The notes under the pieces were generated by a model, which saw only the letters and a list, made by a program, of their open reading frames with translations, ran no database searches and was not told where the DNA came from. Both the position numbers and the translations under genes were made by a program. A stretch of 64,000 nt of DNA from Sulfolobales archaeon (GTDB lineage Archaea > Thermoproteota > Thermoprotei_A > Sulfolobales > NBVN01): the NCBI GenBank assembly GCA_025058345.1, contig JANXEN010000004.1, positions 114,929-178,928 on the forward strand. The letters run 5' to 3'. Shown piece by piece: positions 1-64,000 of this stretch. The number at the start of each line of letters is the position of its first letter. The first letter of the stretch is position 1.

Positions 1-322
1 GGTCGCATTTAACAACTACTTTAAACATGTCTAGGAATTTAGGTATGCCGAATGGGCACGCAACTATGCATTGCCTGCAGCCGATACATCTTAAGTAATT
101 TACGAATACCCCGCTATCAGTCCTATATAGAGCTTTTGTAGGGCATACTGTTACGCAGGGAGCGTTTTCACAGTGTCTACACGTGTATGGTACTGAGACT
201 TCGGCATCCTCTACGATGTAAACATCTATATGGTTAACGTTATCATGCTCTCTCTCGCAAGCTATCTCGCATGCCTTACATGATATGCAGTTCTTGGGGT
301 CTACATAAAGTATCTTAACCAT
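1..322 (-). CDS. 4Fe-4S dicluster electron-transfer subunit, partial (C-terminus beyond window)
   Basis: The reverse strand from the ATG at 320-322 reads an open frame to the window edge, about 107 residues. It shows a CxxCxxxC group near the start (CISCKACEIAC), a second group CRHCENAPCVTVCP and a third CIGCRQCIVACP. This is the pattern of HycB/FdhB/DmsB-type proteins that bind several [4Fe-4S] clusters and pass electrons from a molybdopterin catalytic subunit. It starts just after the formate dehydrogenase stop codon; a GAGGTGA ribosome site overlaps that stop region, so the two are co-transcribed. I infer it is the electron partner of that enzyme. The C-terminus, and any further subunits, lie off the left edge. 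Confidence 0.85.
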   Translation of the reverse strand, partial: MVKILYVDPKNCISCKACEIACEREHDNVNHIDVYIVEDAEVSVPYTCRHCENAPCVTVCPTKALYRTDSGVFVNYLRCIGCRQCIVACPFGIPKFLDMFKVVVKCD

Positions 323-327
323 GGCAC

Positions 328-2373
328 TCACCTCAGCTTCACTATCTTACAAGCACAAACTTTAGTCTCCGGTGTAGAAGCATCAGGGTCTAACGCATCG
401 TTAGTTAATTTATTTGCCCCCCAATGCCAAGGCACTGAAATCACCCCCTCCTGAATGCCTTGATGTAAGCGTATCTTAACTAAGTACTCACCCCTCCGTG
501 TGACGAGCTTAACGACCTCATTATCACTTACTCCGTAAGTGTGTGCTGTTGCAGGATTTATTATGGCTTCAGCTTCAGGCCACCGTTTGACTAGGGCATT
601 AGACCTACCAGTCATGGTGTTTGTGTGGAATACACCGACGACTCTATGGGTAGTTAATATTAACGGGTATTCGTCGTCAGGCATTTCGGCAGGAGGTTGA
701 TGCTCTACCGGTATTATGTTAAACTTACCGCTTGGGGTTCTGAACTTCTCAACGTGGAGTATGCGGGTGCCTTCATGGTCGGTTGAGGGACATGGCCAGA
801 TAATACCTCCTGGAGTGTTCTTCAACCTAGTAGGTGTTATCCCCGCATATGCCGGAATGACTTTATTAATCTCGAGCAATACCTCATCAGGGCCTGAATA
901 ATTAAAGTACTTCTCTAGACCCAATTCCTTAGCTAAATCTATTATTATGTATAGATCGGGTCTTGCCTCACCGGGCGGTTCTACTGCTTTAAATGACCAC
1001 TGCACCCTTCTCTCACTATTTGTGAAGCTTCCCTCCTTTTCAGCCCAGGCAGCGGCAGGAAGAATGATATCCGCGTGTTCAGCGGTCTCAGTCATGAATA
1101 TATCTTGAACTACTAGAAATTCCATCCTATCTAAGCCGTTGATGACGTGCGTTGAGTTAGCTTCACTTATTACAGGGTTCTCACCCATCACGTAAGCAGC
1201 CTTCACTCTACCTGATTCAGCTTCACGGAAGATGCATGGCAGCGTTAAACCAACATTTCTAGGTAACTCGGTGACCCCCCATAACTCTGCAATCCTCTTC
1301 CTACCGACATCATCAACAACCTTGACATAGCCTGGGAGGAATTCAGCTAACGCACCCATATCACACGACCCCTGAACGTTATTCTGACCTCTTAAACCTC
1401 CTACACAAGTTCCAGGCTTTCCATACCATCCCAACAAAGCTGCTATAGTAGCTAAGGCTAAAACATTACGTTGCCCAACTATGTGTTGCGTAATACCCAT
1501 AGACCAGACTATAGTTCCTTTCCTGCTAGATGCCATCAAGTACGCAGCCTGCTTAATGGCAAATGCAGATGCACCGCTTATCGACGCAGCTAGCTCAGGT
1601 GTATATTTACTAACGGTCTGAACTAATTTATCGAATCCATCAACTCGTCTCTCAATAAATTCCTTATCATATAGGCCTTCATTGATGATGACGTTCATGA
1701 TCGCGTTAGCAACGGCTATATCCGTTCCCGGCCTCACCTGAATGAAGATATCTGAATGCCAGGCAGTCTTATTTTTAGTCGGCCCTACGACTATTAATTT
1801 AGCGCCATTGTTTTTTGCCTTCATTATATAACGCCCCATTACTATTGGATATGTCTCGGCTGGGTTCGCCCCCCATATAACTATCACCTCAGAGTTTGCG
1901 ATATCGTTGAAGGTTGCGGTAAGCGCGCCAACACCTGTAGCTCTACCCATACCAACCAACGTTGGAGCATGGCAGAGTCTCGCGCAATGATCGACGTTAT
2001 TAGTGCCTAATAACCTCGCAAGCTTTTGCAATAGGTAGTTCTCCTCGTTAAAACACTTAGCACTAGCTAGAAATGCAACGGAGTTAGAGCCGTAACCATT
2101 AACTATCTCCTTAAATCTACCTGCTACTTCCTTAATGGCTTCCCTCCAACCTATCTCTACGAACCCGCTCTCAGTTTTCTTAAGGGGTTTTTTCAACCTA
2201 TGAGGTGAGTTAAGGAAAGATAAGTCATTAGGTTTAGGACATAGACTTCCTTTATTGACTGGGTGGTTATAGTTGTATTCAATACCAACGTATTTGCCAT
2301 TTAAAGACTTAATAAATAATCCGCATCCAACACCGCAGTAGGGACATACAACCGGTGTAAGGCTTTCAGACAC
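328..2373 (-). CDS. fdhA: formate dehydrogenase catalytic subunit (molybdopterin, Cys-type)
   Basis: Oxidises formate to CO2 (or the reverse) at a Mo/W bis-pterin centre; member of the molybdopterin oxidoreductase family, 681 residues. The N-terminus carries the [4Fe-4S] ligands C10, C13, C17 and C45. The motif ARLCHAPT places C133 and H134 at the metal-ligand Sec/Cys and catalytic His positions of E. coli FdhF, so this is the cysteine version. RGQNNVQGSCDMG further on is also diagnostic of FdhF-like enzymes, and the C-terminal pterin-binding domain is complete. The GTG start at 2371-2373 has a GGGGTG site five bases upstream. No signal peptide is seen, so it is probably cytoplasmic. It is followed by the iron-sulfur subunit. 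Formate is also the substrate of PurP encoded nearby. Confidence 0.93.
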   Translation of the reverse strand: MSESLTPVVCPYCGVGCGLFIKSLNGKYVGIEYNYNHPVNKGSLCPKPNDLSFLNSPHRLKKPLKKTESGFVEIGWREAIKEVAGRFKEIVNGYGSNSVAFLASAKCFNEENYLLQKLARLLGTNNVDHCARLCHAPTLVGMGRATGVGALTATFNDIANSEVIVIWGANPAETYPIVMGRYIMKAKNNGAKLIVVGPTKNKTAWHSDIFIQVRPGTDIAVANAIMNVIINEGLYDKEFIERRVDGFDKLVQTVSKYTPELAASISGASAFAIKQAAYLMASSRKGTIVWSMGITQHIVGQRNVLALATIAALLGWYGKPGTCVGGLRGQNNVQGSCDMGALAEFLPGYVKVVDDVGRKRIAELWGVTELPRNVGLTLPCIFREAESGRVKAAYVMGENPVISEANSTHVINGLDRMEFLVVQDIFMTETAEHADIILPAAAWAEKEGSFTNSERRVQWSFKAVEPPGEARPDLYIIIDLAKELGLEKYFNYSGPDEVLLEINKVIPAYAGITPTRLKNTPGGIIWPCPSTDHEGTRILHVEKFRTPSGKFNIIPVEHQPPAEMPDDEYPLILTTHRVVGVFHTNTMTGRSNALVKRWPEAEAIINPATAHTYGVSDNEVVKLVTRRGEYLVKIRLHQGIQEGVISVPWHWGANKLTNDALDPDASTPETKVCACKIVKLR

Positions 2374-2433
2374 TTAAGCACCCCTTAAAATGTGATGGAA
2401 TTAGGTTATTAAATATTAGCATGTAACAAACCA

Positions 2434-3033
2434 TCAAACACACTTAGTTGCTTTAGGTAATAGGGTTAGCAGTTCATCTATAAAAACATCACGCTCTAAC
2501 CCGATTTCCCTCACGATGCTGCTCAACGATCTTTCATCCATAGCTAAGCCTCTAGATTTTACAACATTCCTCAATACTTCAGCATACTCCCAAGGGAATA
2601 TGATCCACGAATCTGTTTCAGCAACGTAGAAGTCAGGTATTATTACAGTACTCGGTTTTATGTAAATTGATGAAGTTCTAATTTCTTTAGGACCATATAA
2701 TTGCAGTAACTCAATGGTTATTTGTAATGTTTTACCGCTATCCGCTACATCATCTACTATCAGAACTTTTTTCTCGTTTATGTTTGCTGTAGGTGGATGA
2801 GTTATTATTGGCTTCTCATAGCGTTCCCCAACACCTCTGTAAAACTTTATACCAACAGCTTCAACTGAGTCAACCCCTAAGAAGTCGCTAAGCAGTCTAG
2901 CTACGATCCAACCACCGCGTAGGATACCCACTAAGACGTCAGGAGTGAACGAGCTATCAACGATCTTACTGGCTAATCTTAAGGAGAGCAACGTTATGTC
3001 TTTCCATGAAGTAGGTAAGAATTTATTTGACAT
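2434..3033 (-). CDS. purine phosphoribosyltransferase (xanthine/guanine/hypoxanthine type)
   Basis: A type I phosphoribosyltransferase of 199 residues. It has an N-terminal LRGGW segment (VGILRGGWIVARLLSD) and the PRPP-binding loop VLIVDDVADSGKT with two adjacent acidic residues. The family transfers phosphoribose from PRPP to a purine base for salvage. The closest family by overall look is archaeal Gpt-like xanthine-guanine phosphoribosyltransferase, but base specificity cannot be read from the sequence. ATG start at 3031-3033 with GGTGAG upstream. It diverges from purA, fitting a purine-metabolism neighbourhood. Confidence 0.82.
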   Translation of the reverse strand: MSNKFLPTSWKDITLLSLRLASKIVDSSFTPDVLVGILRGGWIVARLLSDFLGVDSVEAVGIKFYRGVGERYEKPIITHPPTANINEKKVLIVDDVADSGKTLQITIELLQLYGPKEIRTSSIYIKPSTVIIPDFYVAETDSWIIFPWEYAEVLRNVVKSRGLAMDERSLSSIVREIGLERDVFIDELLTLLPKATKCV

Positions 3034-3069
3034 TTACTCTCACCGAATTTATTTTAGCATTAAGTTCTT

Positions 3070-3093
3070 AAATTGGTGTCCCTACCCCAATTT
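3070..3093. promoter_or_regulatory. inverted repeat between divergent phosphoribosyltransferase and purA
   Basis: AAATTGG at 3070-3076 is answered by CCAATTT at 3087-3093, seven-base arms around a ten-base spacer. It lies between the divergent starts at 3033 and 3139 and upstream of a TATA-like stretch at about 3128-3136. It could be an operator for purine genes. Seven-base arms in AT-rich DNA may also arise by chance. Confidence 0.3.
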
Positions 3094-3138
3094 CTTGATT
3101 ATGAGATTAACCCCATACGTAATTAGTTAAATTTATAT

Positions 3139-4191
3139 ATGGGAGCTCCCATCTTGTTGAGGGATATTACGCCAGTAACTGTAGTAGTTGGTGGATTCTT
3201 CGGGGATGAAGGTAAGGGTAAGATAGTCGGTTATTTAGGTTTGAAGGATAGACCTTCAGCCGCTGTTAGGACAGGAAGTATTAACGCAGGACATACGGTT
3301 AGTTTCGATGGGAGGGTGTGGAAGTTAAGGGTAGTTCCTTCAGCATTTTTATGCAGTGCTTGTAGACTTTACGTACCGGCAGGCGCGTTAATAAGTATTC
3401 CAGTATTTTTAAACGAGGTCTTAGAAACTGGATGTAGCGGTAGGATCTTCCTTGACTATAATGCTGGAATCATTACTGAGGAGCATGTAGCTAGGGAGAG
3501 GTCAGATGAGTTAATGAAGCAGATAGGTAGTACTAAGCAGGGAGTAGGGGCAGCGAACTCGGATAGAATTATGAGGAGACTTAAACTGGCTAAGGACTAT
3601 GAAGAACTCCGGAGTTACTTAAGGGATGTTGCTTTGGAGGTAAATGAATTCGTAGATAAAGGAGAACATGTATTAATTGAAGGGACCCAAGGGTTTTACC
3701 TTAGTCTCTACTTCGGCACTTACCCGTACGTAACCAGTAGAGATACTTCAGCATCAGGTGTCTTAAGTGAGGTTGGTGTAGGGCCTAAGAAGGTGGATGA
3801 AGTCTTAGTAGTGTTTAAATCATACGTTACTAGAGTTGGTGAAGGTCCGCTACCAAATGAATTAAGCCCTGAAGATGTGGAGAGATTCGGATTTGTTGAG
3901 AGGGCCTCAGTCACAGGTAGAGTTAGGAGAGCTGCTCCATTCAATTTAGAACTTGCTAGGAAGTCTGTGGTTATCAATTCAGCAACTCAAGTGGCTTTAA
4001 CTAAGGTCGATGTGTTGTTTAAGAACATACAGCATGTTAAGGAGTGGGGTAAATTACCTTATAATGTGAGGAAGTGGATTGAGGATGTTGAAAACGTTCT
4101 TAAGGTACCGATCACTTTAATAGGAACTGGTGAAGATGTTATGGCCGTTATAGATAGGAGAGAGGAGGTTTTAGGTTCTTTGAAGAGGTGA
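3139..4191 (+). CDS. purA: adenylosuccinate synthetase
   Basis: Joins IMP and aspartate using GTP, the first step from IMP to AMP. The glycine-rich loop GGFFGDEGKGK, the segment RTGSINAGHTV and the product-binding SRDTSASG region are all visible. At 350 residues it matches the short archaeal form rather than the roughly 430-residue bacterial one. Start choice is uncertain: a TATA-like AAATTTATAT ends only a few bases before the ATG at 3139. A transcript starting about 25 bases downstream of that box would skip this ATG and might use TTG at 3154 or 3157, losing five or six residues. It is followed six bases later by an FAD-dependent dehydrogenase gene. Confidence 0.93.
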   Translation: MGAPILLRDITPVTVVVGGFFGDEGKGKIVGYLGLKDRPSAAVRTGSINAGHTVSFDGRVWKLRVVPSAFLCSACRLYVPAGALISIPVFLNEVLETGCSGRIFLDYNAGIITEEHVARERSDELMKQIGSTKQGVGAANSDRIMRRLKLAKDYEELRSYLRDVALEVNEFVDKGEHVLIEGTQGFYLSLYFGTYPYVTSRDTSASGVLSEVGVGPKKVDEVLVVFKSYVTRVGEGPLPNELSPEDVERFGFVERASVTGRVRRAAPFNLELARKSVVINSATQVALTKVDVLFKNIQHVKEWGKLPYNVRKWIEDVENVLKVPITLIGTGEDVMAVIDRREEVLGSLKR

Positions 4192-4197
4192 TTACAG

Positions 4198-5589
4198 ATG
4201 AGGTATGATGTAGTTATAGTTGGGGCTGGTCCTGCAGGCTTATTCTCAGCATATGAATTAGTCACTAAGAGTGAGGGTAAGTTAAGTGTCGCCTTAATAG
4301 ATAAGGGACCTAGAGCCTCTATGAGGAAATGCCCCCTAATACATTCCGGTAAGTGTATGTTCTGTAAGCCATGCTTGGTTTTAAGCGGTATTGGAGGGGC
4401 AGGTGCTTTAAGTAGTTTCCTCATAAACCTGAGGCCTGACATAGGTGGGGAGCTACATGAATTAGTTGGAAGTTGGGAGGATGCGTATGAATTGATAAAG
4501 TACGTCGATAGCGTCATAGTCAACTTCAGCGATGTAACGAAGTTATATTTACCTAATAACGAGATGGTGGAAGTTCTGGAGAAGAGATCCATTAAAGCTG
4601 GTGCGACCTTCATATCAATTCCTCAGAGACATATCGGTAGTGAGAGAGCTATTACTGTCTTAGAGAACTTCACGAAGTTCTTAGAAGGGAAGGGAGTTAA
4701 AATACTTACCAATGCTGAGGTCGTCGACATAGCTGGTGAAGGCCGTGGATTTACACTAAAATTAGTTAATGGAGAAATAAGTTGTGATTACCTCATCCTA
4801 GCCACCGGAAGATCGGGAGCTGAGTGGTTTTCAGGGATTACTAAGAAGTTAGGAGTTTCTGTAATTCCAGGTCCTCTTGATGTGGGAGTGAGGGTTGAAG
4901 TCCAGTCAGTAGTTATGGATGAAGTAACTAAGGTTGTTAGAGATCCTAAAATAATTATGTATACTAAGGCATTCGACGATAAGATTAGGACTTTCTGTAC
5001 AAATCCGGGTGGCTTCGTAATTAAGGAGGTATATGATGACGGCACTGTTGGCGTTAACGGAGAATCGTATAATAGTAAAAGTAGCGGTAACACTAACTTC
5101 GCCCTACTATCTACTGTAAGGTTAACTAATCCTTTAGAGGACACTGTTGAGTATGGAAAGAGTATTGCTAGGCTTTCAACTAAGTTAGGTGGTGGGAAGC
5201 CGTTAATACAGAGATTTAGTGATCTTGAGGCAGGTAGGAGGAGTACTTGGGACAGAATAAATAGGAGTTCTATTAGACCGACACTTAAGGATGTGACTCC
5301 CGGAGATATTTCGATGGCGTTACCGTATAGGGTGTTAACTAATATAATTGAGGGGTTGCAGAGGTTAGATAACATTATACCAGGTGTTGCGTCATCTCAA
5401 ACACTAGTGTATGCACCTGAGATTAAGTACTATAGCGTTAGAGCAGTAATCAATAAGTACCTAGAAAGTAGTGTTGAGAACGTCTTTGTTGCTGGTGATG
5501 GTGCTGGACTGTCGAGAGGTATTAACGTTGCTGCAGCAACTGGAGTGCTGGCTGGTCGGGGTGTACTTCATAAGTTAGGAATCATTTAA
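4198..5589 (+). CDS. FAD-dependent dehydrogenase, COG2509-like
   Basis: A 463-residue flavoprotein. The N-terminal dinucleotide-binding motif VIVGAGPAGLFSAYEL is followed by a cysteine-rich patch CPLIHSGKCMFCKPC around residues 42-56. The C-terminal FAD motif is VFVAGDGAGLSRGI. This architecture matches the uncharacterised COG2509 dehydrogenases related to HI0933-type flavoproteins. The substrate is not known. The patch of four cysteines could hold a metal or an iron-sulfur cluster; that is inference. A GAGGTGAT ribosome site overlaps the purA stop, and the two genes look co-transcribed. Confidence 0.8.
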   Translation: MRYDVVIVGAGPAGLFSAYELVTKSEGKLSVALIDKGPRASMRKCPLIHSGKCMFCKPCLVLSGIGGAGALSSFLINLRPDIGGELHELVGSWEDAYELIKYVDSVIVNFSDVTKLYLPNNEMVEVLEKRSIKAGATFISIPQRHIGSERAITVLENFTKFLEGKGVKILTNAEVVDIAGEGRGFTLKLVNGEISCDYLILATGRSGAEWFSGITKKLGVSVIPGPLDVGVRVEVQSVVMDEVTKVVRDPKIIMYTKAFDDKIRTFCTNPGGFVIKEVYDDGTVGVNGESYNSKSSGNTNFALLSTVRLTNPLEDTVEYGKSIARLSTKLGGGKPLIQRFSDLEAGRRSTWDRINRSSIRPTLKDVTPGDISMALPYRVLTNIIEGLQRLDNIIPGVASSQTLVYAPEIKYYSVRAVINKYLESSVENVFVAGDGAGLSRGINVAAATGVLAGRGVLHKLGII

Positions 5590-5643
5590 AGCTTACTCCC
5601 CTCTAACCTATATGATTTTATGGTAAGGCAATGTAAGCGCTTC

Positions 5644-6717
5644 TCAGGTAATTACGTAATTCAATTTACCGAGATCTACTGCCATTTTGATCTCCCTAGC
5701 AATTCTTCTTCCCATACTCATAGGTTCGTTCCAATAAAGCCATGAGTACGGGCTTCCATGGATGTAGATGTTTGTGCCAGCAACTATCCTCCCCGAAAAC
5801 TCAAAGACCACTACATCTCCAGCATCATTAATTATGCTCTCTAAGCAGAAAGGCCCTACGATACCTGGAGGAACTTCAGACTTAGTTATGTTGACGAAGT
5901 TGATACCGTACTTCATCACAGTTAATAACATGCTTTCCCTAAGGACTAAAGGCAAATTGCCCACAACATTAAATGTTGGGTTTACATCTATGGAGGCTGA
6001 GGGAGGCAATCTCCTCAACCCATCTACGTTCGATTCGTATCGGATGTCCATACCTAATAATTCAGTCCTATTCAATACAGGGCTGTGGAAGAAGTGGAAA
6101 TACGCTGGAACACCAACAACGTATTCCTGAATTAAAACATCATCAACATCTTTAATGTATCCCTTCCTCATTAACTCGTTTACATTACTCAATATTTGGG
6201 AGGTATTATTTGCGATGAAGTAACCTTTACCTCCCTTCGCCCCAGGAAGTTTAACTATTACTGTACCTTCTATTCGCTCACCTATTTTATATGACTTAGG
6301 TATTGTTATGCCTGCCTTAGATAGTAGGTCCATTTTCCTATGTTGGTTAGATTCAACTACGAGGAGCTCACGCAACCCAAACATAGGGATTGGTAAACCC
6401 ATAACGCAGTCTAGTCCAACATACTCTACAAAGCTACCGTGAGGAATTAAGAGAGAGTTCAATTCCCTTAACTTACTTATGACTTCATACCTGCATAACT
6501 CACGCCAATTATTTAATACTATGAATTCATCAATTAGGTTGCTGAATGATTCGTAGAACCACTTCCTCTTAGACTCAACTATTCCAACAGTTTTAAATCC
6601 CTCGTTTTTAGCGCCGTGAAAAATCTGTAGTGATGTATGGGTACATAGGGTAGCTATGCTTATATCGCTGACGCTGTCGACTTTAAATTCCTTATTATCA
6701 AACCGCATAGACCTCAT
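5644..6717 (-). CDS. purP: formate-dependent AICAR formyltransferase (FAICAR synthetase)
   Basis: PurP uses ATP and free formate to turn AICAR into FAICAR in archaeal purine synthesis, replacing folate-dependent PurH. The 357-residue sequence opens with IATLCTHTSLQIFHGAKNEGF, the typical PurP start region, and has an ATP-grasp body with VIVKLPGAKGGKGYF. Its glutamate-rich C-terminal part (ESIINDAGDVVVFEFSGRI) fits metal and ATP binding. A TATA-like box (minus strand ACTTTATAG near 6749) sits about 30 bases before the ATG, predicting a nearly leaderless transcript. It diverges from the GMP synthase genes. A formate dehydrogenase lies a few kilobases away. Confidence 0.92.
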   Translation of the reverse strand: MRSMRFDNKEFKVDSVSDISIATLCTHTSLQIFHGAKNEGFKTVGIVESKRKWFYESFSNLIDEFIVLNNWRELCRYEVISKLRELNSLLIPHGSFVEYVGLDCVMGLPIPMFGLRELLVVESNQHRKMDLLSKAGITIPKSYKIGERIEGTVIVKLPGAKGGKGYFIANNTSQILSNVNELMRKGYIKDVDDVLIQEYVVGVPAYFHFFHSPVLNRTELLGMDIRYESNVDGLRRLPPSASIDVNPTFNVVGNLPLVLRESMLLTVMKYGINFVNITKSEVPPGIVGPFCLESIINDAGDVVVFEFSGRIVAGTNIYIHGSPYSWLYWNEPMSMGRRIAREIKMAVDLGKLNYVIT

Positions 6718-6770
6718 CTAAATTATTATTTGAGATTAATTCACTATAAAGTTTAAGTCCTCATGGAATA

Positions 6771-6792
6771 TATTTACATAAAAATGTAAATA
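6771..6792. promoter_or_regulatory. 9-base-arm palindrome in the purP/guaA divergent promoter
   Basis: TATTTACAT (6771-6779) and ATGTAAATA (6784-6792) form perfect nine-base arms around AAAA. The site is centred about 33 bases upstream of the purP TATA-like box and about 65 bases upstream of the guaA-side TATA-like sequence near 6841-6855. A symmetric site at this position fits a dimeric regulator controlling both purine transcription units. No regulator gene for it is recognisable in the window. Confidence 0.5.
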
Positions 6793-6886
6793 GTTATTTA
6801 TATGAGTTATAGTACATTACATTTTTTATATATGAATAAGTTAAAAATATATACTAACTAAGTAATAACTGACTGGGTAGTTCGAT

Positions 6887-6952
6887 ATGGTAGGTAATGC
6901 GGTCCGTGAGTGCCTATTTGAAGCATGTATGATGGACTGTACGAGGGATTAG
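6887..6952 (+). CDS. possible 21-residue leader peptide upstream of GMP synthase
   Basis: An ATG at 6887 opens a frame of 21 codons ending in TAG at 6950-6952, four bases before the guaA amidotransferase ATG. The peptide would be MVGNAVRECLFEACMMDCTRD. A TATA-like stretch (TTAAAAATATATAC, 6841-6854) predicts transcription starting near 6870-6880, so this would be the first ORF on the mRNA. It has no strong ribosome site and resembles no known protein. It could be an upstream ORF with a regulatory role or a chance reading frame. Confidence 0.3.
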   Translation: MVGNAVRECLFEACMMDCTRD

Positions 6953-6956
6953 CATA

Positions 6957-7523
6957 ATGACGGTCTCTATAGGTGTGGTGTACTTCGGCGGTCAATATAA
7001 TCACTTAATATGGCGTAGGTTACGTGAATTAGAGGTAGATGCGAACTTATTCGACTACTTTAAGGGTGACTTAAATTTAGATGATTTTGATGGATTAATA
7101 ATTAGTGGGGGACCTCAAAACATACCTGAGGATATATATAATTTAAGCAGTATAGCTGACGCAATCCTTAAGGGTAATAGACCTATCTTAGGGATATGTT
7201 TGGGTCATCAATTAATCTCATACGTGTATGGGGGTCAAATAGGGGAGGGTAGAGAATACGGTAATACGTTGTTATACGTAGATGATGAGGACACCATACT
7301 TAGAGGTGTTGGGAGGAAAATAATCGTTTGGGAAAGCCATAATAAGGCAGTAATTACACCTCCAAAGGATTTTAAGATATTAGCCCGTAGTGATAAGTTC
7401 ATGATTCAAGCCTTAATGCATGTTAAGAAGCATATCTACTCGGTTCAATTTCATCCCGAGGTTAAGCACACTGAGAGAGGTGAACTTATTTTTAAGAATT
7501 TCATAGAAGTATGTAGGGGGTAA
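6957..7523 (+). CDS. guaAA: GMP synthase, glutamine amidotransferase subunit
   Basis: Class I glutamine amidotransferase of 188 residues that releases ammonia from glutamine for XMP amination. The nucleophile elbow GICLGHQL holds the catalytic Cys, and FHPEVKHTE holds the His and Glu. In archaea GMP synthase is split in two proteins, and the ATP pyrophosphatase subunit follows one base after the stop here. ATG start at 6957, with GAGG about ten bases upstream. Confidence 0.95.
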   Translation: MTVSIGVVYFGGQYNHLIWRRLRELEVDANLFDYFKGDLNLDDFDGLIISGGPQNIPEDIYNLSSIADAILKGNRPILGICLGHQLISYVYGGQIGEGREYGNTLLYVDDEDTILRGVGRKIIVWESHNKAVITPPKDFKILARSDKFMIQALMHVKKHIYSVQFHPEVKHTERGELIFKNFIEVCRG

Positions 7524-7524
7524 T

Positions 7525-8625
7525 ATGTGGGATCCTAAAGCGTTCGTCGATAAATCAATCAACGACTTGAAAATTAAGTATGGAGATATCAACAGAGTAC
7601 TGGCAGCTGTGAGCGGAGGCGTCGATAGCACAACAGCCACTTTAATTACATATAGGGCGTTAGGTGATAAAGTCATACCGATATTCATCGACACTGGATT
7701 CATGAGATTTAATGAAGGCTTTAGGGTTAGGGAAATGTTGAGGGACTTAATACCTTTAGAAGTCGTTGATATGTCTGAAACTTTTTACGAAAGGATTGAG
7801 GGGTTATCGGATGCTGAAGTTAAGAGGAAGGCTTTCAGAGAAGTATTTTACAAAGTTGTTAGTGAGATCGCTAATGGTTTTGGTTGTGAGTACGTTGTTC
7901 AGGGGACCATAGCGCCTGACTGGATCGAAACACTTGGAGGTATTAAGACTCAACACAACGTACTTAGTGATGAATTCCTTAAGAGATACGGCTTTAAAGT
8001 GATTGAACCCTTGAGGGAGTTGTATAAAGATCAAGTTAGGGCGGTGGCTAAGTACTTAGGAGTACCTAACTCAATTATTTATAGGCAACCGTTTCCCGGA
8101 CCTGGACTTTTAGTTAGAACTGTTGGTTTATTTACTAGGGAGAAGTTAAGCATTGTGAGGGATGCTACTGAAATAGTTGAGAAATTCCTTCAGAATTACA
8201 GTATCAGTCAGTACTTCCCTGCTGTATGGGAGTACGAAATCTCTGATGAGGGGAAGGTATGTGAGGAGGTATGCATAAATTATAAGGTGTTTAGGATTAA
8301 AGCAACCGGTGTTAAGGGTGATAGCAGGGTCTACGAGCCTGTAGTACTAGTAGATGACTTAGGCGGCCTAAGTCCGTACGCAGTATATAAGTATTTTAAT
8401 AATAAGGCTTCCCATATTGTGTGGCAGGTTGTTGATAGGGGGCTAGGTAAGTATTTCATATCTATAAGGGCGGTAGTTACTGAGGACTTTATGACTGCAG
8501 ACGTGTTTAACTTAAGTAGAAAGGTGTTGGAGGACTTAGCTGAGGAATTGATTAAAATAAACGGTGTGAGAGCTGTTGGATATGACGTCACTCCTAAGCC
8601 ACCTGCAACGATAGAGTATGAGTAA
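7525..8625 (+). CDS. guaAB: GMP synthase, ATP pyrophosphatase subunit
   Basis: Adenylates XMP and uses ammonia from the partner subunit to make GMP. The PP-loop is AAVSGGVDSTT near residues 27-37, with GTIAPDWIE and QPFPGPGLLVR typical of the family. The C-terminal XMP-binding and dimerisation domain ends PPATIEYE, the canonical family ending. At 366 residues it is longer than the roughly 310-residue euryarchaeal form; the extra length lies in the C-terminal domain. It starts one base after the amidotransferase stop and is surely coupled to it. Confidence 0.95.
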   Translation: MWDPKAFVDKSINDLKIKYGDINRVLAAVSGGVDSTTATLITYRALGDKVIPIFIDTGFMRFNEGFRVREMLRDLIPLEVVDMSETFYERIEGLSDAEVKRKAFREVFYKVVSEIANGFGCEYVVQGTIAPDWIETLGGIKTQHNVLSDEFLKRYGFKVIEPLRELYKDQVRAVAKYLGVPNSIIYRQPFPGPGLLVRTVGLFTREKLSIVRDATEIVEKFLQNYSISQYFPAVWEYEISDEGKVCEEVCINYKVFRIKATGVKGDSRVYEPVVLVDDLGGLSPYAVYKYFNNKASHIVWQVVDRGLGKYFISIRAVVTEDFMTADVFNLSRKVLEDLAEELIKINGVRAVGYDVTPKPPATIEYE

Positions 8626-8721
8626 TAGTTTTTAATTTCATTCAAGATGTAGATTGCAAAATTTATAAATGATTATTTCGGATAATATATAGCCGTCCTA
8701 AATTAATGGGGTGTTTCCATT

Positions 8722-10614
8722 ATGCCAAAAAGAGTGTTAGGTAGGAAAACCAATATCGCTGTAATTGGAATCACAGGTGTTATGGCGCTTTACAACATAT
8801 ATGTGTTACTGCTTACTGCCTATGACGTAGTTCTACACATGGTTCTAAATGCTGCTTTCGTCCTCCCACTATCATTTATAGTGTATGCTGCAAGAGCTAA
8901 AGATGTCAATAAACTTCCTTGGTATGATATCGTATTAGCATTAGTTTCTGCGATCCCACCTGTAATTCTCTACTTGAATCCATCATGGATTTATGAGAGG
9001 ATGTGGTTCTCTACATCAGTGACTGACCTCCAGCTAATTCTAGGTGTGATCTTCATAGCCACCATAGTAGAGGCTACTAGAAGGGCTGGAGGTCTGGCAA
9101 TCTGTCTGCTAGTGATTTTCTTCTTGGTGTACCTTAACATCGGGCCGTCAATACCGGATCCATTTAGACATAGGGGAATGCGGTTTGATAGGATAGTGGA
9201 ACTCAACTACTTAACCACTTACGGCACTTTTACAACACCTCTCCAGGTGATGTCTACTTACGTTATCGCATTCACTATATTGGGGGCTGTCTTTAATGAG
9301 GTCGGTATAGGTAAATTCTTCATAGACCTTGCTAAGGCTTTAGTCGGTAAGCTGGTTGGAGGTCCAGCTAAGATTGCTGTAGTTGCGTCATCACTTTTCG
9401 GAACTATTTCAGGGTCAGCAGTCGCCAACGTTTACGGTACTGGCATCATAACTATCCCTACTATGAAGTCTTTGGGTTATCCCTCCAGGTTTGCTGGTGC
9501 GGTTGAGGCTGTAGCATCTACTGGTGGTCAGATAATGCCTCCTGTTATGGGTGCTGCAGCATTCGTTATGGCTGAATTACTTAACGTACCTTACGCAAGG
9601 ATAATGGTAGCTGCAATAATACCAGCACTACTATACTACCTAGGAGTATATGTACAGGTACACTACTACTCAGTAAGACATGGATTAAAAGGACTACCTA
9701 AAGAAGAGATACCAAGCCTTAAAAAATTGATGATTGAAAGAGGCTACATGCTCATACCTATGGCTGTATTAGTATATATAGTTGCGGTAATGATGTGGTC
9801 ACCAGTAACAGCAGCGTTCATAGCAATGTTCATAACGATAGCATTAAGCTACATAAAGAGAGATACGTGGATGACACCAAAGAAAATATATGTAGCACTA
9901 GCTAAGGGAGCTGAGGAAGCCATATCTATCTTAGTTATTGGTGCTGCAGCAGGCATCATCATAGGCTCGATTTCGTTTTCAGGCACAGGCCTCAGGTTAA
10001 GTAGTTTAGTCCTTGAAGCGTCTATGGGTATATTAGTTATAGCTCTCTTATTCGTAGCGATGCTGACTTTAATAATGGGTATGGGTGTACCTACTACTGC
10101 CGCATACGTTATGACTGCTGCACTCTCGGTCCCAGCCCTAGCTAGGTTGGGGGTAGATACCTTCCCATCGCACTTCTTCATATTTTACTATGCCACTATT
10201 TCAGCAATAACACCTCCAGTTGCCTTAGCTGCATACGCTGCCGCTTCAATAGCTAAGGATGACCCAATGAGGATCGGTTTCCTAGCATCAAGGCTTGGTT
10301 TCGCTGCATTAATAGTTCCATTCATCATAATATTTAAGCCCGGACTCCTCCTAGTCATCAATGAGCCATTGCCGATAATCGTTGAGAATATTGTAACAGC
10401 ATTTATAGCTACCTACGCATTAGGGCTTGCTTTTGAAGGGTTTTATATAAGGAACATGAACATCATTGAGAGGGTTTTACTTATTGCAGGTGGATTGCTG
10501 TTATTCGCACCGACTAACATCGAAATAGATATTCTAGCCTCATTACTAATTGCTATTGGAATCTTAATCCATAGAAAGAGAAGTGGGAAAGCGGTGTTAC
10601 CTCAGAGAACATAA
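8722..10614 (+). CDS. TRAP transporter fused permease (DctQ-DctM type)
   Basis: A 630-residue, highly hydrophobic protein with the fused 4-TM plus 12-TM organisation of TRAP permeases, usually found with TAXI-type binding proteins. Typical DctM segments are present, such as GTISGSAVANVYGTG, STGGQIMPPVMGAAAF and IMGMGVPTTAAYV. It would import an organic acid or amino-acid-like solute driven by an ion gradient. A TATA-like AAATTTATAAATG lies at 8655-8667 and GGGGTG precedes the ATG. No gene for a periplasmic binding protein is adjacent or recognisable in the window, which is unusual because TRAP uptake depends on one. Confidence 0.9.
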   Translation: MPKRVLGRKTNIAVIGITGVMALYNIYVLLLTAYDVVLHMVLNAAFVLPLSFIVYAARAKDVNKLPWYDIVLALVSAIPPVILYLNPSWIYERMWFSTSVTDLQLILGVIFIATIVEATRRAGGLAICLLVIFFLVYLNIGPSIPDPFRHRGMRFDRIVELNYLTTYGTFTTPLQVMSTYVIAFTILGAVFNEVGIGKFFIDLAKALVGKLVGGPAKIAVVASSLFGTISGSAVANVYGTGIITIPTMKSLGYPSRFAGAVEAVASTGGQIMPPVMGAAAFVMAELLNVPYARIMVAAIIPALLYYLGVYVQVHYYSVRHGLKGLPKEEIPSLKKLMIERGYMLIPMAVLVYIVAVMMWSPVTAAFIAMFITIALSYIKRDTWMTPKKIYVALAKGAEEAISILVIGAAAGIIIGSISFSGTGLRLSSLVLEASMGILVIALLFVAMLTLIMGMGVPTTAAYVMTAALSVPALARLGVDTFPSHFFIFYYATISAITPPVALAAYAAASIAKDDPMRIGFLASRLGFAALIVPFIIIFKPGLLLVINEPLPIIVENIVTAFIATYALGLAFEGFYIRNMNIIERVLLIAGGLLLFAPTNIEIDILASLLIAIGILIHRKRSGKAVLPQRT

Positions 10615-10692
10615 TTAAAGCTTAAGTGATCATATAATATTAATTAATTATTTTTAAATAAACAGCTTTGTAGTTTAATAGGGTGGTCTCTA

Positions 10693-11790
10693 ATGCTCAA
10701 AAAATTTGCAAATCTGCTGGTTAATTACTGCATTAATGCTTCAAGAGGTGATGAAGTGAGAGTATCAGCTACTTATGAAGCGATGCCTCTGGTCAGGGAA
10801 TTATGGCTGGAGCTCATAAAGAATAATGCCTACCCGCATCTCAACATGGTTGATGAGGTATTGGATGAGGTATTTTATAAATACTCAGGAGATGAACTGC
10901 TTAGACACGTTTCTAAAATTGATAAATTTATCTATGAGAACGTTAACGCATCTATTTCGATAATCTCGAGCACACATACAAAGCATCTAGTTAACGTTGA
11001 TCCTGAAAGGATTAAAAGTAGGTCTCAGGCAGTGAGAGTTCTGAATGAGATCTTCATTAGAAGGGATGCTGATGGAAGTCTAAGATGGACTGTGACTATA
11101 TTTCCAACTAAGGCTTTAGCTCAGGAGGCCGGGATGTCTTTGATAACGTATGAGGATTTCCTGTATAAGGCTCTGAAGCTCTACGAAGATGATGTTGTTA
11201 GCGCTTGGAGGAAACAGACCGAATACCAGGCTAAGATAATTAAGTTGCTTGAAAGTGTTAGTGAGCTTAGGTATTTTGGCGACGGTGTAGACTTGACTTT
11301 AAGGGTTGATGGTAGGAAGTGGATTAACGATGACGGTAGAAAGAACATGCCTGGCGGTGAAGTGTATACAGCACCTATCGAAGATAGCGTAGAGGGGTTC
11401 ATAACCTTTACTTACCCGGCGATATGGAGGGGTGTTGAAGTAGAAGGTATTAAGTTAATATTTAAACGAGGTGTAGTTGTTGATGCATCTGCTGTTAAGG
11501 GTGAGCCGTTCCTCAGAAAAATATTGAGTGTTGATGAAGGTTCTAGAAGAGTTGGTGAGATAGCGTTTGGCCTTAACTACGGCATCGATAGTTTTACTAA
11601 GCAAATACTACTTGATGAGAAGATAGGGGGCACCATACACTTAGCTTTAGGGTCCGCATATTCAACTACTGGAGGCACTAACAGATCTGCGATACATTGG
11701 GACCTCATAAGAGATATGAGGGGAAGTAAGATATTTGCGGATGGGGACCTTATATACTCCGATGGGAAGTTCCTTAGTGAGGTAACATGA
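10693..11790 (+). CDS. M29-family aminopeptidase (thermophilic aminopeptidase)
   Basis: Cobalt- or zinc-dependent exopeptidase of 365 residues that removes N-terminal residues from peptides. Metal-binding positions of the M29 family are visible: Glu in PGGEVYTAP, Glu in GEIAFGLNYG, His in TIHLALG and the HWD motif near the C-terminus. The length is slightly under the bacterial 410. ATG start with GGGTGG seven bases upstream and a TATA-like TATTTTTAAATA near 10648. The stop overlaps the riboflavin synthase start by four bases. Confidence 0.9.
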   Translation: MLKKFANLLVNYCINASRGDEVRVSATYEAMPLVRELWLELIKNNAYPHLNMVDEVLDEVFYKYSGDELLRHVSKIDKFIYENVNASISIISSTHTKHLVNVDPERIKSRSQAVRVLNEIFIRRDADGSLRWTVTIFPTKALAQEAGMSLITYEDFLYKALKLYEDDVVSAWRKQTEYQAKIIKLLESVSELRYFGDGVDLTLRVDGRKWINDDGRKNMPGGEVYTAPIEDSVEGFITFTYPAIWRGVEVEGIKLIFKRGVVVDASAVKGEPFLRKILSVDEGSRRVGEIAFGLNYGIDSFTKQILLDEKIGGTIHLALGSAYSTTGGTNRSAIHWDLIRDMRGSKIFADGDLIYSDGKFLSEVT

Positions 11791-12257
11791 TTAAGGTAGG
11801 GATAGTAGATACTACATTCGCTAGGGTAGATATGGGATCGATTGCGGAGAAGGTTATTAAGGATTCTTTACCTAATGTTAGGGTCTTTAGGTATACTGTC
11901 CCAGGAATTAAGGATATACCTATAGCAGCTAAAAAGCTTATGGAGGAATCCGAATGCGACGGTGTCATAACCCTTGGATGGGTGGGTAAGACGTTAACTG
12001 ATAAGTTAAGTTACGTATCTATGAGTATAGGGCTTCAGATGGTTCAGCTTATGTGCGGTAAGCACATCATAGATGTTACTGTTCATGAGGATGAAAGTGA
12101 TGATGAGTCAACACTCCATGAAATAGCTGTCGATAGAGTTAAAAAACACGCAGCTAATCTAGTTAAATTACTAGTCGGTGGGGGGGAAGCGTTAAGACCA
12201 TACGCAGGTAAGGGCTTAAGGCAAGGTAAACCTGACGTAGGCCCCATCAATCCTTAA
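11787..12257 (+). CDS. ribC: archaeal-type riboflavin synthase
   Basis: A 156-residue protein of the archaeal RibC family, related to lumazine synthase rather than to bacterial RibE. It dismutates 6,7-dimethyl-8-ribityllumazine to riboflavin. Diagnostic stretches are VGIVDTTFARVDMG, YTVPGIKDIPIAAKKL and VTVHEDE. The ATGA overlap with the aminopeptidase gene indicates translational coupling, although no metabolic link between the two is obvious. Confidence 0.92.
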   Translation: MIKVGIVDTTFARVDMGSIAEKVIKDSLPNVRVFRYTVPGIKDIPIAAKKLMEESECDGVITLGWVGKTLTDKLSYVSMSIGLQMVQLMCGKHIIDVTVHEDESDDESTLHEIAVDRVKKHAANLVKLLVGGGEALRPYAGKGLRQGKPDVGPINP

Positions 12258-12329
12258 ATAACCAACAGTTTTAAAATCCCTTAATTGAAGTGTTTACTGG
12301 GATATATCATCAAGGTATTTAAAGAGTCA

Positions 12330-12911
12330 ATGTTGAGTATAGCATCATATGTCGTAAGGTCAGTAGACGTCGTTAAGGAATATCAGGTTGAGGACTTCAT
12401 CAAAGAACTTCTCAACATCTATAACAGTAATAATAAGTTAATCGTGGTCGGTGCAGGTCGTTCAGGACTTATAGGTAGGGCGTTCGCTATGAGGTTAATG
12501 CATTTAGGGTTTAACGTATACGTGCTGGGAGATACTGTAGTACCATCACTACGTCCTAACGACCTAATGATAGCTATTTCAGGTTCAGGTAGGACTAAAT
12601 TAGTAATAACTGTTGCTGAGGCAGCTAAATCCGTTGGAGCTAAGGTAATAGCTATAACGACCTACGTAAACTCACCATTAGCTAATATAGCCGATATGGT
12701 TGTTGAGGTACCCGGTAGGACTAAGATCAGCGACCAAAATGATTACTACTTAAGGCAGTTAATGGGTATCTACGAACCTCTCGCTCCATTAGGCACCCTA
12801 TTTGAGGTAACTACTATGATTATGTTAGATGCTGTAGTGGCTGAGTTAATGGTTAGGTTAGGTAAGACTGAAGAAGATCTGAAGAAACTACATGCTAACA
12901 TAGAGATATAA
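12330..12911 (+). CDS. hxlB: 6-phospho-3-hexuloisomerase (SIS domain), copy 1
   Basis: SIS-domain isomerase interconverting hexulose-6-phosphate and fructose-6-phosphate. In archaea it works with hexulose-phosphate synthase to make ribulose-5-phosphate. The motifs [31 protein letters not shown] and [11 protein letters not shown] are strong. A longer frame opens at TTG 12285. I prefer ATG 12330 because its N-terminus (MLSIASYVV) aligns with the second copy at 36412-36990 and fits the usual 180-200 residues. No hexulose-phosphate synthase is visible in the window. Confidence 0.88.
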
Positions 12912-12929
12912 CTGCTGGAATTTCAATCC

Positions 12930-12968
12930 ACGTTGATTAAGTTTTACCATATGCTTATATATCAACGT
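12930..12968. promoter_or_regulatory. inverted repeat flanking the promoter of the MBL hydrolase gene
   Basis: ACGTTGAT (12930-12937) and ATCAACGT (12961-12968) are perfect eight-base arms 23 bases apart. The TATA-like GCTTATATAT at 12953-12962 abuts and partly overlaps the right arm. Transcription from this box would begin near 12980, close to the GTG start at 12983. Arms flanking a promoter fit an operator; a stem-loop ending the hexuloisomerase transcript is an alternative. Confidence 0.4.
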
Positions 12969-12982
12969 TTGAACTAAAGCTG

Positions 12983-13879
12983 GTGGTTGTGACGTATCGT
13001 TCTTTAAGGAAGAATATATTTATCGTCCCTGGAAGCCCTATCACATTAATTACGAAATTCGATGATTGTAATTGGATGATAGATCCTGGGATGGGAGGTG
13101 ATAGAGTCAATTCTTTATCAAACGTTTTAGATAGAGTGAACATACGTGATTACAATATTTTAGTATCACATACACATTACGACCATGTAGAAACTCTTAC
13201 TTACTTCTCAGGTAGGGAGATTTACGTTAATGAATTTGAATATAGTCAGTTAATAAATCCTACCGTACGTGAGCAAGCTACTTACGGCTTCAATCCACTA
13301 CCGAGGCTGTTAGGGCTGCAACAGCGTTTAATCCCAAGTTATAATGTGAAAACATTCTCGTTAGCTAACGCAGGGAGTTTAAGCTCCCTCAAATTGCTAG
13401 ACTTAAGCGGTCATTCACCGGGACTTACTGGAGTTATTCTAGATGATGTAGTGTTTGTTGGGGATGCGTTGTTCGGCGACGTTTTACTGAAGAGAGTTGG
13501 TATACCATATCACAGCGACGTTTTTAAGTCGCTGAGGGTGTTGGACGATACGTTAAGGGTTCTCTCAGATAAGGGTTTTGAAGCTGTTCTAAGTCATGGA
13601 CCGGTTATTAAGAATCAGAAATTCGGGGAATTAATCGAATTTAACATTAGGAGGATTAAGCAGGTCATTGAGTTATTGACGAATGAGCTGGACGTAGGGG
13701 GAACAATAGAAGAGCTGACTATTAAAGTATTGAAGTCATTGGGTGCAGAGATCAGCGCATCTAGCGTTTACCTTGGTTCAGTTACGACGTCATCAATAGT
13801 TAGTAAGTTATTTCAGGATGGGAGATTAGACCATGCGGTTTGTGATGTAGGGGTTAAGTGGAAGCTGAGGAGGTATTAA
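12983..13879 (+). CDS. metallo-beta-lactamase-fold hydrolase
   Basis: A 298-residue MBL-fold protein. The HxHxDH metal motif reads SHTHYDHVE, followed by the His of LSGHSPG, the Asp of VFVGDALFG and a late His in LSHGP. This gives a complete two-metal glyoxalase II-like site. The last 80 residues are a helical extension that could be a small winged-helix-like C-terminal domain. Substrate is not known. The GTG start lies close to the transcription start predicted from the TATA-like box, suggesting a leaderless mRNA. Confidence 0.82.
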   Translation: MVVTYRSLRKNIFIVPGSPITLITKFDDCNWMIDPGMGGDRVNSLSNVLDRVNIRDYNILVSHTHYDHVETLTYFSGREIYVNEFEYSQLINPTVREQATYGFNPLPRLLGLQQRLIPSYNVKTFSLANAGSLSSLKLLDLSGHSPGLTGVILDDVVFVGDALFGDVLLKRVGIPYHSDVFKSLRVLDDTLRVLSDKGFEAVLSHGPVIKNQKFGELIEFNIRRIKQVIELLTNELDVGGTIEELTIKVLKSLGAEISASSVYLGSVTTSSIVSKLFQDGRLDHAVCDVGVKWKLRRY

Positions 13880-13970
13880 GAGTTCTTCCTCCATATTCAA
13901 ATGCAGTTACCTCAGCTGCAGTAATTTATTACATAACATAGTTTTATTAAATTATTCATCAAAGTTTTGA

Positions 13971-14399
13971 GTGATGGGGGTTATGGTTAGCGGTTCTGTA
14001 AAGACTGGGGTCGCTGTTCCTAGAGACATTATGGAGGAGTTTGAAGATCTAGCTAAGAAATTAGGCTATAAGAGTAGGTCTAGGGCTTTTCAAGATGCTG
14101 TACAGCTTTTTATAACCACTCACAGGTGGGTTGGTTTAAGTGGTTTATTAGCTGGATGTGTTGTAGTTATATACAATCATGAGGAGCATGGAGTTGAGGA
14201 GAGGTTGACGGATATACAGCATAGATTTCTAGACGTCATATCTGCCGCTATGCATATCCATCTAACTAGCACTCACTGTATGTTAGTCATCACTTTAAGG
14301 GGTGATGCTGGTAGGGTTAAAGATCTTTATAAAGAGTTAAGCGGGATAAGAGGTGTTACTCACATACAGCCAGCATTTAGCCTAATACCTAGGGATTAA
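13971..14399 (+). CDS. nikR: nickel-responsive regulator NikR
   Basis: A 142-residue regulator with an N-terminal ribbon-helix-helix DNA-binding domain (KTGVAVPRDIMEEFEDLAKKL) and a C-terminal ACT-like nickel-binding domain. Nickel ligands of the E. coli protein are all matched: His in DIQHRF, the HIH pair in AAMHIHL and the Cys in THCMLV. It would repress nickel uptake or nickel-enzyme genes when nickel is plentiful. Several ATG/GTG codons cluster at the start (13971, 13974, 13983). No nickel transporter is adjacent. Nickel-related genes in the window are larE, a larA homologue and a hydrogenase-type maturation protease. Confidence 0.93.
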   Translation: MMGVMVSGSVKTGVAVPRDIMEEFEDLAKKLGYKSRSRAFQDAVQLFITTHRWVGLSGLLAGCVVVIYNHEEHGVEERLTDIQHRFLDVISAAMHIHLTSTHCMLVITLRGDAGRVKDLYKELSGIRGVTHIQPAFSLIPRD

Positions 14400-14433
14400 A
14401 GGAATAAAAGATTAGTAGTTTAATTTACTGTAG

Positions 14434-14721
14434 GTGGTGGGTGTGGTAAGCTATATGTATTTATTGATGTCTTTGGGAATGTTCCTCATATTCGCTGGTA
14501 CTTTCCTCATATTGATAGATGTGATTAGGAGGACGTCAAGCAGTGAGGTCAGAAGTGGTGAGAAGAGGGTTGAGGTCGGTGGTGCTGTGATCGTAGGTCC
14601 TATACCGATCGTGTTTGGATCTAATAAAGGTATTACTAAGGTTATGTTGATTTTGGCTATACTTCTAACTGCAATGGTGTTAGTTCTGACCGTAGTGAAC
14701 TACTTGGTGATGATGAGGTGA
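14434..14721 (+). CDS. DUF131 (TIGR00304) small membrane protein, copy 1
   Basis: A 95-residue protein with an N-terminal membrane helix (about residues 5-26), a soluble loop containing GGAVIVGPIPIVFGSN, and a second membrane helix near the C-terminus. That loop is the signature of the archaeal DUF131/TIGR00304 family of unknown function. It begins a short run of overlapping genes: a second DUF131-like protein, then a TldD-like protease. Confidence 0.78.
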   Translation: MVGVVSYMYLLMSLGMFLIFAGTFLILIDVIRRTSSSEVRSGEKRVEVGGAVIVGPIPIVFGSNKGITKVMLILAILLTAMVLVLTVVNYLVMMR

Positions 14722-14984
14722 ATTTAACAGTTTTAGGTATATCGCTAATTATTATTGGCATTCTTTTACTAACGGTTGCTCCTCTAATTTCCCTGCAGTT
14801 CGGCGGTGTTCCTGTAGATGTTGGGGGCCTTACATGCGTTGTCATATTCTTCATACCTATATGTTTCTCGGTAGGGGTACCTCCGACTGTGACAGCTTTA
14901 TTTGCGGTAGCGATCTTAGCTGTATTTGCTATAATTTCATATATCGCTTACAGGGCATATAGGTCTGTCTCAGGGCATCAGTGA
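14718..14984 (+). CDS. DUF131-like small membrane protein, copy 2
   Basis: An 88-residue protein with two or three membrane helices. The segment FGGVPVDVGGLTCVVIFFIPICF resembles the G-rich loop of the preceding DUF131 protein in a degenerate form. The GTG start overlaps the upstream stop by four bases, so the pair is co-translated and may form a heteromer. Function is not known. Confidence 0.62.
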   Translation: MNLTVLGISLIIIGILLLTVAPLISLQFGGVPVDVGGLTCVVIFFIPICFSVGVPPTVTALFAVAILAVFAIISYIAYRAYRSVSGHQ

Positions 14985-14987
14985 ACT

Positions 14988-16235
14988 ATGGGGGAATATA
15001 GAGATTTAGTTACGTACGAAGAAGAGAACTTAGAATTAGCTTTTAGGGACAATAATTACGAATGCAATAAGTCCCACGTTAAGGTAGATGTTAAGAGGGA
15101 ATTTAGAGATGGTAAATGGAAAATAATATCGTGTCAAGGATGCGATGTTAATTCTTTGACTTACCTTCAGACGTTGAATCTTGTTCAGTCAAACGAGTTG
15201 AGTTATGATTTAAGTGAGGTTGAGTTCTATGTAGGCAGCATCTCTTTGGGTGAGCCACTACATGGAGTAGTTAAGTTATTGAAGTCTGCTTCAGATGTTT
15301 GTAATGAGTTGAGAGCTACCGCCGTAGAAAGATGTGAGGTAATCATAAACGTTAGGAATTACCGTAAGTCAATCATGAGGGATTTTGGTGAGGCATCCGA
15401 AGGGAAGGCGATTGTGGAATTCATAGTCGGAGTAGTGAGTAAGTTAGGTAAGTATGGATACGGAGGTCTTTACAGGGCATTTATAGCGAGGTCAAACTTA
15501 ATCGATGATGCATTAGTAGATAGGCTAATTAGGGAGGCGTATAGGAAGAGCTTAATTAGCTGTAGAAGTAAGGCGTTAAATCCCATAAATATTGGACGTC
15601 ATTTTATGATACTTAAATCTGAAGCTTCAGCAGCATTCATACATGAAGTGTCACACCTACTTGAAGTTACAGCAATAAATAAGTTGAATCTAGGGTCTAA
15701 GGTAGGTCCTGATGATTTCCACCTGTGTGATGCTCCACATGAACCTTCCTCCCCCACTATAAGGTTATTCGATGACGAAGGTGTATCAACAGTAAGGAGG
15801 AGCTTAATTGAAGGAGGGCTGATAACTGATTACCACCATACAATATCTACGGCTTGGAGGTACAACAGTATTGCAGGTTCTGCATATGGGTTATATCATC
15901 CCCCAATACCATTCCACACCACGTTAGTTATGAAGCCCGGCGATTGGAGGGATGATGAGATAATTGCTGAAACTAAGAAGGGATTCGTTATTGAAGACAT
16001 AGTTATGGCTAATGTGTCGGATTCTTATATAAGGATAGTACCAGAAAGAGCTGCCTATGTTGAAGGAGGTGAGATCAAGGAATTCGTTAAGTTAAATGAA
16101 GTTAAAATACCGATAAGGAAGATTTCGACGTTATCAGCCATCAGCAAAAGTCAGGTCTTAAGAGTAGGGTATGAGAAGAATTTCCTGGTTGCTGAGTTAG
16201 CCCCAACGATTAAGGTCGAGGGTTACGTAAGTTAA
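14988..16235 (+). CDS. TldD/PmbA-family putative metalloprotease with an HExxH motif
   Basis: A 415-residue member of the TldD/PmbA family of modulator-of-gyrase proteases. Family features are FDDEGVSTVRRSLIEGGLITDY, the following HHT, and the C-terminal AYVEGGEIKEFV. Canonical TldD has HExxxH, but here the zinc motif is HEVSH at residues 219-223, one residue shorter and like classic HExxH peptidases. The downstream stretch between the motif and the DDEG segment is also cysteine- and histidine-rich (FHLCDAPHEP). No PmbA partner gene is adjacent. It starts three bases after the second DUF131 gene, and its 3' end overlaps the convergent M48-like gene by 26 bases. Confidence 0.8.
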   Translation: MGEYRDLVTYEEENLELAFRDNNYECNKSHVKVDVKREFRDGKWKIISCQGCDVNSLTYLQTLNLVQSNELSYDLSEVEFYVGSISLGEPLHGVVKLLKSASDVCNELRATAVERCEVIINVRNYRKSIMRDFGEASEGKAIVEFIVGVVSKLGKYGYGGLYRAFIARSNLIDDALVDRLIREAYRKSLISCRSKALNPINIGRHFMILKSEASAAFIHEVSHLLEVTAINKLNLGSKVGPDDFHLCDAPHEPSSPTIRLFDDEGVSTVRRSLIEGGLITDYHHTISTAWRYNSIAGSAYGLYHPPIPFHTTLVMKPGDWRDDEIIAETKKGFVIEDIVMANVSDSYIRIVPERAAYVEGGEIKEFVKLNEVKIPIRKISTLSAISKSQVLRVGYEKNFLVAELAPTIKVEGYVS

Positions 16236-16800
16236 GGGAGGAGCTTGCATCTGAAAGCCGCTCTACACTTATGAAATTATTAGTACATTTATTGGCTTCC
16301 ATCTCATCACATATGCTCAGTAGTTTAAGGATACCGTAGGTGGTGAGTAATGTTAGCGGTGTTAACGCTAAGAGTAACGGCGTAGTTAATTGCCTCTGGA
16401 AGTGGATAAGAACTGTCACCATAGATGGTATTAGAGAAGCTTTAGCTATCAGGAATTTAAGTGATGATTTATTCATTATGTGACATGCTTCATGAATCAC
16501 ACATACAACATTTAAATACTTTTTAAAGCTATTGAAAAGTATTTCAGCGTTGGCTATGATGACCGGGGTTGTGAATGGTAAAGATATCGAAGACCATCTA
16601 TAACTGTTGCTAATCCTCAGTTCAGGGGTCTTTCCAATAATATATGTAGTTATTTCATTTACGTCGAACTTAACCGTATTTGAGAGGTAACTGATGTTGC
16701 TGCATTTAATTGAGTTTTTAATGACTAAAAAGTAATGAAGGTATTCAGTAATGATTGTAGCGATTAAAACGGTCGTAAATACAACAACCTCCTGAAGCAT
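16210..16800 (-). CDS. membrane metallopeptidase-like protein (HEACH motif, M48/M56-like)
   Basis: A 196-residue protein with a hydrophobic N-terminal segment, HEACH near residue 103, two adjacent membrane helices and CDEMEANKC about 60 residues later. HExxH followed by an E within a DExxA-like segment after a hydrophobic hairpin is the arrangement of M48/M56 membrane peptidases. The protein is shorter than typical HtpX (about 290) and lacks the first helices. ATG start at 16798-16800. It converges on and overlaps the TldD-like gene. Substrate unknown; the assignment rests on motifs only. Confidence 0.6.
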   Translation of the reverse strand: MLQEVVVFTTVLIATIITEYLHYFLVIKNSIKCSNISYLSNTVKFDVNEITTYIIGKTPELRISNSYRWSSISLPFTTPVIIANAEILFNSFKKYLNVVCVIHEACHIMNKSSLKFLIAKASLIPSMVTVLIHFQRQLTTPLLLALTPLTLLTTYGILKLLSICDEMEANKCTNNFISVERLSDASSSLNLRNPRP

Positions 16801-16866
16801 AAACTCCTCATAAATAATTGCTAAGCATTAATTTATAAGAATTTATTAATAAATATGGTGCCTTAG

Positions 16867-17634
16867 ATGTTTGTAGACCCTCATACACATCTATTCATAA
16901 GTAATTACTCGACATTAGAAATAATTAAAAGAGAGAATTACCAGGAGGTATATGTCCTTGCTTATATTCCTTTCAAGCCTCAATACCACACTACTTTAGT
17001 AGAGTTATTTAGGTGGTTGATAGAGGTAGAACCTAGTAGGTTTAAAGATGTTGGAATTAACTTACGTGTAGGTTTAGGCATTCATCCAAGGAATATACCG
17101 TCTTCGGGGCTAACTTCACTATTGAACTCTTCTGAGGAGTTTTTAATAAAGGCAGACCTTATTGGTGAGGTCGGTCTTGAATTAGGTACTGAAGAAGAAG
17201 TTATGGTGCTGTCTGAAATGTTGAGACTTGCGGATATTTTAGATAAACCAGTCATCATCCACACACCGAGGAGGGGTAAAGACCTCATCCTCAAGAAACT
17301 ACTTAACGTACTAAGTCTAAGTAGGGTACAGCCTAATAGGGTCGTAGTTGATCACGCGTCTTATGAGTTGATTGAAGAATTTCTGAGTTTTGGGACGTTG
17401 GTTGGACTTACCGTACAGCCTGGAAAGCTGAACGTAAGTCAACTAGTAGAGTTAGTGAAGAGTTACCCAGAATTAATAGAGGTAGGGATGGTTAATAGTG
17501 ATTGTGGACGAGATCCATCAGAGCCATTAGCGGTTAAGTTAGCGTATGAGGGCTTAATCAGTGCTGGAATCAGCGGTCTTGATGCGTTAAAATTAGTTCG
17601 TAACAATGCTTTGAAACTCGTTAGTAAGTCATGA
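16867..17634 (+). CDS. TatD-like TIM-barrel metal-dependent hydrolase (COG1099-like)
   Basis: A 255-residue amidohydrolase-superfamily protein starting MFVDPHTHLF, with the HxH metal motif at the first strand. Other metal-site segments are GEVGLELG, KPVIIHTPRRGK, VVDHASYE and NSDCGRDPSEP. The pattern matches the archaeal COG1099 group of predicted TatD-related hydrolases. TatD relatives are nucleases or esterases; the actual substrate here is unknown. Confidence 0.82.
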   Translation: MFVDPHTHLFISNYSTLEIIKRENYQEVYVLAYIPFKPQYHTTLVELFRWLIEVEPSRFKDVGINLRVGLGIHPRNIPSSGLTSLLNSSEEFLIKADLIGEVGLELGTEEEVMVLSEMLRLADILDKPVIIHTPRRGKDLILKKLLNVLSLSRVQPNRVVVDHASYELIEEFLSFGTLVGLTVQPGKLNVSQLVELVKSYPELIEVGMVNSDCGRDPSEPLAVKLAYEGLISAGISGLDALKLVRNNALKLVSKS

Positions 17635-17781
17635 ATCTCATCGCCCCAGTTGATTTAAATTTCTATATTCTGACCTATTGTTAGCTTCCATCGTAGTAGG
17701 CTTTCGCCAAAATAGATGATGATATATTAACATAACACATCGACTTACACTTTTAGGTAAAACATTACAGCCTCCAGTTAC

Positions 17782-18768
17782 TTATGATGTTCCATAAATT
17801 TCCAGTAAAGTTTTTGGTGGCTTAATTACTAATGACGCAGCTCCTTTTAAGACCGTTTCACTCCCTAACTTAGTAGGTTTTATTTCGGGAAGTCTATTTA
17901 GGCTATATTGTTTTAATAGCTTTATCGCAGGTTCTATTATCAGCCCGTAATTGGCTAATGCTACCGATCCACCAATAGTTATCAATTCAGGGTCATAAGC
18001 ATTTACGATACTTGCTAGACCTGCAGCGTTTATTTTACATATCTCGTAACATATATCATTAAACAACTTACTGCCGGTTCTAACCCTATTGAAGAATTCC
18101 TCAGGCGTAGTTACTTCATCATCTAGTGAAACTATCGAATTTCGATGCTTGGTCGTTAAGTTCTTCATATAATGCTTAACGAACCTAGGTATACCACTAC
18201 CTGATGCGTATGCTTCCCAATGGCCTACCCCGCCACAGCCGCATCTTAATTCATCATCATAATTAATTACTAAGTGACCGACTTCATGTGCATTTCCATC
18301 CTTACCTAACATTAAATTATCGTTAATGACTACCCCACCACCGACACCGGTACTTATTGTTACGTAAACGACGTTGCTGTAATTGACTCCATGTCCAAAT
18401 GTTTTCTCACCCCAAACGCCTGCAACGCAGTCATTGACTACGTAGACATGATTTTTGTTAAATAGATCAATTAAAGGTTCTCTCAATCTAAAAGACCTCA
18501 ACTCTAAGTTTGGAGTATTCACGACCTCACCTCTCCTAATGTCAAGAGGTCCTATAGTACCAATCCCAATTCCTACAACTTCGTCACCGCTAAGTCCTAG
18601 GTCTCTAAGTAATTTGATACCTATATCATATATTACCTCGGCTATTGTATTCTTTCCCCCTTTAGAAGGAGTTCTTATGATATGGAGATTTCGGAGTTCC
18701 CCATCAAAGCTGTAGATGCCTACTCTTAAGTTAGTAGCGCCTAAATCAACAGCGATAACGTACTTCAA
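17782..18768 (-). CDS. ROK-family sugar kinase, probable glucokinase
   Basis: A 328-residue ROK kinase. The ATP loop is VDLGATNLRVGIYSFDG at the N-terminus, the catalytic Asp lies in VVNDCVAGVWGE, and ISTGVGGGVV is the second phosphate loop. The zinc segment reads GHLV...CGCGGVGHWEAYASG, with His in place of the usual third Cys. In Thermoproteota, ROK proteins are ATP-dependent glucokinases or hexokinases; the exact hexose is inferred. It is 26 bases downstream of valS on the same strand. Confidence 0.85.
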   Translation of the reverse strand: MKYVIAVDLGATNLRVGIYSFDGELRNLHIIRTPSKGGKNTIAEVIYDIGIKLLRDLGLSGDEVVGIGIGTIGPLDIRRGEVVNTPNLELRSFRLREPLIDLFNKNHVYVVNDCVAGVWGEKTFGHGVNYSNVVYVTISTGVGGGVVINDNLMLGKDGNAHEVGHLVINYDDELRCGCGGVGHWEAYASGSGIPRFVKHYMKNLTTKHRNSIVSLDDEVTTPEEFFNRVRTGSKLFNDICYEICKINAAGLASIVNAYDPELITIGGSVALANYGLIIEPAIKLLKQYSLNRLPEIKPTKLGSETVLKGAASLVIKPPKTLLEIYGTS

Positions 18769-18794
18769 GTAAGTCCCATATTAGTTTAAATAAG

Positions 18795-21242
18795 TCACTT
18801 ATATTTAACGTAAATCATGTCCCCTATCTTGATATATGGTTCTGCCGGGAGTCCTACTGCGACTTCTGAGAATCTATGTAGGTCTTTGAGTTCTTCCTTA
18901 ATCAGCTCTAATTCCTTAGGTATATATAGGGCTGCGTCGAGATTTTCGGAGAATTTTAAGTTATTCTCTTTCTTGTATTTCCAGATAATTGAGTTAGTTC
19001 TTACAAGCTTCATCATTAGGTCCGTATATTGAGTTTCGAATTGTATCTCCCTCTCATCTATTAACTGTGTATGAACGCCTTTAGGTCCATATAACTGCCG
19101 CCAAATAAAGTCAGTTATGAATGGAAGTATTGGCGCTAGAAGTTTGAGAATAGTCTTTAACGTCCTATGTAGTACGTACCATGCAGCCCTTACCTCCTCA
19201 ACGCTATAGTTGCCTAAGCCATACGCTCGTGTTTTCACCGCCTCAATGTAATTCGATGCGAACACATCCCAGGTTAAGGTGTAAAGCTCATTAATTGGTT
19301 CGTAAACATCGAGGTTCTCGTATGATTTAATTGTTTTCTCTGCAGTCTTCCACAAGTAATTAAGCATTGCCTCATCCAAAGGCCTCAATTTGAAGCCCTC
19401 ACTGACTTCGGGGAATGTCGATATGAATCTTGCTATGTTAAGTAGTTTAGTTATGTATAGTGTGCCTGTCTTAATAGACTTCTCAGACCATCTGTAATCA
19501 CTTCCTAAGCGGGATGCTGCAGCTGCCCAATATCTAAAGGCGTCAGCACCGTATTTCTCAATGAATTGTTCTGGATATATGACGTTACCCTTACTCTTAT
19601 GCATGGCTTCTCCCTTCTCATCGAGACCCATTCCGCTAATTCTAACCCACCTAAATGCAGGTTTATTAACTAGTTGATATGTCCTAAGTATTGTATAGTA
19701 CAGCCAGGTCCTTATGATGTCGTATCCTTGAGGTCTCATGGCGTTGGAGAGGGCCTTAATGGATAGTTCCCTATTACTTAGATAACCAGTGATGTAGAGC
19801 GGACTTACGGATGAGTCAAACCACGTGTCGAAGGTCTTTACCTCACCCATCAACGATTCCTTAGGGGCACCGCATTCAGGGCAGTTACTCATTGGAGCAT
19901 CTTCTGCCCAAGGCCTGTAGTATCTGTTGGGAGGCGGTAGTATCTTACTCCCGCACTTACTGCATATCCATACAGGGATTTCAGTCCCGTAAAACCTAGA
20001 CCTAGATATAGGCCAATCCATACTTATTGAGTTTATCCAATTAATCAGCTTTATTTTATGTTCTTCAGGCCTGAACTCCATTTCATCAATAAGCCTTAGC
20101 AGTGCGTCCTTAAACTCTAATTGCTTTAGGAAGTATTCCTCCATATGTATATACTCTACTGGTGTTTTACATCTCCAACACACAGGTATTTCATGTATAT
20201 ATTCTTCGGACCTCTCTATGTAGCCATTGGCGTTTAATACATCTACGATTTTCTTCTTGGCTTCCCTTACCGTAAGACCTTTAAGGAAACTGCCAGCGTT
20301 ATCGTTCATAGTGCCATCAGCATTAATTAAAATTCTCGGTGTGAGGCCTAACTCCCTGAAAAGTCTTACATCATTTATATCACCATAGCTACATATCATA
20401 ACTAAGCCGGTACCGAATTCGGGTTTGGCATAACTGTGTTCTAAAACAGGCACTGCTCTATCGTAGATCGGTAGCACTAACTCCTTACCATTTAGGTGTT
20501 TATATCTGTTATCGTCGGGATTGTAAATCACGGCATCACAGGCACCTATGAGCTCAGGTCTTGAAGTAGCTATTACGACGTACTCGTTCGATCCCTTCAC
20601 ATAGAACTTAACGTAGTAAAGCTTAGCTCTTTCTTCAGCGAACTCTACCTCAGCTTCTGCTAGTGAGGTCCTACATCTAGGGCACCAACTAACAGGTCTT
20701 TCAGACACGTATATGAGGCCCTTATTCCATAATTCTACGAATGTAGTTTGGGTTAACTTCCTGTATTGCTCGGAGTCAGTTCCGGACTTCCAATAACTAA
20801 ATGAGCATCCAATCCTAATCCACACGCTCACTAAATCCTTCTCAAGTTCGTCTAAAACATCTTTACACATATTGAGGAACTTAACTCTACCATCCTTAGT
20901 TTTAGCTATCTCGGATGCTACTACGTTGAACTTCCTTTCAACAGCTACTTCAACAGGAAGACCATTCCTATCAGCGTAAAAAGGTACTAGAACTCGGTAC
21001 CCCCTCATCCTAAAGAATCTCGCAACCATGTCTATCTGCGCGTAATGAGCTGCTTGTGCAACTCCCCACTTACCGGAAGGGTAGGGAGGGGGTGTATCGA
21101 TCACCACGGTCTTTTCATCTCTGAGGTCAACTACCTGATCGTATAACCCTTCAGACCTCCATATCTTAATTAATTCTAGTTCATTATTGACGTTCCATCT
21201 AGTCACATCAAATCTGGGCCTCATCGTAGAGATAACCATCAC
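18795..21242 (-). CDS. valS: valyl-tRNA synthetase with altered HIGH motif
   Basis: An 815-residue class I aminoacyl-tRNA synthetase of the valine type. VIDTPPPYPSGKW is followed by GVAQAAHYAQIDM where the HIGH box should be, so HIGH reads GVAQ (residues 60-63). DRNGLPVEV, the CP1 editing domain, two CxxC zinc segments (WCPRCR and CSKCG...CPECG) and MHKSKGNVIYPEQF (KMSKS equivalent, near residue 550) are present. The C-terminus lacks the long coiled coil of bacterial ValRS. No other valS is seen in the window, so this is probably the housekeeping enzyme of a divergent archaeal ValRS lineage. Confidence 0.9.
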   Translation of the reverse strand: MMVISTMRPRFDVTRWNVNNELELIKIWRSEGLYDQVVDLRDEKTVVIDTPPPYPSGKWGVAQAAHYAQIDMVARFFRMRGYRVLVPFYADRNGLPVEVAVERKFNVVASEIAKTKDGRVKFLNMCKDVLDELEKDLVSVWIRIGCSFSYWKSGTDSEQYRKLTQTTFVELWNKGLIYVSERPVSWCPRCRTSLAEAEVEFAEERAKLYYVKFYVKGSNEYVVIATSRPELIGACDAVIYNPDDNRYKHLNGKELVLPIYDRAVPVLEHSYAKPEFGTGLVMICSYGDINDVRLFRELGLTPRILINADGTMNDNAGSFLKGLTVREAKKKIVDVLNANGYIERSEEYIHEIPVCWRCKTPVEYIHMEEYFLKQLEFKDALLRLIDEMEFRPEEHKIKLINWINSISMDWPISRSRFYGTEIPVWICSKCGSKILPPPNRYYRPWAEDAPMSNCPECGAPKESLMGEVKTFDTWFDSSVSPLYITGYLSNRELSIKALSNAMRPQGYDIIRTWLYYTILRTYQLVNKPAFRWVRISGMGLDEKGEAMHKSKGNVIYPEQFIEKYGADAFRYWAAAASRLGSDYRWSEKSIKTGTLYITKLLNIARFISTFPEVSEGFKLRPLDEAMLNYLWKTAEKTIKSYENLDVYEPINELYTLTWDVFASNYIEAVKTRAYGLGNYSVEEVRAAWYVLHRTLKTILKLLAPILPFITDFIWRQLYGPKGVHTQLIDEREIQFETQYTDLMMKLVRTNSIIWKYKKENNLKFSENLDAALYIPKELELIKEELKDLHRFSEVAVGLPAEPYIKIGDMIYVKYK

Positions 21243-21318
21243 CTAGGACTACCTTAATCTATAATTAATTAAGCTTTAAAATATTAAATCTTCAGGGCTA
21301 ATGGGATTTAGGTGTTAA

Positions 21319-22470
21319 GTGGTGAGGAAATCCGCGATCATAGCTTTTCTGTCGCTCGGCATGGTTTCATTGTTCGCGGACATATGTTATGAGGGTATGA
21401 GGTCCGTCATAGGTTCTTATATGGAGTTTTTGGGGTTTTCGGTTATCTTTACTGGTTTGGTCGGGGCTGCCGAGTTTGTTGGTTATTTAGCTAGAGTTGG
21501 GAGTGGTTTATTAGCTACTGTATTGAAGTCTAGTAAAGTGTATTGGGGGCTGATATTTGTTGGTTACTTAACTAATTTTGCGGTTCCTGCATTAGCGTTA
21601 GTTAATAGGTGGGACTTAATTATGCTTCTAATTCTCGTTGAGAGGTTCGGTAAGGGTTTAAGATCACCCGTTAGGGATGTAGTACTTGCTGAGGTGACTG
21701 AGGGGGTAGGTAAGGGGAAGGGGTTCGGAATACATGAGTTTCTTGACCAGTTGGGAGCTTTTGCAGGACCGTTATTTGTTGCTTGGGCGTTACTTTCAAC
21801 CAACAGTTACTCATATGCCTACTCCATGTTAGCCATACCTGTGCTTGTTTCCTTAGTATTCCTCACTTTAGCGTTTGTGAGTTACCCACAAATCAGATCC
21901 GTCAATAAGGCAGCTGTTAGGGGGAACGTACCACGTAACTTAATGCTGTACATGTTTGCATCGTCTTTAATTTTCCTAGGATTTATTCACTGGTCTATAA
22001 TTTCATATCACTTCAGAGCCAGCAATGCTTTACTGGATTATCAAATAGCGTTAGCGTACAGCATAGCTATGGTAGTAGATGCTGCTGTAGCTATACCAAT
22101 AGGTGTGTTTTACGATAAAGTCGGCTTAAAGTCTTTACTGCCTACACCTTTAGCAATAATGTTGTTAGTTATAGCCTTAACTTTCTCTACCCCCCTCACC
22201 TTCATATTCACGGCAATCCTATGGGGGTTTGCGATGTCTATCTACGAAACAGTTATGAGAGCAGCATTAGCAGATCTAGTCGAGCCTTCAAGTAGGGCAC
22301 TTGCTTACAGCATATTTAACGTAGCTACTGGGATTTCCTGGATGTTAGGTTCCATCGTAGTAGCATATCTCTACAGCATATCTTGGCACTTACTTCTTGG
22401 CTTCGTATTCATAGCTGAAGGAGCTTCTTTAATACTACTAATCCAACTCATCAAATCATCTGGAAGATAA
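21319..22470 (+). CDS. major facilitator superfamily transporter
   Basis: A 383-residue membrane protein with about twelve predicted helices. It opens with SLFADICYEGMRSVIGSY, a recognisable stretch of one archaeal/bacterial MFS subgroup. A loop FGKGLRSPVRDVVLAE follows helix 4, and a second half-repeat has FYDKVGLKSLLP. Substrate cannot be predicted. GTG codons at 21319 and 21322 are both possible starts. Confidence 0.82.
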   Translation: MVRKSAIIAFLSLGMVSLFADICYEGMRSVIGSYMEFLGFSVIFTGLVGAAEFVGYLARVGSGLLATVLKSSKVYWGLIFVGYLTNFAVPALALVNRWDLIMLLILVERFGKGLRSPVRDVVLAEVTEGVGKGKGFGIHEFLDQLGAFAGPLFVAWALLSTNSYSYAYSMLAIPVLVSLVFLTLAFVSYPQIRSVNKAAVRGNVPRNLMLYMFASSLIFLGFIHWSIISYHFRASNALLDYQIALAYSIAMVVDAAVAIPIGVFYDKVGLKSLLPTPLAIMLLVIALTFSTPLTFIFTAILWGFAMSIYETVMRAALADLVEPSSRALAYSIFNVATGISWMLGSIVVAYLYSISWHLLLGFVFIAEGASLILLIQLIKSSGR

Positions 22471-22537
22471 TCCATTTATTCAGCAGTTACCGTAACGTAG
22501 GTGTATTTAGCGAGATCCGTATAACTAGTGTTCAGCA

Positions 22538-23077
22538 TTACTCAGAATCACTATCTAGACATAGGTCCTCCCTACATCTAACTAAGGATGAGGAATCTAT
22601 ATTAGTTGGAGGTTCCTTAAGGACCTTCATTAAGGTATCCCTCAACATCTTCCTAACTCTATATACGTCAATTAAGTTTGATGCTATGTCCTTCACCTTA
22701 TCCATGTCAGCCTCATTAGCACTACTTCCTAACCCGTTAATTAACCTCTTAATGAGCTTTTCAGCTATCTCATCGCAGTGTATCAAAGCCATCGAAGTAT
22801 GCTTAAGAAAACACCAAAAACTTTCAGCGCTTCCTCTGAATTCCGGATCTGTAGATGATTTAGCAACCTGTAGATTGTTAAATAATATATCCCCTATATC
22901 CTTCCTGCAAGACCTTAGAGCGTTTATTAGTTCAGGAATTACTGGCTTACCCTGAGAGGTCTCTATCTCTAGAAGGTGTTGCTCAGCGTGAGCTATGTGG
23001 GCGATAGCGTAGATCAGTTCTTCAAGTAAAGCTTCCTCCCAAACACCTCCAACTCTTAATACATTAGACATCGGCAT
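22538..23077 (-). CDS. uncharacterised all-helical protein rich in His/Glu
   Basis: A 179-residue protein that I do not recognise. It looks entirely helical. Helix 1 (WEEALLEELIYAIAHIAHAEQHLLEI) carries E, H, H, E and H on one face. A later helix has CFLKHTSMALIHCDEIAEK, and the tail ends CREDLCLDSDSE. The spaced His and Glu residues recall four-helix-bundle metal sites, but no family motif is certain. A TATA-like CTATAAGAATTAAAG lies about 25 bases before the ATG at 23077, predicting a leaderless transcript. It diverges from the GalT-like gene. Confidence 0.65.
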   Translation of the reverse strand: MPMSNVLRVGGVWEEALLEELIYAIAHIAHAEQHLLEIETSQGKPVIPELINALRSCRKDIGDILFNNLQVAKSSTDPEFRGSAESFWCFLKHTSMALIHCDEIAEKLIKRLINGLGSSANEADMDKVKDIASNLIDVYRVRKMLRDTLMKVLKEPPTNIDSSSLVRCREDLCLDSDSE

Positions 23078-23183
23078 CCTAAAAAAGTAGTGCTTTAATT
23101 CTTATAGGTTTTACCAGTCATTTGCTGATGTGAGAAGCGTTTTAAAGAATTGATGGCTGAGAAGTACTTGGTAAGATATAGTA

Positions 23184-24194
23184 ATGGGTAGAGTTAGGAG
23201 AGACCCAATAGTCCTTAATAGGATGAGCGTAATATCTCACGTTAGGGCTTTAAGACCTAAAGAATTGACCGTCGTTAAGCACGAGTCCCCGAGCCTTCCT
23301 AAATGTCCCTTCTGCCAAGGTAATGAGGACGTAACTCCTCCAGCCACTTTAGTGGTTAAATACGGCGACAGCGGGTTAAGCTTCCTTAAAGATGACGGAG
23401 ATTATAGAATAAGGGATTGGTTAGTTAGGATCTTCCCAAATAAATACCCTATCTTCAGTAAAGATGGGTTTAACGGATACGGACATCATGAGGTTGTTGT
23501 TGAACACCCACAACATGACGTTAATCCCTACAACATGACATTGGGTCATTTAATAGTGGTTCTCACTGCAACCCTCCATAGAATTAAGGAACTCCATAAC
23601 GATCCGGCAGTTAAGCATGTATATTTGTTTAAGAACTTCGGTGGTGGAGGCGGTGCTAGTATAACACATTCGCACACCCAATTAACAGCTACCTCGATCG
23701 TATTGCCTAGCGTTTATGAAGAGATTAGATACTCTAAACTCTTTAACTCTAAGTTTAGGAGCTGCCCATACTGCGAATTGATAAGGAAGGAGGTGAGGTC
23801 GCCTAGACTAGTATATGCGAATAAACACTTCATAGTAGTTACTTCCTACGCTCCCAGAAATTCACATGAGGTATGGATATTGCCTTTAAACCATTCGCCA
23901 AGACCTCTAGATATATCCAAAGAGGAGGTTACGTCATTGGCTGATGCATTACTTAAGTTGATGAGAGCATACAATAAGTGTTTAGGGAATATAGACTTTA
24001 ACTTATGGTTACATATGTCGCCTAAAGCTGATGAATACAACGAGTTCTATCACTGGCATATAGAAGTTCTACCTGCTACAGTTCTTTGGGGCGGATTAGA
24101 GAAGGGAGGTAACGTTTATGTAGTCACAACAAGTCCTGAAGACTCTGCAAGGGAATTAAGGGATTGCCTAAAGTGGGTCACCGTCCCTAACTAA
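23184..24194 (+). CDS. galT: galactose-1-phosphate uridylyltransferase-like nucleotidyltransferase (HIT superfamily)
   Basis: A 336-residue GalT-like protein. It has the zinc pairs CPFC (near residue 35) and CPYC (near residue 195), the active-site segment THSHTQLTATS (HxHxQ with the nucleophilic His) and FYHWHIEVLP near the C-terminus. GalT exchanges UMP between UDP-glucose and galactose-1-phosphate; archaeal relatives may use other sugar phosphates. The active site reads HSH where most GalT proteins have HPH. The 3' end overlaps a convergent small gene by 27 bases. Confidence 0.85.
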   Translation: MGRVRRDPIVLNRMSVISHVRALRPKELTVVKHESPSLPKCPFCQGNEDVTPPATLVVKYGDSGLSFLKDDGDYRIRDWLVRIFPNKYPIFSKDGFNGYGHHEVVVEHPQHDVNPYNMTLGHLIVVLTATLHRIKELHNDPAVKHVYLFKNFGGGGGASITHSHTQLTATSIVLPSVYEEIRYSKLFNSKFRSCPYCELIRKEVRSPRLVYANKHFIVVTSYAPRNSHEVWILPLNHSPRPLDISKEEVTSLADALLKLMRAYNKCLGNIDFNLWLHMSPKADEYNEFYHWHIEVLPATVLWGGLEKGGNVYVVTTSPEDSARELRDCLKWVTVPN

Positions 24195-24446
24195 GGCATT
24201 CACAAGTTCTTCATCTATATACATAACGGCTACCTTAATTACGTTCTCAAGAGTTGGGTTCTTCCTAACCTTTACTATTAATCCCTTTCTTTCAGGGTTT
24301 TCAGCGATGATTAACCTAGCTATGAGTTCGAAAAGCTTCCTACCTTCAGAATTTAATAAGCCGTCCTTACTGAAGAAAAGGGTGTAGTTGGTTAAGAGCT
24401 TAGTAAGTAACGACTCAATATTTTTATGCGAGGTTTCTGAGTTCAA
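24168..24446 (-). CDS. small hypothetical protein downstream of nitroreductase
   Basis: A 92-residue acidic helical protein, not recognised. The TTG start overlaps the nitroreductase stop in a TTGA arrangement, supporting co-translation and hence a real gene. Its 3' end overlaps the convergent GalT-like gene by 27 bases. The sequence has helical stretches (NIESLLTKLLTNYTL, KLFELIARLIIAE) and no metal or catalytic motif. Confidence 0.55.
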   Translation of the reverse strand: MNSETSHKNIESLLTKLLTNYTLFFSKDGLLNSEGRKLFELIARLIIAENPERKGLIVKVRKNPTLENVIKVAVMYIDEELVNALVRDGDPL

Positions 24447-24964
24447 TGTATGAACTCACTGCCGAACCTATTGAGATATACGATATCCTTCAAATCCTTC
24501 CTCTTCTTCGCAATAGGTACTTCATCAGGGAATCCTAAAGCTAACATAGCTATCGGTATGTAGTTCTTCGGTAATCCAACAATTTCTTGTACATCGCTAA
24601 TGTTTCTAAGTGTTTGCAGCCAAACACTACCAAGCCCTACTGCATGAGCAGCTAGCATTAACTGCATAGTGGCATTAGCGCAATCAACTTGATAAGACTC
24701 GGGGGAAACCTCGTTATTACATGCTACAACTATACCCACTGGAGCGTTTTCTAAGGGTTTTGCCCATACGTGGACGTTCGCTAACTTCTTCTTAACTTCA
24801 CTATCCTTTACTACCACGAAGATCCAAGGCTGCGAATTACGAGCACTGGGCGCATACCTAGCAACATCTAATATCTGGATCAGCAATTCATCAGGAATGG
24901 GATTCGGTTTAAACTTCCTAACACTTCTCCTAGATAAGAGGAAATTCAACATATCACTAACCAT
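24443..24964 (-). CDS. nitroreductase-family FMN oxidoreductase
   Basis: Flavin-dependent oxidoreductase of 173 residues using the ATG at 24962-24964, which has GGTG six bases upstream; a GTG start at 24976 is also possible. The family start RRSVRKFKPNPIP, the FMN-binding APSARNSQPW and the C-terminal LGFPDEVP are typical. These enzymes reduce quinones, nitro compounds or cofactor rings using NAD(P)H; the true substrate is unknown. It is coupled to the small hypothetical gene at 24168. Confidence 0.88.
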   Translation of the reverse strand: MVSDMLNFLLSRRSVRKFKPNPIPDELLIQILDVARYAPSARNSQPWIFVVVKDSEVKKKLANVHVWAKPLENAPVGIVVACNNEVSPESYQVDCANATMQLMLAAHAVGLGSVWLQTLRNISDVQEIVGLPKNYIPIAMLALGFPDEVPIAKKRKDLKDIVYLNRFGSEFIH

Positions 24965-25069
24965 TTTATGCACCACTGATTACTCTACATTAAACTGTTT
25001 TAAATGTTTGCACAGTAATTCGAATTTATGAAATAAATTAAAAAGGTGGAATTACTTTTGATGATGTAG

Positions 25070-25486
25070 TTACTTCTTCTTAAGTGAGTGTGGTCGGGCT
25101 ATTACCCAGTACTCTTCAGGCCACTTAGCGTCTTTCGGGTCATTATACACCCACATAAATTCGAACGGGGTTGCAGGGTCTAATGATTCGTATCCGTGGG
25201 GAGTTCCAGCGGGAACTATGATCGCCTCACCCTCCCTTAGGATGTACTCCTCACCATCAACTACGAATTTCCCAACACCATGTGTTACAACCATCATTTC
25301 ATCACTATTTGGATGTACATGTGGTGGCATACCTTTACATGCTGATTGACATACAGTAATGCCGACCGCAACTCCTTTAAATCCGGTTATATCAGGTAGT
25401 GAGATTATTTTCACTATTCGATTAGGGTTCGATTTATGATATACGAATTCTTGATCCTCGATCTTAAGGACTTTAGCTTTAGCCAT
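25070..25486 (-). CDS. cupin-domain protein
   Basis: A 138-residue single cupin. The first metal motif is HVHPNSDEMMVVTHGVG and the second is GTPHGYESL, giving the usual three His and one Glu ligands. The segment CQSACKGMPP ahead of the first motif contains two extra cysteines. Small cupins of this form serve as isomerases, dioxygenases or binding proteins; no function can be assigned. It diverges from the Nramp-like gene, with a palindrome in the shared promoter. Confidence 0.85.
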   Translation of the reverse strand: MAKAKVLKIEDQEFVYHKSNPNRIVKIISLPDITGFKGVAVGITVCQSACKGMPPHVHPNSDEMMVVTHGVGKFVVDGEEYILREGEAIIVPAGTPHGYESLDPATPFEFMWVYNDPKDAKWPEEYWVIARPHSLKKK

Positions 25487-25530
25487 ATATTAAACACCAA
25501 GTAATAATGGAATTGGATGGTTTTTAAGTC

Positions 25531-25540
25531 TTACATGTAA
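25531..25540. promoter_or_regulatory. TTACATGTAA palindrome upstream of the cupin promoter
   Basis: TTACATGTAA is a perfect ten-base palindrome next to the minus-strand TATA-like ACTTAAAAACC (about 25520-25530) of the cupin gene, and about 45 bases upstream of the plus-strand TATA-like sequence of the Nramp-like gene. It shares the TTACAT/ATGTAA half-site with the palindrome at 6771-6792, so one regulator could serve both, though this is speculative. Confidence 0.35.
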
Positions 25541-25636
25541 TGTATTAAATAATGTAGGTTTAAGCTATTTTAACTTATATAAAAAGTATAAATGAAGCAA
25601 TACTTAAAGTTTAAGAGTTTTTACTTTTTTGGTGTT

Positions 25637-27136
25637 ATGGTGTCCAATAAGGAACAGTTTATAGAGTTTGAGAAGTTATACACGGAGGTCCTCCAAACCG
25701 CTCCAGAACCTCCAGAGGAGTTAAAGAAGATAAGTTTAGGAAGTATATCTAAGTACTTCGGTTTCGGAGCTCTAATAGCTGCGATCGGTGTAGGTTCAGG
25801 GGAACTTATATGGACTCCAAGAGCTGCAGCAGCCTTCGGTTACGTCATTACATGGGCCTTCTTCTACGGTGTTTGGACGAAGGCAGTCATACAGTATTTA
25901 GGGATGAAGCTCTTCACAATCACTGGCGAACCACCATCGCATGCATTAAAGAGGGTTTTCGGCGGGTGGTTAGTGATATTCTTAGCTGCTATGTTCGTTG
26001 CTGTCACACCTTTCTGGTTTGTTTCGCTAGGAACTCTTTCATCTCAGATCGTAATTAATTCATTAGGTCTACCTACCGCGCAACAGACACCTATATTCTT
26101 CGTAATACTAGCGATTTCGGTATTCATGGTTGTGTTCTCCGCGTATTTGAAGAAAGCTCTTAAGATCCTTGAGTGGGTTCAGAGCAGTGTAATGATAATT
26201 ATGTTGGTCTTCTTCTGGATAGCTGTTGGTGTTGCTGTAAGGCCTGATTGGCTTTCGTTCTTTAAATACATGTTCGTACCTGTTCTACCTCCTGATTACG
26301 AACCTTGGGTTAAGCAGGTGGCTAGGGATATTGCTGCTACTCCCGTTATGTGGTTTATACTCCCAGCTTTAGGAGCTTTAGGGGCTGGAGCTCACGAATA
26401 CATAGGTTATACAGCTGTATTCGATGAGAAAGGTTGGGGTGTTCCTGCATCACCTAAGTGGGAAGTACTTAGAAAAGCGTTCTACAACATACCTAGAACT
26501 TTTAAATTACCTATACCTACTTCAGGTGAGATGAGGATAAAACTTGATGCGTGGAGGAAAGCACCGCTTCTTACGGTATTGATAGGCTTTATAGCTTTAT
26601 GGGTGTCGACGACTCCGGCTATAATACTTGCTATTGAGGTGCTTAGGCCTCAGCACTTAATTCCCAGCGGAGTTAGGTTAACAGCGGTGCAGGCTGAGTG
26701 GCTAAGGATAATACATCCTTCGTTAACGGTTCTATGGTGGATTGGGGCGTTCGTAGCTATATGGGGAACCTTCTACGGTGTATTTGAAGTGTATGTTTGG
26801 ACTTTACATGACTTCCTAAGGGCGTTTAAGAAGTTTGAGAACTTAAGCAGGAATACTGTTAGGAAGTATTTATGGCCTTACTACGTTGTAGCCACAGTCC
26901 TACTCTACTCGACAGGGTTTTCAGTCCCGTTCCTAGCGACGTTCGCATCCGCTGTGTTAAATATATTCTCAACAGGTGTGTGGGGACTTGCGCTCATATA
27001 TCTAGATCGCACGCAACTACCTAAGGAATTCAGAGCACCTTTATGGTACATACTGTTCACGTTAATCGGTGCAATACTCTACGCCTTCTGGGGATTAACT
27101 AACATGATTCAGGCTTTTGGAATCTCACCATATTAA
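25637..27136 (+). CDS. Nramp-like polytopic transporter
   Basis: A roughly 499-residue membrane protein with about eleven helices. A cytoplasmic N-terminus is followed by AAIGVGSGELIWTPRAAAAFG, the position of helix 1 in Nramp-family carriers. The classical DPGN metal motif is replaced by GSGEL, as in the divergent Nramp-like group, so divalent metal transport is unproven. The region GALGAGAHEYIGY resembles the family's helix 6. A frame opens at ATG 25592, but the TATA-like TTATATAAAAAG near 25575 and GGTG before 25637 favour the later ATG. Confidence 0.62.
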   Translation: MVSNKEQFIEFEKLYTEVLQTAPEPPEELKKISLGSISKYFGFGALIAAIGVGSGELIWTPRAAAAFGYVITWAFFYGVWTKAVIQYLGMKLFTITGEPPSHALKRVFGGWLVIFLAAMFVAVTPFWFVSLGTLSSQIVINSLGLPTAQQTPIFFVILAISVFMVVFSAYLKKALKILEWVQSSVMIIMLVFFWIAVGVAVRPDWLSFFKYMFVPVLPPDYEPWVKQVARDIAATPVMWFILPALGALGAGAHEYIGYTAVFDEKGWGVPASPKWEVLRKAFYNIPRTFKLPIPTSGEMRIKLDAWRKAPLLTVLIGFIALWVSTTPAIILAIEVLRPQHLIPSGVRLTAVQAEWLRIIHPSLTVLWWIGAFVAIWGTFYGVFEVYVWTLHDFLRAFKKFENLSRNTVRKYLWPYYVVATVLLYSTGFSVPFLATFASAVLNIFSTGVWGLALIYLDRTQLPKEFRAPLWYILFTLIGAILYAFWGLTNMIQAFGISPY

Positions 27137-27234
27137 GGTGCGACAATCTAAATTCATTTTTATCCACACTTCCATTTAAATGAAGTTTCATCATAGATTT
27201 AATTTCTAATACATCCTATCTCTATTGACCTACT

Positions 27235-28110
27235 ATGAGGGTCTACGGCCGTTTAGGACGTCTAGAGGTGGGAGACGGATTACCGGTGAGGGTTGCCGGG
27301 GTTTTAAACGTCTCTCCCGAGTCTTTCTATAAGGGCTCTATCTCCTTAACAGATGATGATATCGGAAAGGCAGTTCTTAAGATGGCTTCAGAAGGTTGTG
27401 ACCTAATAGACATTGGGGGTAGGTCTACCGCCCCATATCTAATTACTGAAATCAGCGTTGATGAGGAGGTGAGGAGGGTGGTTAAGGCGGTAACTATAGC
27501 TGAGGAGTTATCTAATATACCTATATCAGTAGATACCTTTAGGGCTAAAGTAGCTGAGGAGGCTCTTAAGAGGGGGGCAGAAGTAATCAACGACGTCACT
27601 GGTTTAAGGGGAGATAAGGAAATGCTGAGAGTGATTAAGGACTATCAGCCATCGCTTATCGTATGTGCTAGTGAGGCGGGTATCGAATCTAAAACAGGAC
27701 GGGATGCTATAGATGTCGTTAAATCATCGCTGCAGAAAACTTTAGGCATGTTAAACAGTATAGATTACGACTTAAGTAAAGTCGTTGTCGACCCATGTAT
27801 AGGCTTCTTCAGAAATCAGGAATTACCCTGGTACGTATGGGACTTAAATGTCTTAGCTAATTTAATCTCGTTAAGGAGTCTAGGCAGACCGATAGCTGTA
27901 GGGATATCAAGGAAGTCCTTCATAGGGGTCATAACAAACCGTGAAAAACCCGAAGACAGGTTGTACGGTAGTTTAGCGTTGACTGCTGTAGCTGTTTTAA
28001 ACGGCGCTCATTTAATTAGAACTCATGACGTTCTACCTACGAAGGACGCTATCAAAGCCATTGAAGGTTTTAAGGTGCACAGCATAAAGTTAAGCATTAA
28101 TTATGGCTAA
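27235..28110 (+). CDS. folP: dihydropteroate synthase-like pterin enzyme
   Basis: A 291-residue TIM-barrel enzyme of the dihydropteroate synthase fold. The pterin-binding motifs are GVLNVSPESFYKGS, DLIDIGGRSTAPY, IPISVDTFRAKVAEEA, VINDVTGL and GISRKSFIG. In archaea such proteins condense a pterin with an arylamine on the route to folate or methanopterin-type carriers; which one applies is not readable. The ATG at 27235 directly follows a short leader. It is upstream of, but not tightly linked to, the nucleotidyltransferase gene. Confidence 0.87.
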   Translation: MRVYGRLGRLEVGDGLPVRVAGVLNVSPESFYKGSISLTDDDIGKAVLKMASEGCDLIDIGGRSTAPYLITEISVDEEVRRVVKAVTIAEELSNIPISVDTFRAKVAEEALKRGAEVINDVTGLRGDKEMLRVIKDYQPSLIVCASEAGIESKTGRDAIDVVKSSLQKTLGMLNSIDYDLSKVVVDPCIGFFRNQELPWYVWDLNVLANLISLRSLGRPIAVGISRKSFIGVITNREKPEDRLYGSLALTAVAVLNGAHLIRTHDVLPTKDAIKAIEGFKVHSIKLSINYG

Positions 28111-28186
28111 CGACCCATTAACTTTACAGCAGTGTTGCATTAGAATTTTAATGCCGTTATTTAATTCATTGTAGTTAGTAGGATGT

Positions 28187-29101
28187 GTGATGCACCCTCT
28201 AGAGGGCTTTATGTTTGTGCATGCGGACGGAAGTATATGGACCGTTAAGGGATGCTATCAGCCTGAGGAGGGATTAATAGCTGTCCCTAGAGTCATTTAC
28301 GGGAGGTTGAAGTACAAGAAATTAAGTGATATGCACGAACTAATTCTAAGATATTACAGACACTATATGAGGTTTTTATATCAATTAGGTAGGGAAGTAC
28401 CGATTGTGCCTTTAAACCATATTGCTAAGACCATAAATCCGTTAGAAGCTGTTAGCGTTCTTAGGGACTTAAGCCATAATGGTTTAATTAAGGCTGCCTT
28501 AGAGTTATTCAATGCTATCGTAGATGGATGCAGCTGCTTAGCTGGCTTCAGCGGGTCATTGGCCGGTGGATACTTCACTGACCGTTCAGATATTGACTTA
28601 GTTGTGTACTCCAACGTCTCTCAATGTTATTACTTACTCCGTAAGTTGAGGTATGAAGGTGTTTTAAAGCCTTTCAATCACAGTGAGGCCTACATTGAGT
28701 CCTTAGAAGCTCATGGCGATGTCGACTCAAGACTCGTAGATTTGATGTGTCGGAGAGTCCTTCAAGGAGTTTTCAAAGGGTTTAAGTACACTGTTAGGTT
28801 AGTTAATTGTGAAGACACTATTACGTTGAGGGATTACATTACATTGCCTGAAGTGTCTTTATTAGTTAAGGTTTGTGATTCAACGCGCTCATTCACTACT
28901 CCAGCTTACTACTTATCTGAGGTCGTAAGCTCAAACTCTTCATATGTGGGCTTCAGAAGCAAGGTAATCTTAATAACACATAGAATTAAGTTCACTGAAT
29001 TAGGTGATGGAGCCCTCATAGCTGTCCACGGACCAGCTTATTTGATGAGTAATCAAGTCTTAATTAACTTAGACTTAGCCAGGGTTGAACTCATTTCCTA
29101 A
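28187..29101 (+). CDS. nucleotidyltransferase-fold protein (COG1665-like)
   Basis: A 304-residue protein. The central segment GFSGSLAGGYFTDRSDIDLVVY is the GS...DxD signature of the polymerase-beta-like nucleotidyltransferase fold. The N-terminal 100 residues are a separate domain beginning MHPLEGFMFVHADGSIW, and the C-terminal third is beta-rich. It resembles the archaeal predicted nucleotidyltransferases of COG1665, whose substrate is unknown. GTG 28187 or ATG 28190 are equivalent starts. The pyrophosphatase gene follows about 40 bases later on the same strand. Confidence 0.72.
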   Translation: MMHPLEGFMFVHADGSIWTVKGCYQPEEGLIAVPRVIYGRLKYKKLSDMHELILRYYRHYMRFLYQLGREVPIVPLNHIAKTINPLEAVSVLRDLSHNGLIKAALELFNAIVDGCSCLAGFSGSLAGGYFTDRSDIDLVVYSNVSQCYYLLRKLRYEGVLKPFNHSEAYIESLEAHGDVDSRLVDLMCRRVLQGVFKGFKYTVRLVNCEDTITLRDYITLPEVSLLVKVCDSTRSFTTPAYYLSEVVSSNSSYVGFRSKVILITHRIKFTELGDGALIAVHGPAYLMSNQVLINLDLARVELIS

Positions 29102-29142
29102 TCCTTAAATCTTCTGTAGCGTGGTATTTAAACGGATGTTTG

Positions 29143-30789
29143 ATGAAGGTAATAGCTATAGGACATAAAAACCCAGACACAGACTCCGTAGTGTCTGCTA
29201 TAGTGCTATCTGAATTCCTCAAGTACAGAGGTATAGATTCAATCCCGGCTAGGGCTGGGGAGTTAAGCTATGAGACAATCCAAATACTCAACGAATGTAA
29301 ATTACATACCCCTGTTCTTGTCGAGGATGTGAGGCCGAAGGCTATCGACATAGCATCTAAGGACGTTAAGTATGTCTTCAAGGGGATGCCAGTCAAGGAT
29401 GCTGGAGACATAATTACTAATTCGAATATAAGGTCAGTCCCAGTAGTGGATGAAGGCTTTAAGGTGTTAGGTCTATTCAGCGTTGAGAGCTTCTCTAAAA
29501 TGTATTTGAGGGACTTCATAAGCGTTAGAATTAAGTTAGAGGAGGTACCACTAAAAAACATAGTAAGGGTAGTTAACTGCGAATTACTATATGGTGATTT
29601 AGAAAAACCTATATCCGGCCATGTTTACGTAGGGGCTATGAGCTTAAAGACTATTCAGGAGAGGTTCTCTTTTAAGGATAGTATAGTTATTGTTGGTGAT
29701 AGGGAGGATGTTATACTAAATGCTATAAAGTCTAAAGCATCGCTCATAATAATCACCGGCGGTTTGAAACCTTCAGAACATGTGCTAATGGAGGCAATGA
29801 AGTTAGGGGTCCCGATAGTTGTATCTCCCTACGACACATACACCACTGCTAAGTTAGTAGATTTAAGTAGACCTGTTGAGCTGTTCTTAAGTCCAGCCGA
29901 AGTCGTTAGTGAGGTGATGCCGGTCCATGACGTTATTAACCTTATGAGCACTAAGCTAGTGCGGAGTGTAATCGTTGCTGATAGGTATGGAAGACTTTTA
30001 GGGATAATTACTAAGAGCGACTTAATAAAGGATTATAGGAAGAGGGTTGCGTTAGTTGACCATAACGAAATTTCTCAAGCTATTGATGGTGTTGAGGAAT
30101 CTAGAATAGTGGCTGTAGTAGATCATCACAGAATCAGCGGTGATATTAAGACTAGGGAGGCAATACTGTTTAGGATTGAGCCGTTAGGATCCACATCAAC
30201 TATATTGTGGAAAGTCTTACGTGAACATGGTGTAGAGTTAAATGACTCCCTTCTTAAAGCTATTCTATATGCCGTATTATCGGATACGCTGTTACTTAAG
30301 TCCCCCACCACAGCTGAGGATGATTTCACATGCGTTAATGACATTTCAGCAAAGTTAAGGATTAAGTTAAGCGATGCCCTGGAGTTCACAAGAAGCGCTA
30401 TGTCATCAAGTGAGCCGAAGGAAATTAATGAGATCTTAAGGCATGATATGAAGGTGTATGATGAAGAGGGTTATAAGTTTGCGATATCTCAGGTCTTCAC
30501 GGTTAATCCGGAATACTATTTAAGTTTGAAGGATGAGTTATTACGGAAGGCGTATTCTATACTTAAGGATGAAGGCATTAAGTTATTCGCTCTTATAATC
30601 ACAGACTACATAGGGAATCTAAGCCACGCAATAATTGTAGGAGATACCAATGCATTTGAGGAGGCATTTGGTGTGAAGGTTGTAAACGGTTATACCGTTC
30701 TAGAGGGAATTACGTCAAGGAAACTTCAAATACTTCCAAGAATACTTAAGGTCATTTCCATAAGAAAGCAGGGATTCCATAACGTGTAA
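29143..30789 (+). CDS. ppaC: CBS-DRTGG-containing family II inorganic pyrophosphatase
   Basis: A DHH-superfamily phosphohydrolase of about 548 residues. GHKNPDTDSV at the N-terminus and VVDHHRISGD near residue 330 supply manganese ligands. Between them lies a regulatory insert: CBS (DIITNSNIRSVPVV), a DRTGG-like domain and a second CBS (LMSTKLVRSVIVADRYG). Such enzymes hydrolyse pyrophosphate and are regulated by adenine nucleotides bound to the CBS pair. The C-terminal DHHA2 domain is complete. ATG 29143 follows a TTG at 29140. The hydrogenase-protease gene follows 31 bases later. Confidence 0.88.
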   Translation: MKVIAIGHKNPDTDSVVSAIVLSEFLKYRGIDSIPARAGELSYETIQILNECKLHTPVLVEDVRPKAIDIASKDVKYVFKGMPVKDAGDIITNSNIRSVPVVDEGFKVLGLFSVESFSKMYLRDFISVRIKLEEVPLKNIVRVVNCELLYGDLEKPISGHVYVGAMSLKTIQERFSFKDSIVIVGDREDVILNAIKSKASLIIITGGLKPSEHVLMEAMKLGVPIVVSPYDTYTTAKLVDLSRPVELFLSPAEVVSEVMPVHDVINLMSTKLVRSVIVADRYGRLLGIITKSDLIKDYRKRVALVDHNEISQAIDGVEESRIVAVVDHHRISGDIKTREAILFRIEPLGSTSTILWKVLREHGVELNDSLLKAILYAVLSDTLLLKSPTTAEDDFTCVNDISAKLRIKLSDALEFTRSAMSSSEPKEINEILRHDMKVYDEEGYKFAISQVFTVNPEYYLSLKDELLRKAYSILKDEGIKLFALIITDYIGNLSHAIIVGDTNAFEEAFGVKVVNGYTVLEGITSRKLQILPRILKVISIRKQGFHNV

Positions 30790-30820
30790 GGTATTGGAGA
30801 ATTGATTAACGTGGTTAGGG

Positions 30821-31339
30821 ATGGATACCTTAACTAATGTTCTGAAGGAGTTACTCAGCAGCGATAATCTCGTAATCATCGGTTTAGGCAACATTTTAAG
30901 GGGGGACGACGGCATTGGCATATTAATTGCTAAGAAGTTAAGGAAGTTACTTAAGGGTTTAAGTAACGTTAAAGTCATCGTTTGCGAGAGCGGTCTTGAA
31001 AACGCCACACATCTATTAATGAGGTATAAGCCAAGGCATATGCTGATAATAGATGCTGTATACGTAGATGGAGGTATTCCAGGCGATTTATACGTATTCG
31101 ATGCTGGGGAATTAAATTCCTACACGTCTATCACAACCCATCACTTACCGTTAAAGCTAACATTGGATTACTTAATCACTCACCTAAACGTTGATGTGAA
31201 AGTTATTGGCATCCAAATTAAGAGTGTTGGATTAGGGTCTAGTGTTAGTGAGGAGGTTTTAGCGTCCGGTAAATACCTACTTAATTTGTTTAAGGAGGTC
31301 GTTCACCATCAACTAATGAAGGGAGACCCACCGCGTTGA
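30821..31339 (+). CDS. hydrogenase-maturation-type endopeptidase (HycI/HyaD family)
   Basis: A 172-residue M52-family protease. It has GLGNILRGDDGIGILI at the N-terminus with the metal-ligand Asp, LIIDAVYVDG with the second acidic ligand, and THHLPLKL with the His ligand. The family clips the C-terminus of NiFe hydrogenase large subunits after nickel insertion. No hydrogenase gene is visible in the window, so it either serves hydrogenases elsewhere or another target. The 3' end overlaps a convergent gene by 31 bases. Confidence 0.88.
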   Translation: MDTLTNVLKELLSSDNLVIIGLGNILRGDDGIGILIAKKLRKLLKGLSNVKVIVCESGLENATHLLMRYKPRHMLIIDAVYVDGGIPGDLYVFDAGELNSYTSITTHHLPLKLTLDYLITHLNVDVKVIGIQIKSVGLGSSVSEEVLASGKYLLNLFKEVVHHQLMKGDPPR

Positions 31340-31848
31340 TGTATTATTACGTAAACTGCGTAGGCAATTATGGATGCGACGGAAATAACCACAATTACAT
31401 CGATCAGCGACCTTTTTAAGCTTCTACCTAACTTAATGGTTAGGAATTTTCTTTGCCTCTCCACCTTAATTTCCTGAGGCTCCTCATATTTGCTTTCAAT
31501 TTTAAACGTTGGTTCTCTCGCACTTGTAGATAGGTTTAAGTCCCTGCATGGAATTCTACTTAAAGCATTTGTTAATAAGTCCGCATAGGGGCGTAGATCC
31601 GAAAATCTAGGGTCTCTACTGAGGATTACTGCGACAGTATCGATGTGGCATGCTAATGGTTCTAAGGCCTTAGATACTACATCGGTGCTTAGGAATTCCT
31701 CTAAAGATTTATGTAGGTTCTCCCGCCCGTACGAGTCTTTAAGATACGTTATAGCGCTTGACAACTTAATTAAATACCAATCAATGGTTTTGCCTAGAGA
31801 TACCTCACTCGCAAATGTTTTTGCAATGCTTTCTAATGATTTCATCAC
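31309..31848 (-). CDS. hypothetical protein with C-terminal membrane anchor
   Basis: A 179-residue protein, not recognised. The first 110 residues are helical with LSRDPRFSDLRPYADLLTNAL in the middle. A charged linker follows, and a single hydrophobic segment (about residues 146-168, DVIVVISVASIIAYAVYVII) ends near the C-terminus. This is the layout of a tail-anchored membrane protein with its bulk in the cytoplasm. It overlaps the convergent maturation-protease gene by 31 bases. Confidence 0.55.
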   Translation of the reverse strand: MMKSLESIAKTFASEVSLGKTIDWYLIKLSSAITYLKDSYGRENLHKSLEEFLSTDVVSKALEPLACHIDTVAVILSRDPRFSDLRPYADLLTNALSRIPCRDLNLSTSAREPTFKIESKYEEPQEIKVERQRKFLTIKLGRSLKRSLIDVIVVISVASIIAYAVYVIIHQRGGSPFIS

Positions 31849-32019
31849 TATCCCTATACTCCAGATTTATTATTAGGTTATAAATCATTTTATCTTATTG
31901 CAGGTCGTTAGGAAATCGACTATCAACTATATTGATAGCTTTAACTTATATCTTAGATACTTTAATTTAAGGAAAAGCATAAAACTTTGTTGATGAGATA
32001 CTATACGTTGGGGTGTCTT

Positions 32020-33270
32020 ATGGTTAGGTATGCTGTAACCAACTGTTACGTGTTCGATGGCTTAGGTAACGTTTTTAAGGGATCTGTGGTCGTGGAAGAT
32101 GGTTTAATATCTGATGTAGGTACAGAAGGGTCTGTTGAAGTACCTAAGGATGCTGAGATTATTGATATGGGTGGTGGGTACTTACTCCCCGGTCTTATTG
32201 ACGCGCACGTACATTTAATTGGCATGCGTACAGGTGATTTTGTCAAGGAACCCTTACTAGTCCCCTATGAGACCTTCGTTGCTAGAGTCGTTAAGGACTT
32301 AGAGGAACTTATCTATTCAGGGTTTACAACGGTGGGTGATGCCGGTAGTTTAATAGCAGCTAAGATCAAGTACGCAGTCAATGAAGGAAGTGTATTAGGT
32401 CCGAGGATCGTTGCTTCAGGCCTCGCACTGAGCCCTACTTTCGGTCATGGCGATGTACACTACCTACCAATAGAGTACGTCGATTATAGGACCACAAGGA
32501 AGTTAGTTCCGATGGCATCTCTCATATGTGATGGTGTTGATGAGTGTAGAAAGGCTGCTAGATACGCCTTAAGGGAGGATGCGGACTTCATAAAGATCAT
32601 GGCTACTGGAGGTGTCCTCTCACAAAAGGACAGGCCGGAATATAGGCAGTTCACTCTCGATGAAGTTAAAGCAATAGTTGATGAAGCCAGAGCTGCTGGT
32701 AGGTTCGTCCATGCCCACGCTCAAGGAACTGAGGGAATTAAGAACTCTATATTAGGCGGGGTTAAGGTAATTGCTCACGCCATATATATAGATGAGGAGT
32801 GCATCGCATTAGCTAATGAAAATGAGGTAGTTCTAGTCCCTACCCTCTCGATAGTCGATAAGATATTAAGCATAGGCAGTAAAATAGGCATCCCTGAGTG
32901 GGCTTTGAAGAAAGCGGATGAGGCTAATAAAGAACACATAAGCAATATAAGGAAGGCATATAAACTCGGCGCTAAAATAGCTACAGGTACAGACTTCTGT
33001 GGAGGTCATCTAAAGATGGGTGATAACGCGTTAGAAATTAAACTACTGGTTGAGAAAATAGGGATGGAACCTAAAGAGGCTTTAATCGCAGCCACTAAGG
33101 TCGCTGCTGAGGCCGTCGGGCTTAACCACAAGTTAGGGACCATTGAGAAAGGTAAGGTAGCAGATTTATTAGGTGTGGTTGGCAACCCGTTAAGTGATGT
33201 AGGCATCCTTCAAGATAGGAGAAACATTAAACTAATAATTAAGGAAGGAAAAATAATTAAGTGTTTTTAG
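32020..33270 (+). CDS. amidohydrolase (imidazolonepropionase/prolidase-like)
   Basis: Metal-dependent amidohydrolase of 416 residues using the ATG at 32020, which has GGGGTG upstream; the frame extends to 31987 without a better start. GLIDAHVHLI is the HxH motif at strand 1, IKIMATGGV carries the Lys that is often carboxylated, HAHAQG and VIAHAIYID hold further His ligands, and TGTDFCGG holds the Asp. It resembles COG1228 enzymes, which include imidazolonepropionase and amidohydrolase-type prolidases; the substrate is not determined. Confidence 0.86.
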   Translation: MVRYAVTNCYVFDGLGNVFKGSVVVEDGLISDVGTEGSVEVPKDAEIIDMGGGYLLPGLIDAHVHLIGMRTGDFVKEPLLVPYETFVARVVKDLEELIYSGFTTVGDAGSLIAAKIKYAVNEGSVLGPRIVASGLALSPTFGHGDVHYLPIEYVDYRTTRKLVPMASLICDGVDECRKAARYALREDADFIKIMATGGVLSQKDRPEYRQFTLDEVKAIVDEARAAGRFVHAHAQGTEGIKNSILGGVKVIAHAIYIDEECIALANENEVVLVPTLSIVDKILSIGSKIGIPEWALKKADEANKEHISNIRKAYKLGAKIATGTDFCGGHLKMGDNALEIKLLVEKIGMEPKEALIAATKVAAEAVGLNHKLGTIEKGKVADLLGVVGNPLSDVGILQDRRNIKLIIKEGKIIKCF

Positions 33271-33309
33271 ATAATTCGCGATTAAGCATAATGGCTCAAA
33301 TAAGTAAAC

Positions 33310-33951
33310 TTAAAAACCTAAATCATCATTAACTAGCACTACATGCACGTCAGTGTTAGAGGGTTTCCTCTCCATAATTACTACGACGTTACACGGTTTT
33401 TCAGCGTTCTTACATTCTACGCAGTAACCTAACGTAGTGCACGGCGTTTTATAATTTAGTCTAATTGCGTTAGCGACTCCAGCAATATTCCTAGCCCTCA
33501 GTAGACCTTCCTCTAAGTTTCTAGTTAACTTATTCCGTCCAACCACAATTATAACTTTCTTAGGTCCAAACATTAAAGCAGCTACCCTATTGCCTGAAGC
33601 ATCTATGTTGATTAACTTCCCATCAAGTGTTACAGCATTTGAACTGCTTAGGTAGACGTCGGAAGTTAAGGCCTTACGTCGAATTTCCAAGGATTCTTCA
33701 GGACTTACCTTAACCCAGTGATGGATAACTTTAATTCCCCTTCTCTCTAGTTCCTCAACTATGTTTAACTCCCTAATAGTTGCTGAACCACCAACACCTA
33801 CAACTGAACCCTCAGGTATTAACTTCATTACTATCTCTTTAGCTTCCGCCCTACTCAGAGATACGTATGTTTTAAAACCGTTTGACTCTAATGCCTTAGC
33901 TGCTGCGTTAATTCTTAGTTCATGGAGTTTATTCTTGATATCCTCGAACAT
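33310..33951 (-). CDS. LUD-domain (LutC/DUF162) lactate-utilisation-like protein
   Basis: A 213-residue LUD-domain protein. VGVGGSATIRELNIVEEL, the YLSSSNAVTLDGKLINIDASGNRVAAL segment and the cysteine group CTTLGYCVECKNAEKPC near the C-terminus are typical of the family. LutC-like proteins form part of an iron-sulfur L-lactate oxidation complex in bacteria, but stand-alone archaeal copies are uncharacterised. No lutA or lutB is present here. A LarA-family protein elsewhere in the window could make a lactate link, which is inference. Confidence 0.82.
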   Translation of the reverse strand: MFEDIKNKLHELRINAAAKALESNGFKTYVSLSRAEAKEIVMKLIPEGSVVGVGGSATIRELNIVEELERRGIKVIHHWVKVSPEESLEIRRKALTSDVYLSSSNAVTLDGKLINIDASGNRVAALMFGPKKVIIVVGRNKLTRNLEEGLLRARNIAGVANAIRLNYKTPCTTLGYCVECKNAEKPCNVVVIMERKPSNTDVHVVLVNDDLGF

Positions 33952-34045
33952 ATATCTTCAACAGGTAGATATGTGGACTTAACAGTAAATAAGTATTTAT
34001 CATTGTATGTCCTTAATTTTTAAACTTAATTAACACTTTATATTT

Positions 34046-34936
34046 GTGGTTTATATGAATTTAAATACAGTTATTACTGCACTAATAACTCCATTCACTA
34101 AGAACTTTACGTTGTATTTAGAGGGGTTAATGAACTTAGTGGATTTTCAGATGGGTAACGGTGTTAAGGCGTTCTTCATCTGCGGTACCTACGGGTCAGG
34201 TCCCCTAATGAGTGTAGCTGAAAGGAAGAAGGTGGCTGAAGCACTCATTAGTTACGTAGGGGGTAAAGCAACGGTCATAGTCCACGTTGGGGCTAACAAC
34301 GTTGATGATACGTTAGATCTTGCCAGACATGCGGAGAGTATAGGTGCTGATGCCATAGCCTCAGTACCTCCTTACTACTACGTATATGATGACGCTGCGA
34401 TTTTAAATTACTTCAGTAAACTGGTTTCTGAGGTTAAAATCCCGGTGTTCTTATATAATAATCCCGCAAGAACCGGAGTTAAGATTAGTAGTGAGTTGGT
34501 GAGACGTCTGTCTGAGGTCGGCGTAGTTGGTGTTAAAGACAGTAGCTTCGACTTAGTTAGGTTTTATGAGGATATGGCTGTAGTAGATGGTAAGGACTTT
34601 AAATTCATAATAGGGACTGAGGCATTAATGCTTCCAGCTATTATGGCCGGTGCTATGACCGCAGTTTCCGGCCTCTCAAATACGTTCCCTGAGCTAGTAG
34701 TTAAGCTCTATAACCTGATTAAGATGGGTATGTATTCAGAGGCTGTTAAAGTTCAGTTAGATGTGATTAAGGTGAGGAGGGTACTTCATTTAGTTCCAAC
34801 GATTCCGGCAGTTTATGAAGTACTCCGTATGAGGGGTATTGACGTTGGGTACCCAAAACCACCTCTTAGGACGCTGAACACTAAGGAAGTAGAACTAATA
34901 AGGGATGGGTTAATGCGAATCGGTATGCTGAGGTAA
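34046..34936 (+). CDS. DHDPS/NAL-family aldolase, copy 1
   Basis: A 296-residue class I aldolase of the dihydrodipicolinate synthase / N-acetylneuraminate lyase family. The Schiff-base Lys lies in VGVKDSSFD and the catalytic Tyr in VFLYNNPARTG; the pyruvate-binding loop reads CGTYGSG. Family members act on 2-keto-3-deoxy sugar acids, dihydrodipicolinate or hydroxyproline products. The adjacent FGGY kinase, seven bases downstream, suggests a sugar or sugar-acid route rather than lysine synthesis. The start may be GTG 34046 or ATG 34055. Confidence 0.85.
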   Translation: MVYMNLNTVITALITPFTKNFTLYLEGLMNLVDFQMGNGVKAFFICGTYGSGPLMSVAERKKVAEALISYVGGKATVIVHVGANNVDDTLDLARHAESIGADAIASVPPYYYVYDDAAILNYFSKLVSEVKIPVFLYNNPARTGVKISSELVRRLSEVGVVGVKDSSFDLVRFYEDMAVVDGKDFKFIIGTEALMLPAIMAGAMTAVSGLSNTFPELVVKLYNLIKMGMYSEAVKVQLDVIKVRRVLHLVPTIPAVYEVLRMRGIDVGYPKPPLRTLNTKEVELIRDGLMRIGMLR

Positions 34937-34943
34937 TTAAGGT

Positions 34944-36425
34944 TTGAGTGATGATCTTTTTATATCAATTGACTTAGGGACCAGCAGCGTTAAGTTATTC
35001 CTACTTAAGGCTGATGGGTCAATAATTAAGAGTTATGTAGATGCAGTCAACCTAGTTAAGGATCCTTCATTACGTAGTGTTGAGCAGGTGTTGTTTGAGG
35101 TACGTCAGAAGTTTTTCGATGGACTCAAGTATGTTATAAAGGGTTTTGAAAGTAGGGTTTCTGGAATAACATTCAGTAGTTATGGCTATAGTTTAGTGTG
35201 CCTTAACGATAGGTTTGAGCCGTTATCGAATGTTATGACTTACTCAGACGGTAGGGCGGTGAAGGAGCAGAGTATATTAGAGAGCTATGGATCTGACCTC
35301 TATAGGAGGACTGGGTGCCCTCCTCTATACATATATCCTATTGCAAAGTTATTATGGCTTAAGTCTAGGAATGAGTTAGGGAACGTTAGTAAAATATCTT
35401 TCGTTAAAGATTACCTAGTATATATATTAAGTAAGGCCTGGTATGTTGATTTAGGTGTAGCATCAACCACCGGGCTACTTAACACGCATAAATTAGATTG
35501 GGATGATTTAGCTTTAAACTTAGTAGGTATTGACGATAAATCGCTTCCGGAACTTATAGATGGCTCGAAAGTGTTGGACTACATCACGATACCTGAGTTT
35601 AAGGTGGAGAAGATACCCTTAGTACTCGGCTCCATGGATGGCCTCCTCCAGAACTTAGCTTACTCGTTATATGGTGGTGAGGCTGCGATGAATTTAGGGT
35701 CTTCCGCAGCTTTACGTGTAATCGTGAGGGATGTAGTTCTAGATCGAAGTGAGCGTATGAGGTTGTATCACTATTACTTAGCTGATGGCTATAGAGTTAC
35801 TGGGGCGATATTCAACAACGGTATGTCCGCACTTGAGTGGTTTAGGGGATTCGTAGGTAATGATTGGAACTACGTTGAAGAGCGTATTAAGAGTAAAGCA
35901 TCATGTGTTGACGGCATTTACGTGCTCCCATTCGCTCAAGGGGAGGCGTTACCTTACAGAGACCCATACATGAAGTTCACAGTCTTAGGTTTAACGCTCA
36001 GTAATGATGTAGGAGACCTCTTTAGGGCTGTTTTCGAAGGGCTTGGGTATTTATTTAAGGAAACTGTTGGAGCCTTAAAATATAACGGTGTTGACGTCTT
36101 TGAAGTACACTGTGGAGGCGGTGGATGCTTAGTAAATAAAGTAGTTGAAGTAATTAGCAACGTAATGTGTAGGCCTATAGTCACGTATAGGGAGGACGTA
36201 TCTAGAGGTGCTAGTGCTTTAGGTGCATTAGTCACACTCCTGAAGGGGTTGAAATACGTAGGGAGTTTTGAGGAGGTGAAGTTTAAGGCTGTTGAGGAAC
36301 TTAAGTCAGGTGTGGTAAGGCCTAATAACGACCTATGTAGTATTTACGATAGATGCTACGCTGAGTACTTAGAGGTGGTTGATGGTGTTTCGAAGCTTTA
36401 TAAGAAATTGTTTAAGACTTCTTAA
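34944..36425 (+). CDS. FGGY-family carbohydrate kinase
   Basis: A 493-residue sugar kinase. FISIDLGTSSVKLFLL is the ATP phosphate-1 loop; the segment PLVLGSMDGLLQNLA holds the likely catalytic Asp; GGEAAMNLGSSAALRV and HCGGGGCLVNKVVEVISNVM are the second and adenosine-binding motifs. It is closest in look to gluconate- and xylulose-kinase-like FGGY proteins. TTG start at 34944. It is co-transcribed with the preceding aldolase, and its 3' end overlaps the convergent hexuloisomerase gene by 14 bases. Confidence 0.86.
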   Translation: MSDDLFISIDLGTSSVKLFLLKADGSIIKSYVDAVNLVKDPSLRSVEQVLFEVRQKFFDGLKYVIKGFESRVSGITFSSYGYSLVCLNDRFEPLSNVMTYSDGRAVKEQSILESYGSDLYRRTGCPPLYIYPIAKLLWLKSRNELGNVSKISFVKDYLVYILSKAWYVDLGVASTTGLLNTHKLDWDDLALNLVGIDDKSLPELIDGSKVLDYITIPEFKVEKIPLVLGSMDGLLQNLAYSLYGGEAAMNLGSSAALRVIVRDVVLDRSERMRLYHYYLADGYRVTGAIFNNGMSALEWFRGFVGNDWNYVEERIKSKASCVDGIYVLPFAQGEALPYRDPYMKFTVLGLTLSNDVGDLFRAVFEGLGYLFKETVGALKYNGVDVFEVHCGGGGCLVNKVVEVISNVMCRPIVTYREDVSRGASALGALVTLLKGLKYVGSFEEVKFKAVEELKSGVVRPNNDLCSIYDRCYAEYLEVVDGVSKLYKKLFKTS

Positions 36426-36990
36426 TCCTTTGTGTTAACTCGATTATCAAACCATCAAGAAACGCCATAACGGTCACCTCATATAGGGATGCCAGCGGTG
36501 ATAGAGGTTCATAAATTCCTAGGATTTGCCTTGAGAAGTAGTCCTCCTGAGTTGATACCTTAAGCCTCCCAGGAACCTCAACAACTATGTCCGCGAGGTT
36601 TGCTAGCGGTGAATCGCGGAAACTTGTTAGAGCTATTACTTTAGCTCCTATAGATTTAGCTACTTCAGCTGCATCTATGACGAGTTTAGTTCTTCCCGAA
36701 CCACTTATCGCTATCAATATATCTTTAGGCCTTAGAGCAGGTACAATGGTATCGCCCATCACGAACACCTTATAGCCTAAATGCATTAGCCTCACAGCAA
36801 ATGCTTTACCTATAAGTCCCGACCTACCAACACCTACAATGAGGACCCTTCGACCCTCATCTAAAGCACTTATTAGGACCTCAATCATCGACTCAACCTC
36901 TTCACTTTTAATATATGAGATTGCGTTCAAGACATAGTTAGCTAAGTCCCTCATAGTGTTTACGATATGCTTTTCCCTAAGTTCATCCAA
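36412..36990 (-). CDS. hxlB: 6-phospho-3-hexuloisomerase (SIS domain), copy 2
   Basis: A 192-residue SIS-domain protein closely similar to the copy at 12330-12911. The two share [49 protein letters not shown] and a C-terminal LGIYEPLSPLASLYEVT. The frame opens at TTG 36990 with AGGG upstream; ATG at 36952-36954 aligns with the copy-1 start and is the alternative. Two isomerases in 25 kb without a visible hexulose-phosphate synthase is notable. This one lies next to sugar kinase and aldolase genes. Confidence 0.87.
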   Translation of the reverse strand: MDELREKHIVNTMRDLANYVLNAISYIKSEEVESMIEVLISALDEGRRVLIVGVGRSGLIGKAFAVRLMHLGYKVFVMGDTIVPALRPKDILIAISGSGRTKLVIDAAEVAKSIGAKVIALTSFRDSPLANLADIVVEVPGRLKVSTQEDYFSRQILGIYEPLSPLASLYEVTVMAFLDGLIIELTQRIKKS

Positions 36991-37139
36991 TTTATTTCCC
37001 TATGACTAGATAGGTCAAGAAGTTTTAAAACTATCAGTAAGTAAATCCAGACCTGGCACTTAGTAGCTTAGTTCATTCAGCAATACTTAGGAAAAAGCGT
37101 TTTAAGACTCCCTAAACACTTGATTAGGGGGTATATGAG

Positions 37140-38162
37140 ATGGAATTAAAGCTCGCCTTAATAGGATTCGGAGTTGTTGGGAGGGGTTTTACTGACATCC
37201 TCATTAGGAAGAAGGAATTCCTCCAAAGGAAGTACAACCTTATGGTTAAGTACGTAGGTATCTGCGATATGAAGTATGGGAGTATCGTAAATCATTCTGG
37301 GCTAGATCCCCATAAAGCTTTAGAGGCCGTTAGGGCTGGGAATTCTTTGGAGAAATCTTTTGATGGTGTAAAGGGTTTAAGTCCGGTAGAGTTTATCGAT
37401 GCTAGTGGTGCTGACGTCGTTGTTGAAGCTACTTGGACTAACTTAGATACTGGTGAACCAGCTATAACCCATATAAAGAAAGCTTTAAGTACGGGTAGAC
37501 ATGTAATAACCACTAATAAAGGACCTATAGCACTAGCTTATAGAGAGTTAAGTAATTTAGCTAAAGCTAAGAACGTTAAGCTACTATTCAGCGGTACAGT
37601 CATGAGCGGCACACCCTCTATTAGGACTTTAGTTAGAGGTCTTGCTGGCTGCTACGTCAGTGAGATCGCTGGAATATTAAACGGTACTACGAACTACATA
37701 TTAACTAAGATGGAGGAGGGACTCTCCTTCAATGAGGCTTTAAGAGATGCCCAGCAAAAAGGTTATGCTGAAGCAGACCCTACAATGGATGTAGATGCCT
37801 TAGATCCGTCAGCCAAGATAGTAATACTGGCTAACATAGCTTTCGAAAGCGATCTAAAGCCTAAGGACGTAATTAGGGAAGGCATTAGGAATGTAACTCT
37901 TGAGAACATCAAGGACGCCCTAAGGAGAGGTAAGAGGGTGAAGCTGATTGCTAGGGCGTGGAGTGATGGAAAAAGCGTTAAGGTCAAAGTAACACCTGAG
38001 GAAGTAGATATAAACAGCTTCTTCGGCCAAGTGAAAGGTACGGTAAACGCTGTAATGTTTAGAACCGACTCCTTAGGAGATGTGTATCTCATAGGTAGAG
38101 GAGCTGGCGGTGAGGAAGCTGGTCAAGCGATATTAGCAGATCTAATTGAACTCATTTTATGA
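37140..38162 (+). CDS. hom: homoserine dehydrogenase
   Basis: NAD(P)H-dependent reduction of aspartate semialdehyde to homoserine, for threonine and methionine. The 340-residue protein has the Rossmann motif IGFGVVGRGF, VVEATWTNL, VITTNKGPIAL, the ILNGTTNYIL signature, and the AEADPTMDVDALDPSAKIVILAN substrate domain. There is no C-terminal ACT domain, so no allosteric threonine control is expected from this polypeptide. A TATA-like GTTTTAAGAC at about 37099 and GGGGGT ahead of the ATG mark its own promoter. Confidence 0.94.
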   Translation: MELKLALIGFGVVGRGFTDILIRKKEFLQRKYNLMVKYVGICDMKYGSIVNHSGLDPHKALEAVRAGNSLEKSFDGVKGLSPVEFIDASGADVVVEATWTNLDTGEPAITHIKKALSTGRHVITTNKGPIALAYRELSNLAKAKNVKLLFSGTVMSGTPSIRTLVRGLAGCYVSEIAGILNGTTNYILTKMEEGLSFNEALRDAQQKGYAEADPTMDVDALDPSAKIVILANIAFESDLKPKDVIREGIRNVTLENIKDALRRGKRVKLIARAWSDGKSVKVKVTPEEVDINSFFGQVKGTVNAVMFRTDSLGDVYLIGRGAGGEEAGQAILADLIELIL

Positions 38163-38198
38163 GCATGTTTGAAGGTAGGAACTCATTAAACACTTTAA

Positions 38199-38237
38199 TA
38201 AATATATAAAACTCTTTAACAATCTGTTATAGGAGGT
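38199..38237 (+). promoter_or_regulatory. strong promoter and ribosome site of the ferredoxin gene
   Basis: A TATA-like AAATATATAAAA at about 38200-38211 is followed by a full AGGAGGT ribosome site at 38231-38237, eight bases before the ATG at 38246. The predicted transcription start, about 26 bases after the TATA centre, falls at or just before the ribosome site, giving a very short leader. The combination suggests high expression. Confidence 0.55.
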
Positions 38238-38245
38238 CTTATCAT

Positions 38246-38494
38246 ATGGTTAAATACAAAGTTACTGTAAGTAGGGGATTATGCATAAGTTGTGGAGTAG
38301 CACCAGCAGTATGTCCTGAGATCTTCGAGTTAGGAAGTGATAACGGCAAGAGTAAAGTCGTCGATAAGTACAGTGTTGAGTTAACTGAAGACATCTCAGT
38401 AGGTATCATACCTAAGGAACTATACGAATGTGCTAAAAGTGGAGCTGATTCCTGCCCAGTAAGCGCTATTACTGTAGAGAAAATCGAAGACTAA
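38246..38494 (+). CDS. monocluster ferredoxin lacking one canonical cluster cysteine
   Basis: An 82-residue single-cluster ferredoxin. Cysteines lie at 13, 16, 23, 62 and 70. Aligned on the Pyrococcus-type pattern CxxC/DxxCxxxCP ... CxxxxxxxCP, ligands I, II and IV are C13, C16 and C70. Position III is Ala19 (codon GCA), and C23/C62 match the disulfide pair of that family. A three-cysteine [3Fe-4S] cluster, or recruitment of C23, would be needed. The rest (CPEIFELG, CPVSAI) is ordinary. The promoter and ribosome site are strong, so the protein is probably abundant. Confidence 0.88.
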   Translation: MVKYKVTVSRGLCISCGVAPAVCPEIFELGSDNGKSKVVDKYSVELTEDISVGIIPKELYECAKSGADSCPVSAITVEKIED

Positions 38495-38503
38495 CGCATA
38501 ATT

Positions 38504-38531
38504 AATATTTGGGACTAATATTCTCATTTTT
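38504..38531 (+). terminator. possible terminator after the ferredoxin gene
   Basis: AATATT at 38504-38509 pairs with AATATT at 38517-38522 around a seven-base loop, followed by a T5 run at 38527-38531, ten bases after the ferredoxin stop. Archaeal termination relies mainly on T-runs, so this is a weak candidate. Confidence 0.3.
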
Positions 38532-38606
38532 AGATATTTTCAACCACCTACGTTGTCCAACCCCTTATCCATTAAATCGAATATAAGCTAAACCTACGAT
38601 CATTTA

Positions 38607-39470
38607 ATGGGGATAGCGACGAGAATCGACGACGTCATACATAGCCTCAGTCCCGGTATTAAGGAGAAATTCCTAGCCCTTATTGAATGGTTTAAGCCAT
38701 TTGAAGGTGTTGTAGTTGTTTCATTTTCTGGAGGCTTAGATAGCTCTGTAGTATTGGCTGCAGCCACGTTAGCTAAAGGTGTTGATAAAGTAGTTGCTGT
38801 AACTGCGGTGTCTCCCATCCGTCTTGACGATGATATTAAGTGGGCTAAAACCGTAGTTGATGTTTTGAACGTTAAGCACCTAGTGTTTGAGGTCGACGAG
38901 CTCAGCGACCCTAACTTCGTTGCAAACCCTCCAAATAGGTGCTACTTCTGTAAGAAGTTACTTGCAGGGAAATTACTGGAGATTGCGGGGGATTATGGTG
39001 CTGAGGTAATTGTAGACGGTACTAATGCATCCGACGTCTCCGACTTTAGACCCGGATACTTAGCATTTAAGGAAGTAGGTATTAGAAGTCCCTTACTGGA
39101 ACTCGGTATCACTAAGGATGAGGTTAGGGCTGTAGCGAAGATTCTCGAACTTCCGAACTGGGGTGAGCAGCCGAGGGCTTGCTTAGCTACTAGAATACCC
39201 TACGGTGAACCAATAAGTGCTGAGAAGCTACAAAGGATTAAGGAAGCTGAACGAATTGTAAAGGATATAGTAAAGTTAACTGTTGTTAGAGTTAGAGATC
39301 ATGGAGATGTAGCTAGGATTGAAGTAGGAAACGGTGAGAGACGTAAGTTCTTCGATGAGAGTATTATGGATAGAGTAAATCTAGAACTTAGAAAGTTAGG
39401 CTATAGATACGTTGCACTCGATCTTCAAGGCTATAGAAGCGGCAGCCTCAATGAAGCATTAAGGAAGTAG
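38607..39470 (+). CDS. larE: LarE-type ATP-dependent sulfur transferase (nickel-pincer cofactor synthesis)
   Basis: A 287-residue PP-loop protein. The loop is SGGLDSS at residues 41-47. RCYFCKK (C112, C115) and the RACLATRIPYG segment with C192 match LarE; in Lactobacillus LarE the cysteine of the latter segment is sacrificed as sulfur donor. LarE converts the two carboxylates of the nicotinate-derived cofactor to thiocarboxylates before nickel insertion by LarC. LarB and LarC are not visible in the window, but a LarA-family protein is encoded at 61125-62414. Other LarE-like proteins may act on different acceptors. Confidence 0.85.
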   Translation: MGIATRIDDVIHSLSPGIKEKFLALIEWFKPFEGVVVVSFSGGLDSSVVLAAATLAKGVDKVVAVTAVSPIRLDDDIKWAKTVVDVLNVKHLVFEVDELSDPNFVANPPNRCYFCKKLLAGKLLEIAGDYGAEVIVDGTNASDVSDFRPGYLAFKEVGIRSPLLELGITKDEVRAVAKILELPNWGEQPRACLATRIPYGEPISAEKLQRIKEAERIVKDIVKLTVVRVRDHGDVARIEVGNGERRKFFDESIMDRVNLELRKLGYRYVALDLQGYRSGSLNEALRK

Positions 39471-39471
39471 A

Positions 39472-40650
39472 TCATGAATTTAACGCCTGAGATAGGTCCT
39501 CAATTAAGTCATCAACATCCTCTAAACCTACAGATAACCTTACTAGGTTATCAGTGATTCCCAGTAACTGCCTGTGTTCAGGGTCTACGAACATTGCAGC
39601 TGCCTTAGACGGTATAACTGCCATGGTTTCAGTACCTCCAAGACTGGGCGCTCTCTTAATTAGTCGTAACTTACTGAAAAACCTTAGAACATCGTCATAT
39701 GTTCCCTTCAATCTGAAGCTTAGAACACCTCCGAACAAAGGTCTTTCAAATAACTTCCTAGCGATTGAGTTATAAGGATCTTTAGAGAGTCCTGGATACA
39801 TCACTGCTTCGACCTTTGGATTTTCAGCTAAGTACTCCGCTATTGCTCTAGCTGTATTGCTCTGCCTCTCAAATCTAACTTCAAGTGTTTTCAAACCTCT
39901 CAAAATCATGTATGATTCGAATGGTTGTAGGATACCCCCCAACATCTTCCTCCAATCCCATAGTAACGTTATATCTTCTTTGCGTCCAGCTATGATACCT
40001 CCGACAGCATCGTTATGGCCGCTGAAGTACTTAGTCATGCTGTGGATTATTAGCTTAGCTCCATACTTAGCTGGTTTTAATAAAATGGGGGTTGTGAAGG
40101 TATTATCAACTACTAAGATAGTCTTACTGAGGTCTAGACTCTTATATATGTACTCAACGTCTATGACCTTATTGGTTGGGTTGGTCATGGATTCGATAAA
40201 CACTATGGAGGTCTTCCCATCAACGGAGTTCACTACAGACTCTGCTGAAGGCCACGTCTTCTCGACTTTAACGTTTAATTTAGATGAAATATTGTTCAGC
40301 AATACGAACGTAGTGCTATATAGCTCCATCGGAACTACGACCTTATCCCCCGGTTTTAGGTATGAGAGGAGAGTTGTGGATATTGAGGCCATACCACTAT
40401 TAAATGCTAACGCATCGTCAGTGCATTCAAGCTTTGAGACCACCCTCTCTAAAGCTCTAGTGGTGGGGTTCTCCTCCCTCCCGTATCTGAGGTAGTTGCC
40501 CCTATCTATTAATATGGCGAGATTGCGTTCCAGATCTGTATACTCGTAAATCACTCCTGTGTAGATAGGCGGTATGTGTGAGCCGTAACTGTCTTTATGC
40601 TCATGGCCGTGTATTAAGTTAGTTGATAGTTTGGTCAAAGCACCCATCAC
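39472..40650 (-). CDS. Cys/Met-metabolism PLP enzyme (cystathionine gamma-synthase/lyase-like)
   Basis: A 392-residue fold-type I PLP enzyme. The PLP lysine lies in SMTKYFSGHND, the PLP Asp in VVDNTFTTP, and the family start region STNLIHG and PPIYTGVIYEYTD are present. Members make cystathionine or homocysteine from an acyl-homoserine, or cleave cystathionine or methionine; which reaction applies cannot be told. Homoserine dehydrogenase 1.3 kb away supports a methionine-synthesis role. The gene converges with larE, with one base between the stops. A nine-base-arm palindrome lies in its promoter. Confidence 0.85.
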   Translation of the reverse strand: MMGALTKLSTNLIHGHEHKDSYGSHIPPIYTGVIYEYTDLERNLAILIDRGNYLRYGREENPTTRALERVVSKLECTDDALAFNSGMASISTTLLSYLKPGDKVVVPMELYSTTFVLLNNISSKLNVKVEKTWPSAESVVNSVDGKTSIVFIESMTNPTNKVIDVEYIYKSLDLSKTILVVDNTFTTPILLKPAKYGAKLIIHSMTKYFSGHNDAVGGIIAGRKEDITLLWDWRKMLGGILQPFESYMILRGLKTLEVRFERQSNTARAIAEYLAENPKVEAVMYPGLSKDPYNSIARKLFERPLFGGVLSFRLKGTYDDVLRFFSKLRLIKRAPSLGGTETMAVIPSKAAAMFVDPEHRQLLGITDNLVRLSVGLEDVDDLIEDLSQALNS

Positions 40651-40687
40651 CGTTAAAGGACCTACCTACCTAGTTTTAAGCGTTTAA

Positions 40688-40708
40688 ATTACTTATGAAA
40701 TAAGTAAT
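40688..40708. promoter_or_regulatory. palindrome upstream of the Cys/Met PLP enzyme promoter
   Basis: ATTACTTAT (40688-40696) and ATAAGTAAT (40700-40708) are perfect nine-base arms around GAA. The minus-strand TATA-like TAATTTAAACG overlaps the proximal arm, and the gene starts at 40650. A symmetric site overlapping the TATA/BRE region is a good position for a repressor of a sulfur amino acid gene. Confidence 0.5.
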
Positions 40709-40910
40709 ATTAACGTGGTGTATTTCAGTAATGGTGAATTGTTGCTTCCGGATAATTAATGAGAATCTCTTGGACGTTGATATATTTGAATTTGACTAAT
40801 TAAACTTTCCTATCATCCTACGTATTTAACATTATCATGTAAATTTTACGTGTGGTAACTTAGTAGGTAAGCTTTTAAGTTTACATAGATATGATATTGT
40901 GTGGTGGTAT

Positions 40911-41966
40911 ATGAGTACTTCACGTAGCTCTTCAGGAGTTAGGTTACTCGCCCTCGGATTAATCGTAGGTATCATCGCAGGATTTGCCTTAGGTTGGTAT
41001 TCTAAGCCTGCACCGCCTCCTGCAACTACTACCCATATTAAGTTCACTTTAGATTGGGCTTACCAAGGTCCTCAGGCACCGTTTCTAGTGGCTTTATATA
41101 AGGGATTTTTCGCTGAGGAAGGTCTTTCAGTCACTATTGATAGGGGTTACGGATCCGCTCGAGTCATAAGTGATGTCGCATCCGGACTCTTCGATATGGG
41201 GTTCGGCGACATTAATTCGTTGATCGAATTTAAATCGAATAACCCCGGAGCTAAGGTTAAGATGGTAGCTACAGTTCATGTAGGTTCACCGCTAAGTGTA
41301 GTAACCCTTAAGAGCAGCGGTATCAGCAGTCCTAAAGATCTTGAGGGTAAGAGGTTGGGAGCTCCTGCAGGAGACGCTGCACGGAGGGTTTTCCCAGCTT
41401 ATGCTAGGGTCGTCGGCATAGATCCTACAAAAGTTACTTGGGTAACTATGGATGTAGCTTTAAGGGAGCCTATGCTAGTTAGGGGAGATGTAGATGCAAT
41501 AACAGGCTTCTACTACACATGCATTTTAAATCTCTTAAGCCTCAACATCTCTGAAAGAGATATAGTCACATTTAAGTACGACGCGCACTTACCCCTAATA
41601 GGTAATGGTATAGTTGTGAACGAAGATTTTCTGAAGAATAACCCAGAGGCTGTTAGGAAGTTCATTAAGGCATTCATTAAGGGACTTAAGTACAGTATTC
41701 AAAACCCTGATGAGGCCATAAGTATCCTCACTCAGAGAGATCCCACACTTAATAAGGAAGTAGAGAAGAAGAGGTTGATGATGGCTTTAGAGATAATCAA
41801 CGTTAAGGGAGTTACGGATCGTTATGGCTTCGGATATGTAGAGCCGTCGGTAATTGAGAGGAACATAGATGTTATAGTTTCGGCATTCGGTTTAAGTAGG
41901 AAGCCATCGTTAAGTGAGGTAATTGACTTCAGCTACTTACCTCCTCAAGAGCAGAGATTACCGTAA
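40911..41966 (+). CDS. ABC transporter substrate-binding protein (NMT1/SsuA/TauA-like)
   Basis: A 351-residue extracytoplasmic binding protein from ATG 40911, with GTGGTGG upstream; the frame extends to GTG 40899. An N-terminal membrane anchor (about residues 10-30, VRLLALGLIVGIIAGFALGW) is followed by a Pro/Thr-rich linker. The body HIKFTLDWAYQGPQAPFLVALYKGFFAEEGL and the later NPEAVRKFIKAFIKGLKY are typical of NMT1/SsuA-like proteins. These bind sulfonates, thiamine precursors, riboflavin or nitrate-like ligands; the ligand here is unknown. The ATPase, permease, iron-sulfur protein and aldehyde oxidoreductase follow without gaps. Confidence 0.88.
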   Translation: MSTSRSSSGVRLLALGLIVGIIAGFALGWYSKPAPPPATTTHIKFTLDWAYQGPQAPFLVALYKGFFAEEGLSVTIDRGYGSARVISDVASGLFDMGFGDINSLIEFKSNNPGAKVKMVATVHVGSPLSVVTLKSSGISSPKDLEGKRLGAPAGDAARRVFPAYARVVGIDPTKVTWVTMDVALREPMLVRGDVDAITGFYYTCILNLLSLNISERDIVTFKYDAHLPLIGNGIVVNEDFLKNNPEAVRKFIKAFIKGLKYSIQNPDEAISILTQRDPTLNKEVEKKRLMMALEIINVKGVTDRYGFGYVEPSVIERNIDVIVSAFGLSRKPSLSEVIDFSYLPPQEQRLP

Positions 41967-41967
41967 G

Positions 41968-42735
41968 ATGTGTACGAGCATGGACCCAGTTGTACAGCTA
42001 CGTAAAGTGAGTGTGAGATACGGGAATAGCAATGGTGGTCTAACCGCAGTTGCTGATGTAGATCTTAGCGTAATGCCAGGTGAGGTAGTTAGTATCGTAG
42101 GTAAGAGTGGGTGCGGTAAAACTACACTACTTAAAGTTATTGCTGGGTTGGTGAGGCCTGTAAGCGGTGAGGTATTATTCAACAATAAAGGTGTAAACGG
42201 TTATTCGAAAGGTGTAGGGATGCTTTTTCAATCCCCTCTACTTCTTCCATGGAGAACCGTTATTAAGAACATCTTACTTCCTATTGAGATAATTAATGGT
42301 GATTTAGAGAGTTACTTGAGTAGGGCTTACGAACTTATTGAGAAGACTGGTCTTAAAGGCTATGAAAATAGTTATCCTTGGGAGTTATCGGGAGGTATGC
42401 AGCAGAGAGTAGCTTTATGTAGGGCTTTAATTCATAAACCACCCCTACTCTTACTTGATGAACCCTTCAGCGCGTTAGACGCTATTACTAGGGAGGAGAT
42501 GTGGAACCTACTTCAGGAAGTTATCACATATGAGAAATGCACAACTATCTTAGTAACTCATGATGTGAGGGAGGCTGTACTACTCTCCGACAGAGTAGTT
42601 GTTATGGGCGGTAAGCCTGGGAGAATTAAATCAGAATTAATGATAAACTTTAGAAGGCCTAGAGACCTAATGGTTCAATATACGAAGGAATTCAACGATT
42701 ATGTGGTTATGATTAAAAACTTGATAGGTGATTAG
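41968..42735 (+). CDS. ABC transporter ATPase (SsuB/TauB-like)
   Basis: A 255-residue ATP-binding subunit. Walker A is GKSGCGKTT, the Q-loop FQSPLLLPWR, the signature LSGGMQQR, Walker B LLLLDEP and the switch His TLVTHD. The ATG at 41968 lies one base after the binding-protein stop; a longer in-frame start at 41923 would overlap that gene and is less likely. It powers the importer with its neighbours. Confidence 0.93.
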   Translation: MCTSMDPVVQLRKVSVRYGNSNGGLTAVADVDLSVMPGEVVSIVGKSGCGKTTLLKVIAGLVRPVSGEVLFNNKGVNGYSKGVGMLFQSPLLLPWRTVIKNILLPIEIINGDLESYLSRAYELIEKTGLKGYENSYPWELSGGMQQRVALCRALIHKPPLLLLDEPFSALDAITREEMWNLLQEVITYEKCTTILVTHDVREAVLLSDRVVVMGGKPGRIKSELMINFRRPRDLMVQYTKEFNDYVVMIKNLIGD

Positions 42736-42738
42736 GCA

Positions 42739-43500
42739 GTGAGGAGTAAGAAGGTTAAGATAATTAACCCAATACTCACTCTACTTACCATAGGGGTCTT
42801 TTGGGAGTTTGTAGTTAGGACTTTAAATATACCTAATTACGTCCTGCCATCACCTTCCACCATATTCTCTACAGCCGCCAAGTATTCCCTCTACTTAGCG
42901 TTTAACTTATTGGATACCTTAGTAGCTGCTCTGATGGGTTTAGCTATAGCTGCGGTTTTCTCACTTGCCTTAAGTCTCCCACTAGCTTATAGTGAGGTTA
43001 TCAGAGATTCCATATATCCATTAATAACTGGCTTTAACGCTATTCCGAGGGCTGCTTTAGTGCCGTTACTTGCCCTTTGGTTTGGTTTAGGGGCTGTTCC
43101 GAAGGTACTTACTGCCTTCCTAATAGCTTTCTTCCCAATACTAGTTCCTACTCTAACAGCCATGATTACTATGGAGAAAGAGCTTTGGGAGATGCTTCAA
43201 TCATTCGGCGCTAGTAAGGGACAGATCTTAACTAAGGTAGCTGTCCCGAGAGCTATGCCCTATTTCTTGAGCTCGCTTCATATGGGGTTAACTAGCGCTT
43301 TCGTCGGTGCAGTAATCGCTGAGATGGTAGCGTCTGATAAGGGGTTAGGTTACGTAATACTTTCGTCGACATCTAGGCTGGACACTCCATTAGCGTTCGC
43401 TTGCTTAATTTTATTAGCCTTAACAACCTTCGTAATATCTAAGGTATTAAGTATGGTTGAAAGGAGGGTTGTGAAATGGGCTTACAGAGTAAACATTTAA
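42739..43500 (+). CDS. ABC transporter permease (SsuC/TauC-like)
   Basis: A 253-residue permease with about six membrane helices. The EAA-loop region reads EMLQSFGASKGQILTKVAVPRAMPYFLSS in the cytoplasmic loop that contacts the ATPase. VLPSPSTIF near the N-terminus is typical of SsuC/TauC proteins. GTG start three bases after the ATPase stop. The 3' end overlaps the iron-sulfur protein gene by 25 bases. Confidence 0.92.
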   Translation: MRSKKVKIINPILTLLTIGVFWEFVVRTLNIPNYVLPSPSTIFSTAAKYSLYLAFNLLDTLVAALMGLAIAAVFSLALSLPLAYSEVIRDSIYPLITGFNAIPRAALVPLLALWFGLGAVPKVLTAFLIAFFPILVPTLTAMITMEKELWEMLQSFGASKGQILTKVAVPRAMPYFLSSLHMGLTSAFVGAVIAEMVASDKGLGYVILSSTSRLDTPLAFACLILLALTTFVISKVLSMVERRVVKWAYRVNI

Positions 43501-43874
43501 GGATAGACCATAAACTTTGCACTGATTGCGGTATATGTGAGCTCGTATGCAGCTTCATGAAATTTAAGCTCTTCAACCCTAAGATATCTCTAATAAAGAT
43601 AAATTATAATTACGAGCTAGGGGTCTTAGAAAGAGCCGTAATATGTAATCAGTGTGGGACGTGTCTGAAGGTATGTCCTACAGGAGCACTCCACATCGCT
43701 AACGGATTCATTAACTTAAACCACAGCATATGCAGTTCATGTCTCGCATGTGTTGAGGTCTGCCCTAATGACGCGTTCGTAGTTGTTGATGGTAAGCCCT
43801 ATAAGTGTGATTTATGTGGAGGCAGTCCTCAATGCGTTAAGTACTGCACTAGGGGTGCCCTCAACGTCTCTTAA
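43476..43874 (+). CDS. 4Fe-4S ferredoxin-type protein paired with aldehyde oxidoreductase
   Basis: A 132-residue protein with CTDCGICELVC, CNQCGTCLKVCP, CSSCLACVEVCP and CDLCGGSPQCVKYC, enough for about four [4Fe-4S] clusters. Its arrangement resembles the electron-transfer partners of AOR-family enzymes and HycB-like subunits. The ATG at 43476 lies inside the permease 3' end but has AGGAGG eight bases upstream, which supports the overlap. The oxidoreductase start overlaps its 3' end by 20 bases, so the two are translationally linked. Confidence 0.87.
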   Translation: MGLQSKHLRIDHKLCTDCGICELVCSFMKFKLFNPKISLIKINYNYELGVLERAVICNQCGTCLKVCPTGALHIANGFINLNHSICSSCLACVEVCPNDAFVVVDGKPYKCDLCGGSPQCVKYCTRGALNVS

Positions 43875-45792
43875 AGGTTATGCTGGGAAAATACTTTACG
43901 TTGACCTCACTAAACTGAAGTACTGGGTTGAGGATTTACCCACATACCTAGCTAAATCATACGTGGGTGGTAGTGGATTAGCTGCATACCTACTGTGGAA
44001 CTTAATTGATGAGGGCTTAAATCCGTTATCACCTGAAAATCCATTAATAGTGGCTACAGGTCCAGCTACAGGTGCTTTAGCACCATCATCAGGTAGATTT
44101 GCAGTCGTTTCTAAGTCTCCCCTAACCGGAGTTTGGGGTGAAAGCCATGCCGGGGGAGGATTAGGTCCTCAGATAAAATACGCTGGCTATGACGTAATAG
44201 TCATCGTCGGTAGGGCTTCTAGGCCAGTATCTTTAATCATTGATGACTCAAGTATAGAGTTCTACGATTCATCCTCACTTTGGGGTATGAACGTAAGGGA
44301 TACTACTAACGAAATTAGAAGTAGGTTTGGGAGAGACTACCACGTAATGTGTGTCGGCCCAGCTGGAGAGAACTTAGTTAAGTACGCATCCATAATGGTC
44401 GACTACTACAGAGCTTTCGGTAGAGCAGGATTAGGGGCTTTAATGGGGTTTAAGAAGTTGAAGGTGGTGGCTGTCAGAGGTAGTGGCGGGGTTGAGGTTT
44501 ACGACCCTGATAAATATGTTGAGGTAATGGAGGATATTCTATGGAGGAATACTGAAGGTCCTTGGGCACTCCCAACTCAGTTGAGCCTCGGTAAATACGG
44601 AACTTCAAACTTAGTTACCGCTATGAACGCTATTGGTAGGTTACCAACTAAGAATCACTGGACTGGGTATTGGGAATTAGCCGATAAAATTAGTGGTGAG
44701 GAACTACTTAAATATAGGGTCTCTAGGGGATCGTGTTTCTCATGTATGATCATGTGTAAACACGTAACTAGGGTTGCTGACGGTAAGTACGAGGGTGCGT
44801 TATCTGGAGGTCCTGAATACGAAACCATCGCAGCTCTGGGTTCAAACCTCCTAATCTCGAATATGGATGCCATACTATATATGAACTACTTATGCAATCT
44901 CTACGGCTTAGACACCATATCGACAGGTAAGGTCATCTCATTCCTCTTTGAGTGTTATGAGAATGGAGTTATATCTAAGGAGGAGTTGAATGGCCTTAAT
45001 CCTGTGTGGGGCGATGAAGAGGCGGCTATAGAGTTAATAAAACTAATAGTTCAGAGGAAGGGTATTGGAGATATCTTAGCTGAAGGTGTTTTGAAGGCTT
45101 CAGAGGTATTGGGAAGGGGTTCGAAGACTTACGCACTTCAGGTTAAGGGTATGGAGGTCTCAGCTCAGGATCCGAGAGGTCATAAATCGGTTGGATGTAC
45201 CTGGGCTATTTCGGTTAGAGGTGCTGACCACTTAAGGTCTCTAACCACTGTTGATGAGTTAGGTTATAGGGAAGTTGCTGCCGAGAGGTTCGGCATAGAT
45301 AAAGTTGACGATATATGCGATAGGCTTTCAGAAAAGTATAAGGGTTTAGTGGTTAAAGATCAGGAAGACCTATTCGCGTTAGTTGACTCAGTTATAATGT
45401 GTAAATACGGAACTATGTGGCCTCCAATGTATTACTTCGACTTCATAGCTAAATTACTGCCACCACTTACGGGTATAAAGGAATTCGGTGACGTGAGGAA
45501 TTTAAGGATAATTTCAGAAAGGATAGTTAATCTGAAGAGGTGTTTCAATCTTAGGGAAGGGGTTGGGAAGGAGTCTGAGAAATTACCGCAAAGATTTACC
45601 TCAGAACCGATGCCTACAGGCCCCTCCAAAGGTCAGACATGTAACTTAGAGCCGATGCTTAAGGAATATTATGAGGGGAGGGGTTGGGACTATAAATCAG
45701 GGTTGCCTTACGTAGAAACGCTGAGTAGGTTGGAGCTGAAATTCGTTGCCAATACACTTAAGAAGAAGTACAACTTACCCACTACTCATTAA
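43855..45792 (+). CDS. aor: tungsten-dependent aldehyde:ferredoxin oxidoreductase family enzyme
   Basis: AOR-family tungstopterin enzyme of about 645 residues. The N-terminal domain starts GYAGKILYVDLTKLKYWVEDL; GGSGLAAYLLW and ATGPATGALAPSSGRFAVVSKSP bind pterin. The [4Fe-4S] ligands are the CFSCMIMC group and a distal Cys in VIMCKYG. GGPEYETIAALGSN is a family signature. I choose GTG 43855 because a longer frame upstream (43783) runs deep into the iron-sulfur gene. The natural aldehyde is unknown; the importer in the same operon may supply its precursor. Confidence 0.92.
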   Translation: MPSTSLKGYAGKILYVDLTKLKYWVEDLPTYLAKSYVGGSGLAAYLLWNLIDEGLNPLSPENPLIVATGPATGALAPSSGRFAVVSKSPLTGVWGESHAGGGLGPQIKYAGYDVIVIVGRASRPVSLIIDDSSIEFYDSSSLWGMNVRDTTNEIRSRFGRDYHVMCVGPAGENLVKYASIMVDYYRAFGRAGLGALMGFKKLKVVAVRGSGGVEVYDPDKYVEVMEDILWRNTEGPWALPTQLSLGKYGTSNLVTAMNAIGRLPTKNHWTGYWELADKISGEELLKYRVSRGSCFSCMIMCKHVTRVADGKYEGALSGGPEYETIAALGSNLLISNMDAILYMNYLCNLYGLDTISTGKVISFLFECYENGVISKEELNGLNPVWGDEEAAIELIKLIVQRKGIGDILAEGVLKASEVLGRGSKTYALQVKGMEVSAQDPRGHKSVGCTWAISVRGADHLRSLTTVDELGYREVAAERFGIDKVDDICDRLSEKYKGLVVKDQEDLFALVDSVIMCKYGTMWPPMYYFDFIAKLLPPLTGIKEFGDVRNLRIISERIVNLKRCFNLREGVGKESEKLPQRFTSEPMPTGPSKGQTCNLEPMLKEYYEGRGWDYKSGLPYVETLSRLELKFVANTLKKKYNLPTTH

Positions 45793-45813
45793 ATACCGAT
45801 GAACAAAAACTTA

Positions 45814-46056
45814 CTAACCCCCACCAGCAGGTAGAGTTAAATCAACCACATCACCATTACTTACTAGTAATTTATCCGTGCTGTAAACCCTCTTACCATT
45901 TACGAGGATAAGTAGATATCGAGAGTATTTATTAATAACGCCCTTAACACCTTCAGGTAACGCATTTAGTATTTCGTTAATGTATCCATCACCAACCTCC
46001 ACTTCCTTAACATTCGATTCCTCCCTCAAAATACCGTGAAACCTGATTAAAACCAT
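45814..46056 (-). CDS. MoaD/ThiS-like sulfur carrier protein
   Basis: An 80-residue beta-grasp protein ending LTLPAGGG. MoaD proteins end in GG, which is activated and thiocarboxylated for molybdopterin synthesis; here a third Gly follows. VVDLTLPAGGG and the ILVNGKRVY strand match the family. The gene faces the aldehyde oxidoreductase, 22 bases apart, which fits a role in making or loading the pterin cofactor, although close proximity alone is not proof. Confidence 0.8.
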   Translation of the reverse strand: MVLIRFHGILREESNVKEVEVGDGYINEILNALPEGVKGVINKYSRYLLILVNGKRVYSTDKLLVSNGDVVDLTLPAGGG

Positions 46057-46229
46057 ATCCGTTATACCTAAACTAATTACCTGCCTCAGTCCTTAAATTC
46101 TACTGATAATGATCTATTGCTCATGAGCTTTAAATGTCTCCAACATAACTAACTCAGGGTTTTGTAGTTATAGGCATACGTCTTCTATAACTTTATAAGT
46201 TTATTCTCTATGGTTTTAGGGGATGTGTG

Positions 46230-46799
46230 ATGGATCCTCGTGAGTTGTTGTGCGATGTTATGAAGACCTTACATGATAGGGGTTTGCTGAACGTTAAGGG
46301 AGGTAATGCAAGCATTAGAGGTAAGGGGAACTATATGTGGATTACTCCCTCTAAAGAGCCTAAGCATAGGCTGTGTCCAGATGATATAATACTAATGTAC
46401 TTTGATGGAAGGTACTTCGGTCACTCACCGCCTTCTATAGAGTCTAAGATGCATTTATACATATATAAGACCTACAGTTGGGTTAATGCTGTAGTACACG
46501 CGCATAGCCCCTTAACGACCTTAGTTTTCGATTTAGGGTTGGATGTAAATGTCAGTGATTTCGTTGAGTCTATGGTCTCCATGCCATGTGTGGGGGTTGT
46601 GGATAGATTACCACCCGGCTCAGATGAATTAGCTAGAAGCGTTAGAGATGCTGTTGGTAAGTGTCCCGTAGTTGCGCTCAGAGGTCATGGAGTAGTCTCA
46701 GTCAGTAAGGATATTTACTCGGCGCTCAACGCTGTTGAAGCATTGGAAGATCTTTCTAAGGCTATACTGTTTAAGAACACTTTTAGAAAACTTACTTAG
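46230..46799 (+). CDS. class II aldolase/adducin-family protein
   Basis: A 189-residue class II aldolase-type protein. Zinc ligands are the HAH of VVHAHSPLT and the His of LRGHGVV; GGNASIRG near the N-terminus is the phosphate-binding stretch and ITPSKEP follows. Family members cleave fuculose-, rhamnulose- or ribulose-type phosphates, or epimerise ribulose-5-phosphate. Substrate unknown. Start at ATG 46230 (GTG 46227 also in frame). Confidence 0.85.
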   Translation: MDPRELLCDVMKTLHDRGLLNVKGGNASIRGKGNYMWITPSKEPKHRLCPDDIILMYFDGRYFGHSPPSIESKMHLYIYKTYSWVNAVVHAHSPLTTLVFDLGLDVNVSDFVESMVSMPCVGVVDRLPPGSDELARSVRDAVGKCPVVALRGHGVVSVSKDIYSALNAVEALEDLSKAILFKNTFRKLT

Positions 46800-46829
46800 C
46801 GAGAGGTATTAAAGTTATCTTACTTAACT

Positions 46830-47702
46830 CTATTGAAGTTCCTCAAATAACTTATACATTAACTCATAAGACTTACTGACGCTTAAGCCGTTGTTAACTA
46901 CCTTCCTACGTATGTTTAGGAACTCCTGAAGGGCTTTCTCCGGTTCGTTTGCGACTTCAGAAGCGAAGTCGTTAATCATGTTTGATAACTTCTTCAACTC
47001 ATTGCTTACCTCTAAATGCCTTTGAATTGATATGTAGAGGTCTAAATTACCTCCTAATATAGCTGTAGAATATCTCATCATGAAGTTATATGTTGGAGTG
47101 TTTAGGAACTCCAGCGTGTTTAAGTCAAGGCCGCTTAAGTACTTAGATAAAATTAAACCAACCGCGTGGGGTATGCCCATCATTACAGTCATCAGTGAGT
47201 CATGTTCCGACGGATCTAATAGGATGCCGTAGCACCCTCTTTCGCCAAGCCATTTAATAATTTCTGATGCTAAGTTTATTTCCTCCTCATTAATCGGTGT
47301 TAACACAACCTTTTTCTTATTGATTGACTTAGTGCCTGGACCGAAGAGTGGGTGGGTCCCTAATTTAATTCCTTTCTTCAATTCACTATGCATTACCGTT
47401 ACTGGGAACTTCTTAACTGAACAAACATCTATTACTAGCTGATCATCTCTTACATAAGGCTTTAATTCCCTAATAACTGATTTAAACGAATCTATAGGTA
47501 CTGATATGATGATGGTTTCGGAGTTCGTAACGCATTTCTCTAGACTGCATATATTAATGTTTGGGATTGAATTTTTCAACTTAGTTAACTCATCTATTCT
47601 TAAGTCATTAGCGAATACGTTGAACCCCTCATTAAGTAGGAATCTACATAACCACTTACCCATCTTCCCTGCAGCACCTATGACCGCAACGTTCCTCCAC
47701 AT
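46830..47702 (-). CDS. tyrA: prephenate dehydrogenase
   Basis: Oxidative decarboxylation of prephenate to 4-hydroxyphenylpyruvate, for tyrosine. The 290-residue protein starts MWRNVAVIGAAGKMGKWLCR (NAD fold); THPLFGPGTKS contains the conserved His, and HDSLMTVMMGIPHAVGLILS is the substrate-binding helix. It is the last gene of the aromatic operon. The start lies 47 bases inside the chorismate mutase frame but has an excellent AGGAGGAG site seven bases upstream. Confidence 0.9.
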   Translation of the reverse strand: MWRNVAVIGAAGKMGKWLCRFLLNEGFNVFANDLRIDELTKLKNSIPNINICSLEKCVTNSETIIISVPIDSFKSVIRELKPYVRDDQLVIDVCSVKKFPVTVMHSELKKGIKLGTHPLFGPGTKSINKKKVVLTPINEEEINLASEIIKWLGERGCYGILLDPSEHDSLMTVMMGIPHAVGLILSKYLSGLDLNTLEFLNTPTYNFMMRYSTAILGGNLDLYISIQRHLEVSNELKKLSNMINDFASEVANEPEKALQEFLNIRRKVVNNGLSVSKSYELMYKLFEELQ

Positions 47703-47964
47703 ACATTAACTCCTCCTTCAGACAAATCATCATGACGATTCTGAATAAAAGTTCTACATGGTCTGGATTAATGCCTAACTCAGAGCTTAAGCCCCTAACC
47801 CTGGTTAACACGTAGGCCTCCCTAGATGGATTAACTAGCTTTAAACACTTCTCCATCTTAACGTCAGCTATCTCCTTTACTAACCCTACACGCATAGCTA
47901 CTAATTTAACTATCTCTTCATCAATTCTATCAATCTCGGAACGCAGTTCCTCAATCGACTTCAT
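47656..47964 (-). CDS. aroQ: chorismate mutase, AroQ type
   Basis: A 102-residue helical mutase converting chorismate to prephenate. IDRIDEEIVKLVAMRVGLVKEIADVK is the first helix with catalytic Arg and Lys, and NPSREAYVLTRVR and LFRIVMMICLKEEL follow. The domain seems to finish around residue 90; the last residues (RCGHRCCREDG) are read from the start of the next gene in another frame. ATGA overlap with aroC. In many prokaryotes this domain is fused to prephenate dehydrogenase. Confidence 0.9.
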   Translation of the reverse strand: MKSIEELRSEIDRIDEEIVKLVAMRVGLVKEIADVKMEKCLKLVNPSREAYVLTRVRGLSSELGINPDHVELLFRIVMMICLKEELMYVEERCGHRCCREDG

Positions 47965-49061
47965 TTCAGAACCCTCGGAATTTTCTGAGAGATCATTAGG
48001 TGGTCCGTTAGAACCACTGCAGCCATAGATCGAAGTACTGGTAGGGCTCTAGGAATAATGCACGTATCAAATCTTCCACTCAACATCAGTTCTACCTCCT
48101 GATAGTTCCTTAAGTCCACAGTCTTTTGTGGTATCTTAATAGATGCGGGTGGCCTGAACGCAACTCTACACACTATCGGCATACCGTTGCTTATACCTCC
48201 CTGAATACCTCCTGAGTTGTTACTGTTCGTAACTACCTTACCGTTAATTACTGAGAATTGGTCGTTATACTGAGAACCAAACATTGAGGCAGCCTTAAAC
48301 CCCACCCCAAACTCAACTCCTTTAACACCGGGTATTGCGAAGAATGCCTTAGCTAGGTCACCCTCTAAAGTGTCGAACAGCGGCTCACCTACCCCTGGCG
48401 GTACGTTTACCGCTATAACCTCAGCTACGCCGCCAACGGTTTCACCTAACTCACTGGCTTTCCTAATCAATTCAAGCATTTCGTTAGAGGCCTTAAGGTC
48501 TGCACATCCGACAGGGCTGACTTCAATCAGCTTCTCTAGGTGGTCAACGTTGTTTAACTCATGGTTTTCAGCCCAAATACCGCCTATATTAACTGTGTGG
48601 GCAACCACCTTAATGCCGTACCTACTTAGGAGTTTAAGGGCTACAGCACCCGCAGCAACCATACCCACCGTGATCCTGCCTGAGAAAGTCCCACCACCCC
48701 TAAAGTCGTTGAATCCACCATACTTCACATGTGCTACGTAGTCAGCATGGCCTGGTCTAGGTCTAAACCTAATTAACTCGTAGTAATCAGACCTAACATC
48801 TTCGTTAAATACGAACATACATATCGGTGACCCGGTGGTAGTTCCATTAAAGACCCCCGATAGGATTCTGACTCTATCACCTTCCCTCCTTTGTGTAGAT
48901 GCCTCACTATTCTTGGCTTTACGTCTATCAAGCTCTGCCTGAATGCATGATTCGTCGATGTTAAGTCCTGCTGGACATCCATCAACTACCACACCTACAC
49001 CTAATCCATGACTCTCACCAAACACCGATATCCTGAATAACCTCCCAAAGCTGAAGCTCAT
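47961..49061 (-). CDS. aroC: chorismate synthase
   Basis: FMN-dependent conversion of EPSP to chorismate. The 366-residue protein has FGESHGLGVGVVVDGCPAG, RRKAKNSEASTQRREGDRV, FRPRPGHADYVAHVKYG, FRGGGTFSGRITVGMVAAGAVA and GGIQGGISNGMPI, all family signatures. It overlaps aroA upstream and chorismate mutase downstream by four bases each. Confidence 0.96.
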   Translation of the reverse strand: MSFSFGRLFRISVFGESHGLGVGVVVDGCPAGLNIDESCIQAELDRRKAKNSEASTQRREGDRVRILSGVFNGTTTGSPICMFVFNEDVRSDYYELIRFRPRPGHADYVAHVKYGGFNDFRGGGTFSGRITVGMVAAGAVALKLLSRYGIKVVAHTVNIGGIWAENHELNNVDHLEKLIEVSPVGCADLKASNEMLELIRKASELGETVGGVAEVIAVNVPPGVGEPLFDTLEGDLAKAFFAIPGVKGVEFGVGFKAASMFGSQYNDQFSVINGKVVTNSNNSGGIQGGISNGMPIVCRVAFRPPASIKIPQKTVDLRNYQEVELMLSGRFDTCIIPRALPVLRSMAAVVLTDHLMISQKIPRVLK

Positions 49062-50326
49062 AAAATGACCTCCACATCTAACCCTAGGTTAGAGAGGTTA
49101 TTCCAGAAATTGGGGAAAGATTTACTTACACATAGAGGGTCCTCAATAACGATACCTCCATCTGAGATTAAGCTCAGCGTCGAGAAAGCCATAGCAATTC
49201 TGTGATCCCCGTAACTATTCACAATACCTGACTTAACCTTATCTACACCAACGATGGTTATCCCATCATCAACTACTCTAACGTCTACACCCAACGCCTT
49301 AAGGTTGGCTACAGTAGATTCAACTCTATCACTTTCCTTTAATCTACACCTACCTACACCTCTTATTACGCTTCTCCCTTTAGCTGAGGCAGCTAATACA
49401 GCTAAGGTAGGAAGTAAGTCAGGGGAATCGGAGACGTCGTATTCGAAGCCCTCTAAACGTGATCCAATAACCTCAACAGAGTTATCATTACTCATTACTG
49501 AGGCGCCAAACTCCTTAACCACCTTCAAAACCTCTTTATCTGCCTGCAGACTACTTAAATTTAAGTTAGTGACTTTAACGTGGCCTGAGATAGCTGCAGC
49601 CACTAAGAAGTAACTTGCTGAGGACCAATCACCCTCCACCAAATAATTAGTACCTCTATAACTCGAATTCGGGATTCGGAACGTTAGGTAATTTCCATCA
49701 TCATTGACCTTAACGTTAACTCCGAAGGCTTTCTGAACCTCTAAAGTCATGAAGATGTATGGCTTCGACTCCGCATTATATGTAGATAAAGTCGTTTCTA
49801 AACCCCCTAGGGGCGATATTAGGAGTAGGGATGAGATGAATTGAGAGCTTATATCACCCCTTATATCGGTTACCCCGCCCTTAAAGCCTCCGTAACTTAC
49901 TACTGGTGGGTAATCACCGCGGCACATTACCTTAGCCCCAAGCTTATTTAAAGCACTTACTAACTCACCGATAGGTCTTCTTAGGAGGGATTTACCACCT
50001 GTTAATATAATCCGATGGTTGATTAAGGAGGAAACACCAGTAATTAACCTTAATGTTGTTCCTGATTCCTCGCAGTCAATTACCCCTACCTTAGGGCTTA
50101 AGTTACCTCCTGAAATAATTACATAGCTATTCATAAGCGATAATTCAATTCCTAAGGCTTTTAGAGCCTTAATTGTTGCGAACGAATCGTCGCAGGGCGA
50201 TGGGTTAATTACTTTACTCTCACCTTCAGCTAAAGAAGCGCATATTAAGGCCCTATGTGTGAAGCTCTTCGATGGTGGGGCTTCTACAACGCCCTCAACG
50301 GACTTACCTTTAACTCGAACGAGAAT
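49058..50326 (-). CDS. aroA: EPSP synthase, predicted ATT start
   Basis: 5-enolpyruvylshikimate-3-phosphate synthase, 422 residues if begun at ATT 50326-50324. An ATG at 50134 would give only 358 residues and lose the conserved N-terminus. Upstream of that ATG the same frame reads VRVKGKSVEGVVEAPPSKSF then THRALICASLAEGES, the family's substrate-binding start (PxSKSxTxRAL). The frame is open back to a TAG at 50330-50332, with no in-frame ATG, GTG or TTG before Met65. ATT at 50326 lies seven bases after GAGGTG, a good ribosome-site distance, and overlaps the aroK end by 17 bases. The body has YGDHRIAMAFS and GRCRLKESDR, typical of the enzyme. Confidence 0.9.
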   Translation of the reverse strand: MLVRVKGKSVEGVVEAPPSKSFTHRALICASLAEGESKVINPSPCDDSFATIKALKALGIELSLMNSYVIISGGNLSPKVGVIDCEESGTTLRLITGVSSLINHRIILTGGKSLLRRPIGELVSALNKLGAKVMCRGDYPPVVSYGGFKGGVTDIRGDISSQFISSLLLISPLGGLETTLSTYNAESKPYIFMTLEVQKAFGVNVKVNDDGNYLTFRIPNSSYRGTNYLVEGDWSSASYFLVAAAISGHVKVTNLNLSSLQADKEVLKVVKEFGASVMSNDNSVEVIGSRLEGFEYDVSDSPDLLPTLAVLAASAKGRSVIRGVGRCRLKESDRVESTVANLKALGVDVRVVDDGITIVGVDKVKSGIVNSYGDHRIAMAFSTLSLISDGGIVIEDPLCVSKSFPNFWNNLSNLGLDVEVIL

Positions 50327-50846
50327 CTCCTACCACCTCAGTAGGGAGTTTCTGAAGTAACTCGTTAACTAGGTCTTGAGGTTCTTTACCATCTACATCA
50401 ACGACCATATGCGCTGCCCTTAAATAGAGAGGCTCCCTAATCCTCAGTAAGTCATTTATAACTGCCTTCCTATCTCTGTCCTTCAGTAATGGCCTGTCAT
50501 CGCAGTGTTTAAGCCTCCTATACGCTTCGTCAGCACTGATGCGTAGATATATAACTATTGAACGCTCACGCAATACGTTTACGTTGCCTTCCCGTAAAAC
50601 GACTCCCCCACCACATGATATGACGGTATTATCCACTCCACTCAACACCTCCTTAATCACTTCCGCCTCAACATCCCTGAAGTACTCCTCCCCAAACTTA
50701 CTGAAAATTACGTCAATCTCCATGTCTAGCTTTCCCTCAATAACCCTATCTAAATCTACGAAGTTGAAGCCTAGTTGCTTAGCAAGTAAATTACCTACAG
50801 TAGTCTTTCCAGACCCCATAAAACCTACTAACGATATATTAGGCAT
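50310..50846 (-). CDS. aroK: shikimate kinase, bacterial AroK type
   Basis: Phosphorylates shikimate at O3. The 178-residue P-loop kinase has LVGFMGSGKTTVGNLLA, FVDLDRVIE, the shikimate-binding SCGGGVV, and DDRPLL in the lid region. This is the NMP-kinase-like family used by bacteria; most studied archaea instead use an unrelated GHMP-superfamily shikimate kinase. It sits in its expected place in the pathway operon between aroE and aroA. ATG start with GGTGAT upstream, four bases after the aroE stop. Confidence 0.93.
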   Translation of the reverse strand: MPNISLVGFMGSGKTTVGNLLAKQLGFNFVDLDRVIEGKLDMEIDVIFSKFGEEYFRDVEAEVIKEVLSGVDNTVISCGGGVVLREGNVNVLRERSIVIYLRISADEAYRRLKHCDDRPLLKDRDRKAVINDLLRIREPLYLRAAHMVVDVDGKEPQDLVNELLQKLPTEVVGDSRSS

Positions 50847-50850
50847 CTCA

Positions 50851-51699
50851 TCACCTCAATGCTGAGTATGCAGCGGTAAACATCAACTCGAGAGGTGGAT
50901 CAACACCAGTCCAAAGCTTAAATGCTGCAGCTGCTTGATGAACTAACATGTACACACCGTTAATCGTTTTAGCACCTCTTTCCTTAGCGTCCCTCAATAA
51001 CTTAGTCTCTACGGGATTGTAAACTATGTCCATAACGATTAGGTCATCCCTTATAAGATTTTTAGGGACTAGGGAATCGTCAACGTTCGGATACATACCA
51101 ACTGATGTGGTGTTGATTAATATTTCGGACTGAGATAGAGCTAGTTGGAGGTTCCTCGAATTTAACTCCATTGGAATTACCTCAGTGTTGGGGGAAGCGC
51201 TTCTACAGTCTCTAGCTACTTCAACAGCTTTCTCTAAGGTTCTATTAATTAGTAGAACCTTACCTACCCCGCATTTAATTAATGCGTTTATTACCGCCCT
51301 GCTAGCACCGCCAGCTCCTAAAACAGCTGCATTCACGTTAAGAACGTTAACACCCAACGATTTGAAGGTGTTTACCACACCTACAACGTCTGTGTTATAT
51401 CCGATTAACTTACCCCCATCATTCACTACAGTGTTTACAGAGCCTATAGACATTGCTTCAGGGGTTACCTCATCTAAGTATTTAATGATTGATACCTTAT
51501 GAGGTAAGGTTACGTTAAAGCCAACAGCTCCTAACGCCTTTAACCCCTTTACCGCATGTTCTAGGTCATCACTTCTTACCCTGAACGTTAAGTAGATGTA
51601 GTTAAGTCCTAACCTCCTGAACGCTTCATTATGTATTACGGGGGATATGGAGTGCTCCACAGGGTCTCCAATTAGGCAAATAAGCCTTGGGTGTTTCAC
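50851..51699 (-). CDS. aroE: shikimate dehydrogenase
   Basis: NADPH-dependent reduction of 3-dehydroshikimate. The 282-residue protein has HSISPVIHNEAFRRLGL and NVTLPHKVSII with the catalytic Lys, an NADP fold at AVLGAGGASRAVINAL with NRT, and the C-terminal MLVHQAAAAFKLWTG. ATGA overlap with aroD upstream. Confidence 0.95.
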   Translation of the reverse strand: MKHPRLICLIGDPVEHSISPVIHNEAFRRLGLNYIYLTFRVRSDDLEHAVKGLKALGAVGFNVTLPHKVSIIKYLDEVTPEAMSIGSVNTVVNDGGKLIGYNTDVVGVVNTFKSLGVNVLNVNAAVLGAGGASRAVINALIKCGVGKVLLINRTLEKAVEVARDCRSASPNTEVIPMELNSRNLQLALSQSEILINTTSVGMYPNVDDSLVPKNLIRDDLIVMDIVYNPVETKLLRDAKERGAKTINGVYMLVHQAAAAFKLWTGVDPPLELMFTAAYSALR

Positions 51700-52349
51700 T
51701 CCAAAACACCTAACATCCTATAAATTTCCTTAATCTCATTTAGCGTTAGTTGGCCGGGAGCGGATTCAGCTCCCTTACTTACTGATGCGTAGGTTAGGAA
51801 GCCACCCATCAGCGGTGATAGTACCCTACTTAAGATGCCTAATTCACCCATCGCTAGTGATATTCCAGGCTTTGTGGATTCCCTAATGAGTTTAAGCAGT
51901 ATCAGATTATCTGATAAGCTGTTTGCCTTAGTAGCTACCTTCCACACATCAGCCCCTAACCTAATCATAACGTCAACTAATTCTTTCAAGACGTTTATGT
52001 CTGGTGTGTGGGTAGTAATGTGCTTAGATACTACGACCTTAACCCCTCTGCCCTTAAAGTACTTAATTAGTTCCTCAACGTTAACGGATGTGAGTTCTAT
52101 ATCCACGAATTCAGCCCCTAAGTCCGTAGCTGTAATTAACTCCTTAACCCTACTTCCCTCATCACCTCTCCATAGACCTCCCTCATCAAACTTTCTATTG
52201 CAGGCTATCCAAGGACGGCTTAACTCACCAACTACTTCAACCCACTTACTCCCCACCATATCGATCCTAACCTCAACTAAGTCAGCTTCGCATGCCTTCC
52301 TAACATCCTCTACTTTTGTGAGTGAGGCGCAGATAAGGGGCTTCACCAA
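51696..52349 (-). CDS. aroD: 3-dehydroquinate dehydratase, type I
   Basis: Class I Schiff-base dehydratase of 217 residues. The Schiff-base Lys is in WKVATKAN and the catalytic His in VVSKHITT; the N-terminus LICASLTK and EVRIDM and the late APGQLT match type I enzymes. The gene start overlaps aroB by seven bases. Confidence 0.94.
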   Translation of the reverse strand: MVKPLICASLTKVEDVRKACEADLVEVRIDMVGSKWVEVVGELSRPWIACNRKFDEGGLWRGDEGSRVKELITATDLGAEFVDIELTSVNVEELIKYFKGRGVKVVVSKHITTHTPDINVLKELVDVMIRLGADVWKVATKANSLSDNLILLKLIRESTKPGISLAMGELGILSRVLSPLMGGFLTYASVSKGAESAPGQLTLNEIKEIYRMLGVLE

Positions 52350-53434
52350 CTCCTCATAACCTCTAAGACGACTTCCTCAGGAACACTGTCCATTAGGAAG
52401 CTACTTCCTATATCCTTAAGGAGTACCATAGCTATCTTACCGCCGACGGACTTCTTATCACGCCTCATTAAATCAAGTAGCTTACTGACCTCAGCGGACT
52501 CCTCAATGCGGGTAGGTAGGCCTAAATCACTCAATGATCTGCATACCTCATCAGCAACTGACTTATTAATGAATCCCATAGCTGCTGACACCTTAGCCTC
52601 ATAGCACATCCCGATTGAGACTGCCTCACCATGTCTTAAGGTGAAGTTAGAGTACGTCTCGACTGCGTGTCCGACGGTATGTCCGAAGTTGAGGATAGCT
52701 CTAATGCCCTCTCTATCGAACTCATCCTTACTTACTATTGAAGCCTTAAACTCACAGCACTTCAATACAGCTTTAAGTAATTCCTCACTACTTACATCTA
52801 GTAATTTAGCCTTATTACTCACTACGTATTTGAAGAACTCACTATCCATGATTATCCCGTATTTAATGATTTCAGCAAGTCCAGACCTTAAATCCCTAAA
52901 GTCATGAGTTTTAAGTAGGTCGACGTCAACTAACACTAATTGCGGGTGGTAGAATACACCTATTAGGTTCTTGCCTTTAGGGTGGTTGATAGCTGCCTTA
53001 CCACCTATCGCTGCATCTACCTGAGCTAGTAGGGTCGTAGGTACTTGAATGTAGTTAATACCCCTCATATACGTAGCTGCTATAAAGCCCGCTAAATCAC
53101 CGGTAGAACCTCCCCCTAAGGCAATTACTGTAGAGTACCTATCGAAGCGGTAGCTTATTAACTCATCGTAGACCCTCTCAACCACTCTTAAATCTTTGCA
53201 GTCTTCCCCGTTAGGAACCTCAATTACGTATGCCTCGTATCCCGCATTACTAAGTAGTTTCTGGACGAACTCACCATATAGTGGCCTCACTACGTTGTTT
53301 GTAATTACTGCGCACTTCTTGCTGTTTCTGAAGCCCTTCATGAATTTCGGTAAGTCGTTTATAACCCCCCTACCCACTATTATTGGGTACTCTTTAGTCT
53401 TAGTCCTTAGAACTACTTCGTGGTAATTACTCAT
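52343..53434 (-). CDS. aroB: 3-dehydroquinate synthase
   Basis: Converts DAHP to 3-dehydroquinate with NAD and a metal. The 363-residue protein has ALGGGSTGDLAGFIAATYMRG, VPTTLLAQVDAAIGGK, NLIGVFYHP and the metal-site FGHTVGHAVE. This is the bacterial-type AroB, not the archaeal AroB' bypass enzyme, and fits the presence of a standard DAHP synthase. GTGA-type overlap with the DAHP synthase gene. Confidence 0.95.
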   Translation of the reverse strand: MSNYHEVVLRTKTKEYPIIVGRGVINDLPKFMKGFRNSKKCAVITNNVVRPLYGEFVQKLLSNAGYEAYVIEVPNGEDCKDLRVVERVYDELISYRFDRYSTVIALGGGSTGDLAGFIAATYMRGINYIQVPTTLLAQVDAAIGGKAAINHPKGKNLIGVFYHPQLVLVDVDLLKTHDFRDLRSGLAEIIKYGIIMDSEFFKYVVSNKAKLLDVSSEELLKAVLKCCEFKASIVSKDEFDREGIRAILNFGHTVGHAVETYSNFTLRHGEAVSIGMCYEAKVSAAMGFINKSVADEVCRSLSDLGLPTRIEESAEVSKLLDLMRRDKKSVGGKIAMVLLKDIGSSFLMDSVPEEVVLEVMRSW

Positions 53435-54246
53435 AACTTCCTACCGACGGCTTCAGCTATCTTTCGGACTTCCTTAATTAGTTCTGAGAATTCGTCAACG
53501 GTGATTGACTGAGCGCCATCGCTTAAAGCTTTTTCAGGCTCTGGATGTACTTCAACAATTAGCCCGTCAGCCCCTGCAGCTATAGAGGCTCTTGATGCAG
53601 GTATTACTAAGTCCCTCCTGCCGGTAGCGTGGCTTGGGTCAGCGATTACTGGTAGATAACTTAATTTCTTGACGTAAGGTATTGAAACCACGCTTAACGT
53701 GAAGCGTGTATGTGTTTCAAATGTTCGAATTCCCCTCTCACATAGGATTATGTTCCTATTACCTTCAACGGCTATGTATTCTGCTGCCCCCAACCACTCC
53801 TCAATGCTTGCGGAAAATCCCCTCTTGAGGAGTATTGGTTTGTTAGCCCGCCCTAACTCTTTAAGTAGTGTGTAGTTCTGCATATTCCTAGCACCGACCT
53901 GAAGTACATCAGCGTACTTACTAACTAATGGTATGTCACGAGGATCCATAACCTCTGTAACTATGGGTAGTCCTGTCTCCTCACGGGCTGTGGACAACAT
54001 CTTAAGGCCTTCCTCACCTAGGCCTTGGAAACTGTAGGGGGATGTCCTAGGTTTGAAGGCCCCTCCCCTAAGCATATGGGCTCCGAGTTTCTTAACCTCC
54101 TTAGCTACCTTCAACACCTGATCGACGCTCTCTACTGAGCAGGGGCCGGCTATCACTACAACCTTATCGCCTCCGACTTCAACCCCACCTATATCTAAGA
54201 TTAGGTCGTCCTTCCGGAATTCCCTAGAAACTAGCTTGTAGGTCAC
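53431..54246 (-). CDS. aroF: DAHP synthase, type I-beta
   Basis: Condenses phosphoenolpyruvate and erythrose-4-phosphate. The 271-residue protein has [60 protein letters not shown] and [12 protein letters not shown]. No ACT or chorismate-mutase domain is attached, so feedback inhibition of this polypeptide is unlikely, as in Pyrococcus. GTG start overlapping the transketolase C-subunit stop. Confidence 0.95.
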
Positions 54247-55160
54247 CGCTCCCTCACCACCTTAGTAACAGCTCTAGATATATCTGATGATGTAAGCCCT
54301 AAGAACTTCCTAAGATCCCCTAAAGACCTAGCCGAATGTCCGAAGGTATCATCAACCCCTACAAACTCAATAGGGATTGGATACTTCCTACTAATTACCT
54401 CAGCGACTGCACTGCCTAGACCCCCTAATACGTTATGCTCCTCAGCAACTACCATAGCTCCAGTCTTCATCGCGTATTTAAGGATGGTCTCCCTATCTAA
54501 TGGTTTGACTGTATGTGAGTCAATTACCGCAGCGCTGATACCTACGTTCCTCAACTCCTTAGCAGCTTTAACTGATTCTGAAACCATATTGCCTATAGCA
54601 ACTATTGCTACGTCGGAGCCATCCATAACTACGTTTGCAACCCCTAACCTACATAGGCATTCATCATACACTCTCTCATCCTCATCTCTGCCAATCCTAA
54701 TGTAGGCAGGTCCTTCATCCTTAACTACCTCAGTTAGACATCCCCTCAACTCCAATGAATCAGCTGGTACAATTACCTTCATACCTGGAATTACACGCAT
54801 TAATGCGATGTCCTCGAAGCATTGGTGTGACGGCCCATCACCGAAGTTTGAGATACCGGCATGAGTCCCCACGAATTTAACGTTAAGTTTAGCCCTAGCT
54901 ACTGTATTTCTAATTTGTTCCCAAGCCCTCATGAGGAAAGATGCGTATGTACTTGCGATTACTTTCTTACCGACTGAAGCTAGGCCAGAAGCAACACCAA
55001 CTAAGTCCTGCTCGCTGATCCCTACGTTCACAAACCTATCGGGGAAGTTTTCAGCAAATAATGAAGTCATCGTATGGCTCGCTGAGTCAGCATCAACTAC
55101 GTAGAGGTCGCTGTACGTTAAGCCAATCTCAACCAGTGTTCTCCCAAACGTTAACCTCAT
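54243..55160 (-). CDS. transketolase, C-terminal subunit
   Basis: A 305-residue protein with the pyrimidine-binding and C-terminal domains of transketolase. DADSASHTMTSLFAENFPDRFVNVGISEQDLVGVASGLA contains the catalytic Glu. It pairs with the N-terminal subunit whose stop overlaps its start. Together they exchange two-carbon units and can make erythrose-4-phosphate, the DAHP synthase substrate encoded next, which explains the operon position. Confidence 0.93.
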   Translation of the reverse strand: MRLTFGRTLVEIGLTYSDLYVVDADSASHTMTSLFAENFPDRFVNVGISEQDLVGVASGLASVGKKVIASTYASFLMRAWEQIRNTVARAKLNVKFVGTHAGISNFGDGPSHQCFEDIALMRVIPGMKVIVPADSLELRGCLTEVVKDEGPAYIRIGRDEDERVYDECLCRLGVANVVMDGSDVAIVAIGNMVSESVKAAKELRNVGISAAVIDSHTVKPLDRETILKYAMKTGAMVVAEEHNVLGGLGSAVAEVISRKYPIPIEFVGVDDTFGHSARSLGDLRKFLGLTSSDISRAVTKVVRER

Positions 55161-56248
55161 TAAATTACCCCCGTAAGCCTTAATTCCTCCTTAGTGATAG
55201 GTCTGCTGTGGTATTTGTTGTTCCCCTCAGCTGGGGGGAACCCCCTCCCCTTAACGGTATGTGCTATTATAGCTGTAGGCCCACCCTTATGTTCATCAGC
55301 TTCGTTGAAGGCACCTAGAAGTTCTCTAAAGTTATGTCCGTCAACCTCAATTACGTGCCATCCAAACGATATCCACTTCATGACTAGAGGCTCTAAAGGT
55401 TTAACAGCTTCAGTAAGACCTTCCTGCTGATATTTATTCCTGTCGATAATGACTATTAAGTTATCAAGCCTTAACTTACTTGCAGTCATAGCAGCCTCCC
55501 AGACCTGACCTTCATCTAACTCACCGTCACCCATAATTACGTAGACCTTAGCTGGGATGCCGTCGTTCTTAAGGGCTAGTGCCATTCCACAACCTATGGA
55601 TAGTCCCTGACCTAATGACCCTGAAACCATGTCTACACCAGGGATTTCAGTGTCCGGATGCCCTTGAAGAATGCCTTCAATATCTCTGAACTTCCTTAAC
55701 TCATCTCTAGGTATGATTCCAGTAGTGGCTAGTACCGCGTAAAGTGCGGGTGCTGCATGGCCCTTACTAAGGATTAGCCTATCCCGTAAATGCCATTTAG
55801 GGTTCTTAAAGTCATACCTCATTTTAGCGGTGAGAAGCGTAACCAGGATATCAACTACGGATAGGGAAGCCCCTACGTGGCCGGACCCTGCCTCAGCAAC
55901 CATTTCTAGAACATGTCTTCGAACGATCTCCGACCTCTCAGTTAAGACCTTAATTACATCTAAATCCACTGTAAAGTCCTTAATTGCGGTAGAGTTTAGT
56001 AGTTCGATGACGAAGTGACCCATCGGAGTTAGCACTACTTCTTTAACCCCGTTACCGTTACTGACGTTAATTAAGTTAAGGTCACGTAAGACTTTAGCAT
56101 TAGCCTTAAGTGTTGATAGAGGTATTCCGTGCTTTCTAGATAGGTTTCTAAGAGCTGAAGATAAGCTCTTATACGTATTTAACCTTAACTCTTTGAGGAG
56201 TATTACCTGGTTGTTGTTTAGGCCCCTCTTAATAATCTCCCTAATCAC
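55160..56248 (-). CDS. transketolase N-terminal subunit with an added N-terminal winged-helix domain
   Basis: A 362-residue protein. Residues about 105-362 are the thiamine-diphosphate domain of transketolase: EMVAEAGSGHVGASLS, LSKGHAAPALYA, and IMGDGELDEGQVWEAA with the DRNKYQQEG metal site. The first 95 residues are extra: KSLSSALRNLSRKHGIPLSTL and KANAKVLRDLNLINV read as a helix-turn-helix followed by a beta wing (KEVVLTPMGHF). A DNA-binding domain fused to the first enzyme of the aromatic operon suggests autogenous control. GTG start at 56248. It heads the eleven-gene operon. The extra domain could instead serve protein contacts. Confidence 0.88.
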   Translation of the reverse strand: MIREIIKRGLNNNQVILLKELRLNTYKSLSSALRNLSRKHGIPLSTLKANAKVLRDLNLINVSNGNGVKEVVLTPMGHFVIELLNSTAIKDFTVDLDVIKVLTERSEIVRRHVLEMVAEAGSGHVGASLSVVDILVTLLTAKMRYDFKNPKWHLRDRLILSKGHAAPALYAVLATTGIIPRDELRKFRDIEGILQGHPDTEIPGVDMVSGSLGQGLSIGCGMALALKNDGIPAKVYVIMGDGELDEGQVWEAAMTASKLRLDNLIVIIDRNKYQQEGLTEAVKPLEPLVMKWISFGWHVIEVDGHNFRELLGAFNEADEHKGGPTAIIAHTVKGRGFPPAEGNNKYHSRPITKEELRLTGVI

Positions 56249-56316
56249 ATCTAATTCGGAGTTTACAGAATTAGGGTTTAAAGTATTGGATATTGGAATT
56301 GGTTCCTCATACGACC

Positions 56317-56348
56317 CCCTAGAATTAGGGAATAGACCTACTTAAAAA
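56317..56348 (-). promoter_or_regulatory. promoter and possible operator of the aromatic operon
   Basis: On the minus strand a TATA-like GTTTTTAAGTAGG lies at about 56337-56349. A small inverted repeat, CCCTA/TAGGG with a four-base loop, covers 56317-56330, where transcription should start. A repressor bound there would block initiation. The winged-helix domain of the first gene product is one candidate binder. The leader to the GTG at 56248 is about 70 bases. Confidence 0.4.
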
Positions 56349-56487
56349 CGTATTGGATAAGTAGAGATGGCCATTACTTCGAAAAACTTTAATTAATTTA
56401 ATCGTTTTACATCACTACCATACCTCGTAGGGGGTGCGTTAGCCATTGTAAGGTTTTTAAGTACTTATATTCAATCTTTTAGGAGGT

Positions 56488-56664
56488 ATGATGAGGTCTC
56501 AGAAAGTGTATGTTGCTTTATTAGTGTTGTTTACGGCTCTCTTCTACTTAGTGCCTTACACTCTTTACGTAGGTGTTAGGGGCTTCACGTTATTTACTTA
56601 CTGGTCCTTACTTACGCTGCTGTGGATTGCGATAACCTTAATTTATCTGAGGAGGTGGGGTTGA
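56488..56664 (+). CDS. small two-helix membrane protein, partner of the symporter
   Basis: A 58-residue protein with two hydrophobic segments (YVALLVLFTALFYLVPYTLY and FTYWSLLTLLWIAITLIYL) and a basic end LRRWG. AGGAGGT at 56481-56487 precedes ATG codons at 56488 and 56491. The symporter start codon immediately follows its stop. Small DUF997/DUF3311-like proteins pair with sodium:solute symporters in this way, for example beside panF. It is shorter than most gene-calling cut-offs. Confidence 0.8.
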   Translation: MMRSQKVYVALLVLFTALFYLVPYTLYVGVRGFTLFTYWSLLTLLWIAITLIYLRRWG

Positions 56665-58128
56665 TTGTTAGCTCATTTCGCTGTTTTCTTAGCTGCCTAT
56701 ATCGTATTAGGTACTTTAATAGCTGTCATTTCTAGGAGGTTTGGCGTTAAGTCCACTCGTGAGTATTTCGTAGGTAATTACAGGTTGGGTGGGTTCTTAT
56801 CATCTATGACTTACGCAGCAACTACTTACAGCGCATTTATGATGGTTGGGTTAGTTGGGCTTACATACGCTACCGGTGTTGGTGCCTTAGGTTTTGAGTT
56901 GATTTACTTACTAGCTACTTTAGCTTTACTGGCTATTTTCTCAAAGAAGGTGTGGTTAATGGCTAGGGAGCATGGTTGGGTAAGTCCTTCAGAGATGCTT
57001 TCAGGTCTTTACGGAAGTAAGTTGTTAGGTAAGCTCACCGCACTCACCTACTTGATATCGCTAATTCCATACATATCAGCTCAGGTAATAGGTATAGGGA
57101 CAATATTCGAGAGCTTAGGCCTAAATTACTTCGTAGGAGTTTCCGTAGCTGCCTTCCTAATCCTCCTCTGGACTATATTAGCAGGTATATGGAGCGTAGC
57201 TACTACAGATGCTTACCAAGCAATTTTAATGATCGTCGCATCTGTAGTATTCCTAGTAACTACCTCAATTAAGATGTCCTCCCTAAACGTAAGCGATGTT
57301 GTAGTAGCTTTAGATAAGGTCGGTGTAACCGGCATCACCCCCTTCTGGTCCTTCAGTACCTTCCTAGCATATACATTGCCTTGGATATTTTTCGCAGTTA
57401 CCAATCCTCAAGTAGTTCAGAGGATGTTCATGCCGGTGAACGAGAAAGCCCTTAAAAACACCATCAAATATTTCTCACTGTATGGCTATGCATATACGTT
57501 AATAGTCGTTACTGTGGGACTTATGGCTAGGGCGTTAACAGAGTTTAAGCTACTTCCCGTAATTACTAATAGGGATTTAGTTACTCCGACCCTAGCTCTG
57601 ACTTTCGACCCGTCACTGACTTCTCTAATCTTCGTATCAATCATAGCTGCTGCCGTATCAACCGCTAACTCCATAATCCTCAGCATAGCCTCATCAATAA
57701 TTAGGGATTTCTACGAAGTTGGGGCTAGGAAAGTAAGCGCTGGCCGTATCCTACTATACAGTAACTTAGTCGTGGTCTGCTTAACCGTAATAAGTATGTT
57801 GGTTGCTTACTTAAGGCCTGGATTCGTTGTCGAGATGTCAGTACTGTCCTCAGTTATACTCCTCCCACTAGCTCCTATAACGATTACTGGGTGGTTAAGT
57901 CCTACTAGGGCTAAGAAGTTAATCCCTGGAGCTGTAGCGGGTTTAGTTGGGGGTGCTGCCTTCGCGTTATATAACGCATTGATCTACGGCCCCGTTAGGA
58001 CGTTCTTAGCGGTTTCTTACGGGCTTCCGATATCGTTCTGGGTATTGGCGATAGCTACTGCATCCATATTAGTTAACTACCTGTTCATTAATCTTAAGTC
58101 TAAGGAAGTCCGTAATGTAATAACGTGA
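56665..58128 (+). CDS. sodium:solute symporter (SSF family)
   Basis: A 487-residue symporter with about thirteen helices. SRRFGVKSTREYFVGNYRLGGFLSS and ATTYSAFMMVGLVGL near the N-terminus, and GIWSVATTDAYQAILMI around helix 5, are typical SSF signatures. IAAAVSTANSIILSIASSIIRDFYE is the sodium-site helix region. The substrate may be a carboxylate, considering the neighbouring aldolase and dehydrogenase genes. TTG start at 56665 with GGAGGTGGGG upstream. Confidence 0.92.
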   Translation: MLAHFAVFLAAYIVLGTLIAVISRRFGVKSTREYFVGNYRLGGFLSSMTYAATTYSAFMMVGLVGLTYATGVGALGFELIYLLATLALLAIFSKKVWLMAREHGWVSPSEMLSGLYGSKLLGKLTALTYLISLIPYISAQVIGIGTIFESLGLNYFVGVSVAAFLILLWTILAGIWSVATTDAYQAILMIVASVVFLVTTSIKMSSLNVSDVVVALDKVGVTGITPFWSFSTFLAYTLPWIFFAVTNPQVVQRMFMPVNEKALKNTIKYFSLYGYAYTLIVVTVGLMARALTEFKLLPVITNRDLVTPTLALTFDPSLTSLIFVSIIAAAVSTANSIILSIASSIIRDFYEVGARKVSAGRILLYSNLVVVCLTVISMLVAYLRPGFVVEMSVLSSVILLPLAPITITGWLSPTRAKKLIPGAVAGLVGGAAFALYNALIYGPVRTFLAVSYGLPISFWVLAIATASILVNYLFINLKSKEVRNVIT

Positions 58129-58188
58129 TGGATTATAATTGTTTAAGGTATAAATATCTCAAAAATTAACATTATTAAGGTGTTGTTT

Positions 58189-59175
58189 ATGCGTTTTGAA
58201 TCTCTTAAAGAGTTCTTAATGAGGGGTTCAGTACTAGTCGTTCAGATGACCCCATTCACTAAGGACGATGAGGTGGATTTCGAAGGCATTAGGGAGAACA
58301 CTAAATACTTAGTTGAGGTGGGTAAGGGAAGCCCGCTTGCGTTAGTTCCATGCGGGAGTAACGGTGAGTTCTACGCGATGAAAGAAGATGAAATTAAGAA
58401 GGTCATCGAAGTTGTGGTTGAGGAGGCTGGTGGTAAGGTACCTGTTATCGCGGGTACAGGTGCTGCTGGAACTAAAGTAGCGGTAGAGCTCAGTAAGTAT
58501 TCCCAAGATGTTGGTGCTGACGGTGTTCAGGTAGTTCTTCCTTACTACCACGTACCTGATGAGGAAGGTATGTACCTCCATTACAGGAAAATAGCTGAGG
58601 CTTTAGATATCGGCGTCATGGTCTACAATAACCCCAGCGTATCTAAGGTCTATGTAAGGCCTGCATTGATGAGGAGGATTGCTGAAATTCCGAACATAGT
58701 TGGCGTTAAGGAAAACACCCCATTTATAGATGTCTTCTACCAGCAGGTGAAGTCTGTAGGGCATAAAATACCTATAGTTCAGGGACGTGGTGAGTGGTGG
58801 TACGCAGCTACACTACCTTACGGTGCTAGGGGATTCGTATCAGGCCTAGCTAACTTCATGCCTGAATTCAGCTTAGAGTTACTTAAGGCTGGGAACGAAG
58901 GTGATTGGAAGAAAGTACATGAGTTAGTTAAGAAGTTAGAACCTCTCGACGAGTTCATAGCTAAGATGCGTGAGAAGTACGGGCCGTCGACGGCAGTTCT
59001 ACAGCCACCCTACGGGACATCATACATCTACATGAGTGTTAGGAAGGCAGCTATGGAGATATTAGGGCTTAAAGGAGGTAGTATGAGGCTACCCCTAGTT
59101 AATTTAAGGGATGAGGATAGGGCTGAGTTAGAGGAAGTTCTCCTAAATAAGTTAAGGCTTAAGAGGATTAAGTAA
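58189..59175 (+). CDS. DHDPS/NAL-family aldolase, copy 2
   Basis: A roughly 328-residue class I aldolase-type protein. VPCGSNGEFYAM is the pyruvate-binding loop, VMVYNNPSVSK contains the Tyr, and VGVKENTPF holds the Schiff-base Lys. It has a C-terminal extension compared with copy 1 at 34046 and is only distantly similar to it. Its place after the symporter suggests breakdown of an imported keto or hydroxy acid. ATG 58189 with AAGGTG upstream is preferred over TTG 58180. Confidence 0.85.
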   Translation: MRFESLKEFLMRGSVLVVQMTPFTKDDEVDFEGIRENTKYLVEVGKGSPLALVPCGSNGEFYAMKEDEIKKVIEVVVEEAGGKVPVIAGTGAAGTKVAVELSKYSQDVGADGVQVVLPYYHVPDEEGMYLHYRKIAEALDIGVMVYNNPSVSKVYVRPALMRRIAEIPNIVGVKENTPFIDVFYQQVKSVGHKIPIVQGRGEWWYAATLPYGARGFVSGLANFMPEFSLELLKAGNEGDWKKVHELVKKLEPLDEFIAKMREKYGPSTAVLQPPYGTSYIYMSVRKAAMEILGLKGGSMRLPLVNLRDEDRAELEEVLLNKLRLKRIK

Positions 59176-59197
59176 TTTAAAAAGTAGTGTTTGGTTT

Positions 59198-60205
59198 TTA
59201 AAAAGTCAGTACAGCCCTCCCCTTAACTTCCCCTCTCCTGAGTTTCTCAATAGCGGCGTTAACTTCCTCAAACTTGAATAACTCAACCCTAGGCCTCACC
59301 ATGCCAGCCGCAACTAACTCCAAACTCCTCATTATATCGCCTCTAGTGAAGCCTATATTACCAACCACCTTAACGTCTTTAAGTATCCAATCTATGACCG
59401 GTAGTGATAACTCACCAACAGGTAGGCCGACAAGCACTAAGGTACCTCCAGCCCTCAGCGAGTCGTACGCCTGCCTCATAGCCTTCAGAGACTCTACAGG
59501 AGTTACAGCCACATCAGCACCGCCTAAGTTCTTTATATACTTAACTGGGTCCTCCTTAGATGCGTTAACTGTGTAGTCAGCCCCAACCTCCTTAGCGAAC
59601 TCCAACTTACTCTCCAATATATCTACAGCAACAACCTTAGCCCCTAAAGCCTTAGCTACTTGAACTGCGTTATGTCCTAATCCCCCAACACCGAATACGG
59701 AGACTAAATCCCCAGGCACTACCTTAGATGCGTAGGTGAGGGACCTATATGGGGTTGCTACTGCGTCAGTAGCTGAGGTAGCTTCAGGGAATGACACACC
59801 TTCAGGTATTTTAATTAAATGAGTTGCTGGGGCCTTAACAAGCTCAGCGTACCCACCATCTACTACGTAGCCTGTATTTAACTGATTTTCGCAGATGTTT
59901 TCACGTCCTGAAAGGCATGGCTTACACCTACCGCATGTCCACCATAGCCATGACAAAGCGACCTTATCACCTGGTTTTAGATGCTTAACACCATCGCCGA
60001 CACTCTCCACAACTCCGGCTACCTCATGTCCCAGGATTATAGGTAGCTTAGCTGGTGGGATTTTACCGTCGATGATCTCAAGGTCTGAGTGACATATACC
60101 TACAGCCTTAACCTTAATTAAGGCTTCACCATAAGCGGGTACAGGATCGGGGACCTCCTCAATAACTAATGGTTTTTGAAGTTCACGAAGTAATGCTGCT
60201 TTCAT
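59198..60205 (-). CDS. zinc-dependent alcohol dehydrogenase
   Basis: A 335-residue medium-chain dehydrogenase. GICHSDLEIIDG and LGHEVAGVVESVGDGV carry the catalytic zinc ligands, CGRCKPCLSGRENIC the structural zinc, and VFGVGGLGHNAVQVAKALG the NAD fold, followed by VVAVDI. It has the primary or secondary alcohol dehydrogenase layout of archaeal MDR enzymes. A TATA-like TATAAAATATA ends about 17 bases before the ATG, so the transcript is probably leaderless or nearly so. Confidence 0.92.
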   Translation of the reverse strand: MKAALLRELQKPLVIEEVPDPVPAYGEALIKVKAVGICHSDLEIIDGKIPPAKLPIILGHEVAGVVESVGDGVKHLKPGDKVALSWLWWTCGRCKPCLSGRENICENQLNTGYVVDGGYAELVKAPATHLIKIPEGVSFPEATSATDAVATPYRSLTYASKVVPGDLVSVFGVGGLGHNAVQVAKALGAKVVAVDILESKLEFAKEVGADYTVNASKEDPVKYIKNLGGADVAVTPVESLKAMRQAYDSLRAGGTLVLVGLPVGELSLPVIDWILKDVKVVGNIGFTRGDIMRSLELVAAGMVRPRVELFKFEEVNAAIEKLRRGEVKGRAVLTF

Positions 60206-60344
60206 AATTTCACATTATAATTAATATATTTTATAATTATAACTCTTAATGAACATTATCTAACGCTTCAGTAACGTAATGAAATAAAGGAAATCACTTA
60301 GATTTTAGGGTTTACCGCTAGACTGTGGGGAAACTTCTAGCAGA

Positions 60345-61094
60345 TTAAGTCCTACCAACCAGTAATGTAAGCGAGTGTTCCGGAATTGGCTCCATCATAA
60401 GTATTTGATAAACTGGCGGCGGGTACTTACTCCCCACGCTTTTGAGTCTCCCCATAGCAGCCCTCAGGTCCTCAACTCTCATACCAACCCATAACTCATC
60501 ATCTTGAGCCTCTGCTAAACCTCTAGCACCTCCACACGGTATCGTAAGCCATGGTGACCTACCGTTAATGACCGTAGCTACTATTTCACATGCGGCATGA
60601 CCGTTGAAGTCAGACTTAGGTTTAATACCCTGTGAGTCGAAATACCCTACCAACAGTAGGTATGCCTGAGCCGAATTGGCCATCATGATGATGCCATCTG
60701 GGTTTAAGTGCAGTTCGTCAAACTTCTTAAGCGGTGCTAGTACTCCAGATTTATACTTGCCCATTGGCAGTGTGTGTATGTTTGCTATTACTGACTTAGC
60801 TATCTCTTCAGGCATTTTCCTTAAAGTCACCCACTTCCTGTAGTAGTTATCGGGTAATTCCTTAAACCCCAGTATATACGTACCTATTACGCAGGCATCT
60901 ACGTTTTCAGCAGATATACCCACAGTTTTACCGTAGATGCTTGCTAGCTTCATGATCTGACATAACGCTAAGTTTTTATTGATGTATGGTAGGTCTGAAC
61001 GCACTTCCTCAAATAGCTTAATGCCTATAGGGTCTGATTTAAGCTTAATTAACTCAATTAAGTCTTTGTGAAGGGACTCATAAGAATTAAACAT
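60345..61094 (-). CDS. DUF169-family protein
   Basis: A roughly 249-residue DUF169 protein. KSDPIGIKLFEE near the N-terminus, CQIMKLASIYGKTVGISAENVDAC, and the C-terminal IPCGGARGLAEAQDDELWVGM are typical of the family, whose function is unknown. Cysteines at conserved positions (CQIM, DACVIG, HAACEI, IPCGG) may bind a metal or cluster. ATG 61094 with GGTGAG upstream is preferred over GTG 61106. It is directly downstream of the larA homologue and probably co-transcribed. Confidence 0.8.
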   Translation of the reverse strand: MFNSYESLHKDLIELIKLKSDPIGIKLFEEVRSDLPYINKNLALCQIMKLASIYGKTVGISAENVDACVIGTYILGFKELPDNYYRKWVTLRKMPEEIAKSVIANIHTLPMGKYKSGVLAPLKKFDELHLNPDGIIMMANSAQAYLLLVGYFDSQGIKPKSDFNGHAACEIVATVINGRSPWLTIPCGGARGLAEAQDDELWVGMRVEDLRAAMGRLKSVGSKYPPPVYQILMMEPIPEHSLTLLVGRT

Positions 61095-61124
61095 AGAACT
61101 CACCACTAGTATTTGATTTTTAGG

Positions 61125-62414
61125 TTAAATCTTTTTCGTAGCTATAGGGTATACCTCACCACCGTGGTGTATTATACCTACCTTAGCGTTACTTCCATAC
61201 TTCTTTAAAGCATGCTCTAACGCATCTATTACCGTTTCAGCATGTTTGAATCTAAGTACTGCCTTATCTTCTTTCGTCAACCCCTTCGAAACACACATGC
61301 ATTCAACCCTGTGTATATACTTTGTATGGACGTAAACCGTTGCAAGACCAACTAAGTCTTCCTCACTGCCTTCCTTAATCACTTTCTGCAACTCCTCCAC
61401 AGTTGCGTATCTATACTTCTCAAAGGTCTTACCATGTATCGGTGATATCCTATCTGGGCAGTCAGTGTAGAGTATTACCGTACCTCCTTCCCTAACTCCT
61501 AGTTGGCTATGTACGAATCCTTTAATCGCCTGCCAGTAGTCAATTACTGCTGGATAAGTATTAACCACCACGATATCTGCTGGCTCAGGTATCTCCCTCC
61601 TGTAAATAGTTTCAGCTACCTTAACCCCCTCCCTAAACGCCCTCCTCATATCTCCAGCAACTACCTTAACTACCTCCCCCCTACCGTTGAACACTACGTT
61701 TACTATGAAGTCAAGCCCCACGACATCAGCTACCTCCTCCATCTCCCTACGAACTACGTTGTCAGGATTTCCAAGCAGGTTCATAGGGTCCTCCAGAGCA
61801 GCAAGTATGTGGGTGTATGCGGTGGTCTTCTCACCACACACGCCTGGCTGTATGATCTTAGCACCGCCTCCGTAGCCTGCGTAAAGATGCGGTATTATGC
61901 TACCTAAACCCACTACGAAATCAGCCTCATACACTAACTTATTCACGTAGACTGGAGTTCCGTTCTTAGTTTTCCCAACATACACTAACTTACTGCTGTC
62001 AAGCCACTCATGATTCACTATCTTAACCCTCCTGACGACATCCTCACCAAAACACCTCAGTACTTCATCCTCACTCATATATCTGTGGGTGCCTAAAGCA
62101 ATCACTACAGTTATATCGCTATCAGGTACTCCAGCCCTATTCAACTCATCAAGAAGTATTGGAAGTATCTTATCCCTAGGTGTAGCTCTCGTAATGTCGT
62201 CAGCAACTACAGCAACCTTCATCCCAGGCCTTAATAAATTATCTAAGGATTTACATCCGATAGGGTTTTTAATAGCGTCCCTTACAGCCTTACCTAAATC
62301 AGGTACTGGCGGTAAGTTATTAGGACCTACCTCATATACTATTTTATCGCCATACATCCTCTTAATGAGCTCTACAGACTCAACCCATTTACTCATGAAC
62401 TCATTAACATACAT
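61125..62414 (-). CDS. larA: LarA-family nickel-pincer racemase/epimerase
   Basis: A roughly 429-residue LarA/DUF2088 protein. DDITRATPRDKILPILLDEL, ALGTHRYMSEDE with a cofactor-contacting His, and PHLYAGYGGGAKIIQPGVCG with the Lys that holds the nickel-pincer nucleotide in known LarA are all present. In Lactobacillus, LarA interconverts D- and L-lactate; relatives act on other 2-hydroxyacids. LarE, needed for the cofactor, is encoded at 38607, and NikR at 13971. The neighbouring DUF169, dehydrogenase, aldolase and symporter suggest a hydroxyacid route. ATG 62414 with GGAG just upstream; GTG 62426 is the alternative. Confidence 0.87.
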   Translation of the reverse strand: MYVNEFMSKWVESVELIKRMYGDKIVYEVGPNNLPPVPDLGKAVRDAIKNPIGCKSLDNLLRPGMKVAVVADDITRATPRDKILPILLDELNRAGVPDSDITVVIALGTHRYMSEDEVLRCFGEDVVRRVKIVNHEWLDSSKLVYVGKTKNGTPVYVNKLVYEADFVVGLGSIIPHLYAGYGGGAKIIQPGVCGEKTTAYTHILAALEDPMNLLGNPDNVVRREMEEVADVVGLDFIVNVVFNGRGEVVKVVAGDMRRAFREGVKVAETIYRREIPEPADIVVVNTYPAVIDYWQAIKGFVHSQLGVREGGTVILYTDCPDRISPIHGKTFEKYRYATVEELQKVIKEGSEEDLVGLATVYVHTKYIHRVECMCVSKGLTKEDKAVLRFKHAETVIDALEHALKKYGSNAKVGIIHHGGEVYPIATKKI

Positions 62415-62676
62415 AACTCCTACCAATTACTACTTAATTTTAAGATTTAATACCTTGCTCATAATCGGATAGCTTCTACACGTTCCTTAAATAGATGTAG
62501 GCACCGAGCCTCAGCAGTCGTTAGGGATTTAAGCGTGAAACACAGGTCTTTAAGGTTAATTTTATTTATTGTTTAGTAATACCTTCAAGATAATATGTTT
62601 AAGTGCAGCAATTCGAAAATTAAATATAGGCTTTTAATTCATTAGACTTATAAGTTACGTTGTCATTAAATTTTAG

Positions 62677-63132
62677 GTGAATTTTAAATTGATCGTCGAT
62701 AAGATCAGAAAAGCATATGATATTGAGGAAAAAGCAGTTAATTCCTATGTCCACGCTCTACGTGTGTTGAAGCTGCAGGGAATGGATATGAAAGATTTAG
62801 AGGAAGTTATTAAGAAAGTAGCTATCGATACATTAATCCATAAGGAGTTAATGAACGGGGTTTTAAAGGCGTATGAGGAGGCCTTAAAGAAAGATAAGGA
62901 GGTTATGAAGGATATTGAGGGGTTGAGGCCTTCAGTCTCCGAGAAGGCTTTAATGGTGAAGCTACTTAAGGATCACTTAATTATTGAGGCAGAAATGATT
63001 GAGTTTTATAGGAATTTAGCTGCAGGTCTCCAATACCCCGTCCTCAAGGATCTTGCTGAAGCTCTTGCTAAGAATGAGGAGGAACATCATCGATTAATAA
63101 GCGACCTGATAAAGAAGTACGAACATCAATGA
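62677..63132 (+). CDS. ferritin-like/rubrerythrin-like helical protein
   Basis: A 151-residue four-helix protein. EEKAVNSYVHAL, IHKELMNGVL, IIEAEMIEFYRNLA and NEEEHHRLI supply the paired Glu and His residues of a ferritin-like di-iron site. No rubredoxin domain follows. Likely roles are iron handling or peroxide reduction. The GTG at 62677 lacks a ribosome site; TTG at 62689 has AGGTGA eight bases upstream and may be the true start. Confidence 0.75.
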   Translation: MNFKLIVDKIRKAYDIEEKAVNSYVHALRVLKLQGMDMKDLEEVIKKVAIDTLIHKELMNGVLKAYEEALKKDKEVMKDIEGLRPSVSEKALMVKLLKDHLIIEAEMIEFYRNLAAGLQYPVLKDLAEALAKNEEEHHRLISDLIKKYEHQ

Positions 63133-63164
63133 AGCAGTGTATCTGAAACTAATCAATTTTTCAA

Positions 63165-63881
63165 TCACTTCATCTTCAGCTCATGGATTACTAGAGGTGT
63201 TAGGTCACCACTCCACTTAAGTATCCACACACCCCTCTCAGCAGCTCTAACTAAAGCTCCAGGCGTAGCGTAGTCCACATAAACAACCTTAATGAGCTTC
63301 GGCCTCAGTAAGTCAGGCCTTAAACTCCTCAATAAGTCTATCTTCCTCTCCAACTCATCTATGAGTCTCTCACCCAACCTCACGGTAGCTTCCCCAACCA
63401 CACATAAATCATCACTAACCCCATATAAATCAACCTCACCTAAACCATCAATGAATAACCTACTTAACTTTATATCTAAACCTAACTTCTCCCTCAACTT
63501 ATAAGCAACAACATCAATACCTTCCTCCTCAACCGTTATAGTAAGCCTCTCCACAGTCACTGAAAGCCTATTAACAGTTTCCCACAGCTTACTCTGAGCT
63601 TCCCATAGTTTGCTTTGTTCTTCTCTTAGTGCTCTTATTTCGTCCCATATCTTGTTTTGGCCTTCTCTTAGTGCTTTGATTTCTTCCCATAGTTTGCTTT
63701 GTTCTTCTCTTAGTGCTCTTATTTCGTCCCATATCTTGTTTTGGCCTTCTCCAATCCTTTCAAGCCCTTTAAGTATTTCAGATAGTCCTAAGTAACCCGC
63801 TACTGCGTATCTGAACTCTAAGTCCGAATCTAAAGTCTTCAGTACTTTCATTCTCTCTTTCTTAGTAAGGAGTTCAGCCAT
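63165..63881 (-). CDS. DUF3782-like coiled-coil protein with nuclease-like C-terminal domain
   Basis: A roughly 238-residue protein. A short N-terminal helical segment is followed by a heptad-rich coiled coil with repeated IWDEIRALREEQSKLWEEI units (about residues 50-110). The C-terminal domain reads INGLGEVDLYGVSDDLCVVGEAT-like elements (D, then GEAT), resembling the D-ExT/K core of PD-(D/E)XK folds. Such DUF3782 proteins are common in Thermoproteota and have no known function. ATG 63881 has GAGGTG six bases upstream. An exact DNA repeat underlies the coiled coil. Confidence 0.78.
   Translation of the reverse strand: MAELLTKKERMKVLKTLDSDLEFRYAVAGYLGLSEILKGLERIGEGQNKIWDEIRALREEQSKLWEEIKALREGQNKIWDEIRALREEQSKLWEAQSKLWETVNRLSVTVERLTITVEEEGIDVVAYKLREKLGLDIKLSRLFIDGLGEVDLYGVSDDLCVVGEATVRLGERLIDELERKIDLLRSLRPDLLRPKLIKVVYVDYATPGALVRAAERGVWILKWSGDLTPLVIHELKMK
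63599..63751. repeat. 84-base tandem repeat inside the DUF3782-like gene
   Basis: Bases 63599-63667 and 63683-63751 are identical over 69 bases, with a period of 84 bases (28 residues, four heptads). Each unit also splits into two related 42-base halves. The repeats encode the coiled coil in frame. Near-perfect DNA identity implies recent duplication or ongoing gene conversion. Confidence 0.92.
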
Positions 63882-64000
63882 CACACCCACCTCAACTTAC
63901 TCACCTCTTCCATCAATTTAAAACTATCATTGAACATCTCTATCGGATAATTAATTATTAAAAAAAGATTTAAGGCGGTTGTACGTCTTTAAGCTTTTCA

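Follow-up and report, generated by a model that had tools for sequence, protein, structure and literature searches.

Genes at the locus

The locus lies in the window, the whole 64-kb stretch of DNA that was analysed, and comprises six genes, which were identified from a list of open reading frames (ORFs) together with Pfam and NCBIfam profile searches using curated cut-offs (Table 1). The first-pass annotation had named these as a symporter with a small partner, a DHDPS-family aldolase, a zinc alcohol dehydrogenase (ADH), a DUF169 protein and a LarA homologue, and each was found in its place as an ORF, with a Pfam match for all but the small partner. The profile matches of the locus genes and of LarE, which is also encoded in the window, are far beyond chance. 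Position 62414, where the first-pass annotation ended the locus, is an in-frame ATG within a longer, TTG-started ORF and is the probable start of LarA.

Table 1. Genes of the locus and larE in the 64-kb window
Feature	Coordinates	Strand	Evidence
Small membrane protein, 58 aa	56488-56664	+	ORF abuts symporter ORF; without Pfam match
SSF-family sodium:solute symporter	56665-58128	+	PF00474, 104.6 bits (cut-off 22.8)
DHDPS-family class I lyase	58180-59175	+	PF00701, 202.3 bits
Zinc-dependent MDR alcohol dehydrogenase (ADH)	59198-60205	-	PF08240, PF00107
DUF169 protein (COG2043)	60345-61106	-	PF02596, 113.2 bits (cut-off 27)
LarA homologue (nickel-pincer nucleotide 2-hydroxyacid racemase/epimerase family)	61125-62426	-	PF09861, 217.5 bits (cut-off 23.3)
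LarE, sulfur insertase for NPN cofactor	38607-39470	+	TIGR00268, 270.8 bits (cut-off 150)

The symporter and lyase genes, along with that of the small partner, converge on the three minus-strand genes. The intergenic gaps are 18 bases for LarA-DUF169, 139 for DUF169-ADH, 22 for the convergent ADH-DHDPS junction and 51 for SSF-DHDPS. Because the layout is convergent, there is no common operon for all six genes, which counts against the suggestion, made at first pass, that together they import and break down a hydroxy or keto acid. A joint pathway would here be encoded by two adjoining transcription units: the symporter, its partner and the lyase in one, and LarA-DUF169 with the ADH in the other. 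The host archaeon is probably heat-loving.

LarA and its nickel-pincer nucleotide cofactor

The residues listed in PMC7583248 for L. plantarum LarA include the catalytic Asp72, His108, His174 and Lys298 and the cofactor residues Arg75, Lys184 and His200. This set is matched here by Asp77, His114, His180 and Lys302 (catalytic) and by Arg80, Lys190 and His206 (cofactor); these residues, together with Gln299, align with the catalytic and cofactor residues of LarA/Mar2. As judged from the alignment, every known cofactor-binding and catalytic residue is kept and LarA is predicted to be competent for the nickel-pincer nucleotide (NPN). The genome also encodes LarB (230.7 bits, cut-off 175) and LarC (350.7 bits, cut-off 22.1), which adjoin each other at G000:C4. 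LarE has an SGGLDS loop at residue 41 as well as Cys112, Cys115 and Cys192, and is thus of the [4Fe-4S] type by the SGGXDS loop and CXXC-C motifs described in PMC9283937. The two findings named at first pass as refuting the proposal, a genome lacking larB/larC and LarA active-site residues incompatible with the cofactor, are thus both contradicted, and dependence of LarA on the nickel cofactor remains the prediction.

The full LarB/C/E set scores over cut-off in exactly six of 41 relatives, including all four of the 41 that match this LarA, which favours the joint pathway proposed below. Two further LarA homologues are present in the window's genome; either could account for LarB/C/E, and this counts against that reading.

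The substrate pocket of LarA is formed by Leu181, Tyr182, Trp298, Ala362 and Thr363. Its Leu/Tyr/Ala/Thr combination is unlike the patterns tabulated for LAR, MAR, HGR and GntE in PMC11770544, so that the predicted pocket matches no assayed group, in favour of the proposed pathway. The LarA score falls under the cut-off of every curated LarAH model in NCBIfam. For lactate racemase (LAR), Phe, Phe, Trp and Glu/Gln are expected at 175, 176, 358 and 359 vs Leu, Tyr, Ala and Thr here, and the score is 275.6 bits vs 460. The gluconate 2-epimerase (GntE) pattern at these positions is Glu, Val, Ala and His, of which Ala alone is common to this LarA. The LarAH10 hydrophobic hydroxyacid racemase calls for Phe/Tyr at 358, where Ala362 is found (318.3 bits vs 540).

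A malate racemase feeding central metabolism was also considered. The closest solved structure is that of malate racemase Mar2 (245 bits) and the best NCBIfam model is the LarAH6 malate racemase; its 342.9 bits are, however, below the cut-off of 500, as are the 268.5 bits for LarAH5 (cut-off 462). Both malate racemase groups are marked by Lys at the LarA Thr359 position. In Mar2 this is Lys351, which pairs with the second carboxylate of malate and is replaced by Thr363 here, and by Thr or Ser in both LarA orthologues. Another LarA of the genome (G000:C44:57745-58866) has a His-Lys pair, scores 456.6 bits and is the stronger candidate for malate racemisation. For the LarA of the locus this function was rejected on signature and score, and we regard it as quite improbable. 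The LarA of the locus shares with Mar2 (LarAH6, PDB 6d6z) and with the broad-spectrum LarA (PDB 9eia) the family, all catalytic and NPN-binding residues and the presence of LarB/C/E in the genome, and differs in the five pocket residues and in its pairing with DUF169.

From its sequence, then, LarA appears to be a member of a known superfamily with an uncommon pocket. According to the relevant passages of PMC11770544, functions have been predicted for somewhat more than half of LarA homologues; many are without an assigned substrate. As a member of an archaeal subgroup that combines an uncommon pocket with complete cofactor machinery, this LarA offers a well-defined target for enzyme assays.

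The symporter, its partner and the lyase

The best NCBIfam model for the symporter is panF, with 113.7 bits, below the cut-off of 328. Its orthologues in two other genera (64% identity in G006 and 63% in G004) are each located upstream of a DHDPS gene, and in G006 the pair is about 3 kb from larE-larB-larC. This conservation favours a shared role. The 58-aa protein is likely to be a symporter partner, and a similar 55-aa ORF is directly 5' of the orthologous symporter in G006 (L103:6139-6306).

The lyase contains Lys177, Tyr149 and a GSNGE loop. We take Lys177 to be the Schiff-base lysine, acting alongside Tyr149 and the loop. These features, with PF00701, place it in the DHDPS/N-acetylneuraminate lyase superfamily, yet its score does not reach the cut-off of any of four models: dapA, KdgD, nanA and archaeal KDG aldolase. 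DapA was rejected (181 bits vs the dapA cut-off of 206.15); DapA has an Arg in its YNxPS motif, whereas the motif in this lyase is without Arg. Among 41 genomes, lyase orthologues (75-87% identity) are present only in G001, G004 and G006.

DUF169 and the alcohol dehydrogenase

DUF169 is single copy in the window's genome and its PF02596 match is near full-length. Cys49, Cys72, Cys173, Cys191 and His170 are invariant across 16 homologues. Sequence searches at E<=1 gave no solved relative. The AF2 model (pLDDT 85.8) found no convincing fold match, the best Foldseek hit being to thiolases at E 0.13, and among Foldseek's 1000 matches VIA gave a best Z of 5.1 (rmsd 5.2, 154 aligned). A literature search found no published function for DUF169/COG2043; the parts of PMC5322559, PMC8762117 and PMC4001038 that mention it place it beside SepRS, in Desulfovibrio nitrate fitness data and in a table of selenium-associated genes. 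Similarly, a search for LarA with DHDPS in archaea, LarA in Thermoproteota and DUF169/COG2043 found no paper on this pairing.

DUF169 had been suggested to assist the nickel enzyme, which could mean cofactor handling or LarA activation. The larA-DUF169 gap is 18-40 bases in three genomes and the invariant Cys/His residues could bind metal, both of which would suit such a role. The two families nevertheless occur in the same genome at chance level, with 20 of 398 genomes observed vs 21.4 expected (Lar_N E<=1e-10). A laxer Lar_N cut-off (E<=1e-3) goes the opposite way, with 32 observed vs 24.4 expected in the 398 genomes (one-sided p 0.024); the 12 genomes that it adds are all weak matches (E worse than 1e-6) and 11 of the 12 are from one family. 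In the genome scan LarA adjoins DUF169 at two of 15 close DUF169 loci, and no gene similar to this LarA was found within four genes either side in 20 phylum neighbourhoods. Further, G007, G017 and G033 carry close relatives of this DUF169 but neither a detectable LarA nor LarB, LarC and LarE over cut-off. On co-occurrence and neighbourhood the accessory role was rejected, and we consider it very unlikely; this spares a false lead.

As DUF169 is usually beside other metabolic enzymes, it is unlikely to be a nickel-cofactor helper. Its neighbours in the phylum presumably include pyruvate-carboxylase-type proteins, a flavoprotein, aldehyde ferredoxin oxidoreductase (AOR) and an ABC transporter, mostly as read from sequence starts; those checked by scan are the AOR at L082, the E1 at L083 and, at L073, the DUF362 and radical-SAM genes. 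Across the phylum these neighbourhoods are too mixed to name one function. Within the subfamily, five of 17 DUF169 loci are in E1/E2-dehydrogenase-like clusters, and this recurrent neighbourhood of close relatives is the better lead.

The same clusters bring in the ADH, which is close to structure 1rjw (331 bits) and has orthologues of 82-86% identity only in G001, G004 and G006 among 41 genomes. In G006 the orthologue is clustered with E1 alpha, E1 beta, a lipoyl protein, E2, an E3-type oxidoreductase and a histone-deacetylase-domain protein, and at L055 a 73% relative is in an E1/E2/NAD-kinase-like/DUF169 cluster. Relatives of both proteins are thus located in acetoin/2-oxoacid dehydrogenase clusters (E1, E2, E3, lipoate ligase and a NAD-kinase-like protein), which favours the proposed pathway. 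The NAD-kinase-like member is, we assume, AcoX. The cluster genes are absent from the window locus, where LarA, the lyase and the symporter are found instead. DUF169 and the ADH probably belong together to 2-oxoacid/acyl-CoA metabolism. A more specific version for this clade, which we rate as unlikely, is that LarA supplies one 2-hydroxyacid enantiomer and the ADH and lyase convert it to an aldehyde or oxoacid. The next step would form an acyl-CoA, with DUF169 as its hitherto unrecognised enzyme, which would either replace or feed the E1/E2 dehydrogenase found with DUF169 and ADH in relatives. If true, DUF169 would for the first time be placed in a biochemical context, and a new substrate would be added to the LarA superfamily.

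A joint pathway or chance neighbours

Our leading reading, tentative and plausible rather than probable, is that the locus encodes uptake and processing of a hydroxy or oxo acid. The symporter would import the acid. LarA, carrying NPN made by the LarB, LarC and LarE that this genome encodes, would invert a 2-hydroxyacid at C2; the side chain of this acid may be larger than that of lactate and without the second carboxylate of malate. The lyase would use Lys177 to cleave (or condense) a 2-oxoacid derivative, and the ADH would interconvert the resulting aldehyde or ketone and the alcohol.

Comparison with relatives shows that the six genes are not conserved as a single unit. Rather, the locus joins pieces that are separate elsewhere: the small partner with the symporter and lyase, LarA with DUF169, and the ADH, which in one relative is in a 2-oxoacid/acetoin-dehydrogenase-like cluster. 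In G001, of the same genus, the LarA-DUF169-ADH/DHDPS block is present at 74-87% identity without the symporter; as it recurs in a second genome of the genus, the locus is not an assembly artefact. The pieces could therefore be chance neighbours that serve separate pathways and were united by rearrangement in this genus, an explanation that is doubtful overall and still carries serious weight. It is favoured by G006, where LarA-DUF169, symporter-lyase and ADH are on three different contigs, by the symporter missing from the G001 block and by the E1/E2-type clusters, which hold ADH and DUF169 without LarA. The joint pathway is also opposed by G004 (82% complete), which has the lyase, symporter, ADH and LarB/C/E and no orthologue of this LarA.

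Lyase, ADH and LarB/C/E occur in exactly the same four of 25 genomes of the family, which speaks against chance. These four form one clade in the NadE tree, so the shared presence may reflect common descent instead of shared function and the linked distribution is weak evidence. Of the import and breakdown proposal, the symporter-lyase pair kept in two other genera holds up; the six genes as a single pathway fare less well, given the different contigs and the single clade. Against chance neighbours, and for the joint pathway, LarA and DUF169 are adjacent in all three genomes (of 41) that have a LarA orthologue of at least 75% identity, symporter and lyase are adjacent in three of the four genomes carrying this lyase, and in G006 that pair is near larEBC.

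The locus and its host genome

The six open reading frames that the first-pass annotation had grouped as a nickel-pincer hydroxyacid locus were found where it had placed them, with strong family matches for all but the 58-aa small partner, which had none in the family-profile search of the locus ORFs. The plus-strand set (small partner, symporter and DHDPS-family lyase) converges on the minus-strand set (ADH, DUF169 and LarA) between 59175 and 59198, and the intergenic gaps within the sets are short, being 18, 139 and 51 bases. The contig is 183.5 kb long and the genome, 82.6% complete, is 1.36 Mb in 54 contigs. As its closest named relatives are MAGs labelled Sulfolobales archaeon and Desulfurococcales archaeon, the host is presumably heat-loving.

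Features of the locus and related genes (G000, the window's own genome; C, contig; L, fetched gene neighbourhood; coordinates without prefix are window positions)
Feature	Coordinates	Strand
Small partner, 58 aa	56488-56664	+
SSF symporter	56665-58128	+
DHDPS-family lyase	58180-59175	+
ADH	59198-60205	-
DUF169	60345-61106	-
LarA	61125-62426	-
Rubrerythrin-like and coiled-coil proteins	62677-63890	
4-Oxalocrotonate-type tautomerase, 67 aa	63971-64000 and beyond (L033:8899-9102)	
LarE	38607-39470	+
Possible second sugar-acid locus	34046-36990	
SIS paralogue (presumed)	12285-12911	
LarC and LarB	G000:C4:5202-7068	
Second LarA	G000:C44:57745-58866 (L027:7692-8894)	
Third LarA with Nramp-family transporter	G000:C51 (L028:7020-9731)	
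DUF362 protein with ferredoxin domain, genome G147	L073:2029-3150	

Between LarA and the tautomerase lie two genes, one for a rubrerythrin-like protein (33.4 bits) and one whose coiled-coil product contains repeated segments of the LREEQSKLWEEIKALREGQ type. Both are missing from the corresponding place in G001, a relative of the same genus, which does have the tautomerase near its LarA (79%). A distant tautomerase of this type adjoins DUF169 in another genome (G275, L087). The possible second sugar-acid locus comprises a second DHDPS-family gene, a 6-phospho-3-hexuloisomerase-like gene and what we take to be an FGGY-kinase-like gene.

Nickel-pincer cofactor supply and LarA specificity

LarC (350.7 bits) and LarB (230.7 bits), which adjoin, and LarE (270.8 bits) all exceed their curated cut-offs, and each of the three does so in the identical 6 of 41 relatives. 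LarE carries the SGGXDS loop and the CXXC-C cysteines, which PMC9283937 ties to a [4Fe-4S] cluster. In LarA, Asp77, Arg80, His114, His180, Lys190, His206, Gln299 and Lys302 align, against solved LarA and Mar2 chains, to the catalytic and cofactor residues given in PMC7583248; no incompatibility with the cofactor was seen in this alignment. Since LarB, LarC and LarE are encoded and the LarA residues are intact, neither of the findings that the first-pass annotation had named as fatal was obtained, and its gene list and the predicted nickel-pincer competence stand.

The reference substrate positions Phe175, Phe176, Tyr294, Val297, Trp358 and Thr359 correspond by alignment to Leu181, Tyr182, Trp298, Ile301, Ala362 and Thr363 here, and two orthologues have Leu, Tyr/Phe, Trp, Ile, Ala and Thr/Ser. 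This pocket matches none of the patterns given in PMC11770544: lactate racemases have F,F,W,E/Q, hydroxyglutarate racemases Y,F,H/Q,T and gluconate epimerases E,V,A,H, and in malate racemases the last two positions are H/Q and K. No NCBIfam LarAH model exceeded its own cut-off (best, 342.9 of 500). We read this as a predicted specificity separate from the assayed groups, and because Ala stands for Trp, the substrate probably has a longer or bulkier side chain. An orthologue of at least 75% identity is present in 3 of 41 relatives and, across the order, in 3 of 214 genomes.

The genome encodes two further LarA homologues. The second has the malate-racemase His-Lys pair (456.6 of 500 bits) and adjoins the TctC/TctA genes of a tricarboxylate transporter and one for a GAPDH-domain protein, an arrangement kept in G001 and G004. 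The third, in what is presumably an ABC-transporter-like cluster, lies 12 bases downstream of the gene for a divalent metal transporter of the Nramp family (184.6 bits against a cut-off of 50); the pair recurs in G006 (L034), and a metal-supply link is possible.

Gene order in relatives

G001 keeps the order LarA, DUF169, ADH and, on the opposite strand, DHDPS at 74-87% identity, and its block is without the symporter. In G006 the genes are spread over three contigs: the LarA-DUF169 pair stands without the other locus genes on C10, the symporter and DHDPS genes stay together, along with a comparable small partner, about 3 kb from larE-larB-larC on C41, and the ADH, on C52, has as neighbours genes for E1 alpha and E1 beta, a lipoyl protein, an E2 catalytic domain, an E3-type oxidoreductase and a protein with a histone-deacetylase domain. 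G004 retains the symporter-DHDPS pair on a short contig and has the ADH orthologue on a different one. Leaving aside distant lyase paralogues (32-38%) in five genomes, orthologues of the lyase (at least 75%) and of the ADH (at least 82%) occur in precisely G000, G001, G004 and G006 (of 41). These four form one clade in a NadE tree of 27 genomes (split support 95), and their joint presence may therefore reflect one inheritance. That all locus genes serve one pathway is plausible, an idea resting on few, related genomes. The locus is ordinary in kind and useful as an assay target.

DUF169 and LarA

The suggestion that DUF169 is an accessory of the nickel enzyme fails its test. DUF169, single-copy in the window genome, is matched in 8 of 41 relatives. 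Six of these match at 54-100% and G004 at 29%, and the G002 match is a fragment containing stops; three of the six (G007, G017 and G033) have no LarA match and no LarB, LarC or LarE over cut-off. Among 398 genomes of the phylum, 66 have DUF169 and 147 have Lar_N, 18 of the latter by weak matches (E worse than 1e-6). Without the weak set the two occur together in 20 genomes against 21.4 expected (one-sided p 0.70). Including it gives 32 against 24.4 (p 0.024), which speaks against rejecting an association; the 12 added genomes nearly all belong to a single family, and DUF362 relatives may account for their weak matches. DUF362 and LarA share a clan according to PMC11770544. A DUF362 protein with a ferredoxin domain lies near DUF169 in G147. 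No protein similar to the window LarA was found within four genes either side of DUF169 in 20 neighbourhoods fetched from the 66 genomes. For L069 and L086, which the narrow DUF169 profile did not hit, every gene was taken into account, and L087 was hit partially.

Scanning genomes with six closely related DUF169 queries yielded 15 loci, possibly omitting the window's own genome. LarA adjoins DUF169 in two, those of G001 (L053) and G006 (L054). E1/E2-type genes do so in L055, L057, L059 and L061, as called by domain scan for L055 and part of L057 and by sequence clustering for the others, and also in L083 of the phylum set, where E1 was confirmed by domain scan. This amounts to 5 of 17 loci of the window DUF169 subfamily (the 15 plus L082 and L083). 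L055 also holds an ADH 73% identical to that of the window, and aldehyde ferredoxin oxidoreductases lie near DUF169 in L066 and L082. The E1/E2-type genes and these oxidoreductases point to oxoacid or aldehyde metabolism as the recurrent company of window-type DUF169, with LarA as the exception. The predicted DUF169 fold gave no convincing match in a structure search; Cys49, Cys72, Cys173, Cys191 and His170 are invariant in 16 homologues.
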